The notes beneath the pieces are model-generated. The model worked only from the letters and a program-made list of their open reading frames with translations, searched no databases and was not told the origin of the DNA. The translations under genes were made by a program, and so were the position numbers. Positions 1 through 64,000 of a stretch of 64,000 nt of DNA are shown one piece after another. Positions within the stretch are counted from its first letter, which is position 1; each line of letters begins with the position of its first letter. Source of the DNA: Aeromonas rivuli (GTDB taxonomy: Bacteria; Pseudomonadota; Gammaproteobacteria; Enterobacterales; Aeromonadaceae); assembly GCF_000820045.1 (NCBI RefSeq), contig NZ_CDBJ01000071.1:190174-254173 (forward strand), in the 5' to 3' direction.

Positions 1-869
1 GCGCCAGTGGTACGCAGGATCTCGAAGCCGATTACCGGCCTGCCGTCGAGGGAGGCACCACTTCGGCGCTCAGCTGTCGCATCGGACACCGTGGCCACCT
101 GATCCAGGCGCACGACATGGCCACCGGGCAATGGGATTTCGATGGCCGCCAGGGCGGCCGCCGAAGGTACGGCGACGACCGTGCGCACGGTCTGTTCGCC
201 GCTGCCCAGCCTGGCAAGCCCTCCTGGAGCCTCGCGTTGCATCTGGACGAGCCGACGCGATACATCGGCGGCACTCAGGCGCAATGCCAGCAGCCGATCC
301 GGGTCCAGTTCCACGCGCACCTCGCGGCCCACGCCGCCCACCCGGGTGACGGCACCGACGCCGGGTACAGCGAGCAGGCGCCGGGTGACCTGGTCATCGA
401 CGAACCACGACAGCGCTTCGTCGTCTATGCGCGACGATGCCACCGTATAGGTCAGGATCGGGTCATTCTTGAACTCGATCCTGCTGATGATGGGGTCACG
501 CAAGGCTGCCGGCAGGTCCGCTCGCACCCGGGCCACTGCAGCCCGCGTGTCGTCCAAGGCTTCCTGTGGCGGCTTCTCCAGGCGGAACTCCGCCGAGACC
601 GTGGCCACACCGTCCTGTACCGTCGTGTGCAGGTGTCGTAGCCCCTTCATGGTGGCCATCGCGTTTTCCAACTTGCGCGCCACCTCGGTTTCCATTTGGG
701 CCGGCGCAGTACCTGGCAGGCTAGCCACGACACTGACCATCGGCAGGTCAACTTCCGGGAAGTTCTGGACCTTGGCGGTGCTGAAGGCGATCAGCCCTGC
801 TGCTGTGAGCATGGCGAACAGCAGAATGGCCGGCACGGGTTTGCGGATCGACCAGGCGGAGAAGTTCAT
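1..869 (-). CDS. RND efflux permease, N-terminal part (cut by window edge)
   Basis: Inner-membrane proton-driven pump subunit of the HAE1/AcrB type. The visible 289 residues start MNFSAWSIRKPVPAILLFAM, which is the usual short cytoplasmic helix plus first transmembrane segment, and continue into a porter domain (residues about 30-289) with the family-typical stretch FPEVDLPMVSV. The start at 869 is 11 bases after the stop of the adaptor gene, so both are co-transcribed leftwards. The rest of the protein, about 700 residues, lies outside the window. The substrate cannot be predicted; co-transcription with an oxidoreductase and a lipocalin-like protein hints at a hydrophobic organic compound. 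Confidence 0.93.
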   Translation of the reverse strand, partial: MNFSAWSIRKPVPAILLFAMLTAAGLIAFSTAKVQNFPEVDLPMVSVVASLPGTAPAQMETEVARKLENAMATMKGLRHLHTTVQDGVATVSAEFRLEKPPQEALDDTRAAVARVRADLPAALRDPIISRIEFKNDPILTYTVASSRIDDEALSWFVDDQVTRRLLAVPGVGAVTRVGGVGREVRVELDPDRLLALRLSAADVSRRLVQMQREAPGGLARLGSGEQTVRTVVAVPSAAALAAIEIPLPGGHVVRLDQVATVSDATAERRSGASLDGRPVIGFEILRTTG

Positions 870-880
870 GGTCGTCCCCT

Positions 881-2005
881 TCAGCGCGTGGTGGTCTGGG
901 GGGATGCATTCGGACTGGCGGCGGCGAGCCGCACCGTCAGGCCATCTGCCAGGAATCCGACGCCGGACTCGACGACTGCCGTGTCGGCGGCCAGCCCCTC
1001 GCGAATCTCCACCCGATCACCGCGCCTCGCGCCCAGCGTCACCTTCTGCTGCCGCACCTTGTTGTCTTCGATGTGGAAGACATAGCTGAAACCGTCGCGC
1101 AGCAGGACGGCGGTTTCGGGCAGCGTCAGCACCGTGTGTTGGTCCAGCAGAAGCTCACCACGGGCGAACTGGCCGGCGCGCACCTGAGCGGCGGGCTTGA
1201 GGTCCACGTACACGATGCCGGTACGGCTTTGCGGATCGATCTGCGGCGAGATTCTGCGCACTCGGCCTTCGACGGCCTGCGTGCTGCCTGGTGCGATGCG
1301 CACGGTTTGGCCGGGCGCTACGCGCGCAAGCTCCGGTCCTGGCAATTCGGCGTGCCATTCAAGCCGGCCCTGGCGCTGCAGGCGCATGATTTCTGCCCCT
1401 TCTTGCACGAGCGCGCCTTCAACCGCAGGCCGGACGCTGATCACGCCGTCGTCCGGCGCGCGCACTTGGGTGTAGGCCAGTCGCAGCGAGTCGGCCTGCA
1501 CGCGCGCGCGGGCTGCGGCCAGACGGGCTTGTGCGGCGTCGCCGGTCGTCAGGGCCTGATCGAGGGCCTGGGCTGACAAGACCTCGGTGCCCTGCAATGC
1601 CCGGGCGCGATCGGCTGCGCGGCCAGCCTCTGCGGCACTGACCTCGGCCTCCTGAAGGGCAGCGCGGCTCGCATTCAGATCGGCTTCGAGCGTGCCGGGG
1701 CTAAGTTGAGCCAGGAGCTGCCCCTTCTTCACCCGGTCGCCGACATCGACCAGCAGCCGCGACAGGCGCTGTCCGCCGATCTCGGCGCCGATCACGACTT
1801 CCTGCCAGGCAGCAATGCTGCCGACGGCGTTCAGCGTCTGCGGCCATTGCTGTGCGGTGGCGAAAGTGCGCTTGACCGTCAGTGCCGATGCAGCAGCAGG
1901 GGACGGCGGGGATTGAGCAGCGCTGCGCGTGGTCGCCAGCAGCGCGGCGCAGGCAATGGAAAGGACAACGGTCGCAGCGAACAGATACACGAGGTGACGC
2001 TTCAT
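881..2005 (-). CDS. RND efflux periplasmic adaptor (membrane fusion protein)
   Basis: This 374-residue HlyD/AcrA-type adaptor bridges the RND permease and the outer-membrane channel. It begins MKRHLVYLFAATVVLSIACA, a signal anchor, followed by a lipoyl/barrel-sandwich half, a hairpin of alanine-rich coiled coil (about residues 95-160), the second lipoyl half and beta-barrel domains with the typical GRVRRISPQIDPQSRT segment. An upstream in-frame extension to 2221 exists but reads as the shadow of the neighbouring gene. The chosen ATG at 2005 overlaps the stop of the outer-membrane factor gene by four bases (ATGA), which indicates translational coupling in the order OMF, adaptor, permease. Confidence 0.92.
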   Translation of the reverse strand: MKRHLVYLFAATVVLSIACAALLATTRSAAQSPPSPAAASALTVKRTFATAQQWPQTLNAVGSIAAWQEVVIGAEIGGQRLSRLLVDVGDRVKKGQLLAQLSPGTLEADLNASRAALQEAEVSAAEAGRAADRARALQGTEVLSAQALDQALTTGDAAQARLAAARARVQADSLRLAYTQVRAPDDGVISVRPAVEGALVQEGAEIMRLQRQGRLEWHAELPGPELARVAPGQTVRIAPGSTQAVEGRVRRISPQIDPQSRTGIVYVDLKPAAQVRAGQFARGELLLDQHTVLTLPETAVLLRDGFSYVFHIEDNKVRQQKVTLGARRGDRVEIREGLAADTAVVESGVGFLADGLTVRLAAASPNASPQTTTR

Positions 2006-3465
2006 GGTTGAGCAGCCAGTTGATCGGTGGGATTGGGTTCCGCGTTCCAGCCACCGCCAAGACTGCGGTACAGACGGAACCAGGCCTGCGCCTGATCCGC
2101 CTGCGCGGTCAGCAGGTCGTCGTGCGCGGTCAGGGCATTGCGCTGTGAAACAACACGTTGCGGGCCGCTGTGCAAGCCCACTTGCGCCTGCAAGGCGGCG
2201 CGTTGTGCGATACCTTGCCACTCATGCGCCACCGATTCGGCTTCTCGCTGACGGTCGCGTGTGGCGGCCATGCGCTCAAGCGATTCCTCGACCTCGGCGA
2301 CGGCGGTTTGCCACTTCCCTTGCAAAGCCGCCGCCGCTTCATCGCTCTCAGCCAGCGCCGTCTGGCTCTGGGCACGGCGTGCCCCGCCATCGAACAGCGG
2401 CAGCGTTAAACTTGGGCCGAAGGACCAGAGCGAACTCACCGAACTCTGCCCGCCCACACGCAGGCGCGTTTCGCCGGCCAGGGCGCCCAGGCTGAGCTGG
2501 GGGTAGCGCTGGGCATCCGCGCTGCGCTGATGGGCCAGCGCGGCTAGCCAACGCTGGTGGCTCGCGGCCACGTCTGGCCGCTGCGCCAGCAACTGCGCTG
2601 GCAGCGTGTGGACAGTGAAAGTCGGCACGCTGGGTAGCACGCGGCGGGGCGACGCCCAGACGCTGGGCAAGGCGGGGGCCTGCAACTCGGCCGCCAGCGG
2701 ACCGGCCGGTACGCCAAGCAGCAAGGCCAGTTCCTGCAACGCCACTTGCGCCTCGGCCCGCTCGACGCTGCGACGGCTGGCGGCGAGCGATGCATCGGTC
2801 TGCAGCAGGGCCGCGTCACTCGCGTTCATGAGCCCAACCGCCTGTTGCTGGCGCCCCCATGCGGCAAGCTGGGCCGCCAGCAGCCCGTCGAGTTCGGCAA
2901 CTTCCTCTCGCGCCTGTGCCAATCGCAAGTTCACGAAGGCCGCAGCCACGTCGGCCGCGAGTGTCACGCGGGCGGCGTGCCAGTCGTGCTGCGCGGCGAC
3001 GGCCTGTGCCGCCTGTTCGTCGGCCGCGCCGCGCTGGCCGCCAAAAAGGTCGATCTCCCAACTGGCATTGAACTGGGCGTCCGACTGGATGGAAACGCCT
3101 GGAACGCTATTGAGGTTCTTGCCCCGGCTCGATGTGGCACTCACCCCGAGTTGTGGGAGCAGTCCGGCGCGGGCTTGCTTGACCAAGGCACGCGCCTGCC
3201 GGTGTCTGGCGGCGGCCACCTGCAGGTTCGGGTTGCCGGCCTGCGCGCGTTCGATCAGCTTGACGAGCATCGGGTCGGGAAATGCCTTCCACCAATCGGT
3301 GAGTGCCGCCATCGATCCGTCATGGGGCAAGGGCGCGCGCCAGACCTCGGGCAGGTCAACGGCCACCGGCGCGCGCAACGGCGCGCTGGCGCAAGCTGCC
3401 AGCAGTAGGGCCAGCCCGAAAGGCGCGATCAGGGACGACAGGCGAAGGGTCATGGGTCGTCTCAT
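2002..3465 (-). CDS. Outer-membrane efflux factor, NodT-type lipoprotein
   Basis: This 487-residue TolC/NodT family protein is the outer-membrane channel of the tripartite pump. The N terminus carries a lipoprotein signal with lipobox LLLAAC around residues 20-25, and the body shows the internally duplicated, alanine- and glutamine-rich helical repeats of the family (two OEP domains). The start at 3465 overlaps the stop of the upstream gene (TGATG), supporting this ATG over the internal one at 3453. It forms one leftward transcript with the adaptor and permease. The complete set OMF-MFP-RND argues for a self-sufficient pump that does not borrow a chromosomal TolC. Confidence 0.92.
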   Translation of the reverse strand: MRRPMTLRLSSLIAPFGLALLLAACASAPLRAPVAVDLPEVWRAPLPHDGSMAALTDWWKAFPDPMLVKLIERAQAGNPNLQVAAARHRQARALVKQARAGLLPQLGVSATSSRGKNLNSVPGVSIQSDAQFNASWEIDLFGGQRGAADEQAAQAVAAQHDWHAARVTLAADVAAAFVNLRLAQAREEVAELDGLLAAQLAAWGRQQQAVGLMNASDAALLQTDASLAASRRSVERAEAQVALQELALLLGVPAGPLAAELQAPALPSVWASPRRVLPSVPTFTVHTLPAQLLAQRPDVAASHQRWLAALAHQRSADAQRYPQLSLGALAGETRLRVGGQSSVSSLWSFGPSLTLPLFDGGARRAQSQTALAESDEAAAALQGKWQTAVAEVEESLERMAATRDRQREAESVAHEWQGIAQRAALQAQVGLHSGPQRVVSQRNALTAHDDLLTAQADQAQAWFRLYRSLGGGWNAEPNPTDQLAAQP

Positions 3466-4442
3466 CAGGCTTGCCAGTCGCCGACCATTTCGACGTAGCA
3501 GTAGCCGCTGACCTTCTCGCCACGCACGGTGCCGCTGACCGAGCTCGCGCCTTCATAGCGCGCATGCAGGCCCCTGACTTCCTGCTCGCGCGGTCTCGCG
3601 ACCACGTCCAATTGCATGTCGAGCGTAGGCACCAACACCTGCCATCGGGTCGGGAACCGGGCGCCGGATTGCGGGCTCAACCAGTAGTCGCAGGCGCCAC
3701 CGATGAGCGGCGCCAGGTCGGCAACGACGTGCCTGCCGCTCTCGTCCAGCACAGTCACCCACGCATTTGACTTGCCATCCATGCCATTCGCATCCCAGAG
3801 GCTGATCCGCCAGCCGTTGCTGAGATTGAGGTCCATCCAGGTCCACCTGCCTCGCGGAGGGCCAAGCGGCTGCTTCTGCCATTGACGGTCGAACCAGCTC
3901 ACGCCCGATGCCGGGAACTCACGACCGTCGATGGTTAGGCGGCCCGTGGTCTCGAGCGTCGGGATGGAATACTGGAAGACGTCCATGCCCAGCATGTCGA
4001 ACCGTCCCGTGCCTTTGTTGTAGAGCGGATGGCCGACGGCCTTCAGAGTCACGTCGATGCTGGCGCCCTTGATCTGCGCATGGACACGCAGCTCGTCGAG
4101 CGTTCCCGAGAGCGAACTGTGCGGCGTCTTGACCAGCAGCCGATCCGAGCGGACGTTCGCGCGAAAGATCGGGTGGAAGCCGTGCTGCACGCCGTACCAA
4201 CCCGTGGTCTCATCGGTGATGCTGGCCGCGCTGTCCACGCCCACGGTGATTCCCCTGATGCTCAGCGCAAACAGGTGGACCAGGTAGTTGAGCGTGTGAC
4301 CCTCGGATTCAAAGTGGCCGATCACGAACCACGAGTTGAGCGTGTAGCCCCGCTTGTGTGCCAGGTCCGCGACGATGTCGAGGGCCGGAACGGCTCCCGC
4401 CGGAGGTGTCGCCAGGTTCTTGGTCAGTAGAGGGATGTTCAT
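3465..4442 (-). CDS. CrtC/AttH-like lipocalin-fold protein
   Basis: The 325-residue product resembles the AttH/CrtC (carotenoid 1,2-hydratase-like) family: a tandem lipocalin-like beta-barrel protein. Visible family-like elements are the WYGVQHG segment near residue 85 and the GVSWFDRQWQ segment near residue 180, followed by WTWMDLNLSNG. I see no signal peptide with the ATG at 4442, which has GGAAG eight bases upstream; an in-frame extension to 4541 lacks such a site. The stop overlaps the OMF start. Family members bind or hydrate isoprenoid-type lipids, so a role in handling the pump substrate is possible, but this is inference. Confidence 0.75.
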   Translation of the reverse strand: MNIPLLTKNLATPPAGAVPALDIVADLAHKRGYTLNSWFVIGHFESEGHTLNYLVHLFALSIRGITVGVDSAASITDETTGWYGVQHGFHPIFRANVRSDRLLVKTPHSSLSGTLDELRVHAQIKGASIDVTLKAVGHPLYNKGTGRFDMLGMDVFQYSIPTLETTGRLTIDGREFPASGVSWFDRQWQKQPLGPPRGRWTWMDLNLSNGWRISLWDANGMDGKSNAWVTVLDESGRHVVADLAPLIGGACDYWLSPQSGARFPTRWQVLVPTLDMQLDVVARPREQEVRGLHARYEGASSVSGTVRGEKVSGYCYVEMVGDWQA

Positions 4443-4537
4443 GTAATTGCTTCCAGGTTCGGTGTTAGACACTGCACTCCAAGCGTGGTGAAGCGCGACA
4501 GACGTAGTTGCGAGGAAACCTTGCTCGGGTGCGGCAT

Positions 4538-5041
4538 TCACTCGCGGAGGATGACGAGGCCCAGGATGTGGAACTCATCCTTGCCGTGCGCCTCTGCCAG
4601 TTCCTTGATGTTTTGCTCGGGTGTCGCCGTGATGCCGTGCGTCTTGAGCTTCGCCAAAAGCTCTGCTTGGTCCGTGCGTGTCACGTCAGCGAGTGCAGAC
4701 AGCGGAGCCTCGATGAGCGCGTTGGAGATGGGCCACTTCAATTGGGGAGCCGTGATGCGTCCGAAAGAGAGCGTCGAGACAACCAGAACGATGGCAAAGA
4801 TGGCCACGTTGGCTCGCCCCCAATTGGATTGGAGGTGCTTCGTGAGCGGACGGAAGTTCACCGCGATGTGGCCGCCTGCGCCGAGAAGGAAGAACCACGA
4901 GAACCACTCGTGCGCGAAGCTGAGGTATCCCGGCACCACGTCGAAGAACATCAGGACACCAGTGACAGCCATCAGGATGAACGAGCCGATCGTCAGTGGC
5001 GTGGACCAAGTGCGCAGGCTGAAGGGTTTGGCTGTTCTCAT
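4538..5041 (-). CDS. DUF4405-type membrane protein
   Basis: This 167-residue protein has about three hydrophobic segments (residues 12-33, 43-62 and 76-95) and a soluble C-terminal tail. Histidines in FAHEW and GGHIAVN sit in the second and following helix as in small cytochrome-b-like DUF4405 proteins, where such residues bind haem; binding is not proven here. The start at 5041 is preceded by GGGAGA about seven bases upstream, better than the upstream ATG at 5143 inside the neighbouring gene. It lies 35 bases after the oxidoreductase gene and 95 bases before the lipocalin gene, consistent with one MarR-controlled operon. Confidence 0.72.
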   Translation of the reverse strand: MRTAKPFSLRTWSTPLTIGSFILMAVTGVLMFFDVVPGYLSFAHEWFSWFFLLGAGGHIAVNFRPLTKHLQSNWGRANVAIFAIVLVVSTLSFGRITAPQLKWPISNALIEAPLSALADVTRTDQAELLAKLKTHGITATPEQNIKELAEAHGKDEFHILGLVILRE

Positions 5042-5076
5042 TCCAGTCTCCCGTTGAACCGATCGCGGACCGTCCG

Positions 5077-6018
5077 TCATGGCGTGAAGACAATGCGCTC
5101 GTTGCTGTGAGCCGCCTCGGTCCACGCCTGCTCCACGTTGCACAGCGGCAGGGCCTTCACGTCGATGCGGAACGTGCCGCGCACGATCTCTTTCACCAGC
5201 GCTGGCAACGCCATGAGGATGTCGCGCCCCGACACCGAGCCGAGCCCGCTACCCACGATCTGGAGATTTGCAGAGCGCAAGAAAGCGCCCGAAATGGCAG
5301 CGGCTTCCCCCGCCATCGAGCCGATGTGTATCCAGGTGATCGGCAAGCTGCGATCCGCACGTTGCTTGAGTACGGTCTCCATGACGCGCACCGCACTCTC
5401 CCCCCAGACGAAATCGAGCACGACATCCACCTCGCGAGCGAGGGCACCCAATCGGGCATCCCCCAGCGGCACGATCTCCGTGGCGCCAAGCGCAGGCAGC
5501 CTCGAGAGCTTGTGTTCGTCGCGACCTGCGGCGATGACCTGCGATGCGCCCAGGTGCCGGGCGATCTGCACGGCCATGCTTCCTGAGCTTCCGGTGGCAC
5601 CGAGAATGAGCACCTTCTGCCCGCTCTGAAACGGCACGCGGCAACGCAGCGCGAGCCAGGACGCCATCGCGGGATTCATCGCGCCGGCAATGGTGACTGC
5701 GTCGCTGTCGAGCGGAAGTTCGATGCTGTGGTCGAGTTCAATCACCGTCCTGTCAGCCATCGTGCCGATCTGCCCGGGACCCTGCACGAAGTAGCGCAAC
5801 TTGCCGTCGGTACCGCGCCCGACGCCATCGATGCCGGGGACGAGCGGCAGCCCCCCGCTGCTGGAGTAATGAACGCCTGAAGCCTGGCCGCGAGTGACGT
5901 GATGCAGGCCGGCCGCGAGCACTTCGACGAGCATTTCTTCCGGCCCTTTGGGCGCGGGATCGGCGTAGTCGCCGTAGTGCGGCGGTTGGTCGAACGAGGA
6001 TATGACAGCAGCTTTCAT
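5077..6018 (-). CDS. Medium-chain alcohol dehydrogenase / quinone oxidoreductase-like protein
   Basis: The 313-residue protein is a zinc-less member of the medium-chain dehydrogenase/reductase superfamily. The N-terminal GroES-like domain (residues 1-125) is followed by a Rossmann domain with the nucleotide-binding motif GATGSSGSMAVQIA near residue 140, of the NADPH-dependent quinone reductase pattern. ATG at 6018 has AAGGAG ten bases upstream. It is the first gene of the leftward operon and faces the MarR gene across a 92-base region with an inverted repeat. It probably reduces an electrophilic or quinone compound that the pump also handles; the substrate is unknown. Confidence 0.82.
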   Translation of the reverse strand: MKAAVISSFDQPPHYGDYADPAPKGPEEMLVEVLAAGLHHVTRGQASGVHYSSSGGLPLVPGIDGVGRGTDGKLRYFVQGPGQIGTMADRTVIELDHSIELPLDSDAVTIAGAMNPAMASWLALRCRVPFQSGQKVLILGATGSSGSMAVQIARHLGASQVIAAGRDEHKLSRLPALGATEIVPLGDARLGALAREVDVVLDFVWGESAVRVMETVLKQRADRSLPITWIHIGSMAGEAAAISGAFLRSANLQIVGSGLGSVSGRDILMALPALVKEIVRGTFRIDVKALPLCNVEQAWTEAAHSNERIVFTP

Positions 6019-6051
6019 CGGGCTCTCCTTTGGTGAACACAGGATCAATAA

Positions 6052-6091
6052 AGTTCGTATTACGATCTATTATTGATGCGTAATGCGAACT
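6052..6091. promoter_or_regulatory. Probable MarR operator between divergent genes
   Basis: Left arm AGTTCGTATTACG (6052-6064) and right arm CGTAATGCGAACT (6079-6091) are inverted with 12 of 13 bases matching and a 14-base AT-rich spacer. The repeat lies between the divergent MarR and oxidoreductase starts, where a dimeric winged-helix repressor would control both. The role is inferred from position and symmetry. Confidence 0.7.
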
Positions 6092-6110
6092 ATGTCAAGA
6101 TGCAGCCACG

Positions 6111-6560
6111 ATGAAAAAGCAAAGATCCATGAAGCAAGCCTCCGAGCCCGACAAAGGGCTGGCCGATGCACTTGTGACGACCTCCTTTGTCACAATGGCC
6201 GTAATCAACAAGATTGGCGCCGAGAATGACTTGTCGCTCTCGCTGATCCGCGTCTTAGGAATCCTGTCGGATCGACGCCCGCGAATGACCGAACTCGCCG
6301 ACTACCTTGGGTTGGAGAAGCAGACGATGTCGGGGCTTATCGCCCGAGCAGAAAAGAGGGGGCTAGTGGCGCGAGCGCCGAACGAAGAAGATGGAAGGGC
6401 GACAGACGTTTTCCTGACGAGCGATGGGTCCAAACTCGTCAAGCGGCTGCATGCCCAGGGGAAACAGGCACTGGCACCGCTCGTCGAACAGCTCAGCGCG
6501 TCAGATCAGCAGCTCCTTCAGGAGCTGCTTCAGCGCATGCTCAAAACTCGGGAAAGTTGA
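6111..6560 (+). CDS. MarR family transcriptional regulator
   Basis: A 149-residue winged-helix regulator. Residues about 60-110 form the wHTH with MTELADYLGLEKQTMSGLI as recognition region, followed by the wing EEDGRATDVFLTSDG, where the family-typical D-x-R wing motif appears as DGRATD. Flanking helices supply the dimer interface. It is divergent from the efflux operon and 20 bases from an inverted repeat that is probably its operator. MarR proteins usually repress and release DNA on binding phenolic or oxidising ligands, so this gene probably derepresses the cargo pump and oxidoreductase when such a compound is present. Confidence 0.9.
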   Translation: MKKQRSMKQASEPDKGLADALVTTSFVTMAVINKIGAENDLSLSLIRVLGILSDRRPRMTELADYLGLEKQTMSGLIARAEKRGLVARAPNEEDGRATDVFLTSDGSKLVKRLHAQGKQALAPLVEQLSASDQQLLQELLQRMLKTRES

Positions 6561-6582
6561 AGACCAGATGTGTCGGTGCGTC

Positions 6583-8553
6583 CTATCTTTGTAGTCTTTG
6601 CTGCCGACCAATCTCCCACGAGACTGCACCACTCCGCATCGTCGCGGCGATCTGCTGCCCCAGCCGTTGCTCGATCACCGGCTTCCAGGGCACCAGGCTG
6701 AACCCCTTGCCGTCATCGAGCATGGCGTAACGCCCGCTGGCCAGCATCACGCTGCGCCGGTAGATACCGCTGACGCGCTGACCGTCGCCCACCGGGCGGT
6801 GCTCCAGGCTGGTTTCGGCGGCAATGTCCTTGGCGGCTTGCGCCAGTTCCCGATTGCGTAGCGTGCCCAACAGGTTCCGGGCGAGGATCACGCGCTGCCC
6901 GCGTCGCTCTGCCAGCCCCTGTTCGGCCAGGAAGTCGGCGCGCTGCTGCATCGCCTGCTTTGCCTCGCCACCAAAGCCCAGGTCGCCCAGGCCCGAGCCG
7001 CCGCCGATCAACTGCTGATCGAGCCAGGTGGCGCCAATCACGCGCGCCTGCCGCTCGATAGGCAGGTGCGATTTCAGTTCCACGGCCACACCGCCCAGCC
7101 GCTGCGCGTCGTACTGACGGCCACGTTCCGGCAGGTCGTCCGGCACCTTCCATAGCCCCTCGGCCACACGCTCCACGATGCCGGCCCGGCGCAGGGCCTC
7201 CAGCCGGCGGATGTGGGCGGCGACAACCTCCTGCGGGTCACGTCCCGGCTTGGCTCGGCCTTGCTCGATCGCCAGGTGATGATCGGTGCGGTACAAGCCA
7301 TCGCTCGCCAGCGCGGCGATGTTCTTGTCGGCTGCGCGCACGTCGGCCGATCCCTTCACTACCACCACGGCGCCGGTCGGATAGTTCGCCAGTTCGTCGC
7401 GGGCGTTGAGCGCAATATAGTGGGCCTTGCCGTCCACCCCGTCGATGACCAGATAGCCCCGGTCGCGCAGCTCGTCGGCCAGCCCCTTCGCGGCCACGCG
7501 GCCGATGATGGTGCGCCCCTCGTCGCGCGGCTCGAACACCGCCAGTTCGCGCGGCTGGCCGCGCATGGCCCGCTGCATGGTGCGGATGATGTCGCCACGC
7601 TCGCCCAGGGCGCGCAGGGTCTTTTCCGCATCATCATGCACGGCCCAGGTGTAAGGCTTCGTCTCGTCGGCCAGGCCCAGGCGCTGCAAGCGTTGCAAGC
7701 GGCCGATCAGCATCAGGCGCTGGCGCTGCAAGTGTGGTTCGTTGAAGCGCTCGACATGCACCAGGCCATCGTCGCCGGCCTCGCGTTGCAAGGTGCGATC
7801 CAGGTTCGTCCACCGCTCCTGCTCCACCTCGCGTCCCAAAGTCCGCTGGATCTCCAGTTCGGTGCGCGGTCCCAGCCATTCGGTCGCCAGTTCGGCGGCG
7901 CGATGGCGGAAGCCGTCGGCGATGTAGTCGCCCGCGATGATGAGGTCTTTGCCAGTGTCGTCGCGCCCGCGCACGACGATGTGCGTGTGCGGGTTGTCGG
8001 TGTTCCAGTGGTTGACGGCCACCCAATCGAGGCCTGTGCCCAGGTCGGCCTCCATGCGGCCCATCAGGTGCCGCGTGTAGGCGCGCAGGTCTTCCAGCTC
8101 GGCGCCATCCTCGGGCGAGAGAATGAATCGGAAATGGTGCCGGTCGTCGGCGCAGCGTTCCTTGAAGGCGTCGAGGTCGGCCGTGTCAGTCTGCGGCCCG
8201 TAGGCTTGGCCTGGCTCGCCATCACGCCCCACGCCATCGCGTTCGATGTAGCGCAGGTGCTTGGAGAGCGACTGCGGACTGGCCCGCTGGTGATTGACCA
8301 GCAAGGTCTTGATGGTCACGCGCCGCGACATGGGCGTGAGCTTCGCCCCCGCGAAGCGCGCCGCCGTGTGGCCGCGTCCCAGGCGCGAGCCGGGCCGCTG
8401 GCCGGTGCCACGCGCCGATGCCGGACGGCGCACCGTGGACTTGCCGCCGCTGGCCTTGCCTGTCTGCTTGAGCACCTTGGAGACGAAGCCCTGGCCTCGG
8501 TTCTTCGGGGCGCTGGGGTGGATGCGGAAATCGTCGTCGCTGCGGCCGGTCAT
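6583..8553 (-). CDS. rlxS: Relaxase / mobilization nuclease (VirD2-like, DUF3363)
   Basis: The 656-residue relaxase nicks the transfer origin and pilots the strand. Tyr102 in LRYIERDG fits the catalytic tyrosine, and the metal-binding histidine motif is HWNTDNPHTHIVVRG (His182, His189, His191). The C-terminal half (about 330-656) is the DUF3363 region seen in Tn4371-type relaxases. The reading frame is open further upstream to 9039, but ATG at 8553 has GGAGG ten bases before it and starts the conserved MTGRSDDDFRIHPSAPKNRG. It follows the traF-like gene after a 448-base untranslated stretch that may hold oriT. Confidence 0.92.
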   Translation of the reverse strand: MTGRSDDDFRIHPSAPKNRGQGFVSKVLKQTGKASGGKSTVRRPASARGTGQRPGSRLGRGHTAARFAGAKLTPMSRRVTIKTLLVNHQRASPQSLSKHLRYIERDGVGRDGEPGQAYGPQTDTADLDAFKERCADDRHHFRFILSPEDGAELEDLRAYTRHLMGRMEADLGTGLDWVAVNHWNTDNPHTHIVVRGRDDTGKDLIIAGDYIADGFRHRAAELATEWLGPRTELEIQRTLGREVEQERWTNLDRTLQREAGDDGLVHVERFNEPHLQRQRLMLIGRLQRLQRLGLADETKPYTWAVHDDAEKTLRALGERGDIIRTMQRAMRGQPRELAVFEPRDEGRTIIGRVAAKGLADELRDRGYLVIDGVDGKAHYIALNARDELANYPTGAVVVVKGSADVRAADKNIAALASDGLYRTDHHLAIEQGRAKPGRDPQEVVAAHIRRLEALRRAGIVERVAEGLWKVPDDLPERGRQYDAQRLGGVAVELKSHLPIERQARVIGATWLDQQLIGGGSGLGDLGFGGEAKQAMQQRADFLAEQGLAERRGQRVILARNLLGTLRNRELAQAAKDIAAETSLEHRPVGDGQRVSGIYRRSVMLASGRYAMLDDGKGFSLVPWKPVIEQRLGQQIAATMRSGAVSWEIGRQQRLQR

Positions 8554-9001
8554 GGCGGTGCCCTCCGCAAGTTCTGGCGTGTCCGGTCGTGCGAAGCACG
8601 CGGAGATACCTGCATTGGCGCGGGTCTCGCGCCACAAGCGGCACGGCGGCGAAGCCGCGCTGTGCTGCGCCAATCCCACGTGCAGACTGGCTTTCGACGC
8701 GGCCCGGTGCCGCGTTCTTTTGTCTTGCCTTCCGCCTTTGCCCTTCGCTGTCGCTCCGGGCGTCGGCGGCCCAGTGGCGCTGTTGCACCCGCAGCCAGCC
8801 CGCCGGCGAACGCGGCGACGGCCATAGGCCGGGCGCATTCGAGCCAAGACGCCTGCACATTGGATGGCTGCGCCGGATGTTGCGCGAAGTGCGGCGCGGA
8901 TGCGCTCGCATTGCACGCGCGACGACACGGCAGCAGCAGCCGGACCGACATGCCCGATGGCACGACTAGATGCACGGCAACGTGCAGCGAATCGGCGGCC
9001 A
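8554..9001. other. Non-coding relaxase leader, candidate oriT
   Basis: This 448-base gap between the TraF-like gene and the relaxase holds no convincing gene. It has several inverted repeats: CGTGC-gaa-GCACG near 8588-8600, GGCGCG-ggtct-CGCGCC near 8617-8633, GCGGC-gaa-GCCGC near 8656, and a longer ATTGGCGC...GCGCCAAT pair enclosing the latter two. Relaxase genes often lie next to their oriT, so this is the best candidate in the window. The nic site cannot be named from sequence alone. Confidence 0.4.
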
Positions 9002-9589
9002 TCATGGGCGTGCTTCCAGCCAAACGGGATGCGCAACACCGATCACGGTGGATGCGCTGACGGGGCCGAAATACCGGCTGTCGAAAGACGCCGGATTCGT
9101 CACGCTCAACAGGAACAGTTCGCCAGGCGCAAGGCGGCGGCATTGCGGCCAGGATGGCAGCGGCCGGCCCAGCCGGTCGGCAGGCAGCACGGCGGCCGAA
9201 GGCACGCCGTCGATGCGTACCTGACCGGCGACGATGCAAACGTGTTGCGGTGCGACTGCGCCCACACGTTTGAGCAGCGGAATGTGCGTCGGCAGGTAGC
9301 CGCGCTGCGCAGCCAGTGCGGCGGCCTCGGCCGGCAGCGGCACCAGCACGATGCTGTCCACGGACAACGGACGTGGCAGCGAGGCGGTGCGCGGGTCGAA
9401 CGGTTCGATGCGATACCAGCCGACCGCCACGCTGTCGGATGGGTTGTACGTCAGGCGCGGCAGCGGCGACACGAAAGCCGCCCAGGCCAGCGCAGCGAGG
9501 CCGCAGGCGGTCAGGCCCGCGAGCACGATGAGAGCGCGCAGGCGCGAGCGAGGACGCGGCGAGGCGGACGAAGTGGAAACGGTCGTCAT
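9002..9589 (-). CDS. traF: TraF-like S26 signal peptidase
   Basis: A 195-residue membrane-anchored serine peptidase of the conjugation type. A hydrophobic segment (residues about 18-42) is followed by NPSDSVAVGWY, which contains the catalytic serine, and by LLKRVGA near residue 107 with the general-base lysine. In RP4, TraF cyclises the pilin TrbC, and a similar role in pilus maturation is likely here. ATG at 9589 overlaps the stop of the DUF2840 gene by four bases. Together with DUF2840, ParA and the relaxase it forms the conserved Tn4371 backbone block. Confidence 0.9.
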   Translation of the reverse strand: MTTVSTSSASPRPRSRLRALIVLAGLTACGLAALAWAAFVSPLPRLTYNPSDSVAVGWYRIEPFDPRTASLPRPLSVDSIVLVPLPAEAAALAAQRGYLPTHIPLLKRVGAVAPQHVCIVAGQVRIDGVPSAAVLPADRLGRPLPSWPQCRRLAPGELFLLSVTNPASFDSRYFGPVSASTVIGVAHPVWLEARP

Positions 9590-10143
9590 GGCAGCACCTT
9601 CCCGGCGAGCCAGGCGGCGTGCCGCTCGGCGGTGTATTCGGGCAGCGGCAGGCGCGCCGCGAGCCGGTTGCCCAGCGTGCGCCAGTACGCGGGCGAGACG
9701 GCAGACGGGGCGATGCCCAGCGCCTCGATGGCGTCGATGCGTTCCAGCACGGCGCGCACCGAGTTCTCGCCTTCAGCGTGCAGCAGCAGGCGCGCGCCAG
9801 GCCGCACGCCGGGGATGCGCTGCAAGGCATCCAGCGGCGTACCAGCCTGCATCACCATGAGCTGCCAGCGGATCGTGCCGTAGTCGTTGGCCTGCCAGCG
9901 CACGCGGCAGAACATCGCACGCGGCAGGAACACCGCGCAGCGCCGCCAGCGGTCGAGCTGGAGCGTGCGCGCCGGTTCGCCGAAGCGCAGGTAGAGTTTG
10001 AAGCGCGGTTCGATGTAGGCCAGCGATACGCGGGTCAGCGGCACGTTGCCGCCCTGGCCGGCGAGTACCGCGAGCGACGGCGCAGCCGGAGGCGATGCGG
10101 CAGCCGTGGCCGCGTTCTCGGCGGGTGCAGCGGATAGGTTCAT
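9586..10143 (-). CDS. DUF2840 protein
   Basis: A 185-residue protein of a family found almost only in Tn4371-type and related conjugative elements. The first 28 residues are alanine/proline rich; the core begins VPLTRVSLAYIEPRFKLYLR. No catalytic motif or membrane segment is evident. It is coupled by ATGA overlaps to both neighbours, the small upstream gene and traF, so it is translated with them. The function is unknown; its constant position suggests a role in transfer or maintenance. Confidence 0.85.
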   Translation of the reverse strand: MNLSAAPAENAATAAASPPAAPSLAVLAGQGGNVPLTRVSLAYIEPRFKLYLRFGEPARTLQLDRWRRCAVFLPRAMFCRVRWQANDYGTIRWQLMVMQAGTPLDALQRIPGVRPGARLLLHAEGENSVRAVLERIDAIEALGIAPSAVSPAYWRTLGNRLAARLPLPEYTAERHAAWLAGKVLP

Positions 10144-10409
10144 GGCATGTTCTCCGTGCGGTTTTCGGGAAACTCCCGCTCCAGCAAAGCGCGCAGCAGT
10201 TCGGCCACGGTCACGCCCCGCGTGAAGGCCGACACCTTGATGCGCGCCCGCATGGCGGGCGTAATGTCGAGGGTCAGGCGCGCGGTGTAGAGGTCACCCT
10301 TGTTAAGCGCATCGGCGTCGCCCTGGCGAATCCACGCTTCGGAGTGCGGATTCGCGGGCGGGCGCGCACCGATACCGACGCGCTTGCCGCGTGGTGGCTT
10401 CGCGGTCAT
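10140..10409 (-). CDS. Small ribbon-helix-helix-like partition accessory protein
   Basis: An 89-residue basic protein. The start ATG at 10409 overlaps the parA stop (ATGA), and its own stop overlaps the DUF2840 start, so parA and the following genes are coupled. Residues about 42-80 (ARLTLDITPAMRARIKVSAF followed by TVAELLRALL) look like the beta-strand plus two helices of a ribbon-helix-helix DNA-binding domain. Small RHH proteins next to ParA often act as the centromere-binding partner or regulator, but a separate ParB-like protein is also encoded at 16,899-18,965. Confidence 0.75.
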   Translation of the reverse strand: MTAKPPRGKRVGIGARPPANPHSEAWIRQGDADALNKGDLYTARLTLDITPAMRARIKVSAFTRGVTVAELLRALLEREFPENRTENMP

Positions 10410-11044
10410 GTTGGCCACCGCAGCAGTTCGTCCACCAGTGCGGCGATCTCGCGTGCGGCTGCACTGTCGGGCGCCGTCTCGCGTGCGAGCCGGCCAGCGG
10501 CTACGCTGTCTGCGAACACGATGCGCTGGCGAACCTCGGCGCGCAGCGCTGGCAGCGGTTGTTCGGCCAGCGACTGCCGCGCCTCCCGACCGATCACCGT
10601 GGTGCTGACGCGCCGGTTGATGACGAAGGCCGCGCGCAGCGCAGGCCGGAACACCTGGGCCTCGCGGATCAGTGCCACCATCTCGGCGCTGGCCCACAGG
10701 TCGTAGGGGCTGGGCTGTACCGGGATCAGCACGCGCTCGGCCGCCAGCAGCGCGGAGCGCGCCAAGGCGGCGATGCGCGGCGGCCCGTCGATGATGACGT
10801 GATCTGCCCGCCTGGCGAGTTCTGGCGCTTCCTGGTGCAGCGTTTCGCGAGCTAGGCCCACGGCGCTGAACAGCCGGGGCAAGTCTTGCTGGCTTCTGCG
10901 TTGCGTCCAGTCCAGCGATGAACCTTGCGGGTCGGCATCCAGCAGGATGACCGACTGCCCGCGCATCGCCAGTTCGCCGGCGATGTGCGTGGCGAGCGTG
11001 GTCTTGCCGACGCCGCCTTTCTGGTTGAGCAAGGCGACGATCAT
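10406..11044 (-). CDS. parA: ParA-type partition ATPase
   Basis: A 212-residue Walker-type P-loop ATPase. The deviant Walker A motif KGGVGKTT occupies residues 9-16, LLDADPQGSS gives the second motif near residues 35-44, and VIIDGPPR the Walker B. ATG at 11044 has GGAGGG about eight bases upstream; a longer in-frame extension to 11161 has no support. ParA proteins of this size segregate plasmids or stabilise circular ICE intermediates. Its position next to iterons and repA suggests a plasmid-like maintenance module that acts after excision. Confidence 0.93.
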   Translation of the reverse strand: MIVALLNQKGGVGKTTLATHIAGELAMRGQSVILLDADPQGSSLDWTQRRSQQDLPRLFSAVGLARETLHQEAPELARRADHVIIDGPPRIAALARSALLAAERVLIPVQPSPYDLWASAEMVALIREAQVFRPALRAAFVINRRVSTTVIGREARQSLAEQPLPALRAEVRQRIVFADSVAAGRLARETAPDSAAAREIAALVDELLRWPT

Positions 11045-11345
11045 GGCGCGGCCCTCCGATCTGGAAAGCCAGCGTGGTTTTGCCTTGCCGGACGGGGTTG
11101 GTTTTGGGGCTGTTCTAGTCTTTGGATTGGTGGCGCTTTTGGGCTTTCGGCAGTTGTCCACCGAAACGGCGCGCTTCTACTAAAAGTTAGAGATTTATAG
11201 TTAGGTAAGTTAGAGGGAACGCAAACCCGCGCCGTTATTGGCTTTTCGGCGTTTTCGTACTCCTGATAGCACGATAGGCGTACTCCTGATAGCACGATAC
11301 CCGGTACTCCTGATAGCACGAGGCCGTCCACAGGCTTTACCGCAG
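11045..11345. other. parA-repA intergenic region
   Basis: Some 300 bases with no gene. It holds three direct repeats (listed separately), an AT-richer stretch around 11,180-11,215 compared with its surroundings, and the leader of parA. This is the most likely replication origin of the excised element. Confidence 0.6.
11257..11321. repeat. Three iterons, candidate oriV of the element
   Basis: The 18-base unit GTACTCCTGATAGCACGA occurs three times in direct orientation at 11257-11274, 11280-11297 and 11304-11321, spaced 23 and 24 bases apart, that is about two helical turns. It lies just beyond the 3' end of repA and before parA. Phased direct repeats beside an initiator gene are typical iterons bound by Rep. 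Function is inferred. Confidence 0.8.
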
Positions 11346-12191
11346 TTATCCCCGTGCCGTATGCAGCACGGGCCGGAAGGTCAGCAGCTCCAATCCTTCG
11401 TCCGGCATCACCTCGATGCCGAGGACGTAGCCGGGCAGCGACTGCCGCGCTACCAGGAGGCGCAGGTCGTAGGCGAAGTCCGAGAAGCGCGCCGCGCTGC
11501 CGGACTTGCGGTGCAGATGCCGGAAGTCGAATTGCCAGCCGTCCGGCTGCTTGCCGCCGTGCTTGCGCACGAGGCGGTACAGCCAGCGTTCGATGCCGCC
11601 TTTGAGGCGGAAGTACGCGGGGTCGATGGTCAGCACCAGGGCGGCGTCCACCACGCCGGCATAGAACCAATCCGGCAGGATCAATTCGAGGCCCAGCGGC
11701 ACGCCGCTGGGGTCGGCCAGTTCCTTCCACTCGTTGATCCACGAGAAGCGATGCAAGCGCCTTCCCGTGGTTTCGCGGATAGACGTGGCCACGCTGGTCG
11801 ATTGCAATCGGTCGAGCGCGGCCTTCAGGCGCAGGTAGTCGTTGAGCGACGTGCCGCGACCGATGAAACGCAAAATCTCGTAAGGCGTGGCGCGTATCCA
11901 GCGCGACGGACGAATGCCCGCGTCGCGCGCTTCCACGATCTGAGAGGCGGCCCAAATCAATACGTCGGCATCCCAGATGGTGGCGATGCCATGCTCGGCG
12001 GTACCCTCCACACGGATGGTGATGCCGCCCGCTCGAAAGTCGATCGGCGCGGTGCGCCGCGACTTGGCGAGCGAGAAGAACGGAAAGGCCATCAAGTCCT
12101 GGCTGTCGCGCGGCGCCATGTCGCCCGGCAGCGCGCGGAACAGGTCGAGCTGTTCGCGCTGCGGCAAGGCTTGCCCTGGTGGGCTGGACAT
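11346..12191 (-). CDS. repA: RepA replication initiator
   Basis: A 281-residue protein of the plasmid replication initiator A family, conserved in the Tn4371 backbone. The segment SKRT-like FPFFSLAKSRRTAPIDF near residue 40 and the winged-helix-like parts ATPYEILRFIGR and RWLYRLVRKHG are typical. An in-frame GTG at 12203 is an alternative start; neither has a strong ribosome site. The iterons immediately downstream, toward parA, suggest that it binds them and allows limited autonomous replication of the excised circle. Confidence 0.87.
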   Translation of the reverse strand: MSSPPGQALPQREQLDLFRALPGDMAPRDSQDLMAFPFFSLAKSRRTAPIDFRAGGITIRVEGTAEHGIATIWDADVLIWAASQIVEARDAGIRPSRWIRATPYEILRFIGRGTSLNDYLRLKAALDRLQSTSVATSIRETTGRRLHRFSWINEWKELADPSGVPLGLELILPDWFYAGVVDAALVLTIDPAYFRLKGGIERWLYRLVRKHGGKQPDGWQFDFRHLHRKSGSAARFSDFAYDLRLLVARQSLPGYVLGIEVMPDEGLELLTFRPVLHTARG

Positions 12192-12217
12192 GGCGATGGC
12201 CACCGGCGATGCACCGA

Positions 12218-12499
12218 TCAGCGCGCACGGCTGTCGGCCGAATGGCTCTCGGCGTATTCGGGGTCGGACGTGGCCTCATAGCTGCGCGCATCAGCCCAGG
12301 CGTCGAGGTCGCTCACGGCGTACATGACGCGCCGGCCGAACTTGCGGAACTTCGGGCCACCACCGATCACGCGTTGCTTCTCCAGCGTGCGAGGGCTGAG
12401 GCGCAGATACTCGGCGGCCTCGTCGTTGGTCAGGTAGCGTTGGGGCTGCGCGGGCGCAGCGACAGGAGCGGCGGCAGGCCGCAAGGGAGCAGGTCGCAT
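12218..12499 (-). CDS. AlpA/MerR-like helix-turn-helix protein
   Basis: A 93-residue DNA-binding protein with one helix-turn-helix of the excisionase/AlpA type: YLTNDEAAEYLRLSPRTLEK (residues about 22-41) followed by a wing GPKFRKFGRRVMYAVSDLDAW. ATG at 12499 has GGAGG eight bases upstream, better than the more upstream in-frame starts. It lies just upstream of repA, so control of replication or of excision is possible; family members do both. Confidence 0.87.
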   Translation of the reverse strand: MRPAPLRPAAAPVAAPAQPQRYLTNDEAAEYLRLSPRTLEKQRVIGGGPKFRKFGRRVMYAVSDLDAWADARSYEATSDPEYAESHSADSRAR

Positions 12500-12622
12500 G
12501 GGATGGTCCTCCATCAAGCCCGGCCACACCACGCGGCCGGATAGAGGCACTTTCAAGAAAGCAAGGCTTCTTGCTAAGGGACGACTTGCAGGGGATGCGA
12601 AACGTCCCCCCTCTTATCTCTG

Positions 12623-13393
12623 CTAGTGCAGGGGGAACGACGGAAGCTGTGCCAGGCGGCGATAGCCGGCGCGCATCAGCGCATCGCCACGGCGCACCAG
12701 CCGCCGCACGCGGGCACGCAGGGCGCTGTCCTTGTGCCAGTCAGCCACGACGGCATCCGCGCCGAACAGCCCTTCGGCCACTTCGCGCAAGGACGCGCCC
12801 GCCAGGGTCGCGTCGAGCGCCTGGAGCGTGTGCAGTTCTAGCAGCGCGGCAGGCGTTGGCCGGGAGCGGGCCGCCGCCGCAGGCGCGGCCCCTGTTGCGG
12901 TGGACAGCGCATCCAGCCCGGCCGCCAGTGCGCGGTAGCGTGCGCAAGGCGTGGCACAGGCGCGGATGGCGTAGAGGTAGGCCATGCCGTCCTCCAGCCC
13001 AGGTGCGAGTGCGAGCTGCACGCAGCAGCCGGGCCATTGCGCCGTCAGCACAAGGCGTTTGCCATCGTGCATCAGGTGCTTGCGTCCTGGGACGTTCCAG
13101 AACTCGAAGGCCTCGGCATCCGGCGGCGGGTCGCCGTCCGGGTAGAGCTGGATGACGCCATCGTGGTCGGGGAACCACGATGGATGCGCGTCGCGGGCAT
13201 CCAGGGCGGGATCTTCCAGCAGGCGCAAACCCCAGCGATGCACCGCCTCCGGCCGTCGGCGACGGCGCAGCCAGTCGCGGCGGTAGTCGGGGTTTCGGCG
13301 CAGGTATTCCCAGGCCAGCGCGGGGCCGTCCAGGTGCAGGACGTAGAGGTAGGCAGCAGTCGGATACCAATGCTCGGCGTTCGGTTTAGCCAT
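12623..13393 (-). CDS. DUF2285-domain protein
   Basis: A 256-residue protein common in Tn4371 and related ICEs. The N terminus (WYPTAAYLYVLHLDGPALAW) is the DUF6499-like start, and the C-terminal part with LREVAEGLFGADAVVADWHK and RVRRLVRRGDALMRAGYRRL looks like a helix-turn-helix DUF2285 domain. ATG at 13393 has AGGGAGAG ten bases upstream. It is the first gene of the leftward HTH-repA block. A regulatory role is likely, but its target is unknown. Confidence 0.85.
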   Translation of the reverse strand: MAKPNAEHWYPTAAYLYVLHLDGPALAWEYLRRNPDYRRDWLRRRRRPEAVHRWGLRLLEDPALDARDAHPSWFPDHDGVIQLYPDGDPPPDAEAFEFWNVPGRKHLMHDGKRLVLTAQWPGCCVQLALAPGLEDGMAYLYAIRACATPCARYRALAAGLDALSTATGAAPAAAARSRPTPAALLELHTLQALDATLAGASLREVAEGLFGADAVVADWHKDSALRARVRRLVRRGDALMRAGYRRLAQLPSFPLH

Positions 13394-13764
13394 GACGCAC
13401 TCTCCCTGTCGTTCAGCAGGAACGTCGCCAAGGATTCCGGCGTGCGGGAGCGATCAAACGGCCATCAAGTCGTCATCGAAATCGGGGTAAGCTGTAACGG
13501 CTGGTGTCAAGACTGATTCGCTCCGGGGCATTGCTGAAATCGTCTGAATGCGACGGCTGAAACGCCGGGAAATTGGCGCCAGCATTGGGCACCGTGCCGA
13601 AGTCCGCGCCAAAGATCATGTCGATTTCGGTCTGGCATGCACTCGATTAGTGCAAGGAAGCGGATCAAGATCTGTCGGGTCTCGACTAAGACCGAAATAG
13701 TCACGATGCGCCCCGGCTGGACGGACTGCGCCGGCCTGTCGCGGCAGGCCGCGCAGGGTTCGGG
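13394..13764. other. Gene-free stretch between DUF2285 and DUF2958 genes
   Basis: About 370 bases without a gene I can support. A 65-codon minus-strand frame at 13507-13704 has no recognisable domain or ribosome site. The arms ATTTCGGTCT (13624-13633) and AGACCGAAAT (13689-13698) form a widely spaced inverted repeat. Promoters for the leftward DUF2285 gene should lie near 13,400-13,500. Confidence 0.5.
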
Positions 13765-14115
13765 TCAGTCCGTGATCGAGCCGTTCTCCTGGGCCAGCCG
13801 GACATACTCCGACAGCGGGCGTGCCGCCTGGAAATACCGATCCCGCCGCACCGGCAGCTTGCGCGGGCCGACGATGCCGGCCAGGTCGGACAGCATGACC
13901 GTGCCCAGCGCCGGCATCCCGATGCCGAGGTCAATCAGACCGTAAGCCGTGTCGCCATCCGCAGGATCGAGCGACACCAGCAGCCAAGTCGCGCGCGCGT
14001 CCGGGGTGAACAGCCGTACCACGGGCAGCGGGTCGAGGTGCTGGCCGGCAGCGCGTGCCGCGCCGTGGGCCAGCAGCCGGGCGCGTTCGTCGGCGGTGAA
14101 AAGCGGCAGGGTCAT
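13765..14115 (-). CDS. DUF2958 protein
   Basis: A 116-residue cytoplasmic protein of the DUF2958 family, frequent on conjugative elements. The N-terminal LPLFTADERARLLAHG and the central VVRLFTPDARATWLLVSLDP with DTAYGLIDLG are the family hallmarks. The start at 14115 is the first codon of the conserved part; the in-frame extension to 14220 overlaps the control region of the divergent XRE gene and is rejected. The function is unknown. Confidence 0.87.
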   Translation of the reverse strand: MTLPLFTADERARLLAHGAARAAGQHLDPLPVVRLFTPDARATWLLVSLDPADGDTAYGLIDLGIGMPALGTVMLSDLAGIVGPRKLPVRRDRYFQAARPLSEYVRLAQENGSITD

Positions 14116-14433
14116 GGTCGCAATCTCCACGAAACCGAGGATGCGCGGATGCGCTTTTGTGTCGAAGCGCAGAACCGCCGAACCGTATCCGGGCATCCAT
14201 ACACAAGCACCGATACGCAATCCATTGCATCCGTAGAAGAACGGAAGTGCACAAGCGGAATTGTAGAAAGCCGGAAAGACACGGATGCGATTCCCCGGTT
14301 CTGTCGGAATCCGCCCATGCGGATTGCCGTAAAGACACGAATACGGAAATCAACGACGCAAAATGCGCACTATAGTTTGTAGCCCTATAGTGCGCAATCG
14401 GATGTCATCTTGGTTTTCTAAGGGAAACCATAG
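14116..14433. other. Divergent control region between DUF2958 and XRE genes
   Basis: About 318 bases without a supported gene, AT-richer than its surroundings toward the right. It contains the 12-base perfect inverted repeat at 14364-14396 and presumably promoters in both directions. Confidence 0.6.
14364..14396. promoter_or_regulatory. Perfect inverted repeat, probable XRE operator
   Basis: TGCGCACTATAG at 14364-14375 and CTATAGTGCGCA at 14385-14396 are exact inverted copies around a 9-base spacer. The element ends 37 bases before the GTG of the XRE gene, so autoregulation by that protein is the simplest reading. Confidence 0.75.
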
Positions 14434-14727
14434 GTGGCGGCGAAAAACTCATTGGCGACGGCCATACGGACGATCAGGAAAGCGCGCGGCTTGAGCCAGG
14501 AAGCGTTCTCCGACGTGTCCAGCCGCACCTACCTGAGTTTGCTGGAGCGCGACCTGAAAAGCCCGACCATGCACAAGCTGGTGGAGTTGTGCGAGGTCAT
14601 GGACGTGCATCCGCTCACGCTGCTGACGCTGGCCTATGCCGGCGACAGCACGCGCAAGACCGATCAGCTTCTGGCGCAGGTGCGGCAGGAACTGGAGGCT
14701 GTATTGAAGGAGCGCGACGCGCCGTAG
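14434..14727 (+). CDS. XRE-family transcriptional regulator
   Basis: A 97-residue Cro/CI-type regulator starting at GTG, with AAGGGA about ten bases upstream. Residues 8-62 form the helix-turn-helix: AIRTIRKARGLSQEAFSDVS, then SRTYLSLLERDLKSPTMHKL, and a C-terminal helix likely dimerises. It is one of the few rightward backbone genes and faces a perfect inverted repeat. Such single-domain XRE proteins commonly keep element genes silent; here it may control the DUF2958 gene and itself. Confidence 0.88.
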   Translation: MAAKNSLATAIRTIRKARGLSQEAFSDVSSRTYLSLLERDLKSPTMHKLVELCEVMDVHPLTLLTLAYAGDSTRKTDQLLAQVRQELEAVLKERDAP

Positions 14728-15034
14728 GCGTATCGCGCGGATTGCCCTGCAAGCGGCGGCGCGCAGCGCCGCAAGCGCGAAGGCGTGAGGGATTAAAGCC
14801 GCATGGCCGTGACGGCGTGCCGGCATGGGGCGCAGCCCGAAAGCCCGGCGGCGCGTTCAGCGCCGACACGCCATCCTGTGCAGGCTGTCACGGGCTGCGA
14901 GCCATCCGGCCGTCAGCGATGCAATACCGGCCTACGACGTACCAAGCGCGGAGTGATTGCCGACACCCCGTGCGTGCGGTGTTGCGATCAGCAGCATCAC
15001 GCCCCGCCGCAAGGCGGGGCGCTGCGGGCGGCCG
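14728..15034. other. Gene-free stretch with repeat copy A
   Basis: About 307 bases. The left half is the repeat described at 14750-14874; the right half (14,875-15,030) shows only short GC-rich stems such as CGCCCCGCCGC near its end, which could terminate DUF736 transcription. Open frames here have no recognisable protein. Confidence 0.5.
14750..14874. repeat. Dispersed element repeat, copy A
   Basis: A roughly 125-base sequence matching copy B (15918-16038) over nearly its whole length, with blocks such as GCGCAGCGCCGCA, GTGAGGGATT, GCCGCATGGCCGTGACG and CATGGGGCGCAGCCCGAAAG (20 bases) in the same order. It is rich in short stems and has no consistent reading frame, so a structured non-coding role or a mobile short repeat is likelier than a gene. 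Confidence 0.75.
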
Positions 15035-15349
15035 TCAGGCCGCCTGGGGCTTGCTGCGCGACCAGATCAGGTCGTGCGTGCCGTCCTCGCCTTCGATCAG
15101 GCGGGCATAGACCGTGGCCGGGAACGAAGGATCGTCGAGGGTTACGGACACGTAGGGTCGTTCGGCCTTGCTGACTTTCTGCCACCCCGCGCCGATGTCG
15201 TGGCCCGCCGCCTGCACGCGGAAGTCGGGGGCGCTTTCGTTGTCGCCCTTGTCGTTGGGAACCAGCTTGACCTTGACGTTGAGCGTCAGGGTGCGGAGCG
15301 TGCCGGTGTAGCCGTCTTTGTCTGCGGTGAAGGTGCCGATGTTTGCCAT
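15035..15349 (-). CDS. DUF736 protein
   Basis: A 104-residue protein of the DUF736 family, widespread on ICEs and plasmids. The sequence [20 protein letters not shown] at the N terminus and [13 protein letters not shown] near the C terminus are typical; the fold is a small beta-rich domain. ATG at 15349 has GGAG about nine bases upstream. The function is not known. It stands alone, with repeat copies on either side. Confidence 0.88.
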
Positions 15350-16076
15350 GATGATTTCTCCTGCGGGTTAACCAAGGTCGCGCCCATTGCGTCCTTGTTG
15401 TGATCCGTCCGGCGGTAGCTGGGCTGGCCGCACCGCGCAGCGGCCGCAACAACGTGAAGGGCCTGGAAGCGAAAAGAATTTGTCCCGCGAGGAATGCGCG
15501 CAGCGCAGGGGAAATTGTTTTCGCTGGAAGGTTGTGGCCATGAGCCCAAGGCGCAGCCGTGCCATCGCCAGGATTCACAACGAGACAAGGACGCAGGGGC
15601 CGACCGTCCCGCCAAGGAGAGATGGCCGACTCGGCCCCCGCATGCCGGCTGCACCGGTTTGTGCCCTGACGCGGGCTCGGTCAATGCCCCAATGACCGGG
15701 CGGAAGCGCCCCTGCCGCAGCCTTGGACGGCGGGTTTGAGGCGTGGCGTGGCAGCTCCATAGCGAGGCCGGGCGGCGTGTCCGTGAACCGTCCTTCGTGA
15801 CGTGATTGCGCTGAACCGCCAGCGTCGAGGACGGCACGCTTTCGCACAACCTGCCGCAGCAAGCCAAGGCGTAACCCCACAAGCCCCGCCCATTGCGGCG
15901 GGGTGTTGCGTTCACCGCAAGCGGAGCGCGCAGCGCCGCAGGCGCGAAGACGTGAGGGATTGACGCCGCATGGCCGTGACGCCATTGGCGGCATGGGGCG
16001 CAGCCCGAAAGCCCGGCGGCGCATCGCGCCGACACGCCAAGCTACTCATGCAATGACAACATGCAGCGAAGACCCG
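15350..16076. other. Gene-free stretch upstream of DUF736, with repeat copy B
   Basis: Some 727 bases with many overlapping open frames on both strands, which is expected at this GC content; none has a recognisable domain or a ribosome site. The right part holds repeat copy B. The DUF736 promoter should lie near 15,360-15,450. Confidence 0.5.
15918..16038. repeat. Dispersed element repeat, copy B
   Basis: Direct-orientation second copy of the repeat at 14750-14874, about 1.17 kb away, with the same block order and few changes. It directly follows the 3' end of the damaged ClbS/DfsB gene, as copy A follows the XRE gene. Confidence 0.75.
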
Positions 16077-16587
16077 TCAGGCTATACCGTTGGCCTTTTT
16101 CCATTGCGCAGCCGCCCCCGTGCATTGGCATAGGGCGAGGATGTGTTGAACTGGATCATCGACCCTGGGTGTACTTCTCATACCAAAGCAGGTCATACAG
16201 CGAGGCATCGGTTTCCCGCTCCACCAAGGCCACGATGCGGCCATGCACATCAGCGAACTGCCGCAGCAAATCGGCATAGGCAACGCCGGCATGGTCGGCA
16301 TAAAACTTCTGCGCCAACCTACCCAACTCGTTCCACTTGTAGCCGGTTTCAGGGAAATCCACCGGCAGCCCCTTGGCTTTGCCATCGCACCATTTCAGCA
16401 CCAACAGATTCCAGCCGATCAAATAGGCAACCAGATCGGACACGCTCATCTGCGTGCCTTGCGCATGCCCCTCCAGTGTCGCCTCGTGAGCACGCTCAGG
16501 TGGCACGCTTGCAAGGTCAGCAGCCAACCTCTGATAAGTCGTGCGAATTGCGTCCAGCAACTCTTGTTTGTTCTGCGGCACCGCCAT
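16077..16587 (-). pseudogene. ClbS/DfsB family gene with two 3' frameshifts
   Basis: The open frame from ATG 16587 (AGGAG upstream) gives 143 residues, MAVPQNKQELLDAIRTTYQR to EKYTQGR, a four-helix-bundle protein like ClbS, which inactivates colibactin, and DfsB. The family normally continues about 30 residues. That tail is still present: after EKYTQGR the next frame reads MIQFNTSSPYANARGRLRN, and the third frame reads WKKANGIA before a stop at 16077. Two one-base losses about 60-70 bases apart (near 16158 and 16102) explain this. The main helices are intact, so a truncated product may still fold; sequencing error is also possible. Confidence 0.8.
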
Positions 16588-16898
16588 GCCAATTCTCCTG
16601 CTGCTACGGCCATAGTGCCGCCCGTAGCTGTATTTTCGCCCCGTGATGAAATAATGAACAGCGTCCATCTCATAGAGAAGTTGTTCGGGGAAACTGCACA
16701 AGGGACTTGTGCGTTACCCTTCGCCGCCTCTCCGAAGGCGGCGAAGGGGCGTTTGGGTTTTGAGCCTTGTAACCGGACGCGGCCACTGCCGCGCCCGGAT
16801 TTTTGACCACCGGCCCCAAGGCGGCACGGCTTGGGGCCGGTGCTGATGAGACAGCGAAGCGCCCCGGCCGGAACCGGGGCACTTGCCTGCGGCCAAGA
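16588..16898. other. Intergenic region between ParB-like and ClbS genes
   Basis: About 311 bases. The right half holds a strong hairpin at 16717-16748; the left half carries the ClbS/DfsB ribosome site and presumably its promoter. No further gene is supported. Confidence 0.55.
16717..16748. terminator. Hairpin, possible terminator of the ParB-like transcript
   Basis: CCCTTCGCCGCC (16717-16728) pairs perfectly with GGCGGCGAAGGG (16737-16748) around an 8-base loop. On the minus strand it follows the ParB-like gene by 150 bases. A clear T tract is lacking, so termination is not certain. Confidence 0.45.
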
Positions 16899-18965
16899 TC
16901 ACGCGGCGAATGCTTCGGCAGGTTCATCCGCCACGGCGGCGGCATCCTCCGGCGCTTCGGTGTCTTCATCCGTCGCCGCATCCTGCGTGCCCTGCTGCGT
17001 GCCTTCGGTACGGAAGATGGCGGGCATCCAGCCGGTGCCATCGGCAAGCCGTTCGGCTTCGCTGGCAATGTCGCCCTTCTTCAACTTCGCCAGCCGGGTG
17101 GCGTGGGCCGGGGCGAACATGCCCACGGCGTCCAGAATCGTGGCCTTCGGCACATGCCGGAAATAGCCCTCGGCGGTCGGCTTCCACCATGCCGCCATGT
17201 CCAGCCCAACGGCCTGCGCCAGTTCCGCGCCGGGCTGGCGCTGCGTGGCGCGGAGCGTCACCACGTCCACCGTGGAAGCCACGCACACCGCCAGCAGCCG
17301 CACCAGTTCATCTTGCGGCTTCGCCAGCAACACGGCGAACAGTTCGGCGCTGTCCTGCGGTAAGGCTTCGCCCGCCACCTGTTGCAGTTCGCGCAGCGCC
17401 ACAGCAGCGGGCGATTCCGGCCAGTCCGGGGCCATGCCTTCCAGCCGGTCTTGCACTTTCAGGCTCACGCCCAGCGGCAGGTCGTGGCCGTAACGGTGTT
17501 CCTGTAAAACGCTCTGCACCATGCCATGCACCACGGCAGCCAACGCGGCTTGCGGATGTCGGGCAACTTCGATTTGCAGCGCCGCCGTGCGATGGGCGCT
17601 CAACCGCTGCGCCAGCCGGTCGGTCATGGCTGCGGTCTTGGGCGCATCGTCGGCTTCCTCGCCTTCGTCGTCGTTCCCGGCTTCGCCTTCGCTGCCGAAG
17701 CCCTGCCGCAAGCGTTCCAGCGTGCGCAGCGCCTTGGCTTCGGCTTCGCGCATCAGGCCGCGATGCACTACGGCTTCGCCGCTGCGGTCGATGGTGACGA
17801 TGGCCCCGGCTGCGGCCTTCACGTTCGCGCCGTAGTCCAGCAAGCCATCTTCCAGCGCTTGCAGCTGCTCGCCCAGGGCTTCGCCGTCCTCCTGCAAGGC
17901 ATCGGCCTTTTCCTCGTCGTCGGCGTCCAGCGCGGCATCCACGGCCTCGGCCAGTTCGTGCAGCTTGGTTTGCAGCTTCTCGATGCGTGCGGCTTCGCGC
18001 TTGCTCGGTTCGCGGCGTTCCCTCGGGGCGCGTTGGAAGGCGTGCAGGTCGGCATGGGTCGTGCCGGGCGCGGCATCCACCCATGCCCAGCCTTCGGCCT
18101 TCACCTCGACGGCGATGCCTGCCAGTCTGTCTTGCGCCAGTCGTTCCAGCAACGCGGCATCGGTCAAATACACGCCCGCATCGCCTTCGGCGAACAGGTC
18201 GCGGCGGATGCCGCCGCCTGCGGCGTCGTAGGTGTCCAGCCCGACGAAGCGCACCAGCGGATGCCGGTAGGCGTCGATTTCGCGCTCGGTCAGACGGTCG
18301 CGCAGCGCAGACGGCTGGCGCTGCCACGTCGGCGCATCGTAGAAGGCGCTTTCCTGTGCGGCGTGGTCGTCGGTGATAGACAAGGCCATCAACTGATCGA
18401 GCGCGACGGCATCGGCGCGGTAGTCGGTCAGCAGGCGCGGCGACACGTTGGCGAGTTTCAGGCGGCGCTGCACCACCAGCGGTGTGACGCTGAAATCCGC
18501 CGCTATGTCCTCGATGCTGCGGCCCTCCATCACCAGTGCGGCGAATGCCTCGAACTGATCGGCGGGGTGCATCGCTTCGCGCTGCACGTTCTCGGTGAGG
18601 CTGGCCGTGCGGGCGGTGCCATCGGCCACCAGCAGGCAAGGCACTTCCCATTCCTTGCTGATGCGGTGTTTCTTCGCCAGCAGCTTCAACGCAGCGAGAC
18701 GACGGCCACCGGCCACGACTTCGTAATGTTCGCCATCAGCGGCGGCAATGACGATGAGGTTTTGCAGCAGGCCGACACGCTGGACGCTGGCGGCAAGTTC
18801 GGGAATCGACATGCGCGGGGTCTTGCGCACATTGCGGCCCGTGGGACGCGACACCAGCCGCGACAGCGGAACCAGAATCAGGTTTTTCGTGGGGTCGGCG
18901 GCTTCCAGCGCGGGGGCTTGGATGGCGCGGGCTTCGGTTTGGGAAACTTGGGTATTGGCGTTCAT
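16899..18965 (-). CDS. ParB/RepB/Spo0J-type nuclease-domain protein
   Basis: A 688-residue protein, much longer than a minimal ParB. Residues about 30-130 are the ParB/sulfiredoxin-like domain (LVPLSRLVSRPTGRNVRKTP, VVAGGRRLAALKLL, LTENVQREAMHPADQFEAF), followed by a helix-turn-helix (SIEDIAADFSVTPLVVQRRL), a coiled-coil acidic middle part (about 330-400) and a long C-terminal region ending in a Glu/Ala-rich tail. ATG at 18965 is chosen at MNANTQVSQTEARAIQ. Large proteins of this kind are common ICE and plasmid genes; CTP-dependent clamp activity is known for ParB, but not shown for this branch. Confidence 0.88.
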   Translation of the reverse strand: MNANTQVSQTEARAIQAPALEAADPTKNLILVPLSRLVSRPTGRNVRKTPRMSIPELAASVQRVGLLQNLIVIAAADGEHYEVVAGGRRLAALKLLAKKHRISKEWEVPCLLVADGTARTASLTENVQREAMHPADQFEAFAALVMEGRSIEDIAADFSVTPLVVQRRLKLANVSPRLLTDYRADAVALDQLMALSITDDHAAQESAFYDAPTWQRQPSALRDRLTEREIDAYRHPLVRFVGLDTYDAAGGGIRRDLFAEGDAGVYLTDAALLERLAQDRLAGIAVEVKAEGWAWVDAAPGTTHADLHAFQRAPRERREPSKREAARIEKLQTKLHELAEAVDAALDADDEEKADALQEDGEALGEQLQALEDGLLDYGANVKAAAGAIVTIDRSGEAVVHRGLMREAEAKALRTLERLRQGFGSEGEAGNDDEGEEADDAPKTAAMTDRLAQRLSAHRTAALQIEVARHPQAALAAVVHGMVQSVLQEHRYGHDLPLGVSLKVQDRLEGMAPDWPESPAAVALRELQQVAGEALPQDSAELFAVLLAKPQDELVRLLAVCVASTVDVVTLRATQRQPGAELAQAVGLDMAAWWKPTAEGYFRHVPKATILDAVGMFAPAHATRLAKLKKGDIASEAERLADGTGWMPAIFRTEGTQQGTQDAATDEDTEAPEDAAAVADEPAEAFAA

Positions 18966-19045
18966 GGTGATAACTCCTATCGATTCAGGGATGCAGCAGC
19001 GAAGAAAGCGACAAGGGCTGCTGCCTGCCCCTGCCGCGTGGGGAT

Positions 19046-19876
19046 TCAGGTTTTCAACTGGGGCAGGCCATCGGCCAGCAGCCACAGGGCGCGGTTCAGG
19101 CGCACATCGGAATCGATGCCCTGCACGGGGCGCGTGCGCTGGCGGCGTCCGTTGGCGCTGCGCCCGGTCAAGCCGCCTTTGGTCAAGTTCTCCTGCGTGC
19201 GGTTGAACACGCTCCACAGGTCGGGACGGCGGTCATCGAACCGGCGCGGCATGAGGATTTGCGATTCGGTGATGGGCGCGGGCTTGCTGCCGGTGGTGTC
19301 GAACTTGAGGGACAACGCGGCGCGGGCGAACACTTCGGATTCGCCATCGTCCAAGGTGATGCCGCGCATGGCATCGCGGGATTCCTTCACCCGGTCGAAG
19401 CCGCGCAAGACTTCATAAGCGCCGTCGATGACGGAACCGGCCACGTCACCTTTGTGGGGCACGCGCACATCGGCTACGGTGTCGCCGCATACAAGGCCAT
19501 TGCTGCACACGAACCGGAACATGCCGGCCAGCATCTGATAGCTACTGGTGCCGTCATGCGAGTTCAGAAGCACAATTTCATTGGCTTCCGCGCCGTTGAT
19601 CTGGCTCGCGTGCCGCAGGCGCAGCATGTGTTTGGTGTATTCGCGGCGGTCGTCGTGCCGCACGCGGGTTTGTGCTGCCATGAAAGGTTCAAACCCTTCC
19701 TTGCGCAGTTCCGCCAGCACGGCGGCGGTGGGGATGTAGGCGTACCGTTCGGAGCGGCTTTCGTGCGGGGCGTCCGCGAAGATAGACGGGGCCACGCGGC
19801 GGATTTGATCGTCGGACAGCGGGGAATCGCTGCGCAGCGTCGGGGAATGGGAAGCGAAGCGGGAGGCGAGTTGCAT
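19046..19876 (-). CDS. DUF932 protein
   Basis: A 276-residue protein of the DUF932 family found on phages and conjugative elements. Conserved-looking parts are RYAYIPTAAVLAELRKEGF, the segment ANEIVLLNSHDGTSSYQMLA and FRFVCSNGLVCGD. No membrane segment or known catalytic motif is visible. It starts at 19876 and is followed after 80 bases by the ParB-like gene, probably on one leftward transcript. The function is unknown. Confidence 0.88.
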   Translation of the reverse strand: MQLASRFASHSPTLRSDSPLSDDQIRRVAPSIFADAPHESRSERYAYIPTAAVLAELRKEGFEPFMAAQTRVRHDDRREYTKHMLRLRHASQINGAEANEIVLLNSHDGTSSYQMLAGMFRFVCSNGLVCGDTVADVRVPHKGDVAGSVIDGAYEVLRGFDRVKESRDAMRGITLDDGESEVFARAALSLKFDTTGSKPAPITESQILMPRRFDDRRPDLWSVFNRTQENLTKGGLTGRSANGRRQRTRPVQGIDSDVRLNRALWLLADGLPQLKT

Positions 19877-20040
19877 GGTCTTTCTCCAAGAGTTGCTGCT
19901 GTGGTTTCAAAGCTGACCGGATTCCAAGATTCGGAGCCCGTTGTGGCTTCGGTTGGTTCGGCGCAGAGACCTGGGCCGGTCCCTGTTTGCCGCCGTCTTT
20001 CCTGAGTTCATCGCCCGCGAAAAACCGGGCCAGCGAGGGA

Positions 20041-20120
20041 CTGGCCGTCAAGGAAGAAGCGCAGGGTTGGTGCGGCCCGCAGCGCAGCGAGGACTCGGCC
20101 CTGCGCGCCTTGACGGCCAG
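20041..20120. other. 80-nt nested hairpin element
   Basis: CTGGCCGTCAAGG (20041-20053) pairs exactly with CCTTGACGGCCAG (20108-20120). Inside it GCGCAGGG (20059-20066) pairs exactly with CCCTGCGC (20099-20106), and a small TGCGG-c-CCGCA hairpin lies at 20071-20081. Such an extended fold suggests a structured RNA, a single-strand origin or a protein-binding cruciform; which of these is unknown. Confidence 0.6.
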
Positions 20121-20386
20121 GCACCGCGGGCTACGGTCGCGGGAAAAAGCGATGAACTTGGGGAAAGACGAACAGCGGCCGATGGGCCAGGGAGATGCGC
20201 TGAAACCAACGCCGCGCGGCGAGCGCCCCTGCGTGCCAGCGGCACGCCTAGCTGGTTAGCTATTGGCCGATCAGGTGCAACCTGTTCGGCTGCATTCGAG
20301 GGGCGCTAAGCAAGGCGCGGCGGGGATGGGCTGTCCAGCCGATCCCCTGGAGGGCAAGCGTCGCGCGCAGGCCAGGAGCGAAGAGA

Positions 20387-20482
20387 CGGCCGGAGGCATC
20401 AGGGATCAAAGCCGCATGGCCGCGACTCGGTACGAGGCGCGGGGCAACGCCCGCGAGCCCGACGGCGGGACGCCGGGATGCA
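20387..20482. repeat. Diverged copy C of the dispersed element repeat
   Basis: The blocks CAGGGATCAAAGCCGCATGG, GGCGCGGGGCAACGCC and GACGGCGGGACGCCGGGATG follow the order seen in copies A and B, but with many changes. It again lies at the end of a block, here where the backbone meets the cassette. Confidence 0.5.
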
Positions 20483-20533
20483 ATGCCACTCGTGACAAAA
20501 AGTAAATGACTTAAAAGCCCAGATGAGCCACAA

Positions 20534-20543
20534 TGTAGCTACA
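20534..20543. promoter_or_regulatory. Palindrome upstream of the RelB-like gene
   Basis: TGTAGCTACA is a perfect 10-base palindrome 20 bases before the RelB/DinJ-like start. RelB-type antitoxins bind such palindromes to repress their own operon, so this may be a remaining operator. Confidence 0.45.
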
Positions 20544-20563
20544 ACCACCTCTGAGCATATGAA

Positions 20564-20755
20564 ATGGCTAGCACTGACGTCGTTCGTGCCCGGATAGACG
20601 GGCATATCAAAGAAGAAGCGAGCAGCGTCTTGGCCGAGATGGGACTGTCTGTTTCGGATGCCATCCGTATGCTGCTAACCCGCATTGCAGCGGACAAAGC
20701 GCTGCCGTTTGACGTCAATCGCGTCCTTCCCCATTCGGATCGGAAGACGCCATGA
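20564..20755 (+). CDS. RelB/DinJ-type antitoxin, C-terminally truncated, no toxin
   Basis: A 63-residue protein. Residues 1-51 match the DNA-binding half of RelB/DinJ antitoxins: VVRARIDGHIKEEASSVLAE, then MGLSVSDAIRMLLTRIAADK and ALPFDV. The family continues for roughly another 25-35 residues that wrap the toxin, but here the frame ends in NRVLPHSDRKTP, which looks like unrelated joined sequence. No YafQ/RelE-like toxin gene follows; the next gene is an ABC-3C component. It may be a relic, or it may have been kept as a repressor for the downstream defence genes. Only 28 bases separate it from the next start. Confidence 0.75.
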   Translation: MASTDVVRARIDGHIKEEASSVLAEMGLSVSDAIRMLLTRIAADKALPFDVNRVLPHSDRKTP

Positions 20756-20783
20756 GGTTGTGCCTGAAAACACTTAACCAGTC

Positions 20784-21719
20784 ATGGCCCTGAACCGCAT
20801 GGATCGCATACAACAGCTCGGCTACGAAAAAGATTTCCGCATCATCTTCCTTGAAGCCAAGGGGGACGGATTTCAGCGCCTGTTCGAAAAACTGATGGCG
20901 AAGGCCCACCCGAACGACTTCATGGCCTGCCGACCATGGGGCAATGTCGGCGACAGAAAAAATGACGGGTACCTGCCATCGGCTCGAACCCTATTTCAGA
21001 GCTATGCCCCCAATGAGTTGAGTGCTGCCGAAGCCATCAAAAAGATCAACGAGGATTTCGAGGGCGCAAAAGAGCATTGGGAAAAATATTTTGGTGAGTG
21101 GACTTTTGTCCATAACGCACCCGATGGGCGCCTTGGCCCCCACATCATCGAAGCGCTGGCCAAGCTCGCGCAAGAAAACCCGAAGATCAAGATTGGCCAC
21201 TGTGGTTGGGATGAAATGCTTTCGAAGTTTCGCCAGCTCAGCCTGCAGGATCTCGAATCTTGGTTCGGCCCCTCGCTGACCATGGAAGCAAACGTCAATC
21301 TGGGCTATAGCGATTTGATGGCCGTACTTACGCACATCAACGTTGCTCCCGCTCCAGAGACGAGTGAAGTCAAAGATGTCTCGCGGGGGAAAATCGAGGC
21401 AAATCTTCTATCCGCGGTAGTCGCCGACTTTTTGAAGATTGGGATGCAGAAGTCGCCATTGGTGACGCAGTTCTTCGATAACTGGAAGAACCCCGTGTAC
21501 GGCGAACAAATTGCCTCGGCATTCAAGAATAAATACGTGTCTTTGAGGGATGCGATCCCCTCGCGTCATCCCGATGAAATCTTTGGACAGCTTGAAACCT
21601 GGGCAGGGGGAGTCGTAAACACGACACCCACACATAAGGCGGCGGTGCTGGCGGTCATGGCCTATCTGTTCGACAAGTGCGAGATATTCGAAGATGCCCA
21701 AGCGGTGAGGTCAACATGA
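20784..21719 (+). CDS. ABC-3C system effector-type component
   Basis: A 311-residue protein, first gene of a three-gene ABC-3C operon. The N-terminal half (residues about 10-150) has FLEAKGDGFQRLFEKLM followed by GNVGDRKNDGYLP and TLFQSYAP, an arrangement that resembles a restriction-endonuclease-like core (acidic helix, D-x-K-x-D-G turn, Q-x-Y strand); this is my reading, not a proven fold. Residues about 195-305 are helical and match in position the C-terminal domain that such effectors use to dock to the other components. The start lacks a strong ribosome site; M6 (20799) is an alternative. Its stop overlaps the next start (ATGA). Confidence 0.65.
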   Translation: MALNRMDRIQQLGYEKDFRIIFLEAKGDGFQRLFEKLMAKAHPNDFMACRPWGNVGDRKNDGYLPSARTLFQSYAPNELSAAEAIKKINEDFEGAKEHWEKYFGEWTFVHNAPDGRLGPHIIEALAKLAQENPKIKIGHCGWDEMLSKFRQLSLQDLESWFGPSLTMEANVNLGYSDLMAVLTHINVAPAPETSEVKDVSRGKIEANLLSAVVADFLKIGMQKSPLVTQFFDNWKNPVYGEQIASAFKNKYVSLRDAIPSRHPDEIFGQLETWAGGVVNTTPTHKAAVLAVMAYLFDKCEIFEDAQAVRST

Positions 21720-21967
21720 TCCTACCGTCCAAGCATCTTCCGCAAGATCGCGCGCTACTCACCGTGGGCGGTCATGTCCTGACTTTTCTCGCGCGTCCAA
21801 AAACGGTTTCCGCGTTGTGGGAGGAATTGAACCGACAGGACCAAGGGATGGTTGCCATTCGCCCTCGGCGAATAACCTACGACTGGTTCGTGCTTGCGCT
21901 GGACCTGCTGTATTCCCTTGGAACTATCGAACTTGAAAATGGCCTTGTGGCACGGAGGGAAGCTTGA
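21716..21967 (+). CDS. ABC-3C middle component
   Basis: An 83-residue protein, MILPSKHLPQDRALLTVGGH onward, with helix-strand content expected of the small winged-helix-like middle component of ABC-three-component systems (LWEELNRQ, TYDWFVLALDLLYSLGTIEL). ATG at 21716 overlaps the stop of the effector-type gene by four bases, and its own stop overlaps the TTG start of the ATPase gene, so all three are translationally coupled. It probably links the effector to the ATPase. Confidence 0.75.
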   Translation: MILPSKHLPQDRALLTVGGHVLTFLARPKTVSALWEELNRQDQGMVAIRPRRITYDWFVLALDLLYSLGTIELENGLVARREA

Positions 21968-23685
21968 TTCACCATCTTTTCAGCACGCTGCCCACCTTCA
22001 AGAATCTCGGCGATTTGAAGCCAGGTCTGAACGTGCTGCTTGCCCAAAAAACCGAAGGCGCAAGTACCAAGCAAACGCGCAACCGCGCAGGCAAAACGAG
22101 TTTCATTGAAACAGTTCATTTTCTGACCGGCTCGGAAGCCGGTCCTGATTCCATCTTCCGCACGCCGGAGTTGGCCGAATACACCTTCGGCATGGACTTC
22201 GATTTGAAAGATGCGCGTACCGTCGTCGAGCGCAGCGGTAGTGCCAAAGCCAAGATCTACGTTACAACGCCCCCGGAGGCCAAGCGCAAGCTATCGGCAA
22301 CCGATTGGGTCACGTTCCTCGGTGAGGAGATGTTCGGCCTGAGCAGTCTCGAAGCTGCAGGCAGCAAGCCCCCTTCGTTTCGGTCATTGTTTGCCTACTT
22401 TGTGCGGCGCCAGATGAGCGGCGCGTTCACTACGCCAGAGAAGCAGGCCACCATGCAGGGAACGGGCGACATGCAAATGGCGCTGATGTTTCTGCTTGGG
22501 CTCGACTGGCAGATCGCGCGCGATTGGCAAGCGGTTCGTGATCGTGAAAAGACCTTGGAAGAATTGAAGAAGGCGGCGGGTACGGGGGCGTTCGGATCAA
22601 TCATCGGCAAGGCCGCTGATTTGCGAACGCAGTTAACCCTGCAGGAATCTCGCCTCAAGAAGCTCTATTCGGAAATCGAAACCTTCCAAGTATTACCTGA
22701 GTACCGGGAACTGGAAGTCGAAAGCGCCAAGCTGACGCGTCAGCTCAATGAACTGGCCAATGCCAACACCATAGACTTCGCAGCCATCCGCGACCTCGAA
22801 GGCGCGCTGGCCTCCGAAATCCCACCGGATCTGGAAGACCTGCAAGCGATCTATCAGGAAGCGGGCGTTGCACTTCCAGGCCTCGTAAAGCGTCGATACG
22901 AGGATGTGAAAAGCTTCCATCAATCGGTTGTGCGCAATCGTAAGGACTATTTGTCCAGCGAACTTGAAGCGGCACAGCTACGCATCGAGTTGCGCGACAG
23001 CCAGAAAGCGCAACTCGATCAGCGACGTGCGGAGATCATGGGCATCCTCAGGAGTCATGGCGCACTGGATCAGTTCCTCAAGTTGCAGGGGGAATTAGGT
23101 CGCCTGGAATCGGAAGTGGAATCCCTACGGCAGCGTTTCGAAGCGGCCGAGCAGCTCGAAGGCACGAAAAACGAGTTGGAGATCGAGCGCAACCGGCTCA
23201 CGATCCGGCTGCGTCGCGATTTTGCCGAGCAGAAGGATCGGCTGGCCGAAGCCATCGTCGCTTTCGAGGAAACGTCGCAACGCCTCTACGAGTCGGCCGG
23301 CAGCATGACCGTCGACGAAACCTCCAACGGCCCGATGTTCAAGTTTCCGATGCAGGGTCAACGCAGCAAGGGCATCAAGAACATGCAGATCTTCTGCTTC
23401 GACATGATGCTTATGCGCTTGTGCCACAAGCGGCAAATAGGACCCGGCTTCTTGATCCATGACAGCCACCTGTTCGACGGTGTTGACGGCCGGCAGGTGA
23501 TCAGCGCCTTGCGCTTGGGTTCGGAGATTTCGCAGGAACTTGGTTTTCAGTACATCGTGACGATGAATGAAGACGACGCCTTTAAAGAAACCATCGATGG
23601 CTTCGATCTCAATGACCATGTGCTTCCAACGCGTTTGACCGATGCCACGGAAGATGGTGGGCTGTTCGGAATTCGGTTTGGATAG
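21964..23685 (+). CDS. ABC-3C ATPase (DUF2326, SMC/Rad50-like)
   Basis: A 573-residue ATPase with a TTG start overlapping the previous stop. The P-loop is in RNRAGKTSFIE (Lys44, Thr45), followed by the strand-helix of an SMC/RecF-like head. Residues about 195-430 are mostly charged heptad-like coiled coil (for example LRTQLTLQESRLKKLYSEIE). The C-terminal head half is the DUF2326 region, with MFKFPMQGQRSKGIKNMQIF and the LIHDSHLFDGVDGRQ motif that replaces a usual Walker B block. In the ABC-3C model, the ATPase senses foreign nucleic acid or another cue and triggers the effector through the middle component. Confidence 0.85.
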   Translation: MIHHLFSTLPTFKNLGDLKPGLNVLLAQKTEGASTKQTRNRAGKTSFIETVHFLTGSEAGPDSIFRTPELAEYTFGMDFDLKDARTVVERSGSAKAKIYVTTPPEAKRKLSATDWVTFLGEEMFGLSSLEAAGSKPPSFRSLFAYFVRRQMSGAFTTPEKQATMQGTGDMQMALMFLLGLDWQIARDWQAVRDREKTLEELKKAAGTGAFGSIIGKAADLRTQLTLQESRLKKLYSEIETFQVLPEYRELEVESAKLTRQLNELANANTIDFAAIRDLEGALASEIPPDLEDLQAIYQEAGVALPGLVKRRYEDVKSFHQSVVRNRKDYLSSELEAAQLRIELRDSQKAQLDQRRAEIMGILRSHGALDQFLKLQGELGRLESEVESLRQRFEAAEQLEGTKNELEIERNRLTIRLRRDFAEQKDRLAEAIVAFEETSQRLYESAGSMTVDETSNGPMFKFPMQGQRSKGIKNMQIFCFDMMLMRLCHKRQIGPGFLIHDSHLFDGVDGRQVISALRLGSEISQELGFQYIVTMNEDDAFKETIDGFDLNDHVLPTRLTDATEDGGLFGIRFG

Positions 23686-23765
23686 AGGTGTATTTAGAAA
23701 ATTGAAGGCCTGAGTGTGAACGCGTTGCCGGGGCCTAACGAAAAAAATTAAGGGACCTAAAAATC

Positions 23766-25094
23766 ATGACAAAACCCCCAAGCGCAAGCACTGCCCCAGT
23801 TGCCGCACCTGTTGTCGCCGCCGCACCGACGTCTGCACTTCCATTCCCAGCGCTCCACGACGCAGCGCAGCAAGCAAGAAATCTGCGGCAGGTGCTCCAA
23901 GATGACAAGCAGCGTATCGGCTGTTTCCTTGGTGCGGGTTGCCCGCTTGGAATCTACGATGCGGCCGGCAAAGACAGCGTCGTGCTAATCCCGGCCATCG
24001 TCGAACTGACGAAGCGGGTCGCTGCCGGGCTGGAGGCAAGCGACAGCGCTTCCGGAGCCACATCAAAGTTCAAGGCGCATTGGGATGCATTGTGTGTGGA
24101 ATGCAAACCATCCGATGACAAGGACCCGACCGTTGAAGACGTATTGACAGAGTTGCGCACTCTGGCCAATCGGCGCGGGACTGCCGAGATTTTGGGAATG
24201 TCGAAGGAGAACTTAAGTGACCTGGATAACAAAGTCTGCGCACTGATTGCAACTGAGATGCGTAAGCCGCTCCCCGCCTATCGCAGTTCATACAATCGCT
24301 TTGCATCGTGGATCGGTGGCGTTCAACGTGATGCTCCAGCGGAAATATTTACGCCTAACTATGACCTGCTTTTTGAACAGGCGCTTGAACAGCATCCGCT
24401 ACCGCACTTCGATGGTTTTGTTGGCTCACGAGAACCATGGTTCGATTTGGCGTCGATCGAGCACGACGTAATTCCCGCGAGGTGGACGAGGCTGTGGAAG
24501 CTACACGGCTCCATCAATTGGGAGAAGAGCGAGGAAATCGTGAGTGGGGCGAAGATTACGCGCGTTGTTCGCGTCACACGTGAGGCCGCAGCAGGCAAGG
24601 TAATGATCTTCCCTTCGCACCTCAAGTACGACCAAAGCCGTCGCATGCCATATCTCGCAATGCTTGATCGACTAAGGGCATTTTTCCACGGGAAGGATGC
24701 TCCCAGGCTTGTTGTGTGCGGATATTCCTTTCTCGACGACCACCTCAATGAAGTTTTGCTAGATGGATTGCGGGGCAACCGGAACGCTCAATGCTTTGCG
24801 CTGATGTATTCAGGTCTCGGACAACATTCGAGAGTTGTCGACTACGCAGTAAAACAGAGCAACCTCACCGTTCTGGCTTGGGACGGAGCAGTCGTAGGAA
24901 CGCGCGTGGGGCTTTACCGTCCCGGAACCATTGGAGGCCACGAGCACACGCCGTGGCTGATGGAAGAAGCGGCCGCCGGTGGCGATCCCAAAGAACTTCA
25001 GCCACGTAGCCGTCTCGGAGACTTCCACTATTTTGGTCTTTTTCTCGAACAACTTTGTGGTGGGAGCAATCATGATGCGCAGCCCATCGTCTAA
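23766..25094 (+). CDS. SIR2-like NADase of a SIR2-HerA defence pair
   Basis: A 442-residue protein. After an Ala/Pro-rich N terminus (residues 1-28), a SIR2 Rossmann domain carries the NAD-binding GAG motif (FLGAG, residues 54-58), the TPNYD motif (196-200, with Asn198 and Asp200) and the catalytic histidine in KLHGSINW (His247). In anti-phage SIR2 proteins these residues support NAD+ hydrolysis. ATG at 23766 has AAGGGA upstream. Its last 23 bases overlap the HerA gene, and the pair is therefore coupled. SIR2-HerA pairs are a known anti-phage system in which NAD+ depletion or nuclease activity stops infection. Confidence 0.9.
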   Translation: MTKPPSASTAPVAAPVVAAAPTSALPFPALHDAAQQARNLRQVLQDDKQRIGCFLGAGCPLGIYDAAGKDSVVLIPAIVELTKRVAAGLEASDSASGATSKFKAHWDALCVECKPSDDKDPTVEDVLTELRTLANRRGTAEILGMSKENLSDLDNKVCALIATEMRKPLPAYRSSYNRFASWIGGVQRDAPAEIFTPNYDLLFEQALEQHPLPHFDGFVGSREPWFDLASIEHDVIPARWTRLWKLHGSINWEKSEEIVSGAKITRVVRVTREAAAGKVMIFPSHLKYDQSRRMPYLAMLDRLRAFFHGKDAPRLVVCGYSFLDDHLNEVLLDGLRGNRNAQCFALMYSGLGQHSRVVDYAVKQSNLTVLAWDGAVVGTRVGLYRPGTIGGHEHTPWLMEEAAAGGDPKELQPRSRLGDFHYFGLFLEQLCGGSNHDAQPIV

Positions 25095-26955
25095 TCTCGA
25101 CCCTTCACGGCTTGGTACTGTTGAGGATGTGAACGGCTCAAGCGTGAGTGTGAAACTTGCGGAGAGCACACCGGGCGGACTCTTATTTGTCAATGGTGAG
25201 GCATATCGCGTCGGACAAGTCGGGGGATTTGTCCGTATTCCATCTGGATATGTAGACCTCTATGGTGTGATCTCACAAGTTGGAGCTGGCGCCGCCCCTG
25301 GTCCACCGGAACTCGCGCCTCAATTCGGCAATCGATGGCTTAGGATTGAACTCGTCGGCCAAGGACGCCGGGGAACAAAGTTTGAACGCGGCATCGCACA
25401 GTACCCCTCCATCGGCGACTCTGCCCATGTCGTCACCGAATCGGACTTGAAAACGGTCTATGCGCCTGGAGACGAAGATGGCTATGTCGCCGTTGGGCGC
25501 GTCGCCAGCGCCGAGTCGATCCGCGCATACATCGACATGAATCGCTTGATCAGCCGTCATTCTGCAGTGGTGGGAAGCACTGGCTCTGGGAAGTCGAATG
25601 CCGTGGCGAATCTACTTGGTGCTATTTCCGATCAAACTCGGTTCAAGTCTGCTCGCGTCGTATTGTTTGACCTTCACGGTGAGTATGCGAAGGCATTTGG
25701 CGATCAGGCCCGTGTATTTAGGGTTGGGGCGGATACCGCCGCAGGGGAGCGGGAACTCCATGTTCCATTTTGGGCGCTCACAGCGGAGGAATTTACTTCG
25801 TTGGCGATGGGTCCGGTATCAGGAACGCCCCTCGCGTTACTGCAAGAAAGGTTGTTGACCAGCAAAAGGGCATCGAAGCCGGGTGGCATCCCACATGCCT
25901 TGCCTGATCTCAGCGTCACCGTCGATACACCGCTTCCGTTCTCTGTCTACCAGCTCTGGCACGACCTGTATTCATTGCATTGCGCGACTCATAGCGTTAG
26001 CAAGAACCAAAACCAGACTGAGGCCACGCGAGTCTATATCGAAGACGGTGCTCCTCCCCAAAAGGCCACCGGCGATGGCGACCAGCTCGTGCGTCCTCGA
26101 TTCCGTCCGATCACAACAGAGGCAGGTGCCGACAAGGTTTATGGCGGGCTCTACATTGATGCGCCGCGACCGCACCTGGATGTGTTGGAAAGCAAGCTTC
26201 GCGATCCACGCATGCAATTCCTCTTCAACCCTGGTGAATGGGCTGTCGCGAAAGACGGCACTACAACGTCAGATCTCGATGCTCTGCTCTCAGCGTGGAT
26301 AGGGGCCGACACTCCAATTTCAGTATTCGATCTGTCGGGAATTCCAACTTCCGTTGTAGATGATTTGGTTGGGGCCGTTTTAAGAATTCTTTATGACGCG
26401 GTGTTTTGGGGAAGGACGAAACCAGAGGGAGGTCGAGAAAGGCCGTTACTTGTCGTCATGGAAGAAGCGCACGTGTATCTCAGTGCTCAGTCAAAGAGCC
26501 GCGCAGCTACTGCCGCGCGGCGCATCGCGAAAGAGGGGCGAAAATATGGAGTTGGGTTAATGCTGGTCAGCCAGCGTCCTTCCGAAATAGACACTACGAT
26601 CCTTTCGCAGTGTGGCACGGTCATCGCCCTACGTCTGACAAATGACTCAGATCGTGCTCAAGTTACCTCATGTGCATCGGATAATCTTAAGGGTCTCTTT
26701 TCGATGCTACCTGTTCTCCGCACCGGCGAGGCGTTGATTGTGGGAGAGGCTGTCAACATGCCGATACGGGCAATCATCGACCGTCCGCCAGAAGGCCGAC
26801 GACCTGATAGCGACGATCCTGTGGTAGTTGTTCCCAAGGGTGCTGACGGGAACCGTATTCGGAGTGGCGGCTGGACTGAGCCGGTACAGAATGAAAATTA
26901 CAAGCCCCTAGTGGAGGCCTGGCGTAAGCAAGATCCAAATGCTGGTGAGAAATAA
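25072..26955 (+). CDS. HerA-type DNA translocase ATPase of SIR2-HerA
   Basis: A 627-residue FtsK/HerA-fold ATPase. An N-terminal HAS beta-barrel (about 1-100) precedes the core: Walker A GSTGSGKS (168-175), Walker B LLVVMEEAH (catalytic Glu465) and the arginine-finger region SQRPSE (500-505). ATG at 25072, with GGGAG upstream, is preferred over the open extension to 24979. Such ATPases form hexamers that scaffold the SIR2 partner. The region 270-400 between the motifs is long and contains a TTEAGADKVYGGLYIDAPRP loop that may be a partner-contact insertion. It ends 47 bases before the KTSC gene. Confidence 0.9.
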   Translation: MMRSPSSNLDPSRLGTVEDVNGSSVSVKLAESTPGGLLFVNGEAYRVGQVGGFVRIPSGYVDLYGVISQVGAGAAPGPPELAPQFGNRWLRIELVGQGRRGTKFERGIAQYPSIGDSAHVVTESDLKTVYAPGDEDGYVAVGRVASAESIRAYIDMNRLISRHSAVVGSTGSGKSNAVANLLGAISDQTRFKSARVVLFDLHGEYAKAFGDQARVFRVGADTAAGERELHVPFWALTAEEFTSLAMGPVSGTPLALLQERLLTSKRASKPGGIPHALPDLSVTVDTPLPFSVYQLWHDLYSLHCATHSVSKNQNQTEATRVYIEDGAPPQKATGDGDQLVRPRFRPITTEAGADKVYGGLYIDAPRPHLDVLESKLRDPRMQFLFNPGEWAVAKDGTTTSDLDALLSAWIGADTPISVFDLSGIPTSVVDDLVGAVLRILYDAVFWGRTKPEGGRERPLLVVMEEAHVYLSAQSKSRAATAARRIAKEGRKYGVGLMLVSQRPSEIDTTILSQCGTVIALRLTNDSDRAQVTSCASDNLKGLFSMLPVLRTGEALIVGEAVNMPIRAIIDRPPEGRRPDSDDPVVVVPKGADGNRIRSGGWTEPVQNENYKPLVEAWRKQDPNAGEK

Positions 26956-27002
26956 CCCCCGTAAGCCAAAAGTTTTATTACACCCAATGGAGATGACGCA
27001 CT

Positions 27003-27212
27003 ATGGAACGTACACCAGTAACCTCAACCGACATCTGTGCAATCGGCTATGACGCAGATACTCAAACCCTTGAAATTGAGTTCAATACTGGATCTGTATA
27101 CGACTATTCGGACGTACCTCAAGGTGAATATGACGCGTTCATCGGCTCAGACTCAAAGGGGAAATATTTCCACGCCAATATCAAAAATCGATACTCGTTT
27201 GTAAAGCTCTAA
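27003..27212 (+). CDS. KTSC-domain protein
   Basis: A 69-residue single-domain protein. IGYDADTQTLEIEFNTGSVY followed by YDYSDVPQGEYDAFIGSDSK and GKYFHANIKNRY is the KTSC domain, a small beta-rich domain named for its link to lysyl-tRNA synthetase C termini. GGAG lies ten bases before ATG 27003. It is on the same strand as SIR2-HerA, 47 bases downstream, and ends 11 bases before the converging DUF1016 gene. It could be an accessory or regulator of the defence genes, but no function is established. Confidence 0.85.
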   Translation: MERTPVTSTDICAIGYDADTQTLEIEFNTGSVYDYSDVPQGEYDAFIGSDSKGKYFHANIKNRYSFVKL

Positions 27213-27223
27213 TAGAACGACAC

Positions 27224-28294
27224 TTACCGCTTTCCCTTGCCAGCGCCAAGCTGCTCGATCTGCAGTCGAGCACGGGCTGTAGCTTGCTGCAGTCGCTCGG
27301 CCAGCAATTCGCGCGGCGGCAGCGTTGTCAGGTATTCGGCGACGTGGATGCCCGACTTGTCCAACTCCAAAAGTTCGATTTGCTCGGACTTCTTGCCGGT
27401 GCAGAGGATGATGCCGAGCGGCAAGGCTTCCTCCGGCTCCCGTTCATGTTTGTCAAGCCAGCGCAGGTAAAGCTCCATCTACCCCTTGTACGCCGCCTTG
27501 AACTCCCCGACCTTCAATTCCACCGCCACCAGTCGGCGCAGCTTGCGGTTGTAGAACAGCAGGTCAAGGTGAAAATCGTCGTTGTCGATCTGGATGCGTT
27601 TTTGTCGAGCCACGAACGTGAAGCCCACGCCCAGCTCCAGCAGGAAGGATTCCATCTCGCGGATGATCGCCGCCTCTAAGTCGCCCTCCTGCCAGGTGTC
27701 GCGCAGGCCCAGGAAGTCGAGGATGTACGGGTCACGCATGACCAGGCTGGGCGAGATGCGCTGCGCGTCGCGCATGGTCGCCAGTTCCTGCGCAATCATC
27801 GTGTCCGGCTTCTTGGACAGCGCCGTGCGTTCGTACAGCATCGAGTCGATGCGCTCGCGCAGTGTCCGAACGCTCCACCGTTCGACGCCGGCCATCTGCG
27901 CGTAGTAGTCCCGCTGCATCGGCTCCTTGAGCGCCAGCAGCAGGACGAAATGCGACCAGCTCAATTGTCGCGACAGTGTCGCGACAATTGGTTCGTCAGG
28001 GAACGTGGCGGCGAACTTGACCATCCGGCGCAGGTTCTTCTCCCCGAAACCCCGCCCGTAGTCACGGGCAAGCTGCTCGGCCAGGGTTGGCAGGATTTCC
28101 TCGCCGTACCCGGCCCGCTGCCCGGCCAGCACTTCCGTATGGATGCGCTGACCGATGCGCCAGAACAGCAAGGTCAGCTCGGCATTGACCGCTGAAGCGG
28201 CGCGCTGGTGCGACGCCTCGATCAGTGCCCGGATGTCGCCCAGCAGCGCCACCGGCGCTGCTGGCGACGTGACAGACGCCTTGTGCCGGGTCAT
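27224..28294 (-). pseudogene. DUF1016 (YhcG-type) PD-(D/E)XK nuclease gene interrupted by an amber codon
   Basis: A 356-codon frame runs from ATG 28294 to a stop at 27224, with a single in-frame TAG at 27479-27481 (codon 272). The N-terminal DUF1016 helical domain (residues 15-190) and the nuclease core (Asp244 in FHLDLLF, Glu259 and Lys261 in AVELKVGEF) precede the stop. After it the family-typical MELYLRWLDKHERE continues in frame. Relatives usually have Gln at this codon, so CAG to TAG is the simple explanation. The start overlaps the integrase stop (ATGA). The 271-residue product retains the catalytic residues but lacks the C-terminal strands; suppressor readthrough is possible. Confidence 0.85.
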
Positions 28295-29490
28295 GCCGCC
28301 ACCTCTTTGGCTCGTTGCATCCCGGTGATCGTCTTGCGACGATTCGCCACCAGTTCGGCCGCGTCTCGCACCGGCTTGTCCTCGGTGTGGACGTAGCGCA
28401 TGAACATCACGACGGTCTTGTGCGCCGTCAGCGCCATGCCGACCTTGACCGGGATGCCCGAATTAGCAATGTCGGTCGCCGAACGGTGGCGGATGCCGTG
28501 CGTGCCCACGTGCGTGGCGCCAGCCGCCTTGAGCGCACGGCTCCAGCCACCGTAATACTCGCCCGTGGTCAGATGTTTGCCGGCGTGGCTCGGAGAAGGC
28601 AGCACGTAGCGGCAGCCCTCCTGCCGGGGTGCCGTCGAGAGTAGCCGATAGGCTTCCTCGCTCATGGGCTTGGACATGCCGCCGGTCTTGCTATCAGGCC
28701 AGACGACCCGCCGGTTCTGCAGGTCAACCCAGTCCCATTCCAGCGCAATGATTTCCGAGCGACGGCCAGCGAACTCGAATTGCAGGCGGATGCCCAAAGG
28801 GATGACGTAGTTCTCTAGTCCCTCCGACTCGATCTTGTCGAGCTGCCGGAACAAGTCGCCCATTTCTTCATCGCTGATGAGGTGGGTTGATTTGCCGGCA
28901 GGGAACATTGGGACGTGACGGCATGGGTTGGTGCCGTCGGGCCGATAGCCCCATACCTCGGCCATGTTGAACATCTTGCGCAAGACGCTGAAGACCTTGT
29001 TCGCCTCGGTCTGCTTATACGAGAGCTTCTCCATCAGCCCTGCGATGTCAGGACGCTTCACGTCCTGAACTTTCTTGCGGCCTAGCAGCGGGATGATGTT
29101 GCGATTGATGACGGCCTGATAGCCGGCCTGGGTACTGAGCTTGTTGCGCTTCTTGGAGTAGTCCTCCATGAACTTCGTGCATAGCTCTTTGACCGTGGGG
29201 GCCTGGCGCGCCTCTGCCTTCTCCGCGGCGGGATCGCCGCCTCGGCGAACCTGGGCGAGCCATTCCTGCGCCAGCGACCGCGCCTGTTCGACGGTCAGCT
29301 CCCCGTACAGCCCTAGCGAGGGTTTGCGGCGCTCGCCAGCGTTCGTCCGATACTGGAGCATGAACACCTTGCGACCCGCCGGGGTAATCTTGCACAGGAA
29401 GCCGGGGACCAGCGTATCCCTGAGTTCGACGGCCTCTGCCTGGGGTTGCGCTGCGTCGACAGCGGACTTAGTGAGTTTGATCTTAGCCAT
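28291..29490 (-). CDS. int: Tn4371-type tyrosine integrase
   Basis: A 399-residue site-specific recombinase. Residues 1-95 are the DUF4102 arm-binding domain (AKIKLTKSAVDAAQPQAEAV), 98-180 the core-binding SAM-like domain, and 200-385 the catalytic domain with Arg in AGRRSEII (243-244), HGIR (His331, Arg334), His357 in TAHKT and nucleophile Tyr366 in MRYVHTED. ATG at 29490 has AAGGAG ten bases upstream. It sits at the right end of the element, reading inward, and shares an ATGA overlap with the DUF1016 gene. Its close resemblance to the Tn4371 integrase assigns the element to that family. Confidence 0.95.
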   Translation of the reverse strand: MAKIKLTKSAVDAAQPQAEAVELRDTLVPGFLCKITPAGRKVFMLQYRTNAGERRKPSLGLYGELTVEQARSLAQEWLAQVRRGGDPAAEKAEARQAPTVKELCTKFMEDYSKKRNKLSTQAGYQAVINRNIIPLLGRKKVQDVKRPDIAGLMEKLSYKQTEANKVFSVLRKMFNMAEVWGYRPDGTNPCRHVPMFPAGKSTHLISDEEMGDLFRQLDKIESEGLENYVIPLGIRLQFEFAGRRSEIIALEWDWVDLQNRRVVWPDSKTGGMSKPMSEEAYRLLSTAPRQEGCRYVLPSPSHAGKHLTTGEYYGGWSRALKAAGATHVGTHGIRHRSATDIANSGIPVKVGMALTAHKTVVMFMRYVHTEDKPVRDAAELVANRRKTITGMQRAKEVAA

Positions 29491-29773
29491 GATGACTCCT
29501 TGGGAAGACCCGGATTCCAAGAGCCGGATAGGAGTCAGGCGGTCGGAAGTCAGGTCAGGTTTCGGAAAGCACCGGCATATGTTGAACTCGCCTAAGTTAT
29601 TGATAAACCTGCTGTATCTGGCTGTGGCGTAGTCCAGCGAATTTCGGTGCTGGAGTCATCGTGAAATAAAAAATCCGGCTTATGGCCGGATTTTTTATTG
29701 GACTCGAGCTGCCTGAATCGTGATCGGAGCCGAGCTGTATGGCGATGAGGGTCTCCTGCTCGTCGTCAGCGGC
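29491..29773. other. Element right border and chromosome junction
   Basis: About 283 bases with no gene. The integrase promoter and int-binding region should lie at 29,491-29,600. On the minus strand TTTTTTA (29673-29667) fits the T-rich attachment core described for Tn4371-type elements, so the junction is probably here, at the foot of an Aeromonas terminator. No tRNA 3' end is visible. The left end is needed to confirm the direct repeat. Confidence 0.45.
29668..29696. terminator. Bidirectional rho-independent terminator at the junction
   Basis: AAAAAATCCGGC (29668-29679) pairs exactly with GCCGGATTTTTT (29685-29696) around a 5-base loop. The flanking A and T runs allow termination both ways: of the leftward 29774-30163 gene and of whatever was upstream before the element entered. 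Confidence 0.85.
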
Positions 29774-30163
29774 CTAGGGGCAGGGGACGGGAGTGAAGGT
29801 AGATTGACCCTGGCAACGCCAGCCCATCTGGGCCTGACGCATCTGCCAGAGGTTGTCACTGCGAAACAGGGTCAGGATGTAGAGCATGTCATTCTTGCTG
29901 CCATCGAGGGCAACCGAGAGCACCAGATCATTATCCAGTTGTTGCGCCTGGATCCGGCTCGGTACGTCAGCATGGCCCACGAAACGCAAGGCGATGGCCC
30001 TGTAGTCATTCACCCAGGTCTGCTGTTTATTGCTCGCCAGGCGGATCTGCTGATTGAATTCCTGCACCGGCGTGGAGGCCAGTCGACCAAACAGAAGCTG
30101 GGCATTGGCACCCATGGTGGTCACTATGAGCAGCAGCGAGGTAATGATCCCGAATTTTTGCAT
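29774..30163 (-). CDS. Small exported protein of unknown function
   Basis: A 129-residue protein. MQKFGIITSLLLIVTTMGANA is a clear signal peptide with cleavage expected after ANA, and the mature 108 residues end in a Cys/Pro-rich tail (RCQGQSTFTPVPCP) with two cysteines that could form a disulfide. ATG at 30163 has AGGAA seven bases upstream. I do not recognise a family. It stands alone between two terminators, so it probably has its own promoter in 30,164-30,204. Confidence 0.75.
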   Translation of the reverse strand: MQKFGIITSLLLIVTTMGANAQLLFGRLASTPVQEFNQQIRLASNKQQTWVNDYRAIALRFVGHADVPSRIQAQQLDNDLVLSVALDGSKNDMLYILTLFRSDNLWQMRQAQMGWRCQGQSTFTPVPCP

Positions 30164-30204
30164 GAAGGTTCCTGCCTGATAATGACTGCTCTCTATGACA
30201 ACAG

Positions 30205-30237
30205 AAAAGCCCGCTTGGTTCAATCAGGCGGGCTTTT
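30205..30237 (-). terminator. Rho-independent terminator after the TRIC-type gene
   Basis: AAAAGCCCGC (30205-30214) pairs with GCGGGCTTTT (30228-30237). On the minus strand the stem is followed by a T run, so it ends the leftward transcript of the channel gene at 30277. Confidence 0.85.
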
Positions 30238-30276
30238 GTCATTCAGGCATGGCCATGCAGGCGTCAGCGCCGACCG

Positions 30277-30909
30277 CTAGCCCCGTTGCAGGCTGAAGGT
30301 TGGCAGGGAGAGATGCCAGTAGATAGCGGCCACGCGCAGGCCAAATACCACCGCCATGCTGATAAACATGGCCAGCACCCTATCCAGACTGCACTCGAGT
30401 GCCACCGTATAGACGATGCCGCCGAGGATGCAGGCGGTGGCGTAGATCTCCTTTTGCAGCACCATGGGGATCTCCCGGGCCAATACATCGCGGATCATGC
30501 CGCCGGCAACCCCTGTCATGGTGCCCATCAGTACGGCAATCAGGCCGGATGCGCCAAAATGGAGCGCCTTTTGGGCGCCGATCACCGTAAAGAGCGCCAG
30601 GCCAAAGGCATCCGCCACCGGTAGAACATACCAGGGCAGGCGCTTGGGCAGGCGAACCAGCCACATGCCCAGCAGGGCCGTCAGCAATATGACCCAGATA
30701 TAGAGGGTATCGCGCACCCAGAATACCGGGGTGGCGCCGAGGATCATGTCACGAATAGTGCCACCGCCGATGGCGGTCACTGCCGCCAGTACCAACACGC
30801 CAAAGGCGTCCATCCTCAATCGGCCCGCAACCAGCACGCCGGAAAATGCGAACACGGCGGTACCGAACATGTCGCTGACATAGACAATCTGATCAACCAG
30901 GCTCTGCAT
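30277..30909 (-). CDS. TRIC/UPF0126 family membrane channel (YadS/YicG-like)
   Basis: A 210-residue inner-membrane protein with about seven hydrophobic segments arranged as two copies of the UPF0126 repeat. Each repeat has the glycine-rich signature: [14 protein letters not shown] near residue 47 and [17 protein letters not shown] near residue 132. Bacterial TRIC-type proteins form trimeric cation channels; the physiological substrate of the bacterial YadS/YicG group is debated. ATG at 30909 is chosen over an extension to 30966. Confidence 0.9.
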
Positions 30910-31121
30910 GGAGAAACATCGACTCGAACAAAAGAGGGGCGCAGATTCTAGAGGCTGCATGGGCAAGCGCCAAGTCCGACCATGTGAAATTGAGAGATCC
31001 GCCGCGCTTTGAGCGTCCTCAGCGCCTGATAGCAGGCTTGCGACGGGGGAGGCGACTGACCCGGATCATGCCCGCAGTGACGGCGATGTGCGTTCAGCCG
31101 TTATTTTTTTCGTTTATTTAC

Positions 31122-31148
31122 TTAAGTCTGACGATAACGGACCGATAA
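31122..31148 (+). promoter_or_regulatory. Upstream sigma-28-like promoter of flaA
   Basis: TTAAGTCT (31122-31129), 11-base spacer, ACCGATAA (31141-31148). This matches the FliA consensus TAAAGTTT-N11-GCCGATAA at 13 of 16 positions with exact spacing. It is weaker in the -35 half than the downstream copy. Confidence 0.6.
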
Positions 31149-31191
31149 ATAGGTTAAGCGGCGAGAATGGAACGAACAGCGAAAAAATCGC

Positions 31192-31218
31192 TAAAGTCCT
31201 CTCAAAAAGCGCCGTTAA
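31192..31218 (+). promoter_or_regulatory. Sigma-28 promoter of flaA
   Basis: TAAAGTCC (31192-31199), 11-base spacer, GCCGTTAA (31211-31218), close to the FliA consensus with correct spacing. It lies 77 bases before the flaA start and gives flaA late-class flagellar expression. Confidence 0.85.
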
Positions 31219-31295
31219 CCAGAACATATCAGGCACAGAAAAAAATAAAGCCTGAGTGAATTAAAGATAAAATTTAATAGCTTAGGAGAATAGTT

Positions 31296-32216
31296 ATGAG
31301 TATGTACATCAATACCAACGTTTCATCGCTCAATGCCCAGCGCAACATGATGAACAGCACCAAATCTTTGGACACCTCTTACACTCGTCTGGCCTCCGGC
31401 TTGCGCATCAACAGCGCAAAAGACGATGCGGCCGGTCTGCAGATCTCCAACCGCCTGACCTCCCAGATCAACGGTCTGGATCAGGGTAACCGCAACGCCA
31501 ACGATGGTATCTCCCTTGCTCAAACCGCTGAAGGGGCCATGGACGAAGTGACCGGCATGTTGCAGCGGATGCGCACCCTGGCCCAGCAATCCGCCAACGG
31601 ATCCAACTCCGACAAAGATCGTGTGGCTCTCCAGAAAGAGGTGGATCAGCTGGGTAGCGAGATTAACCGCATCTCTAGCGCGACTACATTTGCTGGCACC
31701 AAATTGCTGGATGGATCTTTCGGTGGCACCTTCCAGGTCGGCGCAGATGCCAACCAGACTATCGGTTTTAGTCTGAGCCAGGCGGGTGGTTTCAGTATTT
31801 CGGGGATTGCGCAAGCGGCAGGTACTACTGTGGATGTGATATCAGGTCCAGCAGGCAGTATCACTACCGCTACCGGTATTTCAGCCATTTTCGCTGGTGG
31901 CAGTGCTGGCGGTATCAGCATCAGCTCTCAGGACAATGCTCAAAAAGTGCTCGCGGCGGCAGATGCCATGCTCGAAGTGGTCGATGGCAAGCGTGCAGAG
32001 TTGGGTGCGGTGCAGAACCGATTGGATTCAACCATTCGCAACCAGGCCAACATCTCCGAAAACGTCAGTGCTGCTCGTTCTCGGATCAGGGATGCGGACT
32101 TTGCCACCGAGACTGCTAACATGACCAAGCAGAACATACTGCAACAGGCGGCTTCCAGCATTCTGGCTCAGGCCAACCAGCGTCCGCAGTCTGCGCTCTC
32201 CCTGCTGCAGAACTAA
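31296..32216 (+). CDS. flaA: Polar flagellin FlaA
   Basis: A 306-residue flagellin, short as in Aeromonas polar flagellins. The conserved N-terminal D0/D1 helices ([40 protein letters not shown]) and C-terminal helices ([34 protein letters not shown]) flank a small variable centre at about residues 130-215 that is rich in Ser, Thr and Gly. These are the kind of residues that carry pseudaminic acid in A. caviae flagellin. It is exported through the flagellar apparatus with help of the chaperone FliS. It has its own sigma-28 promoters and a downstream hairpin, so it is a single-gene unit. Confidence 0.96.
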
Positions 32217-32240
32217 GTGGTAAGTAACGAATAAAGAAAA

Positions 32241-32263
32241 AGGGCGGTTGTTCAGGCCGCCCT
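32241..32263 (+). terminator. Hairpin after flaA
   Basis: AGGGCGG (32241-32247) pairs with CCGCCCT (32257-32263), 25 bases after the flaA stop. The following T run is weak, so it may act mainly in 3'-end stability. Confidence 0.55.
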
Positions 32264-32411
32264 GGTAAATAAGATGGAACAATGGGGTGTTCGGATATAC
32301 GCCTTGTTCAATCAGCAGAGAAATATCTTATTAGTACTACCCCTCGAGTGTCGCGCAGATTGTTCGGTCTGTCACATTCGAGGTTGTTCTCCTGAGCGTA
32401 AGCTCTTCTTT

Positions 32412-32434
32412 GGCCGACACTGTCGGCCTTTTTT
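32412..32434 (+). terminator. Rho-independent terminator between flaA and flaB
   Basis: GGCCGAC (32412-32418) and GTCGGCC (32422-32428) form a tight stem followed by TTTTTT. It lies 196 bases beyond flaA with no gene in between. Confidence 0.8.
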
Positions 32435-32650
32435 ATGGGCGCCGGAAAACCGGCGACCCTAAAAACCAAGCATGAACCATGCCAATATAATAGCAAGCCA
32501 GGTGTGTGGCCCGGTTTGCCAGAGTGCCAGCACTATGGCCAAGGGTTGTTTGTCTCTGCACTGCATATCTATCTCCTTGCCCTGGCTTTCTCTCCTTCAT
32601 CGGGGGGAGAGGGGTTGCCGCTGAAAGTGTCAGGGCGGCAATAAATTTCC

Positions 32651-32677
32651 TAAAGCTTCTGATGAGCCTGCCGTTAC
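32651..32677 (+). promoter_or_regulatory. Sigma-28 promoter of flaB
   Basis: TAAAGCTT (32651-32658), 11-base spacer, GCCGTTAC (32670-32677), close to the FliA consensus. It lies 189 bases upstream of the flaB start, leaving a long 5' leader. Confidence 0.8.
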
Positions 32678-32866
32678 AGAGAGTGAAGCAAATAGAGGGG
32701 TGTTCGGAAGACCGACATTTGCGCTACTGCGGGTTCCATGTCCTGTTCAGACAATGGGCCCGCCAGATGGAACAGACCCGTTCAAGCTGTCCATCTGCAC
32801 GGTGGGATCCTGACTGCATTGATGCAAACAGAGCCCGCAGTTTATTGTTCATCAGGAGAATTTTTT

Positions 32867-33784
32867 ATGGCCATGTTTATCAATACCAACACTTCATCAC
32901 TGAACGCCCAGCGTAACTTGATGAACACTTCCAAGTCCCTGGATACCTCTTACACCCGTTTGGCATCCGGCCTGCGTATCAACAGCGCAAAAGACGATGC
33001 GGCCGGTCTGCAGATATCAAACCGTCTGACCTCCCAGATCAACGGGCTGGATCAGGGCAACCGTAACGCCAACGACGGCATCTCCTTGGCGCAGACCGCT
33101 GAAGGGGCCATGGATGAAGTGACCGGCATGCTGCAGCGCATGCGTACCTTGGCTCAACAATCTGCCAACGGATCCAACTCGGATAAAGATCGTGCCGCCC
33201 TGCAAAAGGAAGTGGATCAGCTGGGTTCGGAAATAAACCGTATTTCCAAAGACACCACCTTCGCCGGGACCAAGTTGCTCGACGGCAACTATAGCGGTAA
33301 GTTCCAAGTGGGCGCCGATGCTAACCAGACTATCGGTTTTAGCCTGAGTCAGGCGGGTGGCTTCAGCATTTCGGGGATTGCGGCAGCGGCAGGTACTACT
33401 GTGGATGTGATATCCGGTCCAGCAGGCAGTGTAACTACTGCTACCGGCATTTCAGCCATTTTCGCTGGTGGCAGTGCTGGTGGTATCAGCATCAGTTCTC
33501 AGGGCAATGCTCAGCAAGTGCTGGCCGCTGCCGATGCCATGCTGGAAGTGGTCGATGGCAAGCGTGCCGAGCTGGGTGCGGTGCAGAACCGACTGGATTC
33601 CACCATTCGTAACCAGTCCAATATATCTGAGAACGTATCGGCAGCTCGCTCCCGGATCCGTGATGCAGACTTTGCCACTGAAACCGCCAACATGACCAAG
33701 CAGAACATCCTGCAACAGGCGGCGTCCAGCATATTGGCTCAGGCGAATCAACGCCCGCAGTCCGCACTGCAACTGCTGGGCTAA
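32867..33784 (+). CDS. flaB: Polar flagellin FlaB
   Basis: A 305-residue paralogue of FlaA with the same D0/D1 ends and a nearly identical centre. ATG at 32867 ([20 protein letters not shown]) has AGGAGA eight bases upstream; a longer open frame from 32738 lacks such a site and crosses the promoter region. Differences from FlaA cluster around residues 130-150 ([20 protein letters not shown]). Two flagellins with separate sigma-28 promoters are usual for Aeromonas polar flagella. flaG follows after 35 bases and may be co-transcribed. Confidence 0.95.
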   Translation: MAMFINTNTSSLNAQRNLMNTSKSLDTSYTRLASGLRINSAKDDAAGLQISNRLTSQINGLDQGNRNANDGISLAQTAEGAMDEVTGMLQRMRTLAQQSANGSNSDKDRAALQKEVDQLGSEINRISKDTTFAGTKLLDGNYSGKFQVGADANQTIGFSLSQAGGFSISGIAAAAGTTVDVISGPAGSVTTATGISAIFAGGSAGGISISSQGNAQQVLAAADAMLEVVDGKRAELGAVQNRLDSTIRNQSNISENVSAARSRIRDADFATETANMTKQNILQQAASSILAQANQRPQSALQLLG

Positions 33785-33819
33785 GGCACCACCGTCAACC
33801 ATGACATGAGGAGCAACAG

Positions 33820-34281
33820 ATGGCCAATGAACCTATAGTGATGCCTTCTGTTACTTCGACGCTAACCCAACATGGCGGCCCTCAGGCCGCCATGTCTGTT
33901 TCTCGCTCATCAGCCTCTGTTGAGGATAAGGTGGCCGATCAGGAAAGTGTCGAGCCGAAAAGCAAGGTGTCGCAGGAGCCGCCCGCGCACACCAATACAT
34001 CAAAAATAGGCGTAGATAAGGCTGAGGTAGAAAAAAAGGCCCAAGAATTGCAAGAAAGGTTGGACAATTTGAGCAAGGTGAAAGGGTGGACGATCAACTT
34101 CAGCCTGGTACCTGAGCTCGAACAGCCTGTGATCAAGGTGATAGACGTGGAGACCAAACAAGTGATCCGCCAAATCCCGAGCGAAGAGATGTTGCTGATA
34201 AGCAAAAGATTGCAGGCAATGGAACAAGGTAGTCACGATGGGTCTGGCCTGTCGGGATTGTTGTTTGATGGTCAGGTGTGA
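33820..34281 (+). CDS. flaG: FlaG family flagellar protein
   Basis: A 153-residue protein. The first 65 residues are low-complexity and disordered; the C-terminal part is the FlaG domain with LNFS-like WTINFSLVPELEQPVIKVID and VIRQIPSEEMLLISKRLQ. FlaG affects filament length in several bacteria, by a mechanism not settled. AGGAG lies ten bases before ATG 33820. It lies between flaB and fliD, in the conserved Aeromonas/Vibrio order. Confidence 0.9.
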   Translation: MANEPIVMPSVTSTLTQHGGPQAAMSVSRSSASVEDKVADQESVEPKSKVSQEPPAHTNTSKIGVDKAEVEKKAQELQERLDNLSKVKGWTINFSLVPELEQPVIKVIDVETKQVIRQIPSEEMLLISKRLQAMEQGSHDGSGLSGLLFDGQV

Positions 34282-34314
34282 CCCTATTATTTAGCTGACA
34301 GACAGGAGCATGTT

Positions 34315-35715
34315 ATGGCGATAACCTCCGCCGGTGCAGGATCGGGTATCGATCTTGAAAGTGTGATCTCGGCGAGCGTCGCCGCCAAAAAGGCCCAGTT
34401 GCAGCAGCCGATCATCACCAAGCAAAACAGTACCCAGATCACTTTGTCTGGCATCGGTCAACTCAAGTCCTCAATTTCATCTCTCACCGATATCCTCGAC
34501 AAGTTGAGCGCCCCTGGTGCGTTTAACAAACGGGCCATCAATATTACGCAAAATAAAGATGATCCTGTGCTGAAGATGGAGAGCAAGAGTGGCGGCTCCA
34601 ACGGTCAGTACAACATCACCGTCAATAAGTTGGCACAGACGAGCCGGCAAGAAGGGGTGTTTGACAGCTCCACCACATCCCTGATCACCCAGGATGGCCA
34701 GCTGACGTTCAAGGCGGGTGACAAGGAATTCAAGGTGGATGTGAAAGCGGGCGACACCCTGCAAGATATCCGCAAGAGCATCAACGCTAATGGCGATAAC
34801 TTCGGCCTTAGCGTCAACATCGTCAATACCGCGGATGGCAAGGCAAAGTTCATCATCGATTCGGGTGTGTCGGGAGATGGCAAGGATCTGACCATCACAG
34901 GCGATAACGCCGAGCTGGATATCTTCTCGGCCGGCACCGCTGGCAGTGCCATGAGCCAGACCCAGGCGGCGGGCAGCGCCGAGATCGTGGTTGATGGCAA
35001 CGTCCTCAAGAGTGATACCAATGTCTTCGATGACACCATTCAGGATCTAAAGCTGACGGTGCTGCGGGTATCTGACAAGGATAGCAATGGCGATCTGAAG
35101 TCCAACAAGGTGGATATCACGACGGACAAGACCTCCATCCAGGCATTGGTGCAGCAATTCGTCGATGGCTACAACGCCTTGCAGGACAAGATAGGGACGC
35201 TCGGCAAACGCAACAGCTTTGTTGGGGGGGTGAAGCAGGATGACGGCGGTGCCTTGGCCGGGGATTCCACGACGCGGGCCATCAGTACCTTCATGAGCAA
35301 TCTGGTGGTCAGTCCCTCTGGCAGCAGTTCGACCTATTCGACCATCTTCGAGATCGGCATGAAGATGGACAACAAGGGTAAGCTTTCTCTCGATAAAGAC
35401 AAATTTAGTGAAGCGGTCGATAAAAACTTCGATCAGGTCGTTGCATTGTTTGGCAATGAAGATGGCCTTGCGGGTTCTCTGAGCAAAGGGCTTAAAGAGT
35501 ATACCAAGTCAGGGGGCATGCTGGCGCAGCGTACTGATTCCCTGAACTCTGATCTGCGTAGTCTGAATCAGAAAGAAGCGACCTCTAATGCACAATTGGT
35601 TAAATATGAAGCAGCCTTGCGTGCTCAATACGGTAGCCTGGATGCCTTATTGGTAAAAATGAATAACTCGGCCTCTGCACTGTCATCCTTGCAGATGAAT
35701 TATCAGAAAGCGTGA
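34315..35715 (+). CDS. fliD: Flagellar cap protein FliD (FlaH)
   Basis: A 466-residue HAP2 filament cap. The N-terminal helix (GSGIDLESVISASVAAKKAQ) and C-terminal helices (YEAALRAQYGSLDALLVKMN) form the D0/D1 legs, while the middle 90-370 holds the beta-rich domains that cover the filament tip and promote flagellin folding. GGAG lies eight bases upstream of ATG 34315. In Aeromonas the gene is called flaH and may also contribute to mucosal adhesion. It lies directly upstream of its chaperone gene fliS. Confidence 0.95.
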   Translation: MAITSAGAGSGIDLESVISASVAAKKAQLQQPIITKQNSTQITLSGIGQLKSSISSLTDILDKLSAPGAFNKRAINITQNKDDPVLKMESKSGGSNGQYNITVNKLAQTSRQEGVFDSSTTSLITQDGQLTFKAGDKEFKVDVKAGDTLQDIRKSINANGDNFGLSVNIVNTADGKAKFIIDSGVSGDGKDLTITGDNAELDIFSAGTAGSAMSQTQAAGSAEIVVDGNVLKSDTNVFDDTIQDLKLTVLRVSDKDSNGDLKSNKVDITTDKTSIQALVQQFVDGYNALQDKIGTLGKRNSFVGGVKQDDGGALAGDSTTRAISTFMSNLVVSPSGSSSTYSTIFEIGMKMDNKGKLSLDKDKFSEAVDKNFDQVVALFGNEDGLAGSLSKGLKEYTKSGGMLAQRTDSLNSDLRSLNQKEATSNAQLVKYEAALRAQYGSLDALLVKMNNSASALSSLQMNYQKA

Positions 35716-35735
35716 TATATCGAGAGCATTGAAAT

Positions 35736-36158
35736 ATGTATAACCGCAATATAAAAGCCTATACCTCGAATAACCTCGAAGCGGATCTGGCAACCGCGGA
35801 CCCTCATCGCGTCATCCAGCTGATGATGCAAGGATGCCTGGAGCGATTGGCTCAGGCCAAAGGGGCCATAGAGCGGGGTGACATGGCGGCAAAATCCGTC
35901 GCCGTCTCCAAGGCACAAGGGTTGCTGCATGGGTTACAAGATGCGCTGGACATGAGTCAGGGAGCCATATCTGACGATCTGCATGGGCTCTATTCCTACA
36001 TGGATGAGCGTATCTGGGATGCCAGCCTGGCACGGGATATAGCGCCACTCGACGAGGTGATGGGACTGATGCTGACCATCAAATCCGGTTGGGATCAATT
36101 GCCCGATGCAGAGAAACAACAAGGTTATCAAATGAGAAAGCAGAAGGGTGACTTGTGA
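35736..36158 (+). CDS. fliS: Flagellin export chaperone FliS (FlaJ)
   Basis: A 140-residue helical protein. Conserved FliS features are YTSNNLEADLATADPHRVIQ, LMMQGCLERLAQAKGAIE and DALDMSQGAISDDLHGLYSY. It binds the C terminus of unfolded flagellin in the cytosol and keeps it export-competent; in A. caviae the FliS orthologue FlaJ is reported to handle flagellin after Maf1-dependent glycosylation. It overlaps the next gene start by four bases (GTGA). Confidence 0.94.
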   Translation: MYNRNIKAYTSNNLEADLATADPHRVIQLMMQGCLERLAQAKGAIERGDMAAKSVAVSKAQGLLHGLQDALDMSQGAISDDLHGLYSYMDERIWDASLARDIAPLDEVMGLMLTIKSGWDQLPDAEKQQGYQMRKQKGDL

Positions 36159-36481
36159 TCGGCACCTTGGCTTCCCTCGATGAGGCATTGCTGGAAAATG
36201 CCCGACTGATGGAGGATCTATTGCAACAGCAGCGTTATGACGAGGCGCTGTTGTGCATGGATGACCGACAGGCTTTGATAGGGTGTCTGGTGCAACTGGC
36301 TAAAGATGATCCGAGTCAACAGCATGGAATTTCTACCTTGGCAGCGAGAGTTTCCATACAGGAAGAGAGTATGACAGCCTTGGCTACCCATCATCATCAA
36401 GCCATCTTTAAACAACTGGCTCAGGTCGGGAGAGCCAGTAAGGCCGAGCAAGCTTATCGAGTGAACAGCAAGGAGTTCTGA
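36155..36481 (+). CDS. FliT-like small flagellar protein
   Basis: A 108-residue, mostly helical protein starting with GTG that overlaps the fliS stop (GTGA). Length, helix content and the place right after fliS fit a FliT-type chaperone, which in other bacteria binds FliD and the flagellar regulator. Sequence resemblance is weak, and I see no diagnostic motif beyond heptads such as LMEDLLQQQRYDEALL. Its stop overlaps the maf1 start (TGATG), so fliS, this gene and maf1 are coupled. Confidence 0.65.
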   Translation: MIGTLASLDEALLENARLMEDLLQQQRYDEALLCMDDRQALIGCLVQLAKDDPSQQHGISTLAARVSIQEESMTALATHHHQAIFKQLAQVGRASKAEQAYRVNSKEF

Positions 36482-38568
36482 TGTCAGTCAATATTGATGC
36501 GAGCTTGGCAAAAGCGGAACAGGAGACGCTGCGACTGCAACAGCAAGCTGAGCAGGAAGCCGCGATGGCAAAGGCGTTGCCACTGCGCTTTGAGCAGAAC
36601 CTGGCAGCCTTTCGCCAATATATTCCTCACATTGCAGAGATGTATGATACATATCAGCCCATGCGTCCTTTTAGATTCTTCTGCAATGAGAACGGTCAGC
36701 CAAATTTAGCCTGGCTAGATGATGACATAGCGGTTTATGGCGCAGAACCTTATCTCATCTGTGAGACGCTGGTGAAGGAGTTTATGGAGAAGGGCGGGTT
36801 ATCAAAACTATCCTTTACTCAGGAGGCCAATCCGCTAGGTTTCATGCACGTTGAATACCTCAATAAACTGAATGCCTACCTTGATGATATATCCACTCGG
36901 GAACATAAGTGGAGCAAGGTTCCCCATGAACTGCCGAGTGCGTTGGTATTTGGTGTCGGGCTGGGTTATCACCTTGGTTATCTCTATGAACAGTGCAAAG
37001 TTGGTACTCTCTTCCTATTTGAGCCTGATCTAGATTTATTTTATGCATCGCTATTCTGCTTTGATTGGGCCCCTTTGCTTGCTTATTTACATCAAGAGAA
37101 TCTCGGATTACACATTCTGTTAGGGCAGGATGAGCAGACCATAGTGAAGGACTTCTCGTCAGCTATTCACAGCCGAGGCTCTTTCCTCGTCGCAAATGCT
37201 TTAATTATGTGGGGCTATCAGGACGAGAAAATAAAAAGATTGATTGAAAAGGTCAAGCAAGAGTATTTCCTGTTAGTAATGGGGTGGGGTTTTTTTGACG
37301 ATAACCTGATTGCACTGTCTCATACTATAGCTAACATTGAACGCTCAGTACCATTTTTGCAGAAAAATAAAGTTGTTTCATCCAAATATCAACGAATGCC
37401 GGTTTTTGTGATCGGTAATGGTCCTTCCCTGGATGGTGCAATAGAGACCATTAAGGCGAATCAAGGCAAAGCCATCTTGGTTGCTTGTGGTAGCGCTATT
37501 TCTGCGTTGCATAAAATTGGTGTCAAACCAGATGTTTATGTTGCAACTGAGCGTACAAAAATAGTGTATGATTTTTTGGTTAATTTAAATGATCCTGAGT
37601 ATATTCGAGACATTTTATTCTTGAGTACCGATGTTATTCATCCTGACTGTGCGACCTTGTTTGATAAGTCAGCCCTCATGTTTAAACTAAATGAACCTGG
37701 GCTGACTGTTTATAATAATAACTTTCCAGAGCTTACACATTACGCTGCAGTTGGCGGTGTGAATCCCATGGTTGGAAACATTGGTGTCAGTGCACCTATA
37801 TATCTTGGATTCAAAAACATCTATTTATTTGGTTTGGACAATGGTTTCAAGGACAAGGGGCATCACCATTCCAAGCATAGCTCATACTATAATAGCGAAG
37901 AAAACGCTGATGCTTTGGGTGAGATGATGTATGGCGGTAGCCAATGGCAGCGTGAAGGAAACTTTGGCGGTGTGGTCACCAGTAATATTATGTTTGATAC
38001 CTCACGCCGTGTCATAGAACAAGTCTTGGCAGCCAATATTGATGTTAAATGCTTTAATTGCAGTAATGGCGCTAAAATTGAAAAAACCAGACCATTGCCA
38101 AGCTCTGAAATAATGTTGTCCAATCGAATTGATAAGGTAAATCTGATTGACGAGATTGTGGGGCTCTGCTCCGAAATTCCCTTGTCAAAAATTGATTTTG
38201 AACCCCTGCTTGGCATCGATTCTTTCAACTATTTTATCGACAAAATGACAACGGAATGGCAGCAAGAGTTTTCATCTCGCAATGAAATAAATCAGTTGAT
38301 GCTGAGAAACTTTAGCTACCTTTCCCGTATCTCTGCAACGCGGCAGCAACATATAGCACAAGTTATGATAGGTTCGATGAATTATGTGTTTACCATACTG
38401 AGCTCGATTCTCTATTCATTTGAAAATGAAGAGAAAACGCTGGCTTTGATGAAGCCCGCGATTGACTTATGGTTGGAGTTTTTGTCAAAGGCGAGAGAAA
38501 TGTATCCAAGAGCATTCGATAGTGTCGATATGATTGATAATGAAGTGATGGCGCTGTTCAGAAAATAA
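36481..38568 (+). CDS. maf1: Motility accessory factor Maf1 (flagellin glycosyltransferase)
   Basis: A 695-residue cytoplasmic protein of the Maf/DUF115 family. Residues about 150-240 hold GVGLGYHLGYLYEQC, a Rossmann-like turn, and 305-440 form the DUF115 catalytic domain with VIGNGPSLDGAIE, AILVACGSAISALHKIGVKPD and TTDVIHPD-like LSTDVIHPDCATLF. Maf proteins transfer pseudaminic acid to Ser/Thr of flagellin before secretion. The gene is coupled to the FliT-like gene and faces the converging pse operon that makes its donor. The second half is clearly AT-richer than its neighbours, suggesting exchange of this gene between strains. Confidence 0.92.
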   Translation: MSVNIDASLAKAEQETLRLQQQAEQEAAMAKALPLRFEQNLAAFRQYIPHIAEMYDTYQPMRPFRFFCNENGQPNLAWLDDDIAVYGAEPYLICETLVKEFMEKGGLSKLSFTQEANPLGFMHVEYLNKLNAYLDDISTREHKWSKVPHELPSALVFGVGLGYHLGYLYEQCKVGTLFLFEPDLDLFYASLFCFDWAPLLAYLHQENLGLHILLGQDEQTIVKDFSSAIHSRGSFLVANALIMWGYQDEKIKRLIEKVKQEYFLLVMGWGFFDDNLIALSHTIANIERSVPFLQKNKVVSSKYQRMPVFVIGNGPSLDGAIETIKANQGKAILVACGSAISALHKIGVKPDVYVATERTKIVYDFLVNLNDPEYIRDILFLSTDVIHPDCATLFDKSALMFKLNEPGLTVYNNNFPELTHYAAVGGVNPMVGNIGVSAPIYLGFKNIYLFGLDNGFKDKGHHHSKHSSYYNSEENADALGEMMYGGSQWQREGNFGGVVTSNIMFDTSRRVIEQVLAANIDVKCFNCSNGAKIEKTRPLPSSEIMLSNRIDKVNLIDEIVGLCSEIPLSKIDFEPLLGIDSFNYFIDKMTTEWQQEFSSRNEINQLMLRNFSYLSRISATRQQHIAQVMIGSMNYVFTILSSILYSFENEEKTLALMKPAIDLWLEFLSKAREMYPRAFDSVDMIDNEVMALFRK

Positions 38569-38586
38569 AAGCTTCATATAATAAAA

Positions 38587-38614
38587 GTGCCGACCTAGTG
38601 GTCGGCACAGTTTT
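38587..38614. terminator. Terminator between maf1 and pseI
   Basis: GTGCCGACC (38587-38595) pairs with GGTCGGCAC (38600-38608), followed by AGTTTT. It lies 18 bases after maf1 and serves that transcript; the leading A run is weak in the opposite direction. Confidence 0.75.
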
Positions 38615-38785
38615 AATAAAGGGGTTTACTCAGATTTTCATGATGTAAACACAGTGTTGCGTTTGGCTTGAGGATCTCTAATGCAGCCGGGGCAAGTTAG
38701 CTGGCTCGAAAAGGGTGATGTTGATCTGAACACCACGATTGCAATGAGCGCCACTCAAGCCGCAGGGATGTGGGGAACAACACGA

Positions 38786-39826
38786 CTAGGATATAAGAGC
38801 CCAATCCAGCGGTGTTCCTGCGGCAATATCCTGGCTTGCACGGCGCCCCAGCAGGGAGGGGAGGTGAACCGGGGGTAATCCATCCGCAGGTCGGACGGAG
38901 CGGACATTGCGGGAGGTAAAGACCTCTCCGGCTTTCATCGGCTCACAGACGAAGAGTGAGCGGGAGAAGTGCCGGTTTGCCATCGCCTTGTCATTGAGGC
39001 TGTAGCAGACCTCCCCCAGGGCGGCTTCAACCTGCCTGATCCCCTCGACCATATGGCAAAACTCGTCCGGGGTCATGGAGAAGGAGGCGTCCGGCCCACC
39101 CAGGGTACGATCCAGAATGAAGTGTTTCTCTATCACGCGAGCGCCGAGCGCGGTAGCGGCCATGGCCACGGCCTGCCCCATGGTGTGATCCGATAAGCCA
39201 ACCTTGACGCCAAATGTCTGTCGCATATTCGGGATGGTAAGCAGATTGGCCTCCTCCACCGGAGCGGGGTAGGAGGAGGTGCACTTGAGCAGGGTAATAT
39301 CCTGATTACCCATGCGACGGCAGGCCTGCACGGCAGCATCGATGTCGGCCAGGGTCGCGATGCCGGTTGAGATGATCATCGGCTTGCCCTTGCTGGCCGC
39401 GTATTCGATCAGGGGAATGTCGGTGATTTCGAACGAGGCGATCTTGTAGAGAGGGACATCGAGGTCTTCCAGAAAATCGACCGCTGTGACATCAAAGGGG
39501 GTGGAGAAGAAGACTAGCCCCTCTTTCTGCGCCTCGGCCTGGATGGCGGCATGCCACTCCCAGGGGGTATAGGCCTCTTGATAGAGCTTGTAGAGCGTGG
39601 TGCCATCCCAGATGGTGCCCTGATTGATCTGGAAATACTCATTGTCGCAATCCAGGGTGATGGTGTCGGCCCTGTAGGTCTGGATCTTGATGGCATCGGC
39701 ACCGCAGGCCTTGACTGCCCGCACAGTGGCCAGCGCCGTCTCCAGGGAGTGGCCATGGTTGGCAGACAGTTCGGCGATGATGAAGCAGCGCTCCGGATTG
39801 ATGGCGCTCGCTATGGCTTGGGTCAT
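38786..39826 (-). CDS. pseI: Pseudaminic acid synthase PseI (NeuB-like)
   Basis: A 346-residue enzyme that condenses 6-deoxy-AltdiNAc with phosphoenolpyruvate to pseudaminic acid. The NeuB TIM-barrel domain (residues 10-270) has ELSANHGHSLETALATVRAV, KIQTYRADT and GLSDHTMG, and the SAF domain occupies the C terminus (SRSLFVCEPMKAGEVFT onward). ATG at 39826 overlaps the pseH stop (ATGA); a GTG at 39838 is an alternative. It is the last gene of the leftward pse operon, called neuB in the A. caviae flm locus. Confidence 0.93.
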   Translation of the reverse strand: MTQAIASAINPERCFIIAELSANHGHSLETALATVRAVKACGADAIKIQTYRADTITLDCDNEYFQINQGTIWDGTTLYKLYQEAYTPWEWHAAIQAEAQKEGLVFFSTPFDVTAVDFLEDLDVPLYKIASFEITDIPLIEYAASKGKPMIISTGIATLADIDAAVQACRRMGNQDITLLKCTSSYPAPVEEANLLTIPNMRQTFGVKVGLSDHTMGQAVAMAATALGARVIEKHFILDRTLGGPDASFSMTPDEFCHMVEGIRQVEAALGEVCYSLNDKAMANRHFSRSLFVCEPMKAGEVFTSRNVRSVRPADGLPPVHLPSLLGRRASQDIAAGTPLDWALIS

Positions 39827-40386
39827 GAATGTGTCCACTCCTGTTCAGTGATCCCCATCAGCACGAGATCGACATGGTTTGTTGTTTGGGGGCGATAGAC
39901 CGCCTCCCGCCAGGCGCCTTCATGGCGAAAACCTGCTCTCAGATAGGCTTGAATGGCTCTTTCATTGTCCGCCGCGACTTCCAGCTTGAGGGTATGCAGC
40001 TGTGCTACCTCAAATGCCAGCTGGTTTACTGCCGCCAACAGGCGCGGACCAAGCCGTTTCTCGCTGCGCCAGGGATTGCGATAGATCCCGAGCCAGGCGA
40101 TGCGATTGTGCCAATCCAGCCGGTGCAGGGAGAGTACACCCAGTTCGCCTTGGGGGTCCTGGCAGAGGTAGTTCAGGTTGCGGGTCTCCTGGTGTTGGCG
40201 TGCCATGAAGGCGCGATGTGCCTCCAGGCTGATGTCACCCCCAGTGTTCATCCAGCGTGCAATCTCCGGATGGTTGCGCATCTGCCAGACCGCCACTAGC
40301 TGCTGCTCGTCCAGCATGGAAAAAGGGATGAGGGTGACATCGGCCAGCTCGAAGCGGCGCTGCAGATCTATCTCTGGTTGAGCCAT
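39823..40386 (-). CDS. pseH: PseH N-acetyltransferase (GNAT)
   Basis: A 187-residue GNAT-fold enzyme that acetylates the C4 amino group of the UDP-altrosamine intermediate with acetyl-CoA. Typical elements are LGIYRNPWRSEKRLGPRLLA, the acetyl-CoA loop, and AADNERAIQAYLRAGFRHEG with the conserved N-x-x-A-x-x-x-Y-x-x-x-G-F pattern. Its first 19 bases overlap the end of pseG, and its stop overlaps pseI. The gene order and fold both support PseH over a general acetyltransferase. Confidence 0.88.
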   Translation of the reverse strand: MAQPEIDLQRRFELADVTLIPFSMLDEQQLVAVWQMRNHPEIARWMNTGGDISLEAHRAFMARQHQETRNLNYLCQDPQGELGVLSLHRLDWHNRIAWLGIYRNPWRSEKRLGPRLLAAVNQLAFEVAQLHTLKLEVAADNERAIQAYLRAGFRHEGAWREAVYRPQTTNHVDLVLMGITEQEWTHS

Positions 40387-41312
40387 GAGAGGGCCTCCAG
40401 GGTGCCGTTTCCTGCCATCAGCGCTTGCAGCTTGCGTGCTCGTCTGGAGCGTTCGTCCGGTGCTGCCAGTCTTGCCAGCCCTTGTTCCAGCCGGGAGAGC
40501 AAGCCGGCATCATGCCACCAGCCGCCCGGGAGGAAGGCGTCCGGACCGCACCAGCCAGCCAGCTGGCTGGCCTGGTTGTCGGCAACGCCGATGAGCAGGC
40601 CCGGCAGACCGCAGCGCGCCAGCTCATAGGTCACCTGTCCGGCACTGCTGATGGCCAGATCGCAGCGACACATGAGAGCGGCCATCTGGCTGGCATCGAG
40701 GCGGTGATGTTGCCTGGATCCCGACAGCCGCGGATCGTGCTCCCGGATGACGACGTCCAGCTCCACCTCCGGACAGTGCTGGCGTAGCCAGCTGACCAGC
40801 CCTGGAGTCAGGTCGCGCACGTCGGTTCCCCCCATGATGATCAGGATGCGCTCGATGCGCTCGGGAACCCGGGTTCGGGCGGGAACCGACCAGAACGGAG
40901 GGCGCAGGGGTTGCCAACCCGGTCCCCACTGCCAGAGGGCGGCACCGCACTTGTTGCCTGGGGTACCGGGGCTGGCATGGATCACCATCCCCTCTGGATA
41001 GTCCAGGCGCTCGGTGTCATCGAGGTAAATCACCCGCACAAAACCCGCCGCTATGCTCTGCAGTGTCGTCAGGCTCGCCGAATAAGAGTCGACAATGGCG
41101 ACCGCCTGCTGTGGGGAGATGGGCTCTTGCTGCCAGTTGCCCCAGCGAACGGACTCCTCCTTGAGCATGGCGCTGGCCAGCTCATCGCCCTCGACCACCC
41201 AGTGGACAGTGCCGCCCTGTTGCCGCCAGGCGGCGGCATAGGCGCTGCAGCGACTGAGGTGACCTAAGCCCCGTGCCTTGTCCCCTTCACTGAAGATCCA
41301 GAGCGGCAGCAT
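40368..41312 (-). CDS. pseG: PseG UDP-sugar hydrolase (FlmD)
   Basis: A 314-residue GT-B-fold enzyme that removes UDP from the diacetamido-altropyranose intermediate. The N-terminal FSEGDKARGLGHLSRCSAYA (residues 8-27) holds the glycine-rich turn and His of the PseG active site, with ISSAGQVTYELARCGLP as the UDP-binding C-terminal motif. The pathway intermediate is released as free sugar for PseI. ATG at 41312 directly follows the TAG of a small ORF and has AAGGTGAG upstream. Confidence 0.9.
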   Translation of the reverse strand: MLPLWIFSEGDKARGLGHLSRCSAYAAAWRQQGGTVHWVVEGDELASAMLKEESVRWGNWQQEPISPQQAVAIVDSYSASLTTLQSIAAGFVRVIYLDDTERLDYPEGMVIHASPGTPGNKCGAALWQWGPGWQPLRPPFWSVPARTRVPERIERILIIMGGTDVRDLTPGLVSWLRQHCPEVELDVVIREHDPRLSGSRQHHRLDASQMAALMCRCDLAISSAGQVTYELARCGLPGLLIGVADNQASQLAGWCGPDAFLPGGWWHDAGLLSRLEQGLARLAAPDERSRRARKLQALMAGNGTLEALSWLNQR

Positions 41313-41492
41313 CTAGCTCACCTTGAATATTGGCTGAGCAGGTTCACCATCAATTGTCATAGTTTGGGTGCTTTTCATACCGGATTGACGCTCAAAGAGA
41401 GCGGGGGCACTGTCCCTGTTGGCGTTCTCATCGGGGGTAATGTGCCCCGGAAGAAAACTTGCCAGGAACCCGAGGGCGTGGTTTGGCATCAT
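41313..41492 (-). CDS. Small ORF between pseF and pseG
   Basis: A 59-codon frame, MMPNHALGFLASFLPGHITP onward to QPIFKVS. ATG at 41492 overlaps the pseF stop (ATGATG around TGA) and has AGGAGGAGAG about six to nine bases upstream, one of the best ribosome sites in the region; the frame ends exactly one base before the pseG start. This placement favours translation. The first 20 residues are weakly hydrophobic, and the rest is polar. I recognise no family. It may be a small pathway protein or merely a translated spacer that couples pseF to pseG. Confidence 0.55.
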   Translation of the reverse strand: MMPNHALGFLASFLPGHITPDENANRDSAPALFERQSGMKSTQTMTIDGEPAQPIFKVS

Positions 41493-42199
41493 GTATTGCT
41501 CTCCTCCTGAAGCAGCAGTTGCCACATCAGCTCGGCCCTGCGCCAATCCTCGAGGGTATCTATGTCTTGCACCCGGTGACTCGGCAGGAGCAGGGGGCTG
41601 GCTTTGGCACTGAACAGCCGTTGCTCTGCCAACCAGGCCGCGGGTCTGCCCCAGTAAAACTGTCCCGCATCGTGGAGTACCTCGGGTAAGTCCTGGGAGC
41701 GGGTGGGAAAGTGCTCGGGAAACAGCATCGCAACACCCTGGCCTGCCTTCAGAAAGCCGCGATAGGGAGAGTAGTCGAAGGTGGTGGCGCTAAAGGCAAA
41801 ATCCTGATGGCCTTGTTCGAGCAGGGCCAATCCTGCGAGGAGATCTTGCGGGCGAACAAAAGGCGCGGTGGCATAGAGGCAGCACAGAGGACCCAGTGTC
41901 CAGCCCTGAGCAAGAGCCCAGTTGATCCCGTGCGCGACCACGACTTGAGTGCCTGCATGATCATCAGCCAGCTCGGCTGGTCGAATGAAAGGGACGTCCG
42001 CCCCCAGATCGCGCGCAATGGCTGCAATCTCATCATCGTCTGTCGAGACGATGATATGGTCGAAGCAACCGGCCTCCTGGGCCGCCTTTATCGAGTGCGC
42101 GATCATAGGCAGGCCCGCGAAAGGGCGGATATTTTTACGAGGAATGCGTTTGCTGCCCCCTCGTGCCGGAATGATGGCAATGATTTTCTGGTGGTTCAT
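41489..42199 (-). CDS. pseF: Pseudaminic acid cytidylyltransferase PseF (NeuA-like)
   Basis: A 236-residue CMP-sugar synthetase that activates pseudaminic acid with CTP. AIIPARGGSKRIPRKNIRPF (residues 9-28) is the nucleotide-binding P-loop-like motif, followed by VSTDDDEIAAIA and LYATAPFVRPQDLL. The product, CMP-pseudaminic acid, is the donor for Maf1. ATG at 42199 lies 32 bases after pseC. It is called neuA in the A. caviae flm operon. Confidence 0.93.
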   Translation of the reverse strand: MNHQKIIAIIPARGGSKRIPRKNIRPFAGLPMIAHSIKAAQEAGCFDHIIVSTDDDEIAAIARDLGADVPFIRPAELADDHAGTQVVVAHGINWALAQGWTLGPLCCLYATAPFVRPQDLLAGLALLEQGHQDFAFSATTFDYSPYRGFLKAGQGVAMLFPEHFPTRSQDLPEVLHDAGQFYWGRPAAWLAEQRLFSAKASPLLLPSHRVQDIDTLEDWRRAELMWQLLLQEESNT

Positions 42200-42231
42200 C
42201 TGCTGTTGCCTGGCTACGCCGTGCTAAAGGG

Positions 42232-44474
<2,243 letters not shown>

Positions 44475-44485
44475 TTATTCACTGG

Positions 44486-44893
44486 CTATTTAGTGACGGC
44501 CTGTTTGCTTTTCTCCCAGCCCTGGTAGTCGCCGCTGAGGTGATAGACATGGCTAAATCCGGCTTTTTCCAGTTCGGCTTCGGCAAGGGCGGCACGCCGT
44601 CCAGTTTGGCAATAGACCACCACAGGCAGCCTTCTGTCATCACCGATCTCGGCCAGACGCTTGATGAGCTGGTCGTGGGAAATGTTGATAGCGCCAGGAA
44701 TATGACCCTCGGCAAACTCCTCTTTCGTGCGTACATCCAGCAGCAGTGGCCGCTTGCTCGACTGTTTCTGCCAGCTCTGCAGGGTCTGCTGGTCGATGGG
44801 GACAACGGCCATGGCGTTGCTGCCAAGCAAGGCTGCACCGCACAGGCAGGACCATAACAGGGGCAGCATGAGGGAGCGACGAGAGAGGGTCAT
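44486..44893 (-). CDS. Exported rhodanese-like protein
   Basis: A 135-residue protein: signal peptide (MTLSRRSLMLPLLWSCLCGA to about residue 29, cleavage after AMA), then one rhodanese domain with LLLDVRTKEEFAEGHIPGAI and the active-site loop VVVYCQTGRRA, with Cys95. It probably acts as a periplasmic sulfur transferase or persulfide carrier. It is the last gene of the mtnN-cbiB-btuF group, 15 bases after btuF. Confidence 0.9.
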   Translation of the reverse strand: MTLSRRSLMLPLLWSCLCGAALLGSNAMAVVPIDQQTLQSWQKQSSKRPLLLDVRTKEEFAEGHIPGAINISHDQLIKRLAEIGDDRRLPVVVYCQTGRRAALAEAELEKAGFSHVYHLSGDYQGWEKSKQAVTK

Positions 44894-44908
44894 GGTGATC
44901 TCCAGATC

Positions 44909-45736
44909 TTAAGGTTGGGTCGCGCGCGCCGTGGCGATGGCCTGGCACACCTGTTCAACCGCGTTGAGTGCTCGCGGGGTAAATCGGTGCAGCTCATCCG
45001 GGTTGATCAGGGCGAGTCTGTGTTGTTTAACCGCATCCAGCATGGGCCACTGTTGCCAGTGATCCAGCACATGCTTGTCTCGGCTGCCCGCCAGGATAAG
45101 CTGGGGATTGGCCTTGATGATCTGCTCCAGCCCTACCTGGGGGTAGGGACCGGCCGCATCATCGACCAGATTGCGGCCACCACATAGGGTGATGGCTTGC
45201 GCCGGCCAGGCGTAGCCGCTGACGCTGGTCAGTGGCGGGTTCCAGAGCTGATAGAAGACGCGGATGGACTCACCATGACCATATTTGGCCTCAAGAGCCG
45301 CCAGTCTGGCGAGATAGGCATCGGCTTGGGCATTGGCACTCTGCTGCAACCCCAGTCGCTCGCCCAGGGCACGCATCTCCTGGCCCAGGGAGGCAAAGTT
45401 GGTGGGTTCAGAGTAAAACACCGGGATGCCAAGCTGTTCGATGGGGGCCAGCATGCGGGACTGGGCCGAGCGCCAGGCCACCACCAGATCCGGTTTTTGC
45501 GCCAGCAAGGCCTCGACATTGATGCTGCGGTAATTGGCCACATGGGGCAGGGCGCGCACCTGTGGCGGATAGTCGGAGGCATCATCGGTGGCGACGATGC
45601 GGCTCCCGGCGCCCATATCGACCAACAGCTCGGTGAGATGGGGGGTCAGGCTGATGATGCGCTGGGGCGGTTCGGCGGCATACGCCCTGGCCGCCAACAG
45701 ACAGAGCAAGGCACAGGGCAGCAGGCGCTTAACCAT
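44909..45736 (-). CDS. btuF: Vitamin B12-binding protein BtuF
   Basis: A 275-residue periplasmic binding protein of class III. A signal peptide (residues 1-20, ending AYA) is followed by two lobes: IISLTPHLTELLVDMGAGSR and the second lobe with GLEQIIKANPQLILAGSRD. It delivers cobalamin to the BtuCD transporter, which is not encoded nearby. Its start overlaps the cbiB stop by eight bases, linking B12 capture to B12 assembly. Confidence 0.9.
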   Translation of the reverse strand: MVKRLLPCALLCLLAARAYAAEPPQRIISLTPHLTELLVDMGAGSRIVATDDASDYPPQVRALPHVANYRSINVEALLAQKPDLVVAWRSAQSRMLAPIEQLGIPVFYSEPTNFASLGQEMRALGERLGLQQSANAQADAYLARLAALEAKYGHGESIRVFYQLWNPPLTSVSGYAWPAQAITLCGGRNLVDDAAGPYPQVGLEQIIKANPQLILAGSRDKHVLDHWQQWPMLDAVKQHRLALINPDELHRFTPRALNAVEQVCQAIATARATQP

Positions 45737-46691
45737 GCAGGCCTCCGGCGAGAGTCAACAGCAAGGCCAGCGCGAGCCAACCCCAACCGATACACAGGAG
45801 CCGCGTGAGCAGCCGACGCGGGCTCTCCCAGGAGGGATCGCCCCCATCCCCCAGCACCGGCAGTCGCACTAGCGTGCCTTGATAGTAACGGGGCCCTCCA
45901 AGGCGCAGTATGCATTGGTGCGCCAGGGTGGCAAGCAGGGCGCCAGCGGCGGGGTGGGGCCAACGGCTCACGCCAGTGCGCAGGGCACTCATCCCCTCTT
46001 TGACCTTGGGGAACAGGTTGGGCAGCGCCAGCAGCAGGGCGGCGGGGGCCGCTAATCCCTGATAGAGGGCTGCGGCCGGGCGGCCGAATTGCACGAAAGC
46101 CGGTTGCTTGCAGCTCCAGGCGTATTGCGTCAGCTGGGCCAAACGCCACAACAGGGCGCCCTGCACCCCGGCGAGGGCAAAGCCAAGCAGGGGCCCCGCC
46201 CAGCCGCCGAGCAGGCGCAAGGTGCAGGTCTCGCACAGCGCCTTGGCGAGGCCCATGGCCGAGAGCTTGCCGGTTTCGCGCTTGAGCCAGGGGGCGGCTT
46301 GCAGCCTGGCCAGGGGCAGGGTATCGCTTTTCAGCAAGGCGCCTCCCGCCGTGGCCAGGGTACGCAGAGGGCGGGACTCTATCATCAGCAACAGAAACAA
46401 TAGGTCGAACAGCGGCTCGGAGAGGGCGAGGTTGCGCACCGCCCAGAGCCCGGCCGCGCAGGGCAGCCAGACGACCAGCAGTGCCAGTATGCCCGCCTGC
46501 CACTGCGCGCTCGGGGTGCCGTCCGGGCGATGAACCTTGTGGCCCAGTCGGCTGAGCAGGGGCTCGGCGGCGGAGAGACGCAACCAGTCAGGCCTTGGCA
46601 GCAGGGCTTCGAGCAAGGCGGCGCCCCCCATGATGGCCGCCGGGGTGGCCGCCATCAGGATCAGGGTGTCGAGGGAGGGCAGGGTTATCAC
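45729..46691 (-). CDS. cbiB: Cobalamin biosynthesis protein CbiB/CobD-like
   Basis: A 320-residue polytopic membrane protein of the CobD/CbiB family, which forms the amide between the corrin ring and the aminopropanol arm. Several hydrophobic stretches are visible (residues about 7-25, 65-85, 135-155, 200-225 and 295-318). The N-terminal part with PRPDWLR and the middle are more divergent than in enteric CbiB, and the family hallmarks are weaker. Position between mtnN and btuF is conserved in related genomes. Start overlaps the mtnN stop (ATGA). Confidence 0.8.
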
Positions 46692-47380
46692 AGCTTGCCG
46701 AGCAGGGAGAGGATCACCTCGGCGGAGTGCTGGCCGGCGACCTCGATAAAGGCGTCGAAGGATTCCACTTGCTCCTTGCCGGCGATGTCAGACATGGCGC
46801 GCACCACCAGATAAGGCACGCCAAACATATGACACACCTGGCCGATGGCGGCCCCTTCCATCTCGACCGCCAGCATCTGCGGGAAGTCGGCGCGGGCACG
46901 GTTGATGGCATCCGGCTTGCACATGAATTGATCGCCGGTGCAGATGAGGCCCAGCTTGGTTTGATGCTTGCCGTGCAGGGCGATGCACTCCTGGGCCAGG
47001 GCTATGAGACGCGCATCGCAGGGGAAGGCGGCGGGTTGTTGCGCCATCTGGCCCATCTCGTAACCAAAGGCGGTCACGTCTACGTCGTGAAAACGCATCT
47101 CGCTGGCGATCACCACATCCCCTACCCGCAGCGCTTGATCGAAACCGCCGGCGGAGCCGGTATTGATCACGCAGTCGGGGGAAAATCTCTCCAGCAGCAG
47201 CGAGGTGGCGACGCTGGCGGCTACTTTGCCGATGCCGGAGCGGGTCAGGATCACCTCTTTGCCTGCCAGTGTGCCGCTATAAAACTCGCAACCGCCAATC
47301 TTGGTGGTGGTCATGTCGCTCAGCTGGGCGCGCAGCAGGGCAACTTCCTGCTCCATGGCGCCGATAATACCTACTTTCAT
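46688..47380 (-). CDS. mtnN: MTA/SAH nucleosidase MtnN (Pfs)
   Basis: A 230-residue enzyme that hydrolyses methylthioadenosine and S-adenosylhomocysteine, feeding autoinducer-2 and methionine salvage. [20 protein letters not shown] at the N terminus has the catalytic Glu, and [15 protein letters not shown] and [13 protein letters not shown] hold the ribose-binding Glu and the catalytic Asp. It is the first gene of the leftward mtnN-cbiB-btuF-rhodanese group. The promoter should lie in 47,381-47,480. Confidence 0.95.
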
Positions 47381-47482
47381 CAGAAACCTCGTCTAGGGGC
47401 TCAAGCCCGCCTAAGTTGCGGCAATCATAGCAAAAATCCGCGCCAAGCCTACAGGCGAGGCGGCCTTGGGTGATCGCTTGCA

Positions 47483-47513
47483 CAAAAAAACGCCCCCGCA
47501 GGGGCGGGGGCGT
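47483..47513 (-). terminator. Rho-independent terminator after gltBD
   Basis: CGCCCCCGC (47491-47499) pairs with GCGGGGGCG (47504-47512) around a 4-base loop; on the minus strand a run of seven T follows. It ends the leftward gltB-gltD transcript. Confidence 0.88.
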
Positions 47514-47564
47514 CGGTTTGTTAGTCAGAGCGACCAGAGAAGGCCTTCGGACTCATGGCCTGGG

Positions 47565-47672
47565 TCAAACGGCCAGATAGTCCATGATCCCTTCGGTGGC
47601 CTTGCGGCCTTCGTAGCTGATGGAGACACCACCGAGGATGTCTCCTGGGTTCGCTATCGACGACGGCCGGGC
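47565..47672 (-). pseudogene. Duplicated 3' fragment of a gltD-like gene
   Basis: Directly beyond the gltD stop a frame reads GDILGGVSISYEGRKATEGI and MDYLAV before a TGA at 47567-47569. It parallels the true end of glt[22 protein letters not shown], at the DNA level (about 45 bases with few changes). It has no start and no upstream part, so it is a partial tandem duplication or the tail of a lost paralogue. Confidence 0.75.
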
Positions 47673-53557
<5,885 letters not shown>

Positions 53558-54158
53558 TGCATATCTCCCTTGCTCGGCCTTGATTCGCAAACTGCATAAA
53601 TTGCGATTGGCTCTTGTGGTTCCGTCTGCCTGAAGTGGCGAATCTCCAAACTAATGGGAATTTTGCACTAGGTCAATTGGACAAGTCAGATGTTTTACTT
53701 GTTACATCCACATAACAAAATGTGGTTGCGTATTGATATGTGGGGGGTGTTTTGGTGTATTGGTTTGCTTTTTGTTGATATACTAGCGTTATATATCTAA
53801 ATATTGCACTTTGTCAGTTGAGGTAGCGACCAGACCCTCTTGTAGTAATCTTACCAAGCTGCGCAATCAGTGAATGAGTTCGATCACATTTCTCTGTTGT
53901 GCGACTTGCTTTTACTTCCCACCGAGATACCGATTTATTTGTTTTTATAAACAAAAGCTTAGTGGCATTTATTCTCATCACCTGAGGTTCACTGTTGCCA
54001 GCATGACGGCAGCACCGAACGGGATAAAGTCTCGGTTGGAGATATTTATTCGGTTCAGGATGAATATTTATATGTTTTTACACCGGGCTGACTCTTGATC
54101 CAGCTCAGCATGGTGGCCAACCCAGCCTGTACAATTTCGCTTTTTATCGGGAGTTGTC
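53558..54158. other. Divergent region between gltB and yhcC-like gene
   Basis: About 600 bases, strongly AT-rich between 53,640 and 54,080, with no gene I can support. It should hold promoters for gltB (leftward) and for the radical SAM gene. No riboswitch was recognised. Confidence 0.65.
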
Positions 54159-55088
54159 ATGCAGTTACATGAAATGGTCAATACCCTGGGGCAGGATCTC
54201 AAGCGCCGCCATGGTGAGAAGATCCACAAACTCTCCATTCATGGCGCCTTCAGCTGTCCGAATCGGGACGGCACCCTGGGGCGTGGGGGCTGCACCTTCT
54301 GCAATGTCTCCTCCTTCGCCGATGAGTCGGCCCAGCAGCTCTCGGTGATGGCTCAACTCAAGGCCCGGCGTGAGGAAGTGACGCGAGCGCGGCGCTATCT
54401 CGCCTATTTTCAGGCCTATACCAGCACCTATGCCGAGGTGGCCTATCTGAAGCAGATGTACGAAGAGGCGCTCTCGGTGAGCGACATGGTGGGCTTGTGT
54501 GTCGGCACCCGGCCTGATTGCGTGCCGGATGCCGTACTCGATCTGCTGGCCGGTTATCAGTCCCAGGGTTATGAGGTGTGGCTGGAGTTGGGGCTGCAAA
54601 GCGCCAATGACGAGACACTCAGGCGGATCAATCGTGGCCACGGCTATGAGGCTTATGCCGATGCGGTGCGCCGTGCCCAGGTGCGTGGTATCAAGGTGTG
54701 CACGCATCTCATTGTCGGCTTGCCGGGTGAACAGGCGATGGAGAGTGTGCAGACCCTGCAACGAGTCGTCGAGACAGGGGTCGAGGGGATCAAGTTGCAC
54801 CCTCTGCATGTGGTGACTGGCAGCACCCTGGGCAAAGCCTGGCTGGCAGGGAGGCTGGTGGTGCCGACGCTGGCAGAATATGTGGCGGCGGCGGTCGCCA
54901 TGATCCAGCACACGCCGCCGGAGGTGGTCTATCACAGGGTCTCTGCCTCGGCCCGTAAACCGACCCTGCTGGCTCCGGACTGGTGCGAGAATCGCTGGAC
55001 AGCCATGAGTCTGATTGCAGCAGGCTTGTCCGAGAGCGGTCCTCAGGGCCATCGGTTGGGAACCCCCTTTCTACTCGATAGCCAATAA
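54159..55088 (+). CDS. yhcC: YhcC-type radical SAM protein
   Basis: A 309-residue radical SAM protein of the TIGR01212 group. The cluster motif is FSCPNRDGTLGRGGCTFC, with Cys33, Cys45 and Cys48 in the CX11CX2C spacing characteristic of this family, and ELGLQSANDETLRRINRGH and GIKLHPLHVVTGSTLGK are further signatures. Enteric YhcC also lies next to gltB. Its reaction is not established; related proteins modify RNA. GGGAG lies eight bases before ATG 54159. Confidence 0.9.
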   Translation: MQLHEMVNTLGQDLKRRHGEKIHKLSIHGAFSCPNRDGTLGRGGCTFCNVSSFADESAQQLSVMAQLKARREEVTRARRYLAYFQAYTSTYAEVAYLKQMYEEALSVSDMVGLCVGTRPDCVPDAVLDLLAGYQSQGYEVWLELGLQSANDETLRRINRGHGYEAYADAVRRAQVRGIKVCTHLIVGLPGEQAMESVQTLQRVVETGVEGIKLHPLHVVTGSTLGKAWLAGRLVVPTLAEYVAAAVAMIQHTPPEVVYHRVSASARKPTLLAPDWCENRWTAMSLIAAGLSESGPQGHRLGTPFLLDSQ

Positions 55089-55464
55089 CTGACTAACCTA
55101 TCAAATTTAGCAAAAAAAACAGTGGGTTATTAGATGAAAATCAGACTCTGTTCTATAGTTCTCAGGTCGCTAAGCTGTTAAGGTGCGCCGTTCGGAGATA
55201 TCTGCCAGGCCACGCATTCAATGCCATCAGGCTGATGTAGCACCGAACCTTGAGGTGACCTGTTTGGTGCCTTATCGTGATAGGGGTGACATGGGCCACA
55301 GCGCAGATGGCATGTCTCTTATTAGGGATTACGTGTTTTTATTGGGTATCATATGAGTATCTTTGTGCTTATCATCACAACCAGACGCCTCAGGTAAACG
55401 GCGTTTTGGCGCTGAGCATGGATAAGCAAGGTTGACCCCCAGCCTATTTATCGAACAGGATTTT
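55089..55464. other. Leader of the lap operon
   Basis: About 376 bases without a gene. A short AT-rich pair AACC/GGTT around 55,100-55,130 may end yhcC transcription. I looked for a c-di-GMP (GEMM) riboswitch and for sigma-54 or sigma-28 elements and saw none. Confidence 0.5.
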
Positions 55465-57609
55465 ATGCAAGCAGAAACCGACCATATCGATGAGCTGTTG
55501 GAATGCCTGGTCTTCCTGACCCGTTTCTATGGCGTTCCCAATAGCAAGGATGCGTTGACCACTGGGCTGCCACTGGTGTCCGGTCGGTTGACCACGGCGC
55601 TGCTCAGCCGCGCCGCAGAACGTGCTGGCCTCTCTGCCCGGGAGGTGCTGCAACCTCTCGAACAAATATCCTCACTGCTGTTGCCCTGTATTTTGCAGAC
55701 CCGCGATGGCGGTGCCTGCATCTTGCTGGAGTGGAACGAGGATCGCAGTCAGGCCAAGGTTATTTTTCCTCAGGCAGGCGATGCGGCCGAGTGGCTAACG
55801 GCAGCCCAACTCGGCGATGCGTATCTGGGACGGCTCTTTTTCGTCAAGAAGCAGTTTCGCTTCGACGAACGCTCCCCCAAGGTGCTGGAGACCCGCGACG
55901 GTCACTGGTTCTGGAGTACCCTGCTGGAGTCGCGGGGCATCTATCGCGATGTCCTGGTGGCCTCAATTCTGATCAATTTGTTTGCGGTGGCCAGCCCTCT
56001 GTTCACCATGAACGTCTATGACAAAATAGTACCCAACCTTGCCTTCGATTCCCTCTGGGTGCTGGCGGTGGGCGCCGTGGTGGTGTTTACCTTCGATTTT
56101 GTGATGCGCCAGTTGCGCAGCTACTTCATCGATATTGCCGGCAAGAAGTCGGATGTGCTGCTGTCGGCCAAGATTTTTGCCAAGGTGATGGGGATGCGAA
56201 TGGAGTCGAGACCCGCGTCCACCGGTGCCTTTGCCAAACATTTGCAGGAGTTTGAGTCGGTGCGGGAGTTCTTCACATCGGCCACTGTCTCAACCCTGAT
56301 CGATCTGCCATTTGCCATCTTCTTCCTGGTGGTGATCTGGATGTTTGCCGGGGTCATGGTGGTGGTGCCCATCGTCGCCATGCTGATCCTGCTGGCCTAC
56401 AGCTTCTATATACAGGGTTCCCTCAAACAGTCGATTGAGGAGGGCTCACGGCTCGCCTCCCAGAAAAACGCCAACCTGGTGGAGAGCATCGCGGGTCTTG
56501 AAACCGTCAAGATCTTCGGGGCCGAAAGCATGTTCCAGCATCGCTGGGAACAGGCGGTTTCCCACATCTCCACCTGGGGGGTACAGACCCGCCGTATCAC
56601 CAACTCCATGTCATCCCTGGCGAGTTACATCCAGCAGGTGGTGACGGTCGGACTGGTGATTGTCGGTGTTTACCAGATCTCGGATGGCCTGGTTACCATG
56701 GGTGGCATGATAGCCGCCGTCATGCTGTCGAGTCGTGCCATCGCGCCCATGGTGCAGCTCTCTGTGCTCGCTACCCGCTATAACCAGGCCCGCTCTGCGT
56801 TGACCATCCTCGAGGGGATCATGAGTACCCCGGGTGAGCAGGAGGAGGGGCGGCAGTACATTCACCACCCCGTGGTGGAGGGGCGTATCGAATTCGAGAA
56901 TGTCACTTTCAAATACCCGGGCATGGAGACCAGCACCTTGCACGACATCAGTCTCAAGATTGAACCGGGCGAGAAGGTGGCAATCATAGGTCGGATCGGG
57001 GCGGGCAAGACCACGCTTGAAAAGTTACTGATGGGGTTATATCGCCCAACCGATGGTTCGGTGCGTCTGGATGGTTTCGATCTCGATCAGCTGGCCCCTG
57101 CCGCGGTGCGCCGTAACATAGGTTGCGTGCCCCAGGATGTGACCCTCTTCTTTGGCTCGGTGCGCGACAACATCATGCTGGGCAACCCCTTGGTTGATGA
57201 TGCCAGGGTATTGCGCGCCGCCAAGCGAGCCGGGGTGACCAACTTCACCAATCGGGATCCCAACGGTCTGGATCGCCAGATTGGTGAGGGGGGGCGTCAG
57301 CTATCCGGTGGTCAGCGCCAGGCTATTTTGCTGGCTCGGGCGCTGCTCAATGACCCTCCCATACTGGTGATGGATGAGCCGACCTCCAACATGGACAACC
57401 AGTCCGAGCAACAGGTCAAGCAGGAGCTGGCCAGGCTCGGCTCTGAGACTACCCTGATTGTCATTACCCACAAGACATTGATGCTGGATGTGGTCAATCG
57501 GGTGATCGTTATCGAGCAAGGCAAAATAGTGGCGGACGGTCCCAAGGTTCAGGTGTTGCAACAACTCAAAGAAGGCAAGGTACGGGTTCAGGAGGCATCT
57601 AATGCTTAA
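55465..57609 (+). CDS. lapB: Type I secretion ABC transporter LapB
   Basis: A 714-residue ABC exporter. The N-terminal 120 residues form a C39-peptidase-like domain without an obvious catalytic Cys, as in adhesin exporters. Membrane helices span about 145-430. The ATPase has Walker A GRIGAGKT (509-516), signature LSGGQ (613-617) and Walker B ILVMDEP (633-639). ATG at 55465 is favoured over a TTG at 55432. It exports the LapA-type adhesin and overlaps lapC by eight bases. Confidence 0.93.
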   Translation: MQAETDHIDELLECLVFLTRFYGVPNSKDALTTGLPLVSGRLTTALLSRAAERAGLSAREVLQPLEQISSLLLPCILQTRDGGACILLEWNEDRSQAKVIFPQAGDAAEWLTAAQLGDAYLGRLFFVKKQFRFDERSPKVLETRDGHWFWSTLLESRGIYRDVLVASILINLFAVASPLFTMNVYDKIVPNLAFDSLWVLAVGAVVVFTFDFVMRQLRSYFIDIAGKKSDVLLSAKIFAKVMGMRMESRPASTGAFAKHLQEFESVREFFTSATVSTLIDLPFAIFFLVVIWMFAGVMVVVPIVAMLILLAYSFYIQGSLKQSIEEGSRLASQKNANLVESIAGLETVKIFGAESMFQHRWEQAVSHISTWGVQTRRITNSMSSLASYIQQVVTVGLVIVGVYQISDGLVTMGGMIAAVMLSSRAIAPMVQLSVLATRYNQARSALTILEGIMSTPGEQEEGRQYIHHPVVEGRIEFENVTFKYPGMETSTLHDISLKIEPGEKVAIIGRIGAGKTTLEKLLMGLYRPTDGSVRLDGFDLDQLAPAAVRRNIGCVPQDVTLFFGSVRDNIMLGNPLVDDARVLRAAKRAGVTNFTNRDPNGLDRQIGEGGRQLSGGQRQAILLARALLNDPPILVMDEPTSNMDNQSEQQVKQELARLGSETTLIVITHKTLMLDVVNRVIVIEQGKIVADGPKVQVLQQLKEGKVRVQEASNA

Positions 57610-58993
57610 GAAGGATGTGTTGCCCGCCCAGGAGCATCTGGCCTTCGTGGATGATGGTGCCGCCGCCGTATTGCTCAGTACACCAACCCGGGCACGAGTG
57701 CTGCTCTGGTGCTGTTTCCTCTTCTTTATGAGCGCCCTGATCTGGGCCGCATGGGCCAAGCTCGACGAGGTGACCGTGGGACAGGGCAAGGTGATCCCAT
57801 CCCGCCAATTGCAGGTGATCCAGAACCTGGAGGGGGGGATTGTCAAAGAGATCTTCGTCAAGGAGGGCGACATCGTCGAGAAGGGCCAGACCTTGTTGCG
57901 CATCGATGACACCCGGTTTCGCTCCGACTTTCGTGAGCGCGAGCAGGAGCTGGTTACCCTAAAGGGCGACATCGCTCGCCTGCGAGCGGAGATCCGCAGC
58001 GTGGTCGTCAAAAGCGAGGCTAACGTGAGTTGGCGCGAGCAGGTGGCGATTGACAAACAGGCCATCGATTTCCCGGAAGGTTATGAGAATGTATTTGCCG
58101 AATATGCGGCCCGTGAGGTGTCGGTGCAAAATGATCGACTCAACAACCTTCAGAATCAGCTCTATATCCTGGGACAACAGATAGAGCAGAAAGAGCAGGA
58201 GCTAATCGAACTCAACTCGAAAATACGTACCGTGGGTCGCAGTGTGGATCTTGCTCGCCAAGAATTGAATATCAGCCGCCCATTGGCGAAAGAGGGGATA
58301 GTACCTCAGGTTGAATTGATCAAACTGGAACGCCAGGTAAACGAAATGCAGGGTGAGCTGGAGAGTAATCGCCTGGTAATTCCCAAACTAAACTCCGCAT
58401 TGCGGGAAGCCATCTCCAAGCGCAATGATATCGCACTGAAATTCCGAGCCGATGCCCAGACTGAATTGAATGAGCGTCAGGGTAAATTGGGTCAGCTCTC
58501 CGCAGGCCAGGTGGGGCTGCGAGATCGCGTCGACAGAACCAGCGTGGTTGCACCTCTTAAAGGCACCATCAAAAAGCTGAAGATCAATACCTTGGGTGGT
58601 GTGGTCCAGCCAGGCATGGATTTGATGGAGATAGTGCCACTTGAGGATACACTCTTAGTTGAAGCCAAGGTGTCACCCAAGGATATTGCGTTTTTGCGAC
58701 CCGGATTGGAAGCCGTGGTGAAATTCACTGCCTATGATTTCACCATCTATGGGGGCTTGCATGGCAAGGTAGAACAAATAAGTGCCGACTCTATTCAAGA
58801 TGAGGAGGGTAACTCCTTCTATCTGGTACGAGTCAGGACGGATAAAAGCTTTCTGGGCGATGAAACAAATGCATTACCCATCATCCCCGGTATGTTAGCC
58901 AGTGCAGACATCATCACTGGTAAAAAGAGTGTTCTAGACTATTTGCTAAAACCGATATTGCGGGCCAAACAGTCGGCACTGAGGGAACGATAA
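57602..58993 (+). CDS. lapC: Type I secretion adaptor LapC (HlyD family)
   Basis: A 463-residue membrane fusion protein. One transmembrane helix (residues about 32-52) is followed by a lipoyl domain (KVIPSRQLQVIQNLEGGIVK), a long coiled coil (about 110-300, for example LNNLQNQLYILGQQIEQKEQ) and the C-terminal beta-barrel (VSPKDIAFLRPGLEAVVKFT). It connects LapB to the outer-membrane LapE channel. The start lies inside the 3' end of lapB, so the two are co-translated. Confidence 0.93.
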   Translation: MLKKDVLPAQEHLAFVDDGAAAVLLSTPTRARVLLWCCFLFFMSALIWAAWAKLDEVTVGQGKVIPSRQLQVIQNLEGGIVKEIFVKEGDIVEKGQTLLRIDDTRFRSDFREREQELVTLKGDIARLRAEIRSVVVKSEANVSWREQVAIDKQAIDFPEGYENVFAEYAAREVSVQNDRLNNLQNQLYILGQQIEQKEQELIELNSKIRTVGRSVDLARQELNISRPLAKEGIVPQVELIKLERQVNEMQGELESNRLVIPKLNSALREAISKRNDIALKFRADAQTELNERQGKLGQLSAGQVGLRDRVDRTSVVAPLKGTIKKLKINTLGGVVQPGMDLMEIVPLEDTLLVEAKVSPKDIAFLRPGLEAVVKFTAYDFTIYGGLHGKVEQISADSIQDEEGNSFYLVRVRTDKSFLGDETNALPIIPGMLASADIITGKKSVLDYLLKPILRAKQSALRER

Positions 58994-59029
58994 GCCAACA
59001 ATCAATAAAAGCATATGACTGGAGATATT

Positions 59030-60349
59030 ATGAAAAAGACGATTGTTGCCATGCTTGTAAGTGGCGCTGTATTACTTCCTGGCCTGGTTCAGGCCGAAAC
59101 GCTGGAGCAATCCGTTGCTCAGGCGTTGGCGACTCATCCCAAGATCAAGGAGGCATTTGATCTCTATCAGGTCCGCATGTATCAGCATGATGGTGCCAAG
59201 GGCGGCTATTACCCCACCATAGATCTGAGAGCCGGGGTGGGGTATGAAAATACCGACAGTCCCGCTACTCGTCTGGGGGGCCCTGGTGTCGATGACTCCA
59301 TGACCCGCAAAGAGGCTGGCCTCAGTCTGCGCCAGATGCTGTTTGACGGTTTCGATGTCAGCAGCAACGTGGCTCGTACCAAAGCAGAGGCCAGCGCCCA
59401 GCGCCTGGCCATGATCTCGGAAGCCGAGAACACGGCGCTGCGCACGGCCGAGGTGTATCTCAATATGCTGCGTCAGCAGGAGATACTGGAGTTGTCCAAA
59501 GACAACCTGGCGACCCATGAGCAGATCCGCAGCGACATCAGCAAACGAACCGACTCAGGATTGGGCTCAACAGCAGACCAGACCCAGATCGAGGGCCGGG
59601 TCGCACGCGCCTATTCAAACCAGGCGGCGGCGGAGAACAACTATCGGGACGCCGAGAGTGAGTACGTGCGTGTGGTCAATGAAATGCCCAAGGATCTGGT
59701 GCAGCCAGTACCGGATGCCAGCCTGATGCCGGCGTCCATCGAAACGGCGCTCAAGACGGCCACCGAAGTGCATCCAACCCTGCTCTCCTCCCTGCAAGAT
59801 ATTGAAGCGGCCAAGTACCAGAATGAAGGTGCCAAGTCTGGCTTCTATCCCAATGTCGCCATCGAGGTGGATCAGAACTGGAATGAGGACATCGATGCTG
59901 TCAAGGGACGTAACGACGATCTGACCGCCATGGTGCGGATGCGCTACAACCTGTTCCGTGGTGGTTCAGATCTGGCCGAAAGCAAGGCGACTTCTGCGCT
60001 CTATTCTCAGGCGAAAGACATTCATCTGAATGCTTTCCGCCAGGTTGAAGAGGGTACCCGTCTGGCCTGGAATGCCAAGCAGTCGCTGGATCAGCAAAAA
60101 ATCTACCTGCAACAACACGTAGATGCGAGTTATGACACTGTGCAGGCGTACAAGAAGCAGTTCGGCCTGGGTCAGCGTACCTTGTTGGACGTGTTGAACA
60201 CCGAAAACGAGCTGTTTGAAGCCCGTCGCAGTTACATCAACGCGGAGTATGACTCCCTGCTGGCCGACTACCGCATCCTCAATGCCACTGGCAGCTTGCT
60301 CAGTGCCATGCAGGTGCAACAACCCGCCGAATGGCAAGCCAAAAACTAA
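59030..60349 (+). CDS. lapE: Outer-membrane type I secretion channel LapE (TolC family)
   Basis: A 439-residue TolC-like protein. The signal peptide is MKKTIVAMLVSGAVLLPGLV plus QA; two OEP repeats follow (about 25-215 and 225-425), with ALATHPKIKEAFDLYQVRMY and LRQMLFDGFDVSSNVARTKA as typical pieces. ATG at 59030 has GGAGATATT upstream. A dedicated channel next to lapBC is usual for LapA-type adhesins, where the adhesin stays threaded in LapE until LapG cuts it. Confidence 0.93.
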   Translation: MKKTIVAMLVSGAVLLPGLVQAETLEQSVAQALATHPKIKEAFDLYQVRMYQHDGAKGGYYPTIDLRAGVGYENTDSPATRLGGPGVDDSMTRKEAGLSLRQMLFDGFDVSSNVARTKAEASAQRLAMISEAENTALRTAEVYLNMLRQQEILELSKDNLATHEQIRSDISKRTDSGLGSTADQTQIEGRVARAYSNQAAAENNYRDAESEYVRVVNEMPKDLVQPVPDASLMPASIETALKTATEVHPTLLSSLQDIEAAKYQNEGAKSGFYPNVAIEVDQNWNEDIDAVKGRNDDLTAMVRMRYNLFRGGSDLAESKATSALYSQAKDIHLNAFRQVEEGTRLAWNAKQSLDQQKIYLQQHVDASYDTVQAYKKQFGLGQRTLLDVLNTENELFEARRSYINAEYDSLLADYRILNATGSLLSAMQVQQPAEWQAKN

Positions 60350-60375
60350 GGTAGCGGACTGCTGCTGTTGGGCTT

Positions 60376-60408
60376 GGGTGTGACGACAATACCATTGCCG
60401 TCACACCC
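60376..60408 (+). terminator. Hairpin between lapE and lapG
   Basis: GGGTGTGACG (60376-60385) pairs exactly with CGTCACACCC (60399-60408) 27 bases after lapE. No T run follows, so it may reduce rather than stop transcription into lapG, or protect the upstream 3' end. Confidence 0.5.
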
Positions 60409-60491
60409 CACATCGGGCTTGCAGTCTGACGCCCTTATATCCAGTATCTTGCACCTGATGATTTGTTGGCTCAGCTGAGTAGGGAAGGGAT

Positions 60492-61217
60492 GTGACATTG
60501 TGGCGAATCGGGCAGTGGCTCGGCCTGTTTCACCGCCGGGGACGACACTTGCTCTGGTGTGGGCTGGCCCTGCTTCCTCTCTTGCTGGCGGCGAGTCAGC
60601 CGCTGACGGATGCCGATCTGGCCATGATAAAGCGAGCGCAGGACACCTATGGTGAACGAGCAGGCAAACGCACGGCTAGCTGGCGGTTGCTTACCTTGCA
60701 GGCACAGGCCGCAGGCTGGTCGGAGCGACAGAAGCTAGAGAGAGTGAACAGCTTTTTCAATCAGCTGCATTTTGTAGACGACAGCAAGTTGTGGCGCAGG
60801 AAGGATTACTGGGCCAGCCCTCTCGAGTTTTTGGGGGCGGCAGGGGGAGATTGCGAGGATTTCAGCATTGCCAAGTATTTTACCCTGCTGGAGCTTGGCA
60901 TCGACGATGAGAAGATGCGGATGGTGTACGTCAAAGCCTTGGACTACAACCAGTTTCATATGGTTGTTGCCTACTATGAAACCCCTTCATCCGTCCCCCT
61001 CATTCTCGACAATCTTATTGGGGCTCTGCGTCCGGCGACTGCACGTAAGGATCTGCTGCCTATCTACAGCTTCAATGGTCGTCACTTGTGGTTGATGAAG
61101 GCACGTGGCCAGGGGGAATTGGCCGGCCAGTCTTCACGTTTGGGATTATGGAATGATTTACGCAATCGCATGACTTCAGGGCGATTGGCTCGACCTGTGG
61201 TGAATTTGGATGATTAA
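60492..61217 (+). CDS. lapG: Periplasmic adhesin protease LapG
   Basis: A 241-residue transglutaminase-like cysteine protease (bacterial BTLCP). The catalytic triad is Cys121 in GGDCEDF, His156 in FHMVVAYY and Asp173 in ILDN. A hydrophobic segment (residues about 20-35) anchors or exports it. It starts at GTG with AAGGGA upstream. LapG cleaves LapA at Ala-Ala-Gly when c-di-GMP falls; LapD holds it back when c-di-GMP is high. It lies three bases before lapD. Confidence 0.93.
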   Translation: MTLWRIGQWLGLFHRRGRHLLWCGLALLPLLLAASQPLTDADLAMIKRAQDTYGERAGKRTASWRLLTLQAQAAGWSERQKLERVNSFFNQLHFVDDSKLWRRKDYWASPLEFLGAAGGDCEDFSIAKYFTLLELGIDDEKMRMVYVKALDYNQFHMVVAYYETPSSVPLILDNLIGALRPATARKDLLPIYSFNGRHLWLMKARGQGELAGQSSRLGLWNDLRNRMTSGRLARPVVNLDD

Positions 61218-61220
61218 CCT

Positions 61221-63143
61221 ATGACGCTATATCGACAGTTACTGGCCACCATGTTGTTGCTGTTCGGGGCTCTGTTTGCCGTAACTTATTGGGTTCAGTT
61301 CAATTCGACCCGCACCTATCTTGCTCAGCAGCAAGAGACGACAGTGATCAACACCGCAACGGCCCTCGGACTGGCATTGACTCCCTATCTCGAGAATGGC
61401 GACAAGGTGAGTGCCGAGTCGGTCATCAAGGCGGTGTTTGATGGCGGCTACTATCGCTTGGTCCGGCTCGATCTCTTGGCCTCCCAGGATGTGATAGAGC
61501 AGGAGAATACTCATCATGTTGATGGGGTTCCCGCATGGTTCATGGAGCTGGATCTGTTCCCAGAGATATCTAATGAGTCCATTTTGACGTCGGGCTGGTT
61601 GCAGCTTGGCAAGCTCAAGGTGGTCGGTCATAGCGGTCAGGCCTATTACGAACTCTGGCAAGGGATGACCAACCTGGCGAGCTGGTTTGTTGTCGGCTTT
61701 CTCATCACCACACTATTGCTGATGCGAGCCCTCAGTTATCTCCTCAAGCCGCTGGATCAGATCCGTGAACAGGCAATTGAGATAGAGCAACACCATTTTG
61801 GTCATGAGATCCCCGAGCCGCGTACCCTGGAGCTAAAGCAGGTGGTGCAAGCCATCAATACCCTGTCTGGCAAGTTGGCTGCTCAGTTCAAGGAGCAGGC
61901 ACAAGAAGCTGAAAATCTGCGCGAGAGAGTCTATCTGGATGCGGTTTCCGGTTTGGGCAACCGCGCCTATTTCGTCGGTCAGGTCAATGCCTGGATCGCC
62001 GAGGCGGGACAGGGGGGCGTCATGCTGGTGGCGGTCGATATGCTCGATGACATCTATCGGGACGAGGGTTTTGCCGCGCGGGACAACATGGTCAAGTCCA
62101 TTGCCCAGAGCCTTAATGATGAACTGAGTGGGTGGGATGGGGCCGCCATTGCCCGCATCTCGGCCACCGAGTACGCATTGCTCTGCCCGACCAACGATCT
62201 TGACACCTTGCAGGAGCTGGCCGAGCGGATCAACAGTCGTATCGCCGACCTGGTGGTCAACCCTATGGGTGAAGCGGATGCGCTGTCGGTGATCGGCATC
62301 GCCGGGCGAGACAGTCAGGACGATCTCTCCAGCCTGCTGACCAAGGCGGATAACGCCCTGGGCCGGGCGCGCAACGAGCGACGGGGCGCCGTGGTGATGG
62401 AAGGGGGCAATAATCAAGGCATGATGGGGCGCCTGGCCTGGCGGGATCTGGTGGAAGATGCAATTAATCGTCAACTGTGGCGCTTCAAGGCACAACCTGC
62501 CTGTCGTTTTGACAATGGGGCAAGGCTTCACGCCGAACTGTTTGCCGCCATTCATCGCGATGGCAATGACTATTTTGCGGGTCAGTTCCTGCCGGCTATC
62601 GAGCAGTTCAAACTCGGCAGCGAGTTTGATCAGGCGATACTCACGGCCACGGCGCCCCTGCTACAACAAGACGCCGAATTGGTACTTGCCGTGAATATTA
62701 CCTCCGGGGCCATCTGTTCGGATGAGTTCCTGCTCTGGCTCGGTGACTTCTTGGGCCGCAATCCTGAGTTGAAAGACCGATTACTGTTCGAGATCCCGGA
62801 AGGCGCCATCCTGAAGCATCAAGCTCAGGTTGAAGCACTGGTGGCCGTGGTGCGCGAGCATGGTTACCAGTGGGGTGTGGATCATTATGGTCGCCACTTC
62901 CAATCCCTTGGCTATCTGGAACAGATGGCTCCTAGCTATGTCAAAGTTGACCATGGTTATACCAGCCAGGTCATGGAGCCGGGGGCGGATACCTCCTTCC
63001 TGGCAGCAGTATGCCGTGCCGCGCACAATGCCGGCGTTTTGACCATTGCTACCCGGGTAGAGAATGAGCAGCAAGTTGAGCTGCTATCTGGCCTGCATAT
63101 CGACGGTTATCAGGGTTTTGTACACCCGGCATTCCTCATTTGA
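61221..63143 (+). CDS. lapD: c-di-GMP receptor LapD (degenerate GGDEF-EAL)
   Basis: A 640-residue inner-membrane receptor. Two helices (about 7-25 and 151-172) flank a periplasmic LapG-binding domain; a HAMP (173-225), a GGDEF-like domain (240-400) and an EAL-like domain (405-640) follow. The GGDEF motif is replaced by SATEY in ARISATEYALL and the EAL motif by AELFAAI, so it should be enzymatically dead and act as sensor. It controls LapG by an inside-out signal. ATG at 61221. Confidence 0.93.
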   Translation: MTLYRQLLATMLLLFGALFAVTYWVQFNSTRTYLAQQQETTVINTATALGLALTPYLENGDKVSAESVIKAVFDGGYYRLVRLDLLASQDVIEQENTHHVDGVPAWFMELDLFPEISNESILTSGWLQLGKLKVVGHSGQAYYELWQGMTNLASWFVVGFLITTLLLMRALSYLLKPLDQIREQAIEIEQHHFGHEIPEPRTLELKQVVQAINTLSGKLAAQFKEQAQEAENLRERVYLDAVSGLGNRAYFVGQVNAWIAEAGQGGVMLVAVDMLDDIYRDEGFAARDNMVKSIAQSLNDELSGWDGAAIARISATEYALLCPTNDLDTLQELAERINSRIADLVVNPMGEADALSVIGIAGRDSQDDLSSLLTKADNALGRARNERRGAVVMEGGNNQGMMGRLAWRDLVEDAINRQLWRFKAQPACRFDNGARLHAELFAAIHRDGNDYFAGQFLPAIEQFKLGSEFDQAILTATAPLLQQDAELVLAVNITSGAICSDEFLLWLGDFLGRNPELKDRLLFEIPEGAILKHQAQVEALVAVVREHGYQWGVDHYGRHFQSLGYLEQMAPSYVKVDHGYTSQVMEPGADTSFLAAVCRAAHNAGVLTIATRVENEQQVELLSGLHIDGYQGFVHPAFLI

Positions 63144-63412
63144 GCCAAAAATAATATGAAAAGGGCGCCCAGGTGGCGCCCTTTTTTATCACCTTTTAAT
63201 GTAACTATTAGTTAACATTATCTCGTGTGATGATAAGGCCTCTTTTGAGGCACTACCTAATGTGTTGTTTTAAGAGGATAAATGGCCGGCGTTCGATTTG
63301 GTTCATGAGTGTCTCTCTTGGGATGCCAATCCAGTACATTTTTGCAACGGACGTCCCCGTACTTCGCACATAGGGTTTATACATCGAAACCCTCAGTGTT
63401 GGAGTCAAGGCT
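63144..63412. other. lapD-lapA intergenic region
   Basis: About 269 bases. A terminator at 63159-63187 ends the lap operon; the rest is AT-rich and should carry the promoter of the adhesin gene. No riboswitch was recognised. Confidence 0.65.
63159..63187 (+). terminator. Rho-independent terminator after lapD
   Basis: AAAAGGGCGCC (63159-63169) pairs with GGCGCCCTTTT (63175-63185) around a 5-base loop, followed by more T. It separates the secretion-and-control genes from lapA. Confidence 0.9.
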
Positions 63413-64000
63413 ATGCGTACCCAAATGATCGATAAGACTGTCGTCGTCGCCTCAATGGAAGGGGAAATCCTCGTCGTCAATGCTGATGGCAGTACGCGTC
63501 CATTGCAAGCGGGTGAGACGCTCTCACCCGGCACCAAACTGACACTGGCTGACGACGCCAAGTTGGCACTCCTCACCCCCGAAGAGGCCGCCGCTCTGGC
63601 CCAGGGGTCATCGGCTGCGCCCGAAGCCCAGGTTCCAACCGATGCAGCGGACAAAGTGCTTGATGAGGCCAAACCGGATGGAACCGACAAACCTCTCGAT
63701 CCCAATGACATAGCCGCACTGCAACAATCCATCCTGGAAGGGGTCGATCCGACAAAGAGTTTTGAAGCTTCTGCAGCCGGGGGGGCGCCAGCGGCAGGAG
63801 GTGGCGGAATAGGCGGTGTTGCAGGTGCCAGTGGCAATGGCGGCTTTGTGACCATAGCGCGCACGGGTGATGCCACCATCGCTCAGGCTGGGTTCGATAC
63901 CGACCACAGTGCAGAACCCTTTGTCGATCGTCTTCAAGAAGACGATCTCTTGCCTGACAATCAGCTCGATGACCAGGATGAATCTGCAGTTACCCAGGAA
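63413..64000 (+). CDS. lapA: LapA-type giant adhesin, N-terminal retention module (cut by window edge)
   Basis: 196 residues are visible from ATG 63413, with GGAG about eight bases upstream. Residues 1-60 (VVASMEGEILVVNADGSTRP) form the retention-module start that blocks export completion in LapE. SAAG at residues 120-123 and PAAG at 126-129 lie in a Ala/Gly-rich linker and fit the LapG cleavage pattern. TIARTGDATIAQAGFDT from about residue 148 resembles the first passenger segment. No signal peptide is present, as expected for type I secretion from the C terminus. The length of the whole gene is unknown. Confidence 0.88.
   Translation, partial: MRTQMIDKTVVVASMEGEILVVNADGSTRPLQAGETLSPGTKLTLADDAKLALLTPEEAAALAQGSSAAPEAQVPTDAADKVLDEAKPDGTDKPLDPNDIAALQQSILEGVDPTKSFEASAAGGAPAAGGGGIGGVAGASGNGGFVTIARTGDATIAQAGFDTDHSAEPFVDRLQEDDLLPDNQLDDQDESAVTQE

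Follow-up and report, generated by a model that had tools for sequence, protein, structure and literature searches.

The locus considered here touches several described systems. ICEs of the Tn4371 family carry an integrase, RPA-type RepA, ParA/ParB, DUF932, relaxase, TraG and trb-type genes, and we take their flanking repeat to be TTTTTCAT. Regulators of the BrxR/CapW type, which stand upstream of defence operons, are winged-helix/WYL proteins. The ABC-3C/Lamassu superfamily is treated in a review (PMC10586767), and PADLOC has a candidate, PDC-M68. SIR2-HerA (Nezha) is known from a solved complex (8w9l/8wiv), and HerA-KTSC-endoDNase variants are mentioned, as an unpublished observation, in PMC9503650.

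How does a locus compare that holds genes of all these kinds? The window, a stretch of 64,000 nucleotides from Aeromonas rivuli, carries on its plus strand, in this order, a RelB/DinJ-like gene, the ABC-3C trio (CTD10 effector, MC6 and DUF2326 ATPase), SIR2, HerA and KTSC, and the host of this gene set is a ∼47 kb Tn4371-like ICE (Table 1).

Table 1. Features of the locus, in window coordinates.
Feature	Position	Strand	Basis and remarks
DUF932 gene of the backbone, next to the slot on its left	19046..19876	-	PF06067 E 3.3e-55
Promoter-like hexamers before the RelB-like gene (ATGACT - 17 nt - CACAAT)	20506..20534	+	aligned upstream regions
Operator candidate ACAATGTAGCTACA	20530..20543	+	holds the perfect palindrome TGTAGCTACA at 20534-20543
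Leader, 63-aa RelB/DinJ-like protein	20564..20755	+	PF04221 E 6.9e-16, profile positions 2-51 of 82
Exchange slot	20764..27249	+	blastn blocks vs L169, L175
ABC-3C effector	20784..21719	+	Pfam CTD10 E 5.9e-23; predicted PD-(D/E)XK nuclease ∼1-163, CTD10 176-303
ABC-3C middle component MC6	21689..21967	+	PF20293 E 7.1e-19
ABC-3C DUF2326 ATPase	21964..23685	+	PF10088 E 2.5e-43; TTG start
Remnant of DUF2130 gene 3' end in the ATPase-SIR2 gap (deletion scar)	23696..23751	+	local alignment
SIR2-like subunit, predicted NADase	23766..25094	+	SIR2_2 E 3e-14; PADLOC SIR2 E 3.3e-110
HerA ATPase	25072..26955	+	DUF87 E 4.3e-30; PADLOC HerA E 9.7e-152
KTSC protein, encoded by a third gene in this SIR2-HerA clade	27003..27212	+	PF13619 E 1.2e-25
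DUF1016/YhcG nuclease gene	27227..28294	-	split by in-frame stop 27479-27481
Tyrosine integrase of the ICE	28291..29520	-	PF00589 E 4.1e-18

Host element and gene content

Gene calls and profile searches place the cargo genes named in the original prediction at the stated positions and on one strand, the plus strand, and agree with it on their coupling (overlaps at effector/MC6, MC6/ATPase and SIR2/HerA) and on the 80 bases between ATPase and SIR2; HerA and KTSC are 47 bases apart. The flanks that it named, DUF932 on the left and the integrase on the right, were recovered by profile, and a Tn4371-like type fits an element that unites int, RepA(RPA), ParA/B, relaxase, TraG and trb-type genes. 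Its claim that the cargo is AT-richer than the backbone holds within the ICE (G+C of 53-56% at 21-27 kb and of 60-71% at 1-20 kb); host DNA beyond the integrase, on the right, has a varying G+C (40-67%), which limits the contrast to the element. The repeat TTTTTCAT is absent at the integrase end of the ICE; a 10-bp repeat, AATAAAAAAT, occurs at L159:2618 and at window position 29665. Between KTSC and the integrase lies the DUF1016/YhcG gene, interrupted by an in-frame stop.

The ABC-3C identity of the first operon is borne out by its three components. Of 296 stretches that encode it, the best 80 served as relatives, with the window genes placed on each (58 of the 80 having at least 4 kb of downstream sequence), and in 78 of these 80 tblastn matched both effector and middle component. 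The ATPase fits the PADLOC model PDC-M68B (E 3.6e-147), while the match to LmuB, over residues 40-445, is far weaker (E 2.1e-12); ABC-3C gave no sequence match to solved chains. The N-terminal domain of the effector is predicted to be a PD-(D/E)XK nuclease from an AlphaFold2 model (mean pLDDT 83.4) in which the predicted catalytic loop is a weak part (residues 54-57, pLDDT <50). The usual nuclease motif there is E/Q-x-K, whereas the effector shows Q-x-Y.

The predicted SIR2-HerA pair is likewise real, its adjoining genes being homologous to the solved complex (SIR2 to 8w9l, E 2.8e-76; HerA to 8wiv, E 1.5e-187). In SIR2, N198 (NYDLL) and H247 (KLHGS) align with 8w9l and are conserved in 3/3; the reading of this Asn and His as NADase residues follows PMC11559045, transferred by motif and not by protein alignment. 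The Walker A (GSTGSGKS) and Walker B (LLVVMEEAH) motifs of HerA align with 8wiv. An alternative upstream GTG start of HerA, at 24979, is possible. The NCBIfam equivalog cut-offs for SIR2_antiphage and HerA_antiphage are missed (51.8 bits vs 500; 235.2 vs 850; 180.6 vs 800), and the system therefore belongs to a different subfamily. Of 39 loci in this clade, 38 have KTSC after HerA and one ends at a contig edge; outside the clade the count is 0/39; the KTSC-bearing SIR2-HerA systems form one clade (99/99 support). Because KTSC is the C-terminal domain of HerA in the solved 8wiv, and is fused likewise in L094, it is probably a third subunit of the complex.

What separates the two operons in their relatives? 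In L012 and L013, two betaproteobacterial contigs where ABC-3C and SIR2-HerA follow each other as in the window, a DUF2130 gene (E 6.6e-82 and 4.7e-83) lies between ATPase and SIR2. Local alignment of the window's gap, by itself, with this region in L013 gives a score of 68, against a maximum of 45 among 500 shuffles of a 108-nt stretch, and from 23,696 on the DNA is again homologous to L012 and L013. The tight junction is secondary, because the 80 bases hold the 3' end of DUF2130; as read from the DNA, it is a deletion scar. On the plus strand of 23,686-23,765 a scan that yields about as many sites as shuffles found no terminator- or promoter-like match. The original prediction had made this gap a touchstone for its two systems being more than neighbours: in giving no promoter- or terminator-like match the gap agrees with it, and in being a scar it does not. 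Co-transcription across both systems is plausible; a separate promoter for SIR2-HerA-KTSC may lie within the ATPase gene or in the gap.

The RelB-like leader and the exchange slot

The region of the original prediction begins at 20564 with the RelB/DinJ-like gene, which its text leaves out. The encoded protein is short at its C-terminus, the corresponding part of the antitoxin being missing. No toxin gene adjoins it; the next gene, 28 nt on, is the ABC-3C effector. Counted from tblastn match start to stop, 25 of 26 distinct rows give a leader of 50-71 aa, and the remaining one, L022, is a 6-aa fragment. Ordinary RelB/DinJ genes, of which 19 were fetched out of 32 non-own hits, measure 85-89 aa in 18 cases, the 19th being a RelB-YafQ relic; after 12 of the 18, judged by eye, comes an ORF with YafQ-like letters.

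Conservation of the leader follows the ATPase. A RelB profile match stands upstream of the effector in 28 of the 31 loci with an ATPase at least 80% identical (three of the 28 reach only 23-32 bits) and in 0/48 loci below 80%. The profile found nothing in the other three close loci, L033, L035 and L036; in L036 the searched place may be off because the effector match is partial. The distance from leader to effector is 14-59 nt in most loci, and leader and palindrome are kept across divergent hosts while the flanks diverge.

In an alignment of 22 leader upstream regions (L008, L010, L018, L022-L024 and L027 left out), ACAATGT is present in all 22, and TGAC precedes it at a constant distance of 19-20 nt in 19 (not L002, L003, L019). 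A generic consensus promoter scan does not list the two hexamers; their block is a putative promoter. The operator candidate is the single match within the window (0.02 expected). In the whole 4.5 Mb genome the palindrome occurs at 2 sites, against 6 for a reversed control pattern, and is thus no commoner than the control. With at most two mismatches, it is found in 23 of the 31 loci with an ATPase at least 80% identical (1/3100 mononucleotide shuffles), but not in the other 8, and in 0/48 of those below 80%. It also stands before 4 of the 18 ordinary RelB/DinJ genes.

Behind the leader, the cargo changes. Similarity by blastn to L169 and L175 breaks off at 20,763, 8 nt past the stop codon of RelB, and returns from 27,250 on. 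In L175 the leader and palindrome precede Shedu, GajA and GajB in the same slot, and L169 has the leader in the same slot followed by ORFs that by eye are of the Shedu-Gabija kind; leader-Shedu-GajA occurs in 48 plasmid records, at least 99% identical and of one lineage. Three other occupants of a slot beside a related integrase have no leader, so the slot works without it: L194 carries Qat and an endonuclease/UvrD pair, L195 metal genes, and L196 another ABC-3C type. The leader may belong to ABC-3C, because RelB accompanies ABC-3C in L003, where no ICE gene was matched; Shedu-Gabija may later have replaced ABC-3C behind RelB.

Proposed explanation and its rivals

The reading that we consider fairly probable is a Tn4371-like cargo slot whose exchangeable defence genes, in this case two separate systems joined by a deletion, are under the control of a RelB repressor without a toxin. 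Its basis, seen in sequence, is the gene content, the KTSC linkage in the sampled clade, the scar, the conservation of leader and palindrome, and the different cargo behind the same leader. From it we infer repression by RelB, read-through, nuclease and NADase activities, KTSC as a subunit, and defence itself. The leader, a DNA-binding protein encoded downstream of a promoter-like block that TGTAGCTACA overlaps, would most likely repress its own promoter and with it everything transcribed from there. In the Lamassu-like ABC-3C, the SMC-like ATPase would sense foreign DNA and, through MC6, hold and then release the nuclease effector, which would probably kill or arrest the infected cell. SIR2 and HerA would assemble into a large complex, with NAD+ hydrolysed on phage infection. 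A DUF2130 gene once separated both systems, until a ∼1.4 kb deletion took nearly all of it; because only the 80-base gap was left, the RelB promoter now probably serves the second system too. A wider version is more tentative: a tail-less, toxin-less DinJ/RelB would be the plug-in promoter-repressor of a mobile defence slot for any cargo (ABC-3C, ABC-3C with SIR2-HerA-KTSC, or Shedu with Gabija) under one TGTAGCTACA operator, and in a large clade of SIR2-HerA systems KTSC would be obligate as third subunit.

The original prediction saw instead one combined system, acting together or in sequence. That the genes travel as one cassette is well founded: a Hydrogenophaga contig (L008) shares the block from ∼20,260 to 27,835, the end of its match, at 93-100% identity, and order and strand recur in L012 and L013; the gap without terminator match also suits this reading, as does an independent lineage, L042, with both systems within about 2 kb. 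There, however, they lie on opposite strands in convergent orientation, with a HerA identity of only ∼40%. The side-by-side search found SIR2-HerA within the fetched flank of 4 of the 80 ABC-3C relatives (best 80 of 296), one on the opposite strand, and the ABC-3C ATPase near 0/34 clade SIR2-HerA loci that were found without use of ABC-3C (29 with at least 3 kb on both sides). Near-identical ABC-3C (ATPase 97-98%) is followed by other genes in L009 and L010, while L011, equally close, ends 1.3 kb on. With DUF2130 intervening in two relatives and its scar in the window, an obligate or ancient combined system is not supported, and the combined action proposed in the original prediction appears quite improbable.

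Could the two operons then stand side by side by chance, in a defence island or at an ICE hot spot, without common regulation and with a RelB relic that is unrelated to them? The other cargo beside related integrases and the separate occurrence of ABC-3C and SIR2-HerA elsewhere would agree, but RelB and palindrome stay close before ABC-3C in divergent hosts, and the same leader stands intact before different cargo; we regard this as rather unlikely. It is very improbable that the RelB-like protein is still an antitoxin that neutralises the effector directly, the cassette being a toxin-antitoxin-like addiction module of the ICE. Family membership and the effector gene at the toxin position speak for it; against it are the loss of the part after the DNA-binding domain, the same leader before Shedu, and the lack of RelB matches in the 48 more distant ABC-3C loci.

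If the wider, plug-in version is true, arrival of the element in a cell without RelB, or degradation of RelB under stress, could set off a burst of defence. How does mobile defence spare a new host, and how are several systems on one element switched jointly? A simple and testable answer would be an antitoxin without toxin that stands, with a conserved operator, before defence operons open to exchange; antitoxins would thereby gain a further fate. To judge by the KTSC linkage, describing this SIR2-HerA clade with two genes omits a part, and the scar shows how one deletion can weld two operons into an apparent single system.

Comparison with known systems

New here are the linkage of KTSC to a SIR2-HerA clade and the short toxin-less RelB leader with its conserved palindrome. 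The element shares the gene set of Tn4371-family ICEs but differs in its slot cargo and, probably, in its flanking repeat. From the ABC-3C/Lamassu superfamily as outlined in PMC10586767 the locus has the effector, MC6 and ATPase in one operon; by predicted structure the effector may match LmuA domain by domain, and the ATPase resembles the LmuB models weakly, while the leader and palindrome of the close clade and the Q-x-Y site set it apart. Both subunits and KTSC link it to SIR2-HerA (Nezha), from which it differs in a separate KTSC gene and in scores below the curated cut-offs. In the variants mentioned in PMC9503650, KTSC is also coupled to a HerA-like ATPase, but there an endoDNase replaces the sirtuin, which is kept here. 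With DinJ-YafQ and RelBE operons the leader shares the RelB domain and, in part, the palindrome, although here the toxin is missing, the antitoxin shortened and a defence operon at the toxin position. Like BrxR/CapW-type regulators, it would be a small DNA-binding regulator as first gene, paired with different defence systems; unlike them, it is a remnant of a RelB-type antitoxin.

Gene content of the slot and of the element around it

Between 20,564 and 27,212 the plus strand of the window carries a RelB/DinJ-like gene, an ABC-3C trio, SIR2, HerA and KTSC. The gene calls of the original prediction for this interval are correct, but the RelB-like gene with which the interval begins was absent from its text. 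The region is also AT-richer, as had been stated, when compared with the ICE backbone on its left. That left side comprises ParB, an RPA-type replication initiator, ParA and a relaxase with DUF3363, and continues beyond the window with TraG, a TrbB-like ATPase and TrbI; on the right, a DUF1016/YhcG gene with an in-frame stop precedes a tyrosine integrase. A 10-bp repeat, AATAAAAAAT, is found past either end of the element, its copies being ~47 kb apart, and the gene content and order fit the arrangement of Tn4371-type elements. Among the 37 genomes of the genus that were searched, this one included, the ABC-3C ATPase occurs in this genome only.

Some details of the element deserve mention. The YhcG gene is intact in the related loci L014, L169 and L175. 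A 77-nt repeat is possibly a shared control region; L014 and L175 contain stretches corresponding to its copy near 15.9 kb. As for ABC-3C itself, two of its proteins match Pfam CTD10, the effector with its tail and the ATPase with its middle part. This double match suggested that the two stretches are homologous, an idea rejected when their comparison by hhalign showed no homology (E 0.29, probability 0.2); the Pfam family may combine two regions. Sequence searches for solved relatives of the ATPase and effector returned none.

Coordinates of the features discussed, in the window or, where a locus name is given, in related loci
Location	Feature	Details
15945-16021; 20391-20467	77-nt repeat, 71%	ICE backbone; upstream of the RelB leader
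20534-20543 (palindrome)	Putative operator/palindrome ahead of the RelB leader	TGTAGCTACA; predicted RelB binding
20564-20755	RelB/DinJ-like leader gene	
20784-21719	ABC-3C effector	CTD10 match to tail, E 5.9e-23
21964-23685	ABC-3C DUF2326 ATPase	CTD10 match to middle, E 1.5e-27
27227-28294 (-)	DUF1016/YhcG nuclease gene	PADLOC PDC-S02; in-frame stop codon at 27479-27481
L009:11826-13507	DUF4917 and 260-aa protein	Burkholderiaceae MAG; after near-identical ABC-3C; DUF4917 is PADLOC PDC-S21
L010:11738-14040; L014:11791-14108	Uncharacterised pair	420 aa and 347-352 aa; directly behind ABC-3C
L094:1128-3239	Natural HerA-KTSC fusion	Viral-collection contig
L175	Cargo	Shedu (SduA E 7.5e-182), GajA (E 0), GajB (E 7.5e-266), 415-aa protein
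L175:15998-17245	415-aa protein after GajB in the Shedu-Gabija cargo	No PADLOC match
L194:3740-12299	Qat system and endonuclease/UvrD-helicase pair	Delftia lacustris; adjoining related integrase
L196:1329-5027	Other ABC-3C type (MC8, DUF2326)	C. freundii SL151; by related integrase

Association of ABC-3C with SIR2-HerA-KTSC

Are ABC-3C and SIR2-HerA one system? The original prediction had suggested that they travel, with KTSC, as one cassette and may act together or in sequence as a combined system, and this was tested from the side of each. A scan with an ATPase alignment gave 296 encoding stretches; in the best 80 of these, 58 of which have at least 4 kb of downstream sequence, SIR2-HerA was found with ABC-3C four times (L008, L012, L013 and L042), and in L042 the two lie on opposite strands, with HerA ~40% identical. 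The HerA clade of the window, in turn, comprises 39 loci, five of which (those four and the window) were known via ABC-3C or are the window itself. None of the remaining 34, of which 29 have flanks of at least 3 kb to the left and right, has a match to the ABC-3C ATPase. A combined system was rejected on these counts, 4/80 and 0/34 together: ABC-3C and SIR2-HerA-KTSC usually occur apart. Two known kinds of system, which we infer to be defensive, occupy one mobile slot behind an apparently repurposed antitoxin, and it is the leader and KTSC that merit further study.

A related question is how the tight junction between ATPase and SIR2 arose. In L012 (a Sulfurimicrobium MAG) and L013 (Rhodoferax) the gene order is that of the window, except that ATPase and SIR2 are separated by a DUF2130 gene of 427 aa. 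Homology of the window to L013 ends at 23,681 and to L012 at 23,688, and it restarts at 23,696, within the final codons of DUF2130; the gap alone, aligned with the DUF2130 region, scores 68, the maximum among 500 shuffles being 45. L008 has the same gap as the window: over 401 bases spanning it, the two sequences differ at one. The junction is a deletion product, a scar, and the simplest account is a deletion of ~1.4 kb that predates the split between the window and L008. In 250-base bins, the window and L008 are 99-100% identical over ~23,000-27,750 and 93-98% identical over 20,250-23,000, which argues that the right-hand part was common to both more recently. Scanned for terminators and promoters, the ancestral DUF2130 junction of L013 gave no plus-strand match. 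DUF2130 was also considered as a regular partner of SIR2-HerA-KTSC and rejected: it is present at only three of the 39 clade loci (L004, L012, L013) and once near ABC-3C alone (L035), as judged by a profile made from three of those loci, and is therefore no constant part of SIR2-HerA-KTSC.

ABC-3C has other right-hand partners. The pair in L010 and L014, seen in two lineages, is a candidate defence pair; the second protein of L010 has a weak Mrr-like match, and the L010 pair has no match in PADLOC. Another partner is the DUF4917 protein of L009, which is SIR2-like by eye.

The RelB-like leader and the cargo behind it

The RelB-like protein covers only positions 2-51 of the 82 in the profile, and leaders at ABC-3C loci, measured from tblastn match start to stop, are 50-71 aa long in 25 of 26 distinct rows, the remaining one (L022) being a 6-aa fragment. 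Across 369 genomes of the class, 32 RelB/DinJ matches were found beyond the window's own. Nineteen of them were examined, and 18 are 85-89 aa; behind 12 of these 18 ordinary genes lies an ORF with YafQ-like letters, as judged by eye, and four of the 18 have the same palindrome. The nineteenth, a 62-aa open frame in the genome match G492 and the sole possible further leader among those examined, was rejected: a RelB start runs into YafQ-like letters, the palindrome is missing, and by eye it is a relic of a toxin-antitoxin pair.

Upstream of the leader, ACAATGT is present in all 22 aligned regions, and in 19 of them TGAC precedes it by 19-20 nt. Among loci with an effector match and at least 350 bases before it, the extended palindrome (at most two mismatches) occurs at 23 of the 31 whose ATPase is at least 80% identical, two of the 23 coming from plasmid records, versus 0/48 others; one of 3100 mononucleotide shuffles contained it. 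The RelB profile is likewise found at 28/31 versus 0/48, and it is weak, at only 23-32 bits, in L023, L024 and L027. The exact palindrome occurs twice in the 4.5-Mb genome, and a reversed control pattern six times. In viral contigs, the full operator pattern gave nine matches, eight of which are taken as chance because the window genes tested are present only in the ninth, L169. The RelB alignment found three loci in the same collection: L172, which is the contig of L169, L173, with ABC-3C, and L174, with full-length RelB. The leader presumably has a regulatory role.

Does the leader belong to ABC-3C or to the element? C. freundii pC50_001 (L175) and the viral-collection contig L169 share DUF932, leader, palindrome, YhcG and integrase with the window, and their cargo differs from that of the window: similarity stops 8 nt past the RelB stop and restarts at 27,250. 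The ORFs of L169 (469, 722, 599 and 415 aa) are, by eye, like the L175 cargo. Leader, Shedu and GajA occur together in 48 plasmid records, which are all at least 99% identical and therefore one lineage, the surroundings having been inspected for one of them. The slots by related integrases in L194, L195 and L196 hold other cargo with no leader match, and this counts against the leader being required. In L003 the leader precedes ABC-3C, and the ICE genes tested (DUF932, ParB, YhcG, integrase) are unmatched there, which counts against the leader as a mere part of the ICE. The ABC-3C of L196 is led by RelE/ParE-type and helix-turn-helix genes, a second case of toxin-antitoxin-type genes before ABC-3C.

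KTSC as a companion of SIR2-HerA

At the 39 loci where HerA scores at least 600 bits against the profile, SIR2 lies upstream in all and KTSC downstream in 38, the exception being L098, whose sequence stops 2 bases past the HerA frame. This threshold was chosen post hoc (the clade scores 620 and up, the others 346 and below), and the 39 include near copies (L091-L093, L095/L096, window/L008). The 39 lower-scoring loci have SIR2 in 28 and KTSC in none, by a KTSC profile made from clade members, which divergent KTSC outside the clade could escape; two of them (L106, L125) stop 3 bases past HerA, and HerA is partial in L121, L123, L125 and L130. A maximum-likelihood tree of 73 HerA rows, rooted by midpoint, has one branch (99/99) that sets off the 38 KTSC rows and L098, with two label changes counted, owing to L098. 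In the solved HerA 8wiv, which the HerA of the window matches with E 1.5e-187, KTSC forms residues 628-696; the window SIR2 matches 8w9l with E 2.8e-76.

In Vibrio cholerae, according to a passage of PMC11559045, changes in the SIR2 active site abolished phage protection and loss of HerA reduced it. KTSC as a third gene beside a sirtuin was undescribed in the literature searched; the key structure papers on SIR2-HerA and ABC-3C lie outside that coverage, and absence from print is not claimed. A passage of PMC9503650 mentions, as an unpublished observation, KTSC with HerA only in variants where an endoDNase replaces the sirtuin, whereas in the window KTSC accompanies the sirtuin.
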